From assembly GCA_030523345.1 (NCBI GenBank), contig JAUNIR010000019.1, forward strand, positions 1-32,094: 32,094 bases of DNA, written 5' to 3'. Below, piece after piece: positions 1 through 32,094 of this stretch. Numbering within the stretch: position 1 is the stretch's first letter; every line of letters starts with the position of its first letter. Position numbers and translations under genes: made by a program. The notes beneath the pieces are model-generated. The model made no database searches, had not been told where the DNA came from, and was given only the letters and a program-made list of their open reading frames with translations. This DNA is from Lachnospiraceae bacterium (GTDB taxonomy: Bacteria; Bacillota; Clostridia; Lachnospirales; Lachnospiraceae).

Positions 1-100
1 CTTCTGCTGCTGGAGCTGCTGCTTCCTTAGCACCACAACCAACAAGAAGTGTTGCTACCATTGCTACACTTAAAAGTGCGCTTAAGATTTTTTTCTTCAT
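1..100 (-). CDS. Solute-binding lipoprotein, N-terminal part only (probable sugar ABC transporter)
   Basis: Only the first 33 codons are in the window; the gene continues past base 1. The visible part is a classical lipoprotein signal: MKKK, a hydrophobic stretch, then the lipobox LVGC with the lipidated Cys at residue 22, followed by an Ala/Glu/Pro-rich linker. The ATG at 98-100 is preceded by a strong Shine-Dalgarno (GGGAGGAA, about 7 bases upstream). It follows a sugar-sensing regulatory cluster in the same direction, so I infer the binding component of the sugar ABC importer that the cluster controls. The mature domain is not visible, so the substrate cannot be read. Confidence 0.75.
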   Translation of the reverse strand, partial: MKKKILSALLSVAMVATLLVGCGAKEAAAPAAE

Positions 101-224
101 TTGAATTGTTCCTCCCATTCAAATACTTTACAATTACTACAAGAAGAACTTTATCACAAAAGAAGTAGTAAATGTTTGCGACTTTCTGTATATTTTTGCT
201 AACATCAATTATTCTTGTTTGTTT

Positions 225-233
225 TTTATAGCA
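225..233 (-). promoter_or_regulatory. Possible extended -10 promoter for the lipoprotein gene
   Basis: On the minus strand this reads TGCTATAAA, an extended -10 element (TG-N-TATAAA) about 125 bases upstream of the lipoprotein ATG. I see no good -35 at 17 bases, which is consistent with either an extended -10 promoter or one that needs an activator such as the AraC-type regulator encoded just upstream. It lies in the AT-rich 185-base gap between the two lipoprotein genes, where chance matches are common. Confidence 0.3.
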
Positions 234-249
234 TTATTTTGTCTTCATA

Positions 250-282
250 ATATTGTGTAGCAATTTTTTACTAGCACAATAT
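250..282 (-). repeat. Inverted repeat just after the XylF-like gene
   Basis: The arms ATATTGTG and CACAATAT match perfectly over 8 bases, extended by an inner TAG/CTA pairing around an A/T-rich loop. It starts 3 bases beyond the stop codon of the XylF-like lipoprotein gene. On the minus strand no T-run follows, so it is not a standard intrinsic terminator. It may be an operator, or an RNA hairpin that stabilises or separates the regulatory transcript from the downstream transporter transcript. Confidence 0.5.
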
Positions 283-285
283 ATT

Positions 286-1338
286 CTATTCTGATATGTT
301 CAGATATACATCATCCCGTGAATGGAAGCCACTATCTATAATTATCTCATCAATATTTCCTTTATATACACTAATAGGCTCAAGAGCTACATATGGTACA
401 TCATATGTTCCATCATTTATTGTTGTATTCACATCTACTTCTTTTTTATTAGCAAAATCAACAGCATATTTTGCAGCCTCTTTTGCAAGCTTTTCTACCG
501 GCTTATATACTGTCATATTCTGAGTTCCCTCCACGATATGCTGACACGCTGCCAAATCAGCATCCTGACCTACTATATCTATTGCACCCGCTTTTCTATA
601 AACCGCCAATGTTCTTATTACATTTGTTGCTATATCATCATTACCGCACATAATAGCATCTGCGTTTGCTATAAGATCTATATGCTTATTTACATATTCC
701 GCTGCAAGTTCTGCCTTCCATCCCTCACAAAATGTCTTATCAATTATTTCAATGCCACGATTTGCCATGATGGTTTCAAATCCGCCATTTACTAAAGATA
801 CATTATTGTCTGCAGGAGCACCACATATCATAATTACTTTTTTATTGGAATAATGACTGGCAATTTCTTCTCCCATCATTGTTCCAACCTTCTCATTATC
901 AAAGCTTATGTACATATCTACATCTGCGTTTCTTATAAGTCTGTCATAAGCAATTACTTTAATACCTGCGTCCTTAGCCTGTTTAATTACAGAAGAGAGT
1001 TTGTCTGCATCAATTGCAACTACGACAATTACATCTACATTCTTTTCTATAAAATACTCTATCTGAGAAATTTGTACATCTATATCTCCATTGGCACTCT
1101 GAACATTTATTTCTGCACCAAGTTCCTTAGCAGTAGACACAAATACGTCTCTATCTCTCTCCCATCTTTCAATAATATAAGAGTCAAGACTTAATCCAAT
1201 TTCCAACGTATCCGCTTCTTTTTTGTTATTTGTCTTTTCAACTTCTGTCTTCTTAACACTACAACCAGAAAGAATACTAATACTTACAATAAATGTAATT
1301 ATAACTATTAAATTACGTACAATTTTTCTTTTATTCAT
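286..1338 (-). CDS. XylF-like sugar-binding lipoprotein
   Basis: This 350-residue protein has a lipoprotein signal peptide (lipobox LSGC, Cys26), so it should sit on the outer face of the membrane. The rest is a type-1 periplasmic-binding fold (Peripla_BP_4). Several stretches closely resemble D-xylose-binding protein XylF: YDRLIRNADVDMYISFDNEK near residues 131-150, GQDADLA near 258, and MTVYKP near 276. The ATG lies 3 bases after the response-regulator stop, with AGAGGG as ribosome site inside that gene. Position directly after a kinase/regulator pair suggests it feeds sugar occupancy into the sensor or serves the transporter beginning at base 100. Xylose or a related pentose is the likeliest ligand by resemblance; this is inference. 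Confidence 0.85.
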   Translation of the reverse strand: MNKRKIVRNLIVIITFIVSISILSGCSVKKTEVEKTNNKKEADTLEIGLSLDSYIIERWERDRDVFVSTAKELGAEINVQSANGDIDVQISQIEYFIEKNVDVIVVVAIDADKLSSVIKQAKDAGIKVIAYDRLIRNADVDMYISFDNEKVGTMMGEEIASHYSNKKVIMICGAPADNNVSLVNGGFETIMANRGIEIIDKTFCEGWKAELAAEYVNKHIDLIANADAIMCGNDDIATNVIRTLAVYRKAGAIDIVGQDADLAACQHIVEGTQNMTVYKPVEKLAKEAAKYAVDFANKKEVDVNTTINDGTYDVPYVALEPISVYKGNIDEIIIDSGFHSRDDVYLNISE

Positions 1339-1341
1339 TTA

Positions 1342-2943
1342 CTAATTGGCCCTCTTTGCATCTCTTGCCTCTGTAGGAGTAATTCCTGCATACTTCTTAA
1401 AGTTCCTTGAGAAGTAGTTAGGATCTGAATATCCTACTTCTGAGCATACTTCTTTAATTGACATATCGGTCTCTTCAAGAAGTCTTTTTGCCTCTTCCAT
1501 ACGAAGCCTTGTGAGATAATCTATAAAGTTAACGCCTGTTTCTTCCTTAAATATCTTTGAAAAATAATATGAGCTAATATCTACCTTCTGCGATACATCC
1601 TCCAAAGAAATATCTTTTCTATAATTATCATCAATATATTTCTTTGCACGTTCAACGACAGATTCAGATCTATTCTCGCTTCTCTTTGAAATATTCATTA
1701 CCGATTCATTGAATTTGTTAACAAACCATGTACGTAATGATTGAAAATCATTCATAGAACTTACATCTGCCATATACGAAGTCCTAGATCTGAAATGGTA
1801 CATATTATTGGCATTTTCATATGCTAAATGTTCAGCCCACAAAACAAATTCAAGGACTTTAAGCTTTACATCATCAATATGATCCTGCTGACTTTCCTCC
1901 ATCCAATCAAAGAAGTCATTAGCTATAGCAACTGTTTCTTGAATTCTTCCCTTTTGAAGCGCATCAAAAAGCTTCTTTTCTATATCAATAGGATAATCTT
2001 CCTCATATTTACAACCTATTGGAATGTCATCAATATGTCCTACCCTTCCTGTCGTATCTATAAGTACTGATAACGCCTCGTTATAGGATACTGACATATC
2101 TTCAAGTGGCTTAACTGAACCAATTCCGATTCTGAAATTTATATCAAATCTTTCTGACAGCCTTCTTACAAGAGCTCTTGCCTTCTCAATCATTTCAATA
2201 CGTTCTTCATATTCGAAACCAGCGGAATCTCTTGTCACAAGAACCGGTATCTTATTTGCCATAACAAAACCTATTATCCCCGGTATATAGCTTTCAATAA
2301 TTGGTCTGATTTCCTGATAAATATTCTGAATTGTAATACCTGCTGCCACAGCGCCCGTCATATGGTTTCCCACCTGCTCCCTACCAGCAATAATCACTAC
2401 CATATATCCGTAACTATCTTCTATCTCTAAAAGCGATTTGTAATTGCTTATATCTTCATCAAAATGTTCTCTGAAAAGGAAATTTGAAATAAGACCGTTC
2501 TGTATGATTGGAACTACAGTCTCCATTTTTTCTTTGATAAGGAGATCTTCACTTCTTTTTCTTCGCTCTTCATCAATAATATTTGTGGCTCTATGAAGAA
2601 CATCAAGTATTTTATCCTTTTCCGCTGGCTTATTTAGATACTCAAGAACACCAAGGTTGATAGCTTCCCTTGCATAATCAAACTTGTCATAGGCTGTCAT
2701 TATTATAAAAATAATGTTGCTGTTCGCTTTTCTTATTTCTTTCATAGCCTCAATGCCGTTGATTCCAGGCATCTGAATATCCATAAAAGCAATATCTGGT
2801 CTGAATGTTTCCGCAAGTTCTATGACACTTCTTCCAGTTTTTGCAAAGCGTATCTCACAATTTGTAGACAGTTCCTTCTCTATCATGAATTTAAGAGATT
2901 CAATTACTATTCCTTCATCGTCAGCTAATAGAATTTTGTACAT
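1342..2943 (-). CDS. Two-component response regulator, YesN type with AraC output domain
   Basis: This 533-residue cytoplasmic regulator has an N-terminal receiver domain (residues 1-120) with the acidic pocket D8-D9, phospho-acceptor D55 in FMDIQMPG, T83 and K105 in NKP. A long linker follows, and the C-terminal 100 residues form an AraC/XylS double helix-turn-helix ending in the typical GYSDPNYFSRNFKKYAGITP signature. The ATG is preceded by GGAG 10 bases upstream. It overlaps the end of the kinase gene by 23 bases, indicating translational coupling and a cognate pair. The known role of YesN-type regulators next to sugar-binding proteins is to activate nearby sugar uptake genes; here the candidate target is the lipoprotein gene at the window start. 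Confidence 0.9.
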   Translation of the reverse strand: MYKILLADDEGIVIESLKFMIEKELSTNCEIRFAKTGRSVIELAETFRPDIAFMDIQMPGINGIEAMKEIRKANSNIIFIIMTAYDKFDYAREAINLGVLEYLNKPAEKDKILDVLHRATNIIDEERRKRSEDLLIKEKMETVVPIIQNGLISNFLFREHFDEDISNYKSLLEIEDSYGYMVVIIAGREQVGNHMTGAVAAGITIQNIYQEIRPIIESYIPGIIGFVMANKIPVLVTRDSAGFEYEERIEMIEKARALVRRLSERFDINFRIGIGSVKPLEDMSVSYNEALSVLIDTTGRVGHIDDIPIGCKYEEDYPIDIEKKLFDALQKGRIQETVAIANDFFDWMEESQQDHIDDVKLKVLEFVLWAEHLAYENANNMYHFRSRTSYMADVSSMNDFQSLRTWFVNKFNESVMNISKRSENRSESVVERAKKYIDDNYRKDISLEDVSQKVDISSYYFSKIFKEETGVNFIDYLTRLRMEEAKRLLEETDMSIKEVCSEVGYSDPNYFSRNFKKYAGITPTEARDAKRAN

Positions 2944-4408
2944 AAATTATCGTCTCCGTACCCTTATTTTCGCCTTCACTAATAATGTCGATAACATCAT
3001 CTTCGCCAAGATATATCTTAAGTCGGTTTATAACATTATCAAGTCCAACACCATTGGAATCAGAAAGCCCTTCGTCCGCATGAAATTCTCCCGATATAAT
3101 CTTTTTAAGTTTATCCTCAGGAATTCCTACACCATTATCCTTGATACTAATGCATACTGTATCGTCCTGTTTGTATACCTTAAGCTTTATTTCACCTTCC
3201 CAGTCTATGTTTCTAATTCCATAGTTTACCGAGTTTTCCACTATAGGCTGGAGTGTCATGCCCGGGATTTTAACATCCAACAAGCTTTCATCAATCTCTT
3301 TAGAGTAATGAATATCTCCGGCAAATCTTACATTTAGAATATAAACATACGTGTCTACAAGAGCAATTTCTTCCCTAAGTGTTACCTCATCCTGATCCTT
3401 TTTAATATTATATCTAAAAAAATCTGCAACACGCTGAACATATGTATACGTCCTATCAGCGCCTTCCATCATTGCTAGCTGTGCTCCTGCATTAAGAGTA
3501 TTGAACAGGAAATGAGGATTAATCTGCGCCTGCAAATATTTTAACTGTGCATCTTTTAGATGAGACTCCATAAGAAGTTCTTTTTCCTTATGCTGACGTT
3601 CCGTCTCCATATTCTCTCTAAGTCTTTCGATGTACAAACGAATATTTTCAAGCATCTGATTAAATGCCTTTGTTACGACACCAATTTCATCTTCCGCTTC
3701 GATAGGCACCATATCAATATTAAGATTACCTTCTGAAACAACTCCTGCTGCATCTGCAAGCCTTATTAACGGCTTTGTAATAGAGTTTGTCAAAATAATA
3801 ATCATAAATACATTCATAATACCTATTATAAAAATACTGATTATATTCATAAGTTCCAGTGCTCTTAAATTAGCCGACTGCAGCTGGTAGATTTCAGCAT
3901 TTCGCCTAAATCTTTCATTATTGAGCTCCGAAATCGTATATTTAAGATATGTATAGAGTTTTCCTGCCTCTTCATATCTAACCTTATACTTCTCAATATT
4001 TCCGCCTCGTTTACCATCTACAGCATAGTTTGTTAAAGTTATATAGTTTTCCGACATGTTCTTAATATCTCTTTCCATAAGTAAAAGCTTATTTGAAGAA
4101 ATATCACCATATAGTTCGTTTGTAAGATTTGTATAATCCTGTGCATATCTGTAATAGTCTTCCATATACGCAAAAGAACGGGTATTTAAATACCCTGTAA
4201 GAGCAGCATCTACACTATCTAACGTATCAGAAATTGTGTTAAGGTTAATGTTTTCTGCATAAACCTCATCAAGAGAAGCGAGCATTCTATTAGTGTTAAC
4301 ATACATAAACATATTCATAAACATGATGATTACTGTCGTTAACAAAAATGCCACCATAAGCTTTGTCTGTATTGAATTGTTGTAGCGATTTTTTATCTTT
4401 CTAAACAA
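2921..4408 (-). CDS. Membrane sensor histidine kinase, YesM/LytS type
   Basis: This 495-residue kinase has transmembrane segments at about 17-36 and 187-207 enclosing an extracytoplasmic helical sensor region of about 150 residues. A HAMP domain (208-262) and coiled coil follow, then the His_kinase domain with H299 in QINPHFLFNTLN, and an ATPase domain with N-box (PIVENSVNYG) and DNGVGIP. The start is TTG at 4406-4408, chosen because AGGAG lies 7 bases upstream and the next Met (residue 18) falls inside the first membrane segment. It begins 10 bases after the membrane-anchored binding protein and overlaps the regulator gene. By analogy with XylFII-LytS it probably senses sugar through contact with that binding protein. 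Confidence 0.9.
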   Translation of the reverse strand: MFRKIKNRYNNSIQTKLMVAFLLTTVIIMFMNMFMYVNTNRMLASLDEVYAENINLNTISDTLDSVDAALTGYLNTRSFAYMEDYYRYAQDYTNLTNELYGDISSNKLLLMERDIKNMSENYITLTNYAVDGKRGGNIEKYKVRYEEAGKLYTYLKYTISELNNERFRRNAEIYQLQSANLRALELMNIISIFIIGIMNVFMIIILTNSITKPLIRLADAAGVVSEGNLNIDMVPIEAEDEIGVVTKAFNQMLENIRLYIERLRENMETERQHKEKELLMESHLKDAQLKYLQAQINPHFLFNTLNAGAQLAMMEGADRTYTYVQRVADFFRYNIKKDQDEVTLREEIALVDTYVYILNVRFAGDIHYSKEIDESLLDVKIPGMTLQPIVENSVNYGIRNIDWEGEIKLKVYKQDDTVCISIKDNGVGIPEDKLKKIISGEFHADEGLSDSNGVGLDNVINRLKIYLGEDDVIDIISEGENKGTETIIYVQNSIS

Positions 4409-4418
4409 TTTTATACTC

Positions 4419-5489
4419 CTAATCCATGCTTTCTTTTGATGCTAAAACAGAAGAAATATTCATAATATCAATAAGCGTTGAATCAATACTATAATATTCA
4501 CTGGCAAATCCTGTCGCCTTATATTCCGAAAGCGCTTCCACAGAGTACTCACCTAACTGCTTCACGTCAACGGCAATTGTAGCCTCAATAACTCCTTGCT
4601 TGATTCCATCTAAAACCGTTTTTGAATCATGATATCCAAGAAGTCTTACAAAACCTACTTTGTTATAATCGACTAGTGCTTGATAAACAACTTCTGTTGC
4701 CTGATCATCAGGGCATATTATAATATCTGGCATTAATTCCTCATCTATGAATATGTCTCTAATCATTTCTTCCATTCCAAAAGCATCACTTCCATCGACG
4801 GAATAATTGGATATAGAGACCGAATTTTCTTTATCAAGAGCATTGTAGACCGTGTCTTGTATACCCGTAAAAATAAGGTTCTGGCTGGCATCTGACTTTG
4901 AAGAATCGTTTATTACTAAAATCTTTTCATCGCCATATAGTTCTTTTGATACAACTTGCTGGCCGTATATTTTTCCAAGATTATATGCACTAATCTGTAT
5001 CGAACTTCTTCTCATGGAGTCTCTACAGTCACTTAAGAGTGTTACCACATCCACGCCTCTCTGGCAGGCCTTATCTATAGAATTCTTCATATTCTGGGCA
5101 TCTCTTGCTTCAACAATTATGCCATCGACATTTGACTCAAGAGCAATTTCAAAAAGGTCTTCAACCGAATAATCGTGGTTTGTTCTGATTGAAAGCATAT
5201 CGACACATATGCCCAGCTCATCACCCTTTTCCTTAGCATATTCGTACACCTGTCTATTAAACTCATTATTTTCACAAACTAATGCATAATACTGACTATA
5301 CTCATTACTAGATGTGATGCTACGTTCTTTATCAATATTTGATGTAGTATATGCATAGAAAAGTGTACTAATTACTGTAGCCAAAATCATTACAGCAATA
5401 GAAACAAAAACAGTGATTACAAGGGGACTTCTGCCCCTCGCATCACTGTTATTCATATTATTCTGATTTAAATTTTTATTATCCTTCAT
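4419..5489 (-). CDS. Membrane-anchored sugar-binding sensor protein (XylFII-like)
   Basis: This 356-residue protein starts with a short polar cytoplasmic tail and one transmembrane helix at about 22-47. No lipobox Cys follows, so it is probably an uncleaved anchor. The remainder is a Peripla_BP_4 sugar-binding fold facing outward. It is the first gene of a tight cluster with kinase and regulator, the same arrangement as XylFII-LytS-YesN of Clostridium beijerinckii, where a binding protein acts as co-sensor for xylose rather than as transporter component. The start is uncertain: the ATG at 5487-5489 has no Shine-Dalgarno, and a second in-frame Met lies at residue 12. Only 24 bases separate it from buk, with no terminator between. 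Confidence 0.8.
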   Translation of the reverse strand: MKDNKNLNQNNMNNSDARGRSPLVITVFVSIAVMILATVISTLFYAYTTSNIDKERSITSSNEYSQYYALVCENNEFNRQVYEYAKEKGDELGICVDMLSIRTNHDYSVEDLFEIALESNVDGIIVEARDAQNMKNSIDKACQRGVDVVTLLSDCRDSMRRSSIQISAYNLGKIYGQQVVSKELYGDEKILVINDSSKSDASQNLIFTGIQDTVYNALDKENSVSISNYSVDGSDAFGMEEMIRDIFIDEELMPDIIICPDDQATEVVYQALVDYNKVGFVRLLGYHDSKTVLDGIKQGVIEATIAVDVKQLGEYSVEALSEYKATGFASEYYSIDSTLIDIMNISSVLASKESMD

Positions 5490-5513
5490 AATATGTATAT
5501 AATCAATTTATGA

Positions 5514-6581
5514 TTAGTACTTCTGAGCTTCTTCCTCACCATTAAGGACTCTTAATCCACCCTGTACTAACGCTAAGAGTTCGTCCTCTCCTGGATATAC
5601 TGTAAATGGAGCTATCCACTCACAACGCTCTTTAAGCTTCTCTACAACATACTTATCGTATGCAATACCACCTGTAACAATGATTCTGTCAACTTTTCCT
5701 TCAAGAACAGTTGCCATAGCACCAATATTCTTTGACATCTGGAGAATAAATGCATCTCTTACTTCTGCTGCATTTGCATCCCCTTCATTAACCATCTTTT
5801 CAACGTCTCTCATGTCATTTGTTCCAACATAAGCATTGAATCCACCATTACCAACAAGCTTCTTATAAACTTCTGCCTGTGAATACTTTCCAGAGAAACA
5901 CATCTTAACAAGTGCTCCTACAGGTACTGCACCTGCTCTTTCTGGTGAGAAAGCGCCGTCACCATCAAGTGCGTTAAAGATATCAACTACCTTACCATTC
6001 TTGTGTGGTCCAACAGATACGCCACCACCCATATGTACAACTATTAAGCTTAAATCTTCGTACTTCTTTCCAATTTCCTTAGCGTATCTCTTTGCTACTG
6101 CCTTCTGGTTAAGCGCATGGAACACGCTTGTTCTTGGAAGCTCTGGAACTCCTGAGTATCTTGCAATATCCATCATTTCATCAACAACTACTGGATCTAC
6201 AATATATGATGGAACACCGATTTCATCACCGATTTCTTTTGCTAAAATACCACCAAGGTTAGAAGCATGCTGTCCAGAAACGCCAACTTCAAGGTCCTTA
6301 ACAAGAGCATCTGTACATTCATATGTACCACCTGGAATAGGCTTGAGCATACCGCCGCGTCCTACTACCATTCCAAGGCTCTTAATATCAAAATCCTTAG
6401 ACTTGAGAAGATTAAGAATGATGTCCTTTCTGAAATCTTTCTGATCAAAAATTGTTGCATACTGTGCGATTTCTTCTGTTGAATGACGAAGTGTCTCTTC
6501 AAACAAAAGTGTCTCATCTTCAAATACACCAATTTTTGTACTTGTTGAACCTGGATTAATAATTAAGCTTTTTACTGACAT
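5514..6581 (-). CDS. buk: Butyrate kinase
   Basis: This 355-residue cytoplasmic enzyme converts butyryl phosphate and ADP to butyrate and ATP, the last step of the ptb-buk route. It belongs to the acetate/butyrate kinase (ASKHA) superfamily: the N-terminal phosphate-binding motif [10 protein letters not shown] at residues 9-18 and the glycine-rich [10 protein letters not shown] near 178 are clear, and the length is normal. The ATG has AAAGGAA as ribosome site. It follows ptb after 49 bases, the standard pairing. No terminator is seen before the sugar-sensor genes 24 bases downstream, so read-through into them is possible. Confidence 0.96.
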
Positions 6582-6630
6582 AACTTATTCCTTTCTGAAA
6601 TGTGTTTCGATACAAAAATCTTATTTCGAC

Positions 6631-7545
6631 TTATTTATTAAGTTCTTCAGCTACTACTGCTGCAAGAGCAATTGAGTTAACCTTTACTTCACATGAATCT
6701 GCACGGCTTGTAAGGATAACTGGAGCCTTTGTTCCTGTAAGGATATTACCATTCTTTGAAGGAACTAAATGAACAAATGTCTTATATACAAGGTTACCTG
6801 CCTGAATATCTGGGAAAAGAAGAATATCTGCATCACCAGGTACTTTACGATCAAGACAACCCTTTTCTTCACAAGCATGAGGATATAATGCACAGTCCAT
6901 AGAAAGAGGTCCATCTACGATACATCCTGTAATCTTACCTTCATCCTGCATCTTTGAAAGCTCTACTGCCTCAACTGTTTCTGGCATTTTAGGATTTACA
7001 ACTTCAACTGCTGCCATACCAGCAACCTTAGGACATTCAATACCGCATGCATGAGCAATTTCTACTGTGTTGTTGATAATAGCAACCTTATCTTCAAGTG
7101 TTGGGTATGGAAGGAAAGCTACGTCTGTTAAGAAAAGAAGTCTGTCAATTCCTTCACATTCGAATACACATACATGAGAAAGAGTCTTATCTGTACGAAG
7201 ACCTACTTCCTTATCAAGAACACTCTTAAGGAATGTCTTTGTATCAAGAAGTCCCTTAAGATACATATCTGCATCACCATCATGAACAAGCTTAACTGCT
7301 GCAAGTGAAGCTTCAACATTGTCAACAACATTGATAATCTTATAGTCTGATAAATCCATGTTAATTGATGCTGCGATTTCACGAATCTTTGCTTCGTCGC
7401 CAACAAGAATTGATGTAGCGATTCCACGCTCGTTTGCTTCCTTGACAGCCTCTAAAACTGCCTGATCCTGTGCACATGCAACTGCAAGTGTTTTCTTGCT
7501 GCATTCTGATACTTTTGAAAGTAACTCTTTAAAATTTTTAGCCAT
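6631..7545 (-). CDS. ptb: Phosphate butyryltransferase
   Basis: This 304-residue cytoplasmic enzyme of the phosphate acetyl/butyryltransferase family (PTA_PTB) exchanges the CoA of butyryl-CoA for phosphate, giving butyryl phosphate for Buk. Family-typical stretches include the N-terminal nucleotide-fold start, LKGLLDTKTFL and DILLFPDIQAGNLVYK. Length matches Ptb rather than the longer Pta forms, and the buk neighbour settles the choice. The ATG has AGAGGAG 7 bases upstream. A 104-base gap upstream contains a small palindrome, described separately, that may be an operator. Its presence indicates butyrate formation by the kinase route, whether or not a butyryl-CoA:acetate CoA-transferase also exists elsewhere. 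Confidence 0.95.
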   Translation of the reverse strand: MAKNFKELLSKVSECSKKTLAVACAQDQAVLEAVKEANERGIATSILVGDEAKIREIAASINMDLSDYKIINVVDNVEASLAAVKLVHDGDADMYLKGLLDTKTFLKSVLDKEVGLRTDKTLSHVCVFECEGIDRLLFLTDVAFLPYPTLEDKVAIINNTVEIAHACGIECPKVAGMAAVEVVNPKMPETVEAVELSKMQDEGKITGCIVDGPLSMDCALYPHACEEKGCLDRKVPGDADILLFPDIQAGNLVYKTFVHLVPSKNGNILTGTKAPVILTSRADSCEVKVNSIALAAVVAEELNK

Positions 7546-7599
7546 TGGTTTTCTCCTCTATGTTATATAATGTGGTCCTGCATGTAAGTTATTATGGAT

Positions 7600-7612
7600 T
7601 TACATCCTGTAA
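7600..7612. promoter_or_regulatory. Palindrome upstream of ptb, candidate operator
   Basis: TTACATCCTGTAA is a perfect 5+3+5 inverted repeat centred about 60 bases upstream of the ptb start. This is where an operator over or near a promoter would be expected. It is not a match to the Rex consensus as I know it, nor to a cre site. No clear -35/-10 pair is visible nearby, and palindromes this short arise by chance in AT-rich DNA. Confidence 0.3.
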
Positions 7613-7649
7613 TTTAGCATACATGTATTACCTTAATGATCCTATTAAA

Positions 7650-8672
7650 TTACACCCTTTTAAGAATGAAATGAAGCTCTGATGAAAAGTCTGATTCATC
7701 AAGAACATTTTGAAGTTTGTCCATAAGTGGAACGAATTTATCTGCAAAGAAATCTGCAAATTCTTTATTACCATTTTTCTCCATCGATACTCGAAGAAAC
7801 CTGTATAAATCGTTTATGTCTGTACCAAATCTCCATTCGTAAGCGACTTCGAATCCCATCTCCTTAGCCATATACTCAATTGATTCATTTGTAAATAGAT
7901 GCGTATGCGTGCCACCCATATGCCTGTTATAACACTCCTGGTTTGCTGTTTCAAAAGCACAGCTAAACGAAAACATTGGCACTGAAGCATAAATATACTG
8001 GATGTTTTTATTCTCTCTTAATGCTTCTATATTCTCTTTGAGATGAGTTAAGTGTTCTAGAACTCCGATTGCAGATACAACATTGCAATCTGTGTTTTTA
8101 ATATAATCTATAGAATCAGTGAGTCCTATTTGAGTAAGAATATCCTCACCTGCCATCTTATTTCCATACTCAACTTCTGACGGTGAAACCTCTATGCCAG
8201 TAGCATTCATATAAAGCCTTCTTGCTGCAAGGGCAAAATATCCGCATCCAGCTCCTATATCAAGAATATTTACTTCCTTTACGCCTTCCTTATCGAGACA
8301 GTCTTTCAAATACTGCGCTTTTGGAATGTAAATACTTGTGAGTCGTTTCTCATAGGCTTCCTTATCTGAAGCAGAATAATTTTTTGAATAATCGTCTTCT
8401 ACATAAACCTTTGAGGCAAATTCATCATTATCCTCACACTCACTATTTAAATGGCCACACACATCGCACTTTTTGTAACCAATTCTATGACTTCTAAGAA
8501 ATGGGGCCTCAAGCTTGGAACCACATATTTTACATGTAGTTCTCTCTGGCTGAGCAAGCAAAATATCAGCCATTCCATCTGCCATAGCAAGCATTCCATC
8601 GTTATTCTCAAAGAAGCTTGTCTTCATGCTATTTAAATTACCAAAAGGTTTTGAATATCTTTTTTCTGCCAT
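7650..8672 (-). CDS. SAM-dependent methyltransferase with N-terminal zinc ribbon
   Basis: This 340-residue protein, probably cytoplasmic, begins with a short leader and then a zinc ribbon with Cys47, Cys50, Cys69 and Cys72. A class I methyltransferase domain follows, with the SAM-binding motif ILDIGAGCGY at 136-145 and an acidic post-motif (GIEVSPSEVEYG) after it; a histidine-rich stretch (NRHMGGTHTH) lies in the second half. The Cys4-plus-Methyltransf_23 layout is seen in sugar C-methyltransferase-like and other uncharacterised enzymes, so the substrate is unknown. It lies 17 bases after aspS with GGAAAG as ribosome site, so it is co-transcribed with aspS. No glycan or cofactor genes adjoin it to hint at a pathway. 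Confidence 0.8.
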   Translation of the reverse strand: MAEKRYSKPFGNLNSMKTSFFENNDGMLAMADGMADILLAQPERTTCKICGSKLEAPFLRSHRIGYKKCDVCGHLNSECEDNDEFASKVYVEDDYSKNYSASDKEAYEKRLTSIYIPKAQYLKDCLDKEGVKEVNILDIGAGCGYFALAARRLYMNATGIEVSPSEVEYGNKMAGEDILTQIGLTDSIDYIKNTDCNVVSAIGVLEHLTHLKENIEALRENKNIQYIYASVPMFSFSCAFETANQECYNRHMGGTHTHLFTNESIEYMAKEMGFEVAYEWRFGTDINDLYRFLRVSMEKNGNKEFADFFADKFVPLMDKLQNVLDESDFSSELHFILKRV

Positions 8673-8689
8673 TTTTTCTTTCCAAAAAA

Positions 8690-10456
8690 TTACTGTTTAT
8701 CTTCATCAATACATATAGATATATGAACATCCTTAAGCTGTTTTTCATCTACAGATGATGGAGCTCCCATCATGATGTCCTGAGCTGTTTTGTTCATTGG
8801 GAACGGAATAATTTCTCTAATGCTTTCTTCTCCAGCAATAAGCATAATCATTCTGTCCACGCCTGGAGCAATACCTGCATGTGGTGGTGCACCATAACAG
8901 AACGCATTATACATTGCAGGGAACTTCGCCTTAACGTCATCTTCCCCAAGACCTACAAGGCTAAATGCCTTAACCATTAATTCAGGATTATGATTTCTCA
9001 CAGCGCCTGATGAAAGTTCAACACCATTACAAACAAGGTCGTACTGATATGCGAGAATATCAAGTGGATCCATGTTTTCAAGGGCATCCATTCCTCCCTG
9101 AGGCATTGAAAATGGGTTATGACAGAATTCAAGTTCTCCTGACTCTTCACCTATCTCATACATTGGGAAATCAACTATCCAACAGAACTCGTAGCAGTCC
9201 TTTTTCATATGATTTTCTGAATTCTCACCAAGAAGCTTTCTAAGTACTCCCGCTGTCTTAAGGGCTGTAAGCTTAGGGCCAGCTGTAAGTCCAACAAAAT
9301 CGCCTGGCTTTAAAGAAAGTTTCTCTATAACATCTGCTTTGATTTCCTGAAGGAATTTAGCAATACCACCAACAATTTCTCCATTCTCATCAAGCTTAAA
9401 CCAGAAAGCCTTCTGCGCAGAAATAACTTCTACGTCAGCACAAATCTTATCAATTACCTTTCTAGTTGCATTAAATCCGTCAACAACTATCGCTTCAACT
9501 GTATTTCCTTCGAATGGGCCAAATCCACAACCTGAAAGAACATCTGTGGCATCCGTAAGTGTTAAATCTATTCTTAAATCTGGCTTATCAGAACCATACT
9601 TTTCCATTGAATCTCTAAATGAAATTCTCTTGAATGGTGCAGTAGATGCTGTTTTATATGTGCCATACTTCGCAAAAATTGGTGGAAGTACATCTTCGAT
9701 TACTGCAAAAACATCTTCCTGAGAAGCAAATGCCATTTCCATATCAAGCTGATAGAACTCTCCTGGCGAACGATCTGCTCTTGCGTCCTCATCTCTGAAA
9801 CATGGTGCAATCTGGAAATATCTATCAAAGCCAGAAGTCATAAGAATCTGCTTAAACTGCTGTGGTGCCTGTGGCAATGCGTAAAACTTTCCAGGATGGT
9901 TTCTAGCTGGAACAAGGTAATCTCTTGCTCCTTCAGGTGATGAACATGTAAGAATAGGAGTTGTGATTTCAAGGAAATCATGCTCATTCATGCTCTTTCT
10001 AAGTTCTGCAACTATTTTACTTCTAAGTACAATCTTAGATTTTACTTCAGGGTTTCTTAAATCGAGATAACGATATTTAAGTCTTGTTGTTTCATCTGCT
10101 TCCTTTGAACGATTGATTTCAAAAGGAAGTTCGTTGTATATACACTTACCAAGTACTTCGATTGCTGATGGCACTACCTCAATGTCACCTGTGTCAATCG
10201 CAGGGTTTTTATTTGATCTTTCTCTTACAACACCTGTAATAGAAAGGGTTGACTCATTATTCACTCCAGAAAGAGCATCCATCATCTCTTCTGTTTCTAC
10301 TACAACCTGAGTAATTCCGTAAAAATCTCTGAGAATTAAGAATCCAAGATTTTTACTAACTTTTCTCATATTATCGTAAAAACCTACTAATGTTACTGTT
10401 TGACCAACATGCTCCATTCTCAAATCATTACAAGTATGTGTTCTTGATTGTGTCAT
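8690..10456 (-). CDS. aspS: Aspartate-tRNA ligase
   Basis: This 588-residue class II aminoacyl-tRNA synthetase charges tRNA-Asp. It has an N-terminal OB-fold anticodon-binding domain (about 1-110). Class II motif 2 lies in FRDEDARADRSPGEF near 220. A bacterial-type GAD insertion occupies the middle, and motif 3 is in GIAPGVDRMIML near the C-terminus. Length and GAD insertion mark the bacterial AspRS form; whether it discriminates between tRNA-Asp and tRNA-Asn cannot be told here. The ATG has AAGAGGAA as ribosome site. It follows the HPr terminator by about 57 bases; no T-box leader fits in that space. It leads a two-gene unit with the methyltransferase. Confidence 0.97.
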   Translation of the reverse strand: MTQSRTHTCNDLRMEHVGQTVTLVGFYDNMRKVSKNLGFLILRDFYGITQVVVETEEMMDALSGVNNESTLSITGVVRERSNKNPAIDTGDIEVVPSAIEVLGKCIYNELPFEINRSKEADETTRLKYRYLDLRNPEVKSKIVLRSKIVAELRKSMNEHDFLEITTPILTCSSPEGARDYLVPARNHPGKFYALPQAPQQFKQILMTSGFDRYFQIAPCFRDEDARADRSPGEFYQLDMEMAFASQEDVFAVIEDVLPPIFAKYGTYKTASTAPFKRISFRDSMEKYGSDKPDLRIDLTLTDATDVLSGCGFGPFEGNTVEAIVVDGFNATRKVIDKICADVEVISAQKAFWFKLDENGEIVGGIAKFLQEIKADVIEKLSLKPGDFVGLTAGPKLTALKTAGVLRKLLGENSENHMKKDCYEFCWIVDFPMYEIGEESGELEFCHNPFSMPQGGMDALENMDPLDILAYQYDLVCNGVELSSGAVRNHNPELMVKAFSLVGLGEDDVKAKFPAMYNAFCYGAPPHAGIAPGVDRMIMLIAGEESIREIIPFPMNKTAQDIMMGAPSSVDEKQLKDVHISICIDEDKQ

Positions 10457-10513
10457 TTTGATTTCCTCTTTGTAAAAGTTTTTTATTAAAACAAATCTTT
10501 TCTAAAACGCAGA

Positions 10514-10542
10514 AAAACTAACCACAACTTGAGGTTAGTTTT
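10514..10542 (-). terminator. Intrinsic terminator after the HPr gene
   Basis: On the minus strand a perfect 10-base-pair stem (AAAACTAACC with GGTTAGTTTT) closes a 9-base loop, and the 3' arm runs into TTTTT. It begins 8 bases past the HPr stop codon, so the HPr gene forms a short transcript of its own and aspS needs its own promoter. Confidence 0.85.
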
Positions 10543-10549
10543 CACGATT

Positions 10550-10813
10550 CTATTCACCTAGTCCGTTTTCAACTGCTTCAACAAGGGCATTAAGTGCCTC
10601 TTCTTCATCAATTCCCTCACAGACAAATTCAACCTCGTCACCACACTTAACGCAAGCCCCAAGAACACTTAGTACGCTCTTCGCATTTGCTGTGTTCTCT
10701 CTACATGTAAACGTAATTAATGACTTAAACTGCATTGCCTCCTTACAAAGGATACCTGCAGGACGAAGATGTAACCCTGTGGGATTCTTCACTGTAACCT
10801 TTCGGCTAACCAT
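10550..10813 (-). CDS. HPr family phosphocarrier protein
   Basis: This 87-residue protein has the HPr fold and both regulatory sites: His15 in GLHLRPAG, phosphorylated by PTS enzyme I, and Ser46 in NAKSVL, the site used by HPr kinase in Gram-positives. With both present it could act in sugar PTS phosphotransfer and CcpA-dependent catabolite control; a Crh-type protein would lack His15. It carries five cysteines (23, 37, 54, 57, 66), unusual for HPr. The ATG has GGAGG 9 bases upstream. It has its own promoter and terminator and is not next to other PTS genes, so a specialised or regulatory role is possible. A second, canonical ptsH may exist elsewhere. Confidence 0.88.
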   Translation of the reverse strand: MVSRKVTVKNPTGLHLRPAGILCKEAMQFKSLITFTCRENTANAKSVLSVLGACVKCGDEVEFVCEGIDEEEALNALVEAVENGLGE

Positions 10814-10880
10814 GTCTTAAATCCTCCAATTTCTATATCATGAACCTGTTTGTTCAATAATACGAATCTACCAACTAAAA

Positions 10881-10909
10881 ATTATACTACAATACAACTT
10901 ATATCTCAA
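10881..10909 (-). promoter_or_regulatory. Sigma-A-type promoter of the HPr gene
   Basis: On the minus strand TTGAGA (10904-10909) is followed after exactly 17 bases by a consensus TATAAT (10881-10886), giving a start near 10874 and a leader of about 60 bases. The leader contains the small hairpin TGAAC-N6-GTTCA. The promoter lies between the glmM stop and the HPr start. Confidence 0.8.
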
Positions 10910-10917
10910 TATTCAGG

Positions 10918-12267
10918 CTATCGAATAACTTTTTCAATAAGTGCGGCAAGCTCTTTAGCTCTCTGATCGATAAGCTTCTGATCTTTTCCTTCAATCATTA
11001 CTCTTACAAGTGGTTCTGTTCCAGAAGGTCTTATAAGCACTCTGCCAGCTCCATTGCACTCTGCCTCAACTTTTTTAATAGCATCTGCAACTTCTTTGTA
11101 TTCCATATAAGAGTTCTTCTTATCTACTGGAACCTTTGCATTAACAAGCGCCTGTGGAAGTACTTCCATAACCTTTCTTAGTTCTGATAGTTTCTTTCCT
11201 GACTCTTTAATTACTTTTAATAAGTGAAGAGCTGACAAAAGACCATCACCTGTTGTATTCTCGTCGAGGAAAATAATGTGTCCGCTCTGTTCCCCGCCTA
11301 AATTTGCCCCCATTTCTTTCATACGTTCGAGAACATATCTATCTCCAACCTTAGTCTTCTCTATATTAATTCCTTTTTCATCACCCATAATGAAAAGGCC
11401 TAAATTACTCATTACAGTAGCAACTATCGTATCTTTCTTTAATACACCCTTTTCCTTCATGTAGCATCCAATGATTGCCATTATCTCATCGCCGTTAACA
11501 GCATCACCATTTTCATCTACGGCTAAAAGTCTGTCTGCATCACCATCAAATGCAAGTCCAACATCTGCACCTTCTGTCTTGACAGTACTCATTAAATCTT
11601 CAAGATGTGTTGATCCGCATCCGGCATTAATATTTGTTCCATCTGGATTATTATGAATTGCTACTAAATCTGCAGAAAGTTCAGTAAGTGTTTCTACCGA
11701 TGTCTTATAGCTCGCACCCTCAGCACAGTCAATAACTACTTTCATTCCTTTAAGATCTAATCCAGATGTATTAACCGCATATTTAACGTATTCTTTATAT
11801 GCGTCCAGATTATATGCAATTCTTCCTACTTCAGTTCCAGTCTTAAAATCTAGGCCTTCACAGTTACTTGAAACAATATTTTCTATTTTGTCCTCAACAC
11901 TGTCTGGTAACTTAAACCCATTTCCGTCAAAGAACTTGATACCATTAAATTCTACAGGATTATGCGATGCAGAAATAACAACACCTGCATCTGCAGTTCC
12001 AGTTCTTGTGAGATAAGCAACTGCTGGCGTTGGTAAAATTCCCAAATATTCAGCATCCGCTCCGACAGAACAGATACCCGCCATAAGAGCGTTAGCAAGC
12101 ATATCTCCCGATATTCTTGTATCGCATCCAACAAGAATTCTTGGACGATGGTCTGCATTTTTAGATAAAACATATGCACCTGCCATTCCAAGTTTCATAG
12201 CTAAATCAACTGTAAGTTCTTTATTTGCTATTCCTCGAACCCCATCAGTTCCGAACATTCTACCCAT
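10918..12267 (-). CDS. glmM: Phosphoglucosamine mutase
   Basis: This 449-residue enzyme interconverts glucosamine-6-phosphate and glucosamine-1-phosphate, on the path to UDP-GlcNAc for peptidoglycan. Features in order: N-terminal MFGTDGVRG, the phosphoserine loop ISASHNP with Ser101, the metal loop DGDADR near 240, the sugar loop GGEQSGH near 325, and the C-terminal phosphate-binding RPSGTEPLVRV. The ATG has GAGGAA upstream and starts 3 bases after the cdaR stop. The order cdaA-cdaR-glmM is conserved in Firmicutes, and GlmM is known to bind and modulate CdaA in several species. Confidence 0.97.
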   Translation of the reverse strand: MGRMFGTDGVRGIANKELTVDLAMKLGMAGAYVLSKNADHRPRILVGCDTRISGDMLANALMAGICSVGADAEYLGILPTPAVAYLTRTGTADAGVVISASHNPVEFNGIKFFDGNGFKLPDSVEDKIENIVSSNCEGLDFKTGTEVGRIAYNLDAYKEYVKYAVNTSGLDLKGMKVVIDCAEGASYKTSVETLTELSADLVAIHNNPDGTNINAGCGSTHLEDLMSTVKTEGADVGLAFDGDADRLLAVDENGDAVNGDEIMAIIGCYMKEKGVLKKDTIVATVMSNLGLFIMGDEKGINIEKTKVGDRYVLERMKEMGANLGGEQSGHIIFLDENTTGDGLLSALHLLKVIKESGKKLSELRKVMEVLPQALVNAKVPVDKKNSYMEYKEVADAIKKVEAECNGAGRVLIRPSGTEPLVRVMIEGKDQKLIDQRAKELAALIEKVIR

Positions 12268-12270
12268 TAT

Positions 12271-13593
12271 TTATTCCTCGACATTCTCTGCGTTTTCAGT
12301 TTTTTCTGTATTATTTATTATAACTTCAAGATTTACTTGCGTAACTTGAGTTACTCCCGATGGAAGTGTCAACAATACAATTCCGTCATTATCACCTGCG
12401 TATATTTCATTTTCAGTAACTTCTTCGCCTTCTTCTACACGTGGTGTGAGAGTAGTTGCATCTATTTCTGCAATAATGTCATTATGAAGTAACTTGTCAA
12501 GATCATCCTGTAATCCAGCTACTTCGATATTTAAGCTATCTTCGCCATAAACAACATGTGCGTTATATCCTTCCGGAAGATTCGTTACTGTTATATTTCT
12601 TATTGGTAAACTAACTACAGTGCTATCGTGCTGTTCGACTACTACTTCAATATTAACATTTCCGTCAAAACTCTTATCAGCAAGAACAATTCCCTTTGGT
12701 AAAAGGTTCTGTATGTTTACTACATTTGTCACATTATCCGTAGCGCCATCAATAAGCATTACATCATCTGGAATCTTTATTGAACTTATTGATTCAAACG
12801 CACTTCCATTTCCTGCAACAACTACACTTGACGGCTCACATATTACAGTGCCAGTTGCTCCATATCCAACCGCTGCCGTTCCAACAAAATATGCGGTAAT
12901 AGGTATTTCTTTTGTCTCAAGAATTTCTACAGACGTTCTTATTTCCTTCTTTGAAATAGAAATAGCTTCATCATCTATTACCTCTCCATCCTTGTTATAT
13001 AAAGTAACAATACATGAGGTTGTAAAGCTTTCATTCATCCCTGCATAATCAACTGTAATTTCAGCTTTACTGACTGTTCCTACTTTTGATTCTGGGCCTG
13101 ACACTTTAATTACGTCTACGACTGGTGTTATTTTGCCAGGAATATTTCCTCCTGCCACACTACCTTCTGTATTTATTGCAAGCTTTAACTGTTTGTCCTT
13201 CTTTTCCTCTATTATTACAGATAAATTAGCCGTTTTAGATGTAATTGAATTAATCTTGTCAGAATATCTTGTCGACTTAAGTTCAATCGGCACAGTATTC
13301 ATGAAAGTAATATTCTTCATATCAGCTGTGGCCCTAATATTGTCCTTCGTAAGGGCTTCAATAATTGATCTCTCTGCGGAAATCACAACAGATATTGTAT
13401 CGCTTCCATCTGCAACTTCAAATGTCTTACCTTCTCCTGTAATGGCTGAAGCATTTACTATCTCAACAGGAATACCTGTATACAATCTTGTAATTACAGG
13501 ATCATCAACATTTACCACTATAATCCATAATACAATGGCTCCTAAAACTGAAAGGATTTTAAGGCCGATATTATTTGTCAGAATTTTTTTCAT
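12271..13593 (-). CDS. cdaR: CdaR, YbbR-domain regulator of the c-di-AMP cyclase
   Basis: This 440-residue protein has one N-terminal membrane helix (about 9-28, IGLKILSVLGAIVLWIIVV) followed by an extracytoplasmic region of repeated YbbR domains and an acidic Glu/Asn-rich tail. CdaR modulates the diadenylate cyclase CdaA at the membrane. The frame stays open 38 codons further upstream, but I chose the ATG at 13591-13593: it has a strong GGAAGGGATGG site, places the membrane helix at the N-terminus as in the family, and avoids a long unrelated extension. It overlaps the end of cdaA by 23 bases, implying coupled translation. Confidence 0.93.
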   Translation of the reverse strand: MKKILTNNIGLKILSVLGAIVLWIIVVNVDDPVITRLYTGIPVEIVNASAITGEGKTFEVADGSDTISVVISAERSIIEALTKDNIRATADMKNITFMNTVPIELKSTRYSDKINSITSKTANLSVIIEEKKDKQLKLAINTEGSVAGGNIPGKITPVVDVIKVSGPESKVGTVSKAEITVDYAGMNESFTTSCIVTLYNKDGEVIDDEAISISKKEIRTSVEILETKEIPITAYFVGTAAVGYGATGTVICEPSSVVVAGNGSAFESISSIKIPDDVMLIDGATDNVTNVVNIQNLLPKGIVLADKSFDGNVNIEVVVEQHDSTVVSLPIRNITVTNLPEGYNAHVVYGEDSLNIEVAGLQDDLDKLLHNDIIAEIDATTLTPRVEEGEEVTENEIYAGDNDGIVLLTLPSGVTQVTQVNLEVIINNTEKTENAENVEE

Positions 13594-14467
13594 TTTTCGA
13601 CCATCCCTTCCAGAAGCGGAGCTTCTTTTCTTCGTATACTTTATTCTGCAGAAGTTCAAGTTTTTCCTTAAGTTCTGCTGCATCAAGATTTCTATATAAT
13701 TCTCCACCCATTGCTACAGAAACTTTACCTGTTTCTTCTGATACAACAACTGTGAGTGAATCTGTAACTTCTGAAATACCAACGGCCGCTCTATGTCTTG
13801 TTCCAAGTTCTTTCGATAGCTCTCGATTATCCGAAAGTGGTAAATAACATGTGGCAGCCACAATTCTATTTCCTCTCACAACAATAGCACCATCATGAAG
13901 TGGTGTATTATGCTCAAAAATATTAATCAAAAGCTGTGATGAAATGATAGAATCTATCGCAATACCAGTTCTCTCATACTCTATAAGTGAGTCGTTGTTT
14001 TCAATAACAATGAGTGCACCCGTTTTTGCTCTGCCCATTGCATATGAAGCATGAATTATAGCATCACATGTTTCATCTGAAAAAAGCTCATCTGCAATTT
14101 TAGAAGCTTCAAACTGGAATATATTTGAAAAAACATTTCGTCTACCAAGAGATTCAAGTGCTTTTCTTAACTCTGGCTGGAACACTACAATAAGAGCAGT
14201 AACCGCTACACTAAAAAGGTTCCTCGTAATCCAGAGTATTGTTGACATGTTAAAAAGAGCAGCAAGAATAACAAAACCAAGGATCACTACAATTCCTTTC
14301 ATAAGTGCCCATGCTTTTGTATTCTTAATCCACACAAGAACATTATATATAAGAACAGAAATGATAATAATTTCAACAACATCTGTCCACATAACGTCTG
14401 GAAAATGGATATTGGTAAGATATTTACCACTAAATGATGCTAATTTATTAAAAAAGTGACCTGTCAT
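13571..14467 (-). CDS. cdaA: Diadenylate cyclase CdaA
   Basis: This 298-residue membrane enzyme makes cyclic di-AMP from two ATP. Three hydrophobic helices fill about residues 30-97, followed by a cytoplasmic DAC domain with the two signature motifs DGA (192-194) and RHR (224-226), so it should be active. The ATG has AAGGG 6 bases upstream. It is followed by overlapping cdaR and then glmM, the conserved Firmicutes arrangement. c-di-AMP in this group controls potassium and osmolyte transport and affects wall homeostasis. No c-di-AMP riboswitch is visible in the window. Confidence 0.96.
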   Translation of the reverse strand: MTGHFFNKLASFSGKYLTNIHFPDVMWTDVVEIIIISVLIYNVLVWIKNTKAWALMKGIVVILGFVILAALFNMSTILWITRNLFSVAVTALIVVFQPELRKALESLGRRNVFSNIFQFEASKIADELFSDETCDAIIHASYAMGRAKTGALIVIENNDSLIEYERTGIAIDSIISSQLLINIFEHNTPLHDGAIVVRGNRIVAATCYLPLSDNRELSKELGTRHRAAVGISEVTDSLTVVVSEETGKVSVAMGGELYRNLDAAELKEKLELLQNKVYEEKKLRFWKGWSKNEKNSDK

Positions 14468-14476
14468 CTATAACCC

Positions 14477-15388
14477 TTAACGGCTACCCCTTCTGACATC
14501 TACACCAAATCTAGGAATAGCCTTTACATAGTAAATATAATCTTCATCTTCAAACTGAACATATTCAGCTCTGCTGTAATCTACATTGTGAACAAATAAT
14601 TGCATCACAAATACTAAAATCATCGAAATAATCATTGATACAATTGCACCAACAATGCTAATTTCTGCATCTAAAACACTTGAACCAATAATAATTACAA
14701 TCAATCCAGAAATTCCACTTACTGCAAGCGCAACCTGCCATGAGAAATCAAAGCTTAATCTTTTAATCACATTCGCTAAAACAACTATAAGTGCACATAC
14801 TATAACTAAAAGAATCATTGTCTTATTATTAAGTACATTATCAATTACGGATTTAATTCCTGACAACGCACCTTCTACAGAAAACTCTGCATTCAGCTGA
14901 CTTGACATGTTATCAATACCTTTAATTATAAAATAGACAACTGTTCCACAGCATACAGAAATAAATGATAATGGGGATCCTATAAATCCAAGAGCAAGTG
15001 GCACTACATACGGAATCTTCAATGCAAAGAAAATAGGTGTAATTACTACTGCTATAGCTTCCTTTGGTGTAAATCTAAAATATAGAACAAACATGATGAG
15101 GAAAACCATACCTACCACTGCTGCCACCTGAATTGACAAATCATACATATGAAGCAGAATGAATAAAGCATCAATTACAATCGTAAAATTCAGTGGAAGA
15201 AATGCAGCAATTATAGCAACTACAATCACTATTATAGGATTGGAGAGTTTGTCCATAAATCCTAATCCTGAATTGATCATTATAATTGATACCAAAGCCA
15301 AAATGAAATGTCCTACCGGATTTATATACATTTCAAGCCTTGAATATATTTCAAGTATTCTTTCTCTTAATTCTGAGATTGCTTCCAT
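14477..15388 (-). CDS. Uncharacterised polytopic membrane protein
   Basis: I do not recognise a named family. The 303-residue protein has a short amphipathic N-terminus, then about eight to nine hydrophobic segments between residues 25 and 270, and a hydrophilic tyrosine- and acid-rich C-terminal tail (SRAEYVQFEDEDYIYYVK) that should be cytoplasmic. No nucleotide-binding, catalytic or transport motif stands out. The ATG has AGGGGAT close upstream. It is 17 bases downstream of another small membrane protein and 9 bases upstream of cdaA, so it is likely co-expressed with the c-di-AMP cyclase. I recall similar tail sequences in unnamed Clostridia proteins, but cannot confirm this here. Confidence 0.7.
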   Translation of the reverse strand: MEAISELRERILEIYSRLEMYINPVGHFILALVSIIMINSGLGFMDKLSNPIIVIVVAIIAAFLPLNFTIVIDALFILLHMYDLSIQVAAVVGMVFLIMFVLYFRFTPKEAIAVVITPIFFALKIPYVVPLALGFIGSPLSFISVCCGTVVYFIIKGIDNMSSQLNAEFSVEGALSGIKSVIDNVLNNKTMILLVIVCALIVVLANVIKRLSFDFSWQVALAVSGISGLIVIIIGSSVLDAEISIVGAIVSMIISMILVFVMQLFVHNVDYSRAEYVQFEDEDYIYYVKAIPRFGVDVRRGSR

Positions 15389-15405
15389 CTTATCCCCTAT
15401 CTCTA

Positions 15406-15786
15406 TTAAAACTCATTATAAAGAGTTTTTAATGCTGCCTTATAATTCTCTATATGTTTTTTCGCTCTGTTGTGTTTATATAAAGCTACAAAGAAAGAAA
15501 TAACAACATATATTGCAAGAAATATAAGATATCTTTTTAATACATCCTGTGCGAACGCCATGATATCCATTTTATAGAATTCAACCATAAATGTCTCAAG
15601 ATCATATAACATATACATGGCAAATATAAGGGCAAACGCGATTGTTCCATAAATCGCTCCCTTAAGAACTTCAAATCCCATATAGTCGCCTCTAAAATAT
15701 CCATTAATGGCAAGGTCTTCTTTTCCTTCTCCATCTTCATACACAGAGACTGCTGTCATTAATATAATCTTGTCTTTACTAAGCAT
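15406..15786 (-). CDS. Small uncharacterised membrane protein
   Basis: This 126-residue protein of unknown function starts with a soluble segment (LSKDKIILMTAVSVYEDGEG, then INGYFRGDY) and has two membrane segments, about 43-62 and 86-105, ending in a basic cytoplasmic tail. The ATG has AAGAGG 7 bases upstream. It lies 11 bases downstream of the yvyF-like gene and 17 bases upstream of the larger membrane protein, and the two probably act as a pair. No enzyme motif is visible. Confidence 0.7.
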   Translation of the reverse strand: MLSKDKIILMTAVSVYEDGEGKEDLAINGYFRGDYMGFEVLKGAIYGTIAFALIFAMYMLYDLETFMVEFYKMDIMAFAQDVLKRYLIFLAIYVVISFFVALYKHNRAKKHIENYKAALKTLYNEF

Positions 15787-15797
15787 TATCTAGCCTC

Positions 15798-16205
15798 TTA
15801 TTTATTGTCAAGGAATCTCATTCTTGGTGATTCTCTTACAGGTGCCTGTGGACGACTCTGAGCAGGTCTGCGGCCTGCTGCTGCCAAACCATTTGCAAGT
15901 TCTAATTTACATCTATCGCAATAACGACCTGATGCAATTGGAGTACCACATGTCTCGCAAACAACACCTATTCCTGAATCTGTGTCAAATACAAGTCTTT
16001 CTTCTCTAACCCACTGACGAATCTGTGCCTCATCTACACCACATTTCTCAGAAACCTGCTTTATAGAAGCTCCTTTATTTTCTCTAACGAATTCCTTAAC
16101 TTCATTAAACTGCTTATCTGCTGCCTCTCTACATGTAGGGCAGATAGGAAGTCCCCCGATATAGTTATAAATCTTTCCACATTTTCTACAATTCTTTACG
16201 TTCAT
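15798..16205 (-). CDS. YvyF-like flagellar-operon zinc-ribbon protein
   Basis: This 135-residue protein has an N-terminal Cys4 motif (Cys6, Cys9, Cys22, Cys25), a central helix-turn-helix-like stretch (ASIKQVSEKCGVDEAQIRQW, about 46-65), a second Cys4 motif (83, 86, 96, 99) and a basic, proline-rich tail. It matches the family annotated as flagellar operon protein (TIGR03826/YvyF), found in Bacillus between comFC and flgM; here it also directly follows comFC. I chose the ATG at 16203-16205, with GGAGG 5 bases upstream. The frame opens at a TTG four codons earlier, but that codon overlaps the ribosome site. Role unknown; a regulatory part in motility is plausible. Confidence 0.82.
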   Translation of the reverse strand: MNVKNCRKCGKIYNYIGGLPICPTCREAADKQFNEVKEFVRENKGASIKQVSEKCGVDEAQIRQWVREERLVFDTDSGIGVVCETCGTPIASGRYCDRCKLELANGLAAAGRRPAQSRPQAPVRESPRMRFLDNK

Positions 16206-16235
16206 AATATCCTCCAAGCAATTTTATATAATTCG

Positions 16236-16919
16236 TTAAACATCTATACCAATGCTTAACGACACACAATATACATGCTGAAACCCAGATGATTTTAACA
16301 CTGCCGTGGCATTACTCATTGTTGCCCCCGTTGTATATATATCATCTATAAGCATAGCTGATAAATATTGTACCTTATCCCGGCGTATTTTGAAAGCATT
16401 TTTTAAATTTCCATCTCTTTCTAAAACACCTAAATTCTTTTGTTTTTCTGTTTTTTTGGTTCTAATTAATAATTTATTATCGACTGGGATTTTTGTGAGA
16501 TGTGATATCTCTTTCGCGATAAGAAAAGCCTGATTAAATCCACGTTTTCTTAATTTTGATTTATGGAGTGGAATAGGTATTATTACATCTACTCTCCACT
16601 TAATGATTTTTTCTGATAAATTAGCTACTATTTCTTTTGCATAAAACCGAGCATACTCTTTTCTTCCACCATACTTAAACCGGTAGATGCTTTTTCTCAT
16701 AACATCATCATATACAAATACTGCTCGCCCCTCATCGAATGGCACTGTTCTCATCTTACATGTATTGCAAAGAATCTCATCAGACGTCACCATTTTCTTA
16801 CCACACTTTATACAGTACGGGGCCTTTACAAGCGTAAATTTTTGTCTGCACTCAGGACATATTAACTCTCCTCGTTCAACTACGATGTCATGGCAAGCGG
16901 GACATCGCCTCGGGAACAT
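16236..16919 (-). CDS. comFC: ComF family phosphoribosyltransferase-like protein
   Basis: This 227-residue protein has an N-terminal zinc-binding part with several Cys pairs (CPACHD, CPEC, CIKCGKK, CNTC) and a C-terminal phosphoribosyltransferase-type domain with the PRPP-loop motif MLIDDIYTTGATM. ComFC-type proteins are needed for DNA uptake in competent bacteria and act on the cytosolic side of imported DNA. The ATG used here has no nearby ribosome site. A perfect AGGAGG at 16951-16956 instead points to an in-frame ATA at 16938-16940, which would add seven residues. It follows recD2 directly and precedes the yvyF-like gene, as in part of the Bacillus comF region. Confidence 0.88.
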   Translation of the reverse strand: MFPRRCPACHDIVVERGELICPECRQKFTLVKAPYCIKCGKKMVTSDEILCNTCKMRTVPFDEGRAVFVYDDVMRKSIYRFKYGGRKEYARFYAKEIVANLSEKIIKWRVDVIIPIPLHKSKLRKRGFNQAFLIAKEISHLTKIPVDNKLLIRTKKTEKQKNLGVLERDGNLKNAFKIRRDKVQYLSAMLIDDIYTTGATMSNATAVLKSSGFQHVYCVSLSIGIDV

Positions 16920-16937
16920 TATATCTATTATATTCTC

Positions 16938-16956
16938 TATATTTTATATTCCTCCT
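16938..16956 (-). promoter_or_regulatory. Strong ribosome site pointing to an ATA start for comFC
   Basis: AGGAGG (16951-16956) sits 10 bases before an in-frame ATA and 31 bases before the first ATG of comFC. Frame reading from the ATA gives (M)ENIIDIMFPRRCPAC, with an amphipathic N-terminal helix typical of ComF proteins. The recD2 stop (TAA, 16944-16946) lies between site and ATA. The alternative is initiation at the ATG with a very long spacer or by coupling to recD2 termination. Confidence 0.5.
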
Positions 16957-19163
16957 ATTTCTATTATTCTATCTGACAAAGATGTGTATCTCTTTTGTTC
17001 ATCTGAATTATCTATCATTTCAAAGACCTGCGTATCACTTCCAAGAATAAGAACTGTGCTTTTAGCTCTTGTAACCGCTGTATAAAGCAAATTCCTTGAA
17101 AAAAGCATCTTAGGTCCTGAAAGTATTGGAATAATAACCGCAGGGTATTCACTACCCTGTGATTTATGTATTGTAATGGCATATGCAAGCTCAAGTTCAT
17201 CAAGGAGAGAATATGGATATTTTACAGTTTTCCCTTCCTCATACTCGACCGTCACAGTCTCGAGAACTGTGTTTATGTCTTTAATTACACCGGTGTCTCC
17301 ATTAAATACTCCTACGCCTTCCTCAATCACAACACCCTTTTGTGTTTTTATTTCCCATTCAAGTTGATAATTATTTTTTATGTGCATGACTTTATCCCCT
17401 TCTCTAAATAGGGTATCGCCATACTCCTTTTCCAATTTATCTACTGAAGGTGGATTCAGGTGTTTCTGAAGATACGGATTAAGTCCTTCTACTCCAAGAG
17501 GACCTCTTCTCATAGGAGTAAGGACCTGAATATCCAACGGATCTGCTCCTACGTAACTTGGAAGATTTCCGGTTATATATTTGATTATGTCAGACATAAT
17601 AGCCTGTTCATTATTTCTTCTGAGAAAAAAGAAGTCCTTACTTTTGTTATCAAGCCGTATATGATTTCCCGAATTAATTTCATGTGCATTTATAACTATA
17701 TCAGAGGCTTCATCCTGTCTAAATATCTTTTGAAGACAGACTACTGGAAATGCATTTGACTTAATAATATCTTTAAGAACACTTCCCGGTCCAACCGATG
17801 GAAGCTGATTTGTATCCCCTACAAGAACGAGTCTTGTTCCTATACTTATAGCCTTTAATAGTGCATTAAACAACTGAATATCTACCATAGACATTTCGTC
17901 TATTATAATTACATCTGCTTCTAAAGGATCATCTTCGTTCTTTTCAAATACAAATCCTTTCATATCCTCGCCCATAGATGGGTTCAAATGCAAGAGTCTC
18001 TGAATAGTTGAAGCTTCGTATCCTGTAGTCTCTGTCATTCTTTTAGCCGCTCTTCCAGTAGGCGCAGCCAGGTAAAAGTCTAGTGAGAGACTTTCTATAT
18101 ATTTGATTATAAGGTTAATAATGGTTGTTTTTCCTGTTCCTGGTCCACCTGTAATAACCGCAACACCATTTGATACAGCATTAACTATTGCCTCTTTCTG
18201 CAAGTCGTCGAGTACTATCCCTTCCTTATCTGACAGTTTATCTATTCTCTCGATAATTGCATCTTCATCACTATCTAATTTCACCGAAAGGTCCGAGAGC
18301 ATTCTTGCAACAGAAGCCTCTGTAAAATAAAAGATATTTGTATATATTCTTACCTCGTCATATTGTTCACTAACAATAAGTTTCTTATCCACATAAAGAT
18401 TCATTACTTGGGTAAAAATAATATCTTTGTCTACTGATAGAAGATACTCAGCTCTTAGTAATAGCTCATCTTTCGGTAGATAACAATGTCCTTTCGATAC
18501 TGCGTCAGACAAAACATATAAGATACCACATCTAATTCTATAATCAGAATTAACCTTAATGCCTGCTCTTGCTGCTATTTCATCCGCTTTCTTAAATCCA
18601 ACGCCGGAAATATCCTCTGCCAAAATATATGGATTTTCAGCAATAACTCTATAGCTTTCAAGACCATATTTATCATATATCTTATTCGCCAGGCTTAAAC
18701 TAACCCCATACCTTTGCAGGAAAACAAGAACTTCTCTGAAGTCCTTTTTTTCATTGATCTGAAGTGATATATCTCTTGCCTTATTTTCTGTAATTCCTTT
18801 TATAACAATTAATCGTTCAGGCTCTGATTCCATTATTTCTAATGTCTTGTCGCCAAATTCCTTTACAATTCTCTTAGCCATTGCGGGACCTATTCCCTTT
18901 ATGGCACCGGATGCTAAATATCTTTCGATAGTTACTACTGTAGTTGGGGCTTTTGTTTCGTATGATTTTACACTGAATTGTCTTCCATAGGTCCGATGAG
19001 TTGTGTATTCGCCTGTTACTTCAATCATCTCGCCTTCATCTGCATAACGAAAGGTACCGACGCATGTAACTTCCTCTGCCTCGGTACTTAATGAAAAAAC
19101 TGTATACCCTGTTTCTTCGATTCTGAAAATAATCTGGTCGATATAACCTGATAAAACTTCCAT
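16944..19163 (-). CDS. recD2: RecD2 (YrrC-type) DNA helicase
   Basis: This 739-residue superfamily 1B 5'-3' helicase has an N-terminal region with OB-like and helix-hairpin-helix segments (IKGIGPAMAKRI at about 88-99, ISGVGFKKADEIA at about 185-197) that marks the RecD2 type found without RecBC. The helicase core has Walker A GGPGTGKTT (339-347), Walker B IIDEMSMVD (near 420-428) and C-terminal motif VI near YTAVTRAKSTVLI. Its role is in replication-fork and recombinational DNA repair. The ATG follows the flgJ-like stop by 14 bases and has no clear ribosome site, but an in-frame stop two codons upstream rules out an earlier start; coupling to the preceding gene is likely. Confidence 0.94.
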   Translation of the reverse strand: MEVLSGYIDQIIFRIEETGYTVFSLSTEAEEVTCVGTFRYADEGEMIEVTGEYTTHRTYGRQFSVKSYETKAPTTVVTIERYLASGAIKGIGPAMAKRIVKEFGDKTLEIMESEPERLIVIKGITENKARDISLQINEKKDFREVLVFLQRYGVSLSLANKIYDKYGLESYRVIAENPYILAEDISGVGFKKADEIAARAGIKVNSDYRIRCGILYVLSDAVSKGHCYLPKDELLLRAEYLLSVDKDIIFTQVMNLYVDKKLIVSEQYDEVRIYTNIFYFTEASVARMLSDLSVKLDSDEDAIIERIDKLSDKEGIVLDDLQKEAIVNAVSNGVAVITGGPGTGKTTIINLIIKYIESLSLDFYLAAPTGRAAKRMTETTGYEASTIQRLLHLNPSMGEDMKGFVFEKNEDDPLEADVIIIDEMSMVDIQLFNALLKAISIGTRLVLVGDTNQLPSVGPGSVLKDIIKSNAFPVVCLQKIFRQDEASDIVINAHEINSGNHIRLDNKSKDFFFLRRNNEQAIMSDIIKYITGNLPSYVGADPLDIQVLTPMRRGPLGVEGLNPYLQKHLNPPSVDKLEKEYGDTLFREGDKVMHIKNNYQLEWEIKTQKGVVIEEGVGVFNGDTGVIKDINTVLETVTVEYEEGKTVKYPYSLLDELELAYAITIHKSQGSEYPAVIIPILSGPKMLFSRNLLYTAVTRAKSTVLILGSDTQVFEMIDNSDEQKRYTSLSDRIIEIGGI

Positions 19164-19177
19164 GTTTTAAATATGAT

Positions 19178-19624
19178 TTATTCGTCTTCTGTGACTGCAG
19201 TCGACGCAGCTTCAACAGCTGATGTATCGTCTGTCTTTTGATCTGTTACTTCCTGCATATTTTCTGCAGGCTTTATTGTATCAGGTGAATAATTTCTCTT
19301 CATCTGATCAAAAAGTATTTTTGCTAGACCCATATCCTGGTTCTCTGTAACTTTGCCAGCATATTCCTTTATAAGGCTGTCTTTATAATATCCCTGAAGA
19401 GTGGACATAGAACCACTAGACATTTCATCTCCATCTGTGAATGTCTCCATTGCCTGTTTTAAAACCTGCTCTACAAAATAAGATTCAAAGTCCTTACAGA
19501 CTTTCATTAATTCTTCGTCTGAAGCACCTGATAAGTCCTTTGAAGCTGAAGCGCTAAGCTTTTTATTCTGCGCATCTGTTGCGGCTTTAGCATAATAATC
19601 TGTATATAATGATCCAATATCCAT
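19178..19624 (-). CDS. FlgJ-type flagellar rod-binding protein
   Basis: This 148-residue protein matches the N-terminal rod-binding domain of FlgJ (about residues 35-112; LMKVCKDFESYFVEQVLKQA is the core motif). It lacks the C-terminal muramidase domain of proteobacterial FlgJ, which is the usual state in Firmicutes, where a separate enzyme opens the wall. A Thr/Glu/Asp-rich tail completes it. It follows the rod gene flhP by 16 bases with AGGG as a modest ribosome site. Expected role: chaperone or scaffold for rod assembly beneath the wall. Confidence 0.88.
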   Translation of the reverse strand: MDIGSLYTDYYAKAATDAQNKKLSASASKDLSGASDEELMKVCKDFESYFVEQVLKQAMETFTDGDEMSSGSMSTLQGYYKDSLIKEYAGKVTENQDMGLAKILFDQMKRNYSPDTIKPAENMQEVTDQKTDDTSAVEAASTAVTEDE

Positions 19625-19640
19625 GTCTTAACCCTGTCTA

Positions 19641-20468
19641 TTATCTACGAAGTTCGTTAGCTTCCTGCATCATTGTATCTGACGCCTGAATTACCTTTGA
19701 GTTCATCTCATAAGCACGCTGTGCAATGATAAGATTTACCATTTCATCAGCAACCTGAACGTTTGAATTTTCTATATATCCCTGTCTTACTTCACTTCTC
19801 CTAATGTTTGGAGCTGTAGCTTCATTAATAGCTGCTCCTGAAGCTGCTGTTACAGCAAAGAGAGAATCACCTTTCTTTTCAAGTCCAGCTGGATTCTGGA
19901 ACTGCCATGTACCCACCTGCATTCCAGCAATCTGCTCCAAATTATTCTGTGCGTTTGGATACCAGAGCTGTCCATCTGAATCAACAACTATTTCGCTTGT
20001 ATAATACTGGTTATTATTAGGTACAGTAATTGGATTTCCTGCTGTATTAAGTACTAACAATCCATCTGAATTGGTAAGTGCGAGTGTATTATTAGGTCCG
20101 AGTGCCCAGTTAAAATTACCATTACGTGTATAATAAATCTGCTGGTCTTCACCTCTTACCGCAAAGAATCCATCACCATTGATAGCTAATGCAGCGTCAT
20201 TCTCTGAAGCAAGGAATGCACCCTGTGTAAACTGTGAGGTAATAGCTGCATTTCTTACACCAAGTCCAACCTGTGCTCCTACTGGCTTATCCTCACCATT
20301 TGCCGATGTAGTACGTGTCTGAAGTGTCTGGTATAAAAGTGATTTAAACTCGTTAACTTCGGTTTTGAAACCAATTGTATTTACGTTAGCAATATTATTA
20401 GCAATAGTATCAACGTTATTCTGCTGTGCTATCATTCCTGTAGCGCCGGCCCATAATGCTCTTACCAT
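19641..20468 (-). CDS. Flagellar basal-body rod protein, FlgG/FlhP type
   Basis: This 275-residue rod protein has the conserved N-terminal helix (MVRALWAGATGMIAQQNNVD), the family ANNIANVNTIGFK motif, a central beta domain and the C-terminal helix NSNVQVADEMVNLIIAQRAYEMN. It has no signal peptide, as expected for export by the flagellar type III system. Length and sequence fit FlgG (distal rod). Its position after an flhO-like gene and mbl matches flhP of Bacillus subtilis, so either name may be used. The ATG has a perfect AGGAGG 8 bases upstream. Confidence 0.93.
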   Translation of the reverse strand: MVRALWAGATGMIAQQNNVDTIANNIANVNTIGFKTEVNEFKSLLYQTLQTRTTSANGEDKPVGAQVGLGVRNAAITSQFTQGAFLASENDAALAINGDGFFAVRGEDQQIYYTRNGNFNWALGPNNTLALTNSDGLLVLNTAGNPITVPNNNQYYTSEIVVDSDGQLWYPNAQNNLEQIAGMQVGTWQFQNPAGLEKKGDSLFAVTAASGAAINEATAPNIRRSEVRQGYIENSNVQVADEMVNLIIAQRAYEMNSKVIQASDTMMQEANELRR

Positions 20469-20486
20469 AATCTTATCCTCCTAAAA

Positions 20487-21266
20487 TTAACCGTTCACCT
20501 GTCCAACTCTTGTTACTGCTGTCTCAAGAGTAGAATCAATTGCCTGAATCATTTTCTGGTTTGTTTCATAGGCTCTGGTGAAGTTAATAAGATCAACCAT
20601 TTCCTGTACAACCTGAACATTTGAATCTTCAAGATATCCTGAGATTACCTGGGCTTCGGCCGGTTTTTCCGTTGCCCCCTCTAATGGTGTTAAATAATTC
20701 TCTCCGTATTTTTCAAGGAAATCATAGTTGTCGAAGTCAGTCACCTGAATCTGGGCTTGTGCCTGATCATTTAAATATACAGTTCCAAATCTATCAACCC
20801 TAAACTGGGCCATTGGATCAAGAACTATATGATTTCCTCCTTTATCAAGTAAGAAATCTCCATTCTTATTTACAAGTTCGCCCTTTACATTCAATGTAAA
20901 GTGTCCATCTCTTGTATATTTTACAGATGATTCTCCATTTTTATTTGTGAACTCTACTGCGAAAAATCCGTTTCCAGAAAGTGCCATGTCGAAAGTGTTG
21001 CCGGTCTCATGAATTGGGCCTTGTGAATAATCGGTGTAAACTTCACCGATTTTCACTCCCATATTCATAGCGCCAAGCTTTTTTGTTACGCCAGGCTCAG
21101 ATGTGTCATTAATTTTGTAGGCAAGTACATCATAGAAGGCTTCAGATGTGGATCCTTCCTTTTTATAGCCAGTTGTGGCTGAATTTGCCATGTTGTTTGC
21201 CAGTATGTCAACTCGCCTCTGTTCGTTGAGCATACCCCAGTTTGCTGTGTAAAGTCCCTTAACCAT
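20487..21266 (-). CDS. Flagellar basal-body rod protein, FlgF/FlhO type
   Basis: This 259-residue protein is a second, shorter member of the rod/hook family: N-terminal ANNMANSATTGYK motif, a central variable domain, and C-terminal NVQVVQEMVDLINFTRAYETNQ. The paired order with a FlgG-type gene just downstream and mbl upstream matches flhO-flhP in Bacillus subtilis. It forms part of the rod crossing the peptidoglycan. CAGGAGAA precedes the ATG. The 112-base gap to mbl contains an inverted repeat rather than an obvious motility (sigma-D) promoter, so expression may depend on mbl read-through. Confidence 0.92.
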   Translation of the reverse strand: MVKGLYTANWGMLNEQRRVDILANNMANSATTGYKKEGSTSEAFYDVLAYKINDTSEPGVTKKLGAMNMGVKIGEVYTDYSQGPIHETGNTFDMALSGNGFFAVEFTNKNGESSVKYTRDGHFTLNVKGELVNKNGDFLLDKGGNHIVLDPMAQFRVDRFGTVYLNDQAQAQIQVTDFDNYDFLEKYGENYLTPLEGATEKPAEAQVISGYLEDSNVQVVQEMVDLINFTRAYETNQKMIQAIDSTLETAVTRVGQVNG

Positions 21267-21306
21267 ATTTCTCCTGTTCTAACTGAGTCCCTAATTCAGT
21301 AAAACC

Positions 21307-21362
21307 CGGTCTATTAAATCTTTTCCATATAGATGTAAAAAGTTCCCGCATCTAATAGACCG
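21307..21362 (-). repeat. Inverted repeat between mbl and flhO-type gene
   Basis: Arms of 13 bases (cggtctattaaat and atctaatagaccg on the plus strand) pair with a single G-U mismatch position, enclosing about 30 bases that contain a smaller AGATG/CATCT hairpin. On the minus strand GGGTTTTAC follows, a weak T-run. It could be a leaky terminator that sets the ratio of Mbl to rod proteins, or an RNA-processing site. Confidence 0.55.
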
Positions 21363-21378
21363 CTCTCATAGTCAAAAA

Positions 21379-22380
21379 CTACTCGATGTCATCTTCATCG
21401 TATCCAGAGAGGAATTCAACATACTTACCTGTTCCGATAGCAACCGCTGTCATTGGATCCTCTGCTGTCATAGTATTGATACCCATCTTATATGCTATTA
21501 AGTCTTCAAGTCCTCTAAGAAGACTTCCACCACCTGTAAGTACAATACCTCTGTCAGCAATGTCTGCTGCAAGCTCAGGTGGAGTTCTCTCAAGCACGCT
21601 ATGGATAGCTTCTACTATCTGAGATGTTGTTTCTCTTAAAGCTTCTTCTGTTTCTTCACTAGATACCTTAACAGTTCTAGGAAGACCTGTAACGAGGTTA
21701 CGTCCTCTTACTTCAAGATAATCAATCTCTGGTCTCTTAAATGCTGTACCAATTTTTATCTTAAGCTCTTCTGCTGTTCTTTCACCAATAAGCAGATTGT
21801 GCTTTTTTCTCATGTATCTGACAATAGCTTCATCGAAGTCATCACCAGCAATCTTGATAGATGTTGATACAACCGCACCGCCAAGAGAAATAACTGCTAT
21901 ATCTGTAGTACCACCACCGATATCTACAATCATATTACCCTGAGGTCTAGTAATATCAATTCCTGCACCAATTGCTGCTGCTATAGGCTCTTCAATGATT
22001 TCAACAAATCTTGCACCAGCCTGATATGTAGCATCTTCAACCGCCTTCTTTTCAACTTCTGTAACACCAGATGGTACACATACGCTGATACGAGGCTTTC
22101 TGAAGCTCTTCTTACCTATAGCCTTCTGAATGAAGTACTTAAGCATCTTCTCAGTAACTGTATAGTCTGAAATAACACCCTGTCTAAGTGGTCTTACAGC
22201 TACAATATTACCTGGTGTTCTACCAAGCATAAGTCTTGCTTCTTCGCCTATTGCCTTTATTTTATTTGTGTCTCTGTCAAAAGCAACTACTGAAGGCTCT
22301 TTCAGCACAACACCCTTACCTCTGACATATACGAGAATACTCGCTGTTCCTAAATCTATTCCAATGTCGGTATAAGCCAT
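21379..22380 (-). CDS. mbl: Rod-shape determining actin homologue, Mbl/MreB family
   Basis: This 333-residue cytoplasmic filament protein of the bacterial actin family guides lateral wall synthesis. Actin-fold motifs are clear: phosphate-1 GIDLGTASILVY at 7-18, the EEPIAAAIGAG region near 140, phosphate-2 DIGGGTTDIAV near 165-175, and the adenosine motif GIVLTGGGSLLRG near 285. Placement before flhO-flhP-type rod genes matches mbl of Bacillus subtilis rather than mreB of the mreBCD cluster; the sequence alone does not separate them. It is the first gene of its operon, with TTAGGAGA as ribosome site and its own promoter. Confidence 0.93.
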   Translation of the reverse strand: MAYTDIGIDLGTASILVYVRGKGVVLKEPSVVAFDRDTNKIKAIGEEARLMLGRTPGNIVAVRPLRQGVISDYTVTEKMLKYFIQKAIGKKSFRKPRISVCVPSGVTEVEKKAVEDATYQAGARFVEIIEEPIAAAIGAGIDITRPQGNMIVDIGGGTTDIAVISLGGAVVSTSIKIAGDDFDEAIVRYMRKKHNLLIGERTAEELKIKIGTAFKRPEIDYLEVRGRNLVTGLPRTVKVSSEETEEALRETTSQIVEAIHSVLERTPPELAADIADRGIVLTGGGSLLRGLEDLIAYKMGINTMTAEDPMTAVAIGTGKYVEFLSGYDEDDIE

Positions 22381-22416
22381 AACTATTGTCTCCTAAAATA
22401 ATCCCTTATCTTACTC

Positions 22417-22453
22417 AAGCAGGCGCTCCTGCTTTATGCCCACTCCTAGGCAT
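22417..22453 (-). other. Two hairpins in the mbl leader RNA
   Basis: On the minus strand the leader between promoter and mbl holds two adjacent stem-loops. The first is ATGCC/GGCAT at 22436-22453, close to the predicted 5' end. The second is a 7-base-pair GC-rich stem AAGCAGG/CCTGCTT with a 4-base loop at 22417-22434. No T-run follows either, so they are not terminators. They could stabilise the 5' end of the long transcript or be a protein-binding site. Confidence 0.55.
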
Positions 22454-22467
22454 AAACATACAGATAT

Positions 22468-22496
22468 AGTATACCTCAATGTGATAGACTTTTCAA
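22468..22496 (-). promoter_or_regulatory. Sigma-A-type promoter of the mbl operon
   Basis: On the minus strand TTGAAA (22491-22496) is separated by exactly 17 bases from TATACT (22468-22473). The predicted start is near 22461, giving a leader of about 80 bases with two hairpins. It lies between the uvrA terminator and mbl and is the only good promoter I see for the long cluster down to glmM. Confidence 0.8.
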
Positions 22497-22527
22497 TTTG
22501 AATTCGTTCATATACATCTGAATTCGT

Positions 22528-22588
22528 AAAAAAACACAGAGACATATGAAAGCGACAAGTCCTTTTGTCATTTTCATACGCCTCCGTG
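22528..22588 (-). terminator. Long intrinsic terminator after uvrA
   Basis: On the minus strand the segment from CACGGAG to CTCTGTG folds into a hairpin of more than 20 base pairs with a few G-U pairs and one mismatch near the apex, and is followed by seven T residues (22528-22534). It lies 45 bases past the uvrA stop and separates the repair operon from the mbl operon. Confidence 0.88.
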
Positions 22589-22633
22589 CTACATTATATA
22601 TCGGATTTGTAACGTAAAACTTTATACTTTTTA

Positions 22634-25477
22634 TTATTTATTCAAATATTTTTTTACATACTGTCCAGTATATGATTTCGGATTCTCTGCCACTTCTTCT
22701 GGGGTCCCCGTTGCTATAACAGTTCCTCCTCCTTCACCACCTTCTGGTCCCATATCTATAATATAATCCGCCGTCTTGATTACATCCAGGTTGTGTTCAA
22801 TAACTACTACCGTATTTCCACCTTCTTTTAGTCTTGCAAGAATGTCCACTAGCTTATGTACATCCGCAAAATGAAGTCCTGTTGTAGGTTCATCAAGAAC
22901 ATATATTGTTCTTCCTGTGCTTCTCTTTGACAATTCCGTAGCAAGCTTAATTCTCTGAGCTTCTCCTCCTGAAAGCTGCGTAGAAGGTTGGCCAAGTCTT
23001 ATATAGCCAAGACCAACTTCATTAAGTGTTTCAATCTTTCTCTTAATTGAAGGAATATTTTCGAAAAATTTGCAGGCTTCTTCAACTGTCATATTGAGAA
23101 CATCATAGATGCTCTTTCCCTTGTATTTTACATCTAGAGTCTCACGATTGTATCTCTTTCCATGGCATACCTCACAAGGAACATAAACATCTGGAAGGAA
23201 ATGCATTTCTATTTTAATAATTCCATCTCCAGAGCACGCTTCGCATCGTCCACCCTTAACATTAAAACTAAACCTTCCCTTAGCATACCCCTTTTCCTTT
23301 GCGTCCTGAGTAGATGCAAAAAGATCCCTTATAAGGTCAAACACTCCTGTGTAGGTCGCTGGATTAGACCTTGGTGTACGACCAATAGGCGACTGGTCAA
23401 TGCAAATAATTTTATCTAAATTTTCAGTTCCTTCTATACCGTCATGTTTCCCTGCAATAACTCTTGCTCTATTAAGCGTTCTCGCAAGTGACTTATGGAG
23501 TATTTCATTGACAAGTGATGATTTACCGCTACCAGATACTCCCGTTACACATGTCATTACGCCAAGTGGTACCTTAACATTTATATTCTTAAGATTATTT
23601 TCTCTGGCCCCCTTAACGGTAAGATATCCTGTAGGCTTCTTTCTCTTATCTGGTACTGGGATTTTAAGTTTCCCAGAAAGATACTGACCCGTTATGGACT
23701 CTTTACACTTCATTATATCCTTTGCAGTTCCAGCAGCCACAATTTCACCGCCGTGTTCTCCAGCTTTAGGACCTATATCTACAAGAAAATCTGCCTCAAG
23801 CATTGTATCTTCGTCATGCTCTACTACTATAAGTGTGTTTCCTAAATCTCTAAGATTTTTAAGGGCTCCAAGGAGTTTGTCATTGTCCCTTTGGTGTAAT
23901 CCTATACTTGGCTCATCCAAAATATATGCTACTCCTACAAGTCCCGAGCCAATCTGCGTCGCGAGTCTTATTCTCTGAGCCTCACCGCCAGACAACGAAC
24001 CTGTTGCTCTTGATAAAGTAAGATAGTCAAGCCCTACTTCTACAAGGAATGAAAGACGAGCGTTTATTTCTTTCAGTATCACCTTACCAATTAATTTTTG
24101 CTGTTCAGTAAGGTTTAGTTCTTCCATAAACTTCTTAAGATTTACTACAGAAAGGGAAGTTAACTCATGAATATTCCTTTCACCTACCGTTACAGCTAAC
24201 GCTGATGGTTTAAGTCTCTGTCCTCCACATTCAGCACATGGAGAAAATCTCATATAAGTTTCATATTCAGCTTTTGATGACTCGGAGAACGTTTCTTTAT
24301 AGCGTCTCTCAACATTCTTAATAAGTCCTTCAAAAGGAACATCATATACGCCTTCTCCACGCATTCCCTTATATTTGACTTTAAGAACCCTTCCATCTGT
24401 CCCATTTATTAATACATGGTGCATGTTATCAGGGAACTTATCAATTGGGGTATTAAATATATCGAATTTATATGCTTCTCCTATACTTTTTAAAACAGCG
24501 TAAGAAAAACTTGATGTATCCTTGCACGACTGCCATCCCATAACGGCAATGGCACCTTCGGCAATAGTCAAACTTTTGTCTGGAATCATTAATTCTTCAT
24601 CAAATTCCATCTTATATCCAAGTCCCGCACACACAGGGCAAGCTCCAAAAGGGTTATTGAATGAAAAACTTCTTGGCTCTATTTCATCAATACTTATTCC
24701 ACAATCTGGGCACGCAAAGCTCTGCGAAAAAGTCATCATCTCAGCCCCAACAACATCTACATATACAAGGTTTTCCGAAAGATCCATTACATTTTCTATT
24801 GAATCAGTAAGTCTTTTTTCAATGCCTGGTTTGACTATAAGTCTATCTACTATTACTTCTATATTGTGCTTTATGTTTTTATCTAATGTGATTTCTTCTG
24901 ATAGATCATACTGATTACCGTCCACTCTTACTCTGGCATAACCAGATTTTTTGGCACGTTCTAAAACCTTTTCATGCATTCCCTTTCTTCCACGCACTAC
25001 TGGTGCAAGAAGCATAAATTTCGTGCCCTCAGGAAGTGCCATAATAGCATCTACCATCTGGTCCACAGTTTGCTTTTCAATTTCTCTTCCACACTGTGGA
25101 CAATGTGGTGTACCAATTCTTGCGAAGAGGAGTCGGAAGTAATCATAGATTTCTGTTACTGTGCCGACCGTTGATCTAGGATTTCTATTCGTCGATTTCT
25201 GGTCTATAGATATTGCAGGTGGAAGGCCCTCTATCTTCTCTACCTCAGGCTTTTCCATCTGTCCCAAAAATTGCCTAGCATAAGACGACAGAGACTCCAT
25301 ATAGCGTCTCTGTCCTTCTGCATAAATCGTATCAAATGCCAACGATGACTTTCCAGAACCCGATAATCCTGTTAGTACAACAAACTGGTTTCTTGGAATA
25401 TCAATCGATATATCTTTTAGGTTGTGCTCTTTGGCACCTCTGATTCTAATAAAATCAGTTACTTTCTTTTCACTCAA
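22634..25477 (-). CDS. uvrA: Excinuclease ABC subunit A
   Basis: This 947-residue ATPase recognises bulky DNA damage with UvrB. Two ABC modules are visible: first Walker [10 protein letters not shown] near 37-45 and second GVSGSGKSS near 643-651, with two LSGGEAQRI signatures and two LDEP Walker B motifs. The Zn-binding Cys pairs are present in the first half (CPQCGRE, CPDCG with CPVCAG) and second half (CEACSGDG with CEVCHG). The start is TTG at 25475-25477, supported by GGTGA 7 bases upstream and [14 protein letters not shown] as a normal UvrA N-terminus; no ATG lies near. Two bases separate it from the AlgJ-like stop, so translation is probably coupled. Confidence 0.97.
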
Positions 25478-25479
25478 TT

Positions 25480-27006
25480 CTATTCACCATATGTTATTGT
25501 AAATGTCTCTACAACAAACTGCTCTCCACTCGTCTCATCCACAGCTATAACTTGCATTTCACATGGAGCCAAATATCTTCTCTGGACATCAATTTCGAAA
25601 TACTTTTTATTGTCTTCTACTGATTCTTTGTGAAGATTATCATAATCAAGCTCCAAATAATTACCATCTATTAGGAGATATAAGTCAAGATCCTTTGTTT
25701 TTTCATAGTTATGAATATAACCAGCCATCGATACAATACTTGCGCCATCTTCTGGATTTATTTTTAGTATATTTCCATCTCGTAAAGCCCCGGTAACTCT
25801 CGTGATAGAATACTCCAAATCGGCAGGCTTTGAAATTTCTTTTAAACCATTTTCAGAAACCTGGTTATATGATTTTTCATAATAATAATCCCCAAGTTCA
25901 GTCGATAGTGGCATTTCCCCAGTAATGCTTCTCTCTGCAGTCTCAAAAATAACCGCATCAGGGAATAGTAAATTCACAATATACTGAAGATATCTATAAT
26001 TCTGTCTATGAATATAATAGACTTCGGTAAATCTATTAGTATAGAACTTAGAATATGTTGCGAAATAGCTATCTGTGAATATGACAAGCCTCTTGCCATT
26101 AGTCACTTCAGGATTCATATAATGAGCATAGAATGTAGGAACTTCAAGTTTAATTCCCGTAGCAAGGTATGCACCTGCATCCTGTGATGTATCAGAAATA
26201 AGCGTATATACTGGCACGTCATCATCAATAGGAAAATCCGACTGATCTAGATTTGTTCTCTTTTCGAATCCAAGAGAATAATCTGCTTCTGATAGTGGCC
26301 TCACATCATCAAACCACTGTTGAACATGATCATCTAGCAGCTTTTGACCAATCATGGATCCATATTCGTTCCAATGAGTCGCATCATATTTTTTGTTATA
26401 TACAACAAGATTTTCTTTAGCCTTCAATAATTCATTATATGGAATGACATACTCTATTTCAGAATTCGCAAGTCTAGAGCTCATATACTCTATTACACTC
26501 GTCTCATCCTCCTTAACATGCACCGATTTAGGAAAATGCTCTGGATATATAGACTTTTTATCAGGCGCAAGAAAATATAAAAACTTAATATCTCTGCTCT
26601 TAAGATAGTCATTCGTCTTCTCTAAATAATTAACTAAAGAATCCATGTACTCAGGATTTGTGTTAAGCTTTTGGTATGCGGCAACATAATCCTTATCCTT
26701 GTAATAAATATGTCCGTCCTCTCCATACATAAATAAAGGATGTACCATAACATGGAAAATATCGTCAGAAAGCTTTGTATATTCATATATTGCAGCTGAT
26801 CTGAAGCCTATTCTGTCATCAACATAGTCTTCTATTGTACGAATTGTCTCCGTATCCATAGAAAAACCAGGCCATTCGGTCAGTGTTTTATTATCGATAT
26901 CTGAAGACTTATACTGTTCGTGGTCCATTAATACCGTAGGAACGATTAGTAGAACCATAAATATCAGTATAAATATTAAGTTGTATACGATTCTTGATTT
27001 TTTCAT
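25480..27006 (-). CDS. AlgJ/AlgX-like SGNH O-acetylation protein
   Basis: This 508-residue protein has a single N-terminal membrane helix (about 7-26) and an extracytoplasmic SGNH-hydrolase-like domain of the AlgX/AlgJ (DHHW) type. Candidate catalytic residues are Ser313 in [10 protein letters not shown], and Asp208 with His211 in [10 protein letters not shown]. The spacing is D-x-x-H rather than the D-x-H of AlgX and the DHHW motif. The C-terminal 130 residues form a further beta-rich part. Such proteins work with MBOAT proteins to place acyl groups on exported glycans; the MBOAT gene is directly upstream, with 3 bases between. The ATG has no ribosome site, so coupling is likely. The acceptor polymer is unknown. 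Confidence 0.82.
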
Positions 27007-27009
27007 ATT

Positions 27010-28488
27010 TTAAAAACGGAAATAAATAAATGGATTATATGTAGAATTAACAATAAACATAAAACTCAATGCTAAAAGTAATATTAAAATAACTCTCTTA
27101 ATAGTTTCTAAAACTATCTCAGGGCATGTATTGAATACTTTTACTAACACGTTATTTTCATTCTTTGTAGCAAAACTATTAAAATATTCTTTCCATGGAA
27201 GGCATGCCAAAACAGAAATAACAAATATAAATACTACCTTGCGATCTAAATAAAAACCTGGAGCAAATGCTGTATAATCCGTTCTCTTTATTAAAAACAT
27301 TACAGATAAATACTCAAGAGCTGGTGGTATTTCTTCGAGCTTGAATATAACAAATCCTATAAAAATCACAAGCATCGTATATGCCCATCCGATAAATCCC
27401 GGAACTTTAACGTTTTTAAACTTTCCCTTAAGAAATCTCTCTAAAAGGACAAAGAGCCCGTGCCATATTCCCCACACTAGATATCCCCATGCCGCTCCGT
27501 GCCATATTCCAGTTGTAAGGAATACAACAAAAAGATTGAAATAAACATTTCCTTTTCTATTACCACCAAGTGGAATATACACATAGTCCTTAAACCATGT
27601 TGAAAGAGATATGTGCCAACGTCTCCAATGTTCTCCAATTGACTTTGCTATATAAGGATAATTAAAGTTCTCCATAAATTCAAAGCCGAACATTTTTCCA
27701 AGACCTATTGCCATGTCTGAATATCCTGAAAAGTCAAAATATATCTGAATTGTGAAGAATACGATTCCAATCCATGCAACCTTTGCTCCGATGTAATTTA
27801 CATCAGCATTAAAAATCTTATCCGCGATTTCACCAAGAGAATTAGCCAATATAACTTTCTTCGCAAGACCAACAATAAATCTCTCTATGCCTTGAGAAAA
27901 TTTATCAAAACTTGTTTTTCTATCCTTAAGATAATCCTTAATGTCACCATATCTTACGATAGGTCCTGCTATAAGCTGTGGAAACATCGAAATGTAAAGA
28001 GCTAGATTGATAGGATTCTTCTGAACAAGGTCATATCTTGTCCCATCGTCCTTAAGCATATAGTCTTGTCTATATACATCAATTACGTAGCTCATTCCCT
28101 GGAAAGTAAAGAATGAAATACCTATTGGAAGAGCTATTTCAGGAACAACAATATTTTCATTAAACAAGTCCCTAGCTGTGCTCACAAGAAGAACAAAGTA
28201 TTTAAAATAAATCAAGAGACCAATGTTGAACACAACTGTTACAGCCAACACAATTTTCTTTAATGATATATTCTCTTTTACAGCTGAGTAATGGATAACA
28301 ATACCAAATAGATAATTACCTACAATAGATGCAAGCATTAAATAGATGTACTTAGGTTCTCCCCAAGCATAGAAAAATAAGCTTCCTAATAGCAAAAAGA
28401 TATTTCTGCATTTTTTAGGAAGCACATAATATCCAATAATCATTATTGGAAGAAATATACATAAAAATATAAGTGAACTAAATACCAT
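27010..28488 (-). CDS. MBOAT family membrane O-acyltransferase (AlgI-like)
   Basis: This 492-residue polytopic membrane protein has many hydrophobic helices and the AlgI/DltB family landmarks: GISFFTFQGMSYVIDVYR near 123-140, GPIVRYGDI near 175, the HWRRWHISLSTWFKDYVYIP block at 287-306, and the conserved GIWHGAAW with candidate catalytic His330, followed by His343 in GIWHGL. The known reaction is transfer of an acyl group, usually acetyl, across the membrane to an extracytoplasmic acceptor. Its start overlaps the stop of the glycosyltransferase gene by one base (TAATG), and the AlgJ-like partner follows after 3 bases, so the three genes are tightly coupled. Confidence 0.92.
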   Translation of the reverse strand: MVFSSLIFLCIFLPIMIIGYYVLPKKCRNIFLLLGSLFFYAWGEPKYIYLMLASIVGNYLFGIVIHYSAVKENISLKKIVLAVTVVFNIGLLIYFKYFVLLVSTARDLFNENIVVPEIALPIGISFFTFQGMSYVIDVYRQDYMLKDDGTRYDLVQKNPINLALYISMFPQLIAGPIVRYGDIKDYLKDRKTSFDKFSQGIERFIVGLAKKVILANSLGEIADKIFNADVNYIGAKVAWIGIVFFTIQIYFDFSGYSDMAIGLGKMFGFEFMENFNYPYIAKSIGEHWRRWHISLSTWFKDYVYIPLGGNRKGNVYFNLFVVFLTTGIWHGAAWGYLVWGIWHGLFVLLERFLKGKFKNVKVPGFIGWAYTMLVIFIGFVIFKLEEIPPALEYLSVMFLIKRTDYTAFAPGFYLDRKVVFIFVISVLACLPWKEYFNSFATKNENNVLVKVFNTCPEIVLETIKRVILILLLALSFMFIVNSTYNPFIYFRF

Positions 28489-29243
28489 TACTTATTATCA
28501 CATTCCTGCATTTTTTCTACAGACCATTTGCTTACTGGAACTGGCTTCTTGACAGAAGCTCTCTTCATTAAATTAAACACCTGCTTTAAATATTCCATTG
28601 TAACTTTACCTGAAAGCTTCGATTCACCGGCTTCTCTGTCCTGGAATGTATATGGAATCTCGATAATTGAACCATACTTACACATGGCAAGAACCTCAAC
28701 CATGATTTTCCATCCTATAGGCTGTAAATCAGCTCCTTCAAGACATTCTCTTCTAAACATGAAGAGTCCGCTCGTAGGATCTGTAACTCTTCTTAAACAA
28801 GGAAGACAAATTTTTCCAATATATCTAGCTACTCCTGATACAAATTTTCTGTATAAATTAAGTCCTCCATCACTACCACCTGGAATAAATCTAGACGGGA
28901 TGCAGAAATCATACCCTTCTTCCAAAGCGTAATACATATATTTAAGAATTTTAGGTGGATGCTGCAAATCTGCATCCATACATGCAACATAATCCCCTTC
29001 TGCGAGAGTAAATCCCTTGAGGACTGCTGTAGCAAGTCCTGTCTCACCCACTCTATGTTCGAGTCTTACATGCGGCTTTTTCTCAATAATTTCACGGATA
29101 ACATCTGGGGTATTATCCTTACTATCATCTACAAAAATAATTTCATGGTCAATTCCTACTAGTGCCTCATCGAGCTGGTCAACTAATGGTTTGACATTTT
29201 CTGATTCATTAAAGCTTGGTACAACTATTGATAACTTGCTCAT
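28488..29243 (-). CDS. Family 2 glycosyltransferase, polyprenyl-phosphate type
   Basis: This 251-residue enzyme is of the dolichol-phosphate-mannose-synthase-like GT2 group. It has the N-terminal SIVVPSFNESENV, a nucleotide-binding FVDDSKDNT (38-46), the metal-binding DAD motif at 90-92 with QHPP after it, and TDPTSGLFMFRRE near 155. It lacks the C-terminal membrane helices of some homologues, so it is probably peripheral on the inner leaflet, loading a sugar onto a lipid phosphate carrier. I chose the ATG at 29241-29243, with AGGAG 8 bases upstream; the frame is open 11 codons further, into the end of uvrB. It starts 13 bases after uvrB and overlaps the MBOAT start. Confidence 0.87.
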   Translation of the reverse strand: MSKLSIVVPSFNESENVKPLVDQLDEALVGIDHEIIFVDDSKDNTPDVIREIIEKKPHVRLEHRVGETGLATAVLKGFTLAEGDYVACMDADLQHPPKILKYMYYALEEGYDFCIPSRFIPGGSDGGLNLYRKFVSGVARYIGKICLPCLRRVTDPTSGLFMFRRECLEGADLQPIGWKIMVEVLAMCKYGSIIEIPYTFQDREAGESKLSGKVTMEYLKQVFNLMKRASVKKPVPVSKWSVEKMQECDNK

Positions 29244-29256
29244 TTTAATACTCCTT

Positions 29257-31242
29257 TTATTTATTAAAAGATTCAAACCGAACTCTTAATTCTTTAAGTT
29301 TATCCCTGTATTCCGCTGCAGATTCAAAATCAAGTTCTGCCGCTGCTTTTCGCATTTGCTTTTCAACAGCCTTAATGAGTTTTTCTAGCTCATTTCTGCT
29401 CATTGATTCAGGATCCTTCTCAAATCGTAATTCTTCTTCTGCGATTTTCTTTGAAATGCTAATTGTATCTCTTACTGCCTTCTTGATTGTCTGTGGCGTA
29501 ATTCCATTAGCCTCATTATACTCCTCTTGAATCTTACGCCTTCTTTCAGTCTCTGAAATCGCATTTTTCATCGAATCCGTCATCACGTCAGCATACATAA
29601 TAACATGACCATCCGAATTTCTAGCTGCTCTTCCTATTGTCTGAATTAGAGATGTCTCTGAACGAAGGAACCCTTCTTTATCTGCATCAAGAATTGCTAC
29701 TAATGATATTTCTGGAATATCTAGTCCTTCCCTTAAAAGGTTTATTCCTACTAACACGTCGAAAACGTCAAGACGCATATCTCTAATAATCTGCGCTCTT
29801 TCAAGAGTGTCTATATCGCTATGTAAGTATTTAACCCTTATTCCTACTTCCTTCATGTATGAGGTTAGGTCCTCAGCCATGCGCTTTGTAAGAGTGGTAA
29901 CTAATACCTTATTATGATTAGAGGTTTCCTTTCTTATCTCAGAAATAAGATCATCTATTTGCCCTTCTGTAGGCTTTACTGTAATTTCTGGGTCTAAAAG
30001 ACCTGTAGGTCTAATAATCTGTTCCACCCTCTCAAGTTCATGAGCCTCCTCATAGTCTGAAGGGGTAGCGGAAACGAACATCATCTGGTCTATTTTACCC
30101 TCAAACTCACCAAAGTTCAAGGGACGATTATCCTTGGCTGATGGCAGTCTAAATCCATAATCTACTAATGACTGCTTACGCGCCTGGTCTCCGTTATACA
30201 TACCTCGTACTTGAGGTATTGTAATATGAGACTCGTCAATTATTATTAAATAATCATCAGGGAAATAATTCATTAATGTGTACGGTGTACCTCCCGGTTC
30301 TCCCCCGTACAAATGTCTTGAGTAGTTTTCAATTCCAGAACACATACCCGTTTCTTTAAGCATTTCAATGTCGAATCTGGTTCTTTCCTCTATTCTCTGT
30401 GCTTCTAAAAGCTTATTCTCACTCTTAAAATATTTAACTCTCTCCACAAGTTCTTCTTCAATAGTAACAGCTGCCCTTTCTATCATATCCTTTGGAAGTA
30501 CATAATGAGATGCTGGAAATACCGACAAATGTGTAAGTTCTGCTTTCTTATTTCCAGTAAGAGGATCTATCTCTGTAATCCTATCTATCTCGTCTCCAAA
30601 AAATTCTATTCTAACAGCCCTGTCTGACTCCCACGCCGGAAACACTTCTATGATATCTCCAAGAACTCTGAACTTTCCTCGTCCGAAATCCATCTGATTT
30701 CGCTCATAATTAATGTCAATAAGTTCCCTTATAACATCATCTCTGTCTTTGAGCTGCCCCGGTCTTAACGATACAATCATGTTAATGTAATCAGAAGGTG
30801 ATCCTATACCATAAATACACGATACTGAAGCAATTACAATCACGTCATTTCTCTCTGCTAACGATGCAGTAGCCGATAAACGAAGTTTATCTATTTCGTC
30901 ATTGATAGAAGAATCCTTCTCTATGTATGTATCTGTTGCAGCTACATATGCCTCCGGTTGGTAATAATCATAATAACTGACAAAAAATTCTACAGCATTC
31001 TCAGGAAAGAACTCCTTAAATTCTGAATACAACTGTCCTGCAAGTGTCTTATTATGAGAAATTATCAGAGTGGGTTTATTTAATGCTGCTATTACATTAG
31101 CCATCGTAAAAGTCTTACCAGAACCCGTAACCCCTTGTAAAGTCATGAATTGGTTGCCTTCTTTGAACCCTTTTACTAGCTTCTCAATAGCCTGTGGCTG
31201 ATCGCCTGTTGGTTTATAATCCGAATGTAATTTAAACTCCAT
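29257..31242 (-). CDS. uvrB: Excinuclease ABC subunit B
   Basis: This 661-residue damage-verification helicase of nucleotide excision repair has Walker A GVTGSGKT (37-44), the beta-hairpin [12 protein letters not shown] near 89-100, helicase motifs including IIDESH and TIGRAARN, and a C-terminal UVR domain (about 622-657) that contacts UvrC. Length is normal. The ATG has AAGG close upstream, with GAGG slightly further. It is the first gene of its operon and lies about 245 bases downstream of a LexA-type box, so SOS induction is expected. uvrA is the last gene of the same run, four genes downstream. Confidence 0.97.
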
Positions 31243-31286
31243 AGTGCCTTGGTGACCTCATAATAAAAACGTCCTATTCGCCAAAA

Positions 31287-31347
31287 ATTCGTAACGTGCA
31301 TTTTCAGCTTTTTAACAAAAAAAATCATTTTAGCTTATTTTACGAAT
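31287..31347 (-). repeat. Inverted repeat in the uvrB leader
   Basis: Perfect 8-base arms (ATTCGTAA and TTACGAAT) enclose about 45 bases, and on the minus strand the second arm runs into TTTTTGG. It lies in the roughly 200-base leader between the predicted start and uvrB. The stem is short for its loop, so an attenuator or protein site is only a suggestion. Confidence 0.35.
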
Positions 31348-31449
31348 CCAACTCACCTAATCCTATTTTCCCGACTAGATGATACACAATAATATTACTC
31401 GTAAAAGCCAGACATATCGATCAAAATATACCTTATAGACTATCATATT

Positions 31450-31478
31450 ATCTTACCACGTTAGTATATTAATGTCCA
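31450..31478 (-). promoter_or_regulatory. Candidate promoter of the uvrB-uvrA operon
   Basis: On the minus strand TGGACA (31473-31478) is followed after 17 bases by TAAGAT (31450-31455). Each hexamer deviates slightly from consensus, but the spacing is exact and a LexA-type box ends 8 bases upstream of the -35. The predicted leader is about 200 bases. The rest of the gap between the relic and uvrB (31243-31449) contains one inverted repeat and no gene that I can see. Confidence 0.55.
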
Positions 31479-31486
31479 CAATAATT

Positions 31487-31500
31487 AGAACTTATGTTCG
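31487..31500 (-). promoter_or_regulatory. LexA (SOS) box upstream of uvrB
   Basis: On the minus strand the site reads CGAACATAAGTTCT, with a perfect GAAC-N4-GTTC core. It matches 12 of 14 positions of the symmetrical Gram-positive LexA/DinR site CGAACATATGTTCG. It abuts the -35 of the best promoter and precedes uvrB, a classical SOS gene, which makes a chance match unlikely. Confidence 0.78.
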
Positions 31501-31511
31501 ATTTTCAACAA

Positions 31512-31548
31512 TAAAAATAAGGCTGATATATCCTTACATCAGCCTTAT
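31512..31548 (-). terminator. Intrinsic terminator after the integrase relic
   Basis: A perfect 11-base-pair stem (ATAAGGCTGAT with ATCAGCCTTAT, 31517-31548) with a 10-base loop is followed on the minus strand by TTTTATTG. It begins 4 bases past the stop of the recombinase fragment and insulates the uvrB promoter from upstream transcription. Confidence 0.82.
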
Positions 31549-31552
31549 CTAT

Positions 31553-31936
31553 TTATGATGCTTTTATATCTTTAAGAAAATCTGATGTATCCACAACAAT
31601 ATCGGTCACATCTTCTTTCTCTATATCTGGAACCACATCTTCAATGAATTCAGCCAATTCTACAGTACAGTCTGTTATCAGCTCCTGACTATCCCCATAT
31701 ACATCGACTGTTATGATTTCTTCCGAATGTCCCATGAGTTTTGATACTGCCTTTGAGCTAAAATCATTTTTAAGTAGCAATGTTGTATAAGATGCTCTTA
31801 AGTCATGCCACCTAACATCTGGCAGGTCATTATCTCTTAACAATTTTTTGAAATATTTATAGTGAAAATCCTTACTCCTTGAATTGCCATAGGTAGAGCA
31901 ACATATGTATCCTTGATCTGAATTCAACATAATCAT
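31553..31936 (-). pseudogene. Tyrosine recombinase (integrase), C-terminal fragment
   Basis: The readable 127 residues correspond only to the C-terminal half of a phage-type integrase catalytic domain. Visible landmarks are HDLR (the H-x-x-R box), LMGHS (the second His box) and DVYGD with the likely nucleophile Tyr. The N-terminal arm and core DNA-binding domains and the first catalytic Arg are missing. An in-frame stop lies one codon upstream of the first Met, and no ribosome site precedes it. A full-length integrase is about 350-400 residues. It retains its terminator but follows another terminator directly with no promoter seen, so it is probably a decaying relic of an integrated element. 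A small expressed protein cannot be excluded. Confidence 0.75.
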
Positions 31937-31962
31937 AATTTACTTGGCTCATCGTGTATAAC

Positions 31963-31988
31963 AAAAGAAGGAGCCTACTGGCTCCTTC
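31963..31988 (-). terminator. Strong intrinsic terminator after the GH31-like tail
   Basis: A perfect 9-base-pair GC-rich stem (GAAGGAGCC with GGCTCCTTC, 31967-31988) with a 4-base loop is followed on the minus strand by TTTTGTT. It starts directly after the stop codon of the upstream partial gene. Confidence 0.88.
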
Positions 31989-31989
31989 C

Positions 31990-32094
31990 TCATAATCTTA
32001 TAACCTGCTTTTCACCATTGTATGATAATTCTTTTTTTATGCCGTTATGTTTTATAATGAAGGTTCTCTCATTTAGCATACCTTCAAATTTACC
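31990..32094 (-). CDS. C-terminal tail of a probable GH31 glycosidase (partial)
   Basis: The frame is open from the window edge to a TGA at 31990-31992, giving the last 34 residues of a protein. The stretch GKFEGMLNERTFIIKH resembles the C-terminal beta domain (DUF5110) of family 31 glycosidases such as alpha-glucosidase and alpha-xylosidase, where a G-x-F/Y-x-G-M-x-x-x-R-x-F pattern recurs. A following terminator supports it being a true gene end. The catalytic domain lies outside the window, so the family call rests on a short segment and is tentative. Confidence 0.5.
   Translation of the reverse strand, partial: GKFEGMLNERTFIIKHNGIKKELSYNGEKQVIRL

Follow-up and report, generated by a model that had tools for sequence, protein, structure and literature searches.

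The window analysed here, a 32,094-nucleotide stretch of a Lachnospiraceae bacterium genome (contig JAUNIR010000019.1), carries uvrB, a GT2 glycosyltransferase gene, an MBOAT O-acyltransferase gene, a gene for an AlgJ-like SGNH partner and uvrA, all five on the minus strand (Table 1). Recomputing the gene coordinates gave the same gaps of 13, -1, 3 and 2 nt as the first-pass annotation, and the LexA box it had placed upstream of uvrB is indeed there, an exact GAACN4GTTC at 31500-31487. It saw no terminator or internal promoter; our motif scan of 21800-32094 found both motif types, including promoter-like matches inside uvrB and GT2, neither type rising above shuffled sequence (5 terminator-like motifs versus 4.6 in shuffles, and 33 promoter-like motifs versus 37.7), so the scan speaks neither for nor against an internal promoter. 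An Rfam search of 21000-32094 returned no match. The five-gene run is most likely one operon and, as far as its layout can tell, would be co-transcribed in this genome.

Table 1. Features of the operon and of the sequence above it
Feature	Position	Strand	Basis
uvrA, TTG start	22634..25477	-	TIGR00630, 1454 bits, above NCBIfam equivalog cut-off
AlgX/AlgJ/PatB1-like SGNH partner	25480..27006	-	PF16822 ALGX
MBOAT O-acyltransferase with C-terminal FIYFRF	27010..28488	-	PF03062
GT2, dolichyl/polyprenyl-phosphate-mannose-synthase-like, ATG start	28488..29243	-	PF00535
uvrB	29257..31242	-	TIGR00631, 1053 bits, above NCBIfam equivalog cut-off
uvrB codons 87-91 (FVSYY), corresponding to where elements insert in relatives	30970..30984	-	sequence comparison
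Inverted repeat ATTCGTAA...TTACGAAT in uvrB leader	31287..31347	-	sequence
Sigma-70-like promoter TGGACA-17-TAAGAT, 8 nt below LexA box	31450..31478	-	motif scan
LexA box CGAACATAAGTTCT	31487..31500	-	exact GAACN4GTTC; matrix score 16.5, threshold 12.5
Terminator-like hairpin behind integrase remnant	31515..31550	-	motif scan
Tyrosine recombinase C-terminal remnant (127 aa), taken as element right end	31553..31936	-	PF00589

A different arrangement would be that an internal promoter of its own drives the three middle genes (the module), so that history alone accounts for their place between uvrB and uvrA, with hardly any SOS read-through. Minus-strand promoter-like matches lie inside uvrB (30120, 29813) and GT2 (29152, 28690), and the arrangement persists in congeners with unrelated sequence above uvrB. 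However, such matches are no commoner than in the shuffles, and many congeners have short gaps or stop-start overlaps, which suggests translational coupling. We consider an independent promoter rather unlikely and a single operon the better description.

The LexA box and promoter form a convincing layout. No other exact GAACN4GTTC occurs in the window, and the 2.84-Mb assembly has 14 in all, the genome-wide inspection being limited to those 14 exact places. The matrix that scores the box was built from genus lexA and recA promoters, and sites at or above 12.5 occur at 0.016 per kb in shuffled sequence. The same order of box, 8 nt, -35, 17 nt and -10 recurs in G025, G031, G008 and a G010 orphan fragment. 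At -258 from uvrB, the window box stands farther out than those of four congeners (-90 to -126). Since LexA and RecA are also present in this genome, it has the parts of a LexA regulon, and DNA damage would be predicted to induce uvrB, uvrA and the module alike. The part of PMC4234289 drawn on here describes a uvrB-uvrA operon in Clostridioides difficile with a LexA site, GAACN4GTTC, before uvrB and LexA binding shown; operon and site are shared with the window. In contrast to C. difficile, the window has three glycan genes between uvrB and uvrA, and most of its genus lacks the LexA site before uvrB.

A candidate glycan-acylation module

The best solved relative of the GT2 protein is 5mlz (E 1.8e-60), a dolichyl-phosphate mannose (DPM) synthase that aligns over residues 3-228 of 251. 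A GT2 domain with DxD and this close match make the protein a candidate DPM1-like polyprenyl-phosphate hexose synthase, and its DADLQHPP motif occurs in 35/35 genus loci. Unlike DPM synthase, it has no strongly hydrophobic segment and is only 251 aa long. The MBOAT domain is clear (PF03062, 116 bits against a cut-off of 27), and the conserved histidine motif WHG is found in 33/33 genus MBOATs. All 33 complete proteins end in FIYF[RQ]F (FIYFRF in 28, FIYFQF in 5) and therefore fit the definition of FXYXXF, which the part of PMC12148441 used here gives as the C-terminal acyl-tyrosine shuttle motif on the MBOAT of MBOAT-SGNH pairs. The protein falls short of the NCBIfam equivalog for DltB (TIGR04091, 150 bits against a cut-off of 375). 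With 12 other PF03062 match rows in the window genome, among them one split gene and one whose frame is broken, a special role for this MBOAT is not evident. Outside the genus, the gene of its best-scoring relative (L001) lies 3 nt behind an LCP ligase gene.

The SGNH partner scores 28.1 bits against PF16822 ALGX, just above the gathering cut-off of 26.5, and has an N-terminal hydrophobic segment and an extra C-terminal part of about 130 aa. Searched singly, the sequence had no match among solved structures with an E value of 1 or below; only a profile of 7 sequences did, matching PatB1 and AlgJ at E of about 1e-5. THWN and DS[YF] are present in 29/29 partners and D208 is invariant. The D-A-T-H spacing is unusual, and D-A-T-H-W is one residue longer than the D-x-H-W of AlgJ. 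In place of the motifs TDHHW and KDS of the DHHW family (PatB1), the partner has YDATHWN and TDSY. We therefore say that it resembles the DHHW proteins, since its profile still matches PatB1 (E 1.4e-5), without filing it among them.

An MBOAT adjoining an anchored SGNH protein recalls PatA/PatB, alginate AlgJ/AlgX, Bacillus cereus PatA1/PatB1 and CcsH/CcsI (PMC12148441, PMC9487903, PMC7710045), with the FXYXXF tail and the His-Trp and Asp-Ser motifs as common ground. The window differs from these pairs in that its module, which includes a DPM-like GT2, lies within a repair operon, and in that its SGNH partner has DATHWN and TDSY, where the known pairs have TDHHW and KDS, as well as the additional C-terminal part. 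Taken together, GT2, MBOAT and SGNH partner make a credible envelope glycan O-acylation system. In such a membrane machine, GT2 would charge polyprenyl phosphate with a hexose, and the anchored SGNH protein would accept the acyl group on Ser313 and then pass it to a wall-attached polysaccharide, both acyl group and substrate being predictions.

Distribution of the gene order and the start of uvrB

The gene order uvrB-GT2-MBOAT-SGNH-uvrA is fixed in one genus. GT2 directly follows uvrB in 35/35 genus loci (gaps -4 to 112 nt, depending, like all gaps across these loci, on script-chosen start codons), and MBOAT comes next in 34/35. Among the 32 loci with enough sequence, the SGNH partner follows MBOAT in 29, none being detectable behind it in G017, G013 and G003, and uvrA lies at most 100 nt from the partner in 23. 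Within the fetched reach, uvrA is absent from seven genus members. The full arrangement is thus not required, because three members lack the partner and seven have no uvrA in reach. In G035, uvrA lies outside the operon and GT2 and MBOAT remain with uvrB. The module was found at uvrB in 0/22 loci of other families and 0/32 loci of other genera in the same family; GT2 follows uvrB in none of these 54, and uvrB and uvrA are mostly adjacent there, as the first-pass annotation had held to be usual. The possibility it raised of an insertion limited to one strain is refuted by the 35 genomes with GT2 behind uvrB.

The 5' end of uvrB has a history separate from that of the rest of the gene, so that uvrB is chimeric in this genus: the identity correlation of the 5' end is 0.30, against 0.65-0.85 in 11 control windows. 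This count covers 28 genomes (378 pairs) and excludes G018, G011, G033 and the orphan of G015, in which the anchor TGDQP reads CGDQP.

Directly above the window LexA box lies the integrase remnant, and relatives of it occupy the same place in G017, G148, G219 and G262. In the window and two other genomes a LexA box stands beside the integrase, at -258 (window), -259 (G262) and -265 (G148). In relatives the insertion point is uvrB codon ~90, FVSY|YDYY, and orphan uvrB 5' fragments end at FVSY. In G148, 81/84 nt of uvrB are repeated (L299, 1-84 and from 4543), a duplicated target segment, and G017 has a 425-aa integrase near the attachment site. The integrase copies are shortened in the window, G148 and G219 and partial, near the contig start, in G262; two G010 element copies contain no recombinase gene. 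Only 852 nt of the window contig lie above uvrB, which puts the far element end beyond view, and only the integrase remnant is left. Neither a scan of viral contigs with this remnant nor a search of phage records with the 852-nt leader gave any hit. The window LexA promoter apparently forms the right end of what is left of an integrative element. In the proposed process, such elements would enter uvrB at codon ~90 and bring with them both another promoter and a replacement for the first ~90 codons, their activity being deduced from these traces. Known integrative elements that replace the 5' end of their target likewise enter the 5' coding region and exchange promoter and first codons; here, by contrast, it is uvrB that is entered, near codon 90, in several cases the incoming promoter has a LexA box, and no recombinase gene accompanies the two G010 copies.

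The genes that precede uvrB turn over between species, few of them being shared, but we rejected this as proof of an element. Of those run against Pfam, three have ordinary metabolic or transport functions (PFOR, FeoB, alkyl sulfatase). An element origin is hence not shown for every changed promoter, and a locus was counted as such only if it had an orphan fragment or an integrase. As a separate observation, arms similar by eye to those of the inverted repeat in the uvrB leader occur in other int-uvrB loci (alignment of five loci).

Predicted SOS control of the operon

The uvrB-uvrA pair is a core SOS operon. A LexA box precedes uvrB in 6/31 genus loci, window included, against 23/30 loci of other genera in the family, all without the module (Fisher p = 9e-6), and in 11/21 loci of other families. 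Left out of the 31, for want of a usable uvrB start, were G007, G015, G020 and G022; for G031, whose uvrB is interrupted by a run of N, the count used the 5' piece, and G034 offered only 262 nt above uvrB. Excluding G119 and G226 (less than 100 nt above uvrB) reduced the 32 family loci to 30. Besides the window, four genus carriers are strong and one, G029, is weak (13.6); with a recA-only matrix G029 scores 12.3, below that matrix's 5th-percentile threshold of 13.6, which would make the count 5/31. The regulator is widespread, with lexA above cut-off in 32/37 genus genomes. Sites of at least 12.5 bits precede lexA in 30/30 and recA in 30/30 fetched loci, the same sites on which the matrix was built, and a matrix from recA sites only still detects 29/30 lexA loci.

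Because the box is present in 23/30 module-less relatives and in 6/31 genus loci, SOS control seems to have belonged to uvrB(A) before the module joined. The SOS reading of the first-pass annotation thus stands in part: a credible LexA promoter, the tight gene run and a credible module are all present in this genome, but a dedicated SOS-controlled envelope response is not supported, and on the distribution of boxes such a response is not conserved in the genus. Since most congeners retain the module and show no box, its predicted SOS control is more likely a by-product of the transcript it shares with uvrB than the reason why the module sits there. Our overall reading is a genus-fixed likely operon for envelope-glycan acylation, with a LexA promoter from an element remnant and SOS control as a side effect, to which we give a probability of about 0.55.

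That cells deliberately acylate wall glycan upon DNA damage would agree with the standard layout of box and promoter before the operon, with the tight junctions and with the five further box carriers, four of them strong. It is hard to reconcile with the 25/31 genus loci that have no box before uvrB, significantly fewer boxes than in the module-less relatives, or with G035, in which the separated uvrA carries its own LexA box and the module does not, and we hold a dedicated response to be improbable. An assembly or binning error that joined unrelated contigs might be suspected in a fragmented genome of 258 contigs, but it is refuted because 35 separate assemblies share this junction, two of the contigs being 446 and 279 kb long.

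Some species of the genus have the box and most showed none, a distribution apparently owed to mobile DNA that enters uvrB and replaces its start. We tentatively propose, at somewhat less than even odds, a family of elements at uvrB codon ~90 that bring their own uvrB promoter, several of them LexA-controlled, and whose insertion, stacking and decay shift the excision-repair operon and the module into and out of the SOS regulon. If this is true, SOS regulation of a core repair operon would be set by whichever element occupies uvrB. The exchange of the uvrB promoter and about 90 codons, with elements entering there, offers a reason for SOS variation among close relatives, one that can be tested by comparing congeners with and without the box. 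Three envelope genes fixed inside uvrB-uvrA likewise provide a natural experiment on whether gene order by itself can place new functions under DNA-damage control.

The module between uvrB and uvrA

The five genes of the window's operon (uvrB, a GT2 glycosyltransferase gene, an MBOAT gene, the gene of its SGNH partner and uvrA) were confirmed on the sequence in the order, strand and gaps reported by the first-pass annotation. UvrB and UvrA are clear orthologues by profile match. An AGGAG ribosome site sits in the uvrB-GT2 gap, the GT2 and MBOAT genes overlap in TAATG, and the SGNH partner and uvrA genes start 3 and 2 nt after the preceding stop; mreB downstream has its own promoter-like TTGAAA-17-TATACT and is followed by flgF- and flgG-type genes, a FlgJ-like gene and a recD2-type gene.

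We obtained the uvrB locus from 35 of 37 genomes of the genus. GT2 lies directly behind uvrB in all 35 and MBOAT behind GT2 in 34, the exception being G002, where 4.7 kb of other genes intervene; this insert (L089, 3386-7897) includes a second AlgX-type gene (PF16822, 68 bits). The SGNH partner follows MBOAT in 29 of the 32 loci with enough sequence and was not found there in G017, G013 and G003 (L083, L084, L085); an S1-domain protein takes its place in G017, and similar-looking genes stand there in the other two. uvrA begins within 100 nt of the SGNH partner in 23/32 loci, lies 1.0 and 3.8 kb off in two, and is absent from the fetched reach in seven. Between uvrA and mreB, G004 carries an epimerase-like gene and two glycosyltransferase genes.

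The module was not found in 22 loci from other families of the order, nor in 32 from other genera of the family. The uvrB-uvrA spacing, whose comparison the first-pass annotation had proposed, is at most 500 nt in 11 of these 22 and 27 of these 32 loci. Loci L224 and L225 (Coprococcus comes and Tyzzerella sp. RGIG2081 genomes), with UvrB 75-76% identical to the window's, read uvrB-uvrA-mreB without the module. Because the arrangement spans the genus loci and is absent outside, the insertion between uvrB and uvrA is old and retained in the genus. Median pairwise protein identities there are 81.0 (UvrB), 78.6 (UvrA), 77.6 (GT2), 61.4 (MBOAT) and 52.1 (SGNH partner). Genes above uvrB are common to few of the species, although some pairs (G009/G032) do share them.

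Predicted functions of the module

The best solved relative of GT2 is dolichol monophosphate mannose synthase (E 1.8e-60), GT2 being without its membrane part. The MBOAT protein matches PF03062, has two WHG motifs and ends in FIYFRF (FIYF[RQ]F in all 33 complete genus proteins), consistent with the FXYXXF acyl shuttle, the described place of acetyl-tyrosine formation in PatA (PMC12148441). The SGNH partner has an N-terminal hydrophobic segment, and THWN and DS[YF] occur in 29/29. As a single query it matched no solved structure; a profile built from seven related sequences hits B. cereus PatB1, described as an O-acetyltransferase of secondary cell-wall polysaccharide (PMC9487903), and an AlgJ structure, with E about 1e-5. 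Outside the genus, the MBOAT pair with the highest score (L001, 55%) begins 3 nt after a LytR-CpsA-Psr gene and close to a UDP-galactopyranose mutase gene; starch-type sugar genes lie behind another related pair (L002). Our best guess is that the acyl acceptor would be a wall-linked polysaccharide. Another MBOAT/DHHW pair appears in work on clostridial cellulose (PMC7710045).

MBOAT proteins look expanded in the window's genome, with 13 PF03062 matches in 2.84 Mb (one gene split over two, one frame broken). A spore photoproduct lyase gene (L007, 2690-3688) stands above an MBOAT-SGNH pair at a distance of about 2 kb; the proximity of this UV-repair gene is perhaps a coincidence.

Predicted SOS control of the operon

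lexA and recA exceeded the cut-off in 32/37 and 33/37 genus genomes. Our LexA matrix, made from 150 upstream sites at 30 lexA and 30 recA loci of the genus, finds sites of at least 12.5 bits at all 60 of these same loci; a recA-only matrix still finds sites at 29 of the 30 lexA loci, and shuffled sequence gives 0.016 matches per kb. The window's site scores 16.5 with the full and 15.4 with the recA-only matrix. Among 14 exact GAACN4GTTC in its genome, the score reaches 15 only upstream of lexA and of uvrB, on contig C211 and close to the start of a gene on contig C157. The box is followed after 8 nt by TGGACA-17-TAAGAT, a layout that recurs in G025 and G031 (TGGACA-17-TACACT), G008 (TAGACA-17-TATACT) and an orphan fragment of G010. 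LexA is reported to bind the uvrBA promoter of C. difficile (PMC4234289).

Only 6 of 31 genus loci (the window's genome, G034, G008, G025, G031 and, weakly, G029) have a box no more than 350 nt from uvrB, compared with 23 of 30 loci from the family's other genera (Fisher p 9e-6); the figure for other families is 11/21. In G035, uvrA, 3.8 kb off, has its own LexA box at -89. The simplest reading would be that SOS control is a property of uvrB and uvrA, that the module was brought under it by insertion, and that the control is now unseen in most species. The observation behind the first-pass annotation proved right, and stronger than claimed; its proposal of an SOS-controlled acylation of envelope glycans is only partly borne out.

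Apparent insertion and exchange at the 5' end of uvrB

Our uvrB searches also gave extra 5' fragments. Six, from five genomes, stop at FVSY(Y), codons 87-91 in the window's numbering, and pass into foreign sequence; fragments in G034, G002, G036, G062 and G064 end earlier and were not counted at this site. The varied cargo at the FVSY(Y) site comprises ATPases, RhuM-Fic, an Mrr-type nuclease and, by eye, DUF4258/YgiT-like small genes. Codon ~90 of uvrB is, from the sequences compared, an apparent insertion hotspot. At least two matches to the uvrB 5' end occur in 7 of 246 sampled genomes of the order, counted among the matches listed.

Loci of uvrB 5' fragments and of recombinase genes above uvrB
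Feature	Locus	Positions	Genome
Orphan uvrB 5' fragments at FVSY(Y)	L215	8906-16482	G010 (two)
Orphan uvrB 5' fragment at FVSY(Y)	L210		G035
Orphan uvrB 5' fragment at FVSY(Y)	L211		G015
Orphan uvrB 5' fragment at FVSY(Y)	L217		G063 (outside genus)
Orphan uvrB 5' fragment at FVSY(Y)	L299		G148 (outside genus)
Tyrosine recombinase gene/remnant	window	31553-31936	G000
Tyrosine recombinase gene/remnant	L083		G017
Tyrosine recombinase gene/remnant	L299		G148
Tyrosine recombinase gene/remnant	L282		
Tyrosine recombinase gene/remnant	L294		

G010 has two fragments and a whole uvrB in tandem, 3.7-3.9 kb apart, with genes for an AAA/DUF4143 ATPase, a RhuM-Fic protein and an Mrr-type nuclease among those between the copies; no recombinase gene was seen there. 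G148 retains both element ends, which have GTGAACGARATTCGTCGARA in common, and repeats 81/84 nt of uvrB; an ATPase/nuclease, a shortened integrase, a nucleotidyltransferase and a LexA box lie between the repeats. A three-gene block (by eye a Gfo/Idh oxidoreductase, a YeiH-type transporter and a LysR regulator) is repeated in L220 (6422-11019, G062) and L217, with a uvrB fragment on one side of it and a longer fragment or copy of uvrB on the other. A second uvrB in L221 (G028, contig C99) is seen only as codons 88-653, the contig end falling at the insertion site.

Across 378 pairs from 28 genomes, identity over uvrB codons ~12-86 has a correlation of 0.30 with identity over the remainder of the gene, versus 0.65-0.85 for eleven equal-sized windows elsewhere in the gene, and individual pairs are mismatched (5' part against rest: 90.7% vs 71.7% for G024-G026, 81.3% vs 95.5% for G036-G021). 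This low correlation and these mismatches suggest that the promoter and first ~90 codons are swapped together. The window is in keeping with such exchange, since an integrase remnant flanks its promoter. Relatives of the remnant occupy the corresponding position in G017 (425 aa), G148, G219 and G262; the five genomes come from two families, one of them represented by at least three genera. The LexA box by the integrase lies at -258 in the window, -265 in G148 and -259 in G262; G219 has a weak one only (11.1 at -367), and G017 has none at this locus.

The searches of open-licence papers gave none uniting uvrB, uvrA, MBOAT and LexA, none joining SOS with O-acetylation and none on integration at, or insertion into, uvrB; such papers may exist in print elsewhere. 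The interest of the locus lies in an acylation module inserted and fixed inside a repair operon, and in an apparent turnover of that operon's SOS promoter linked to elements.
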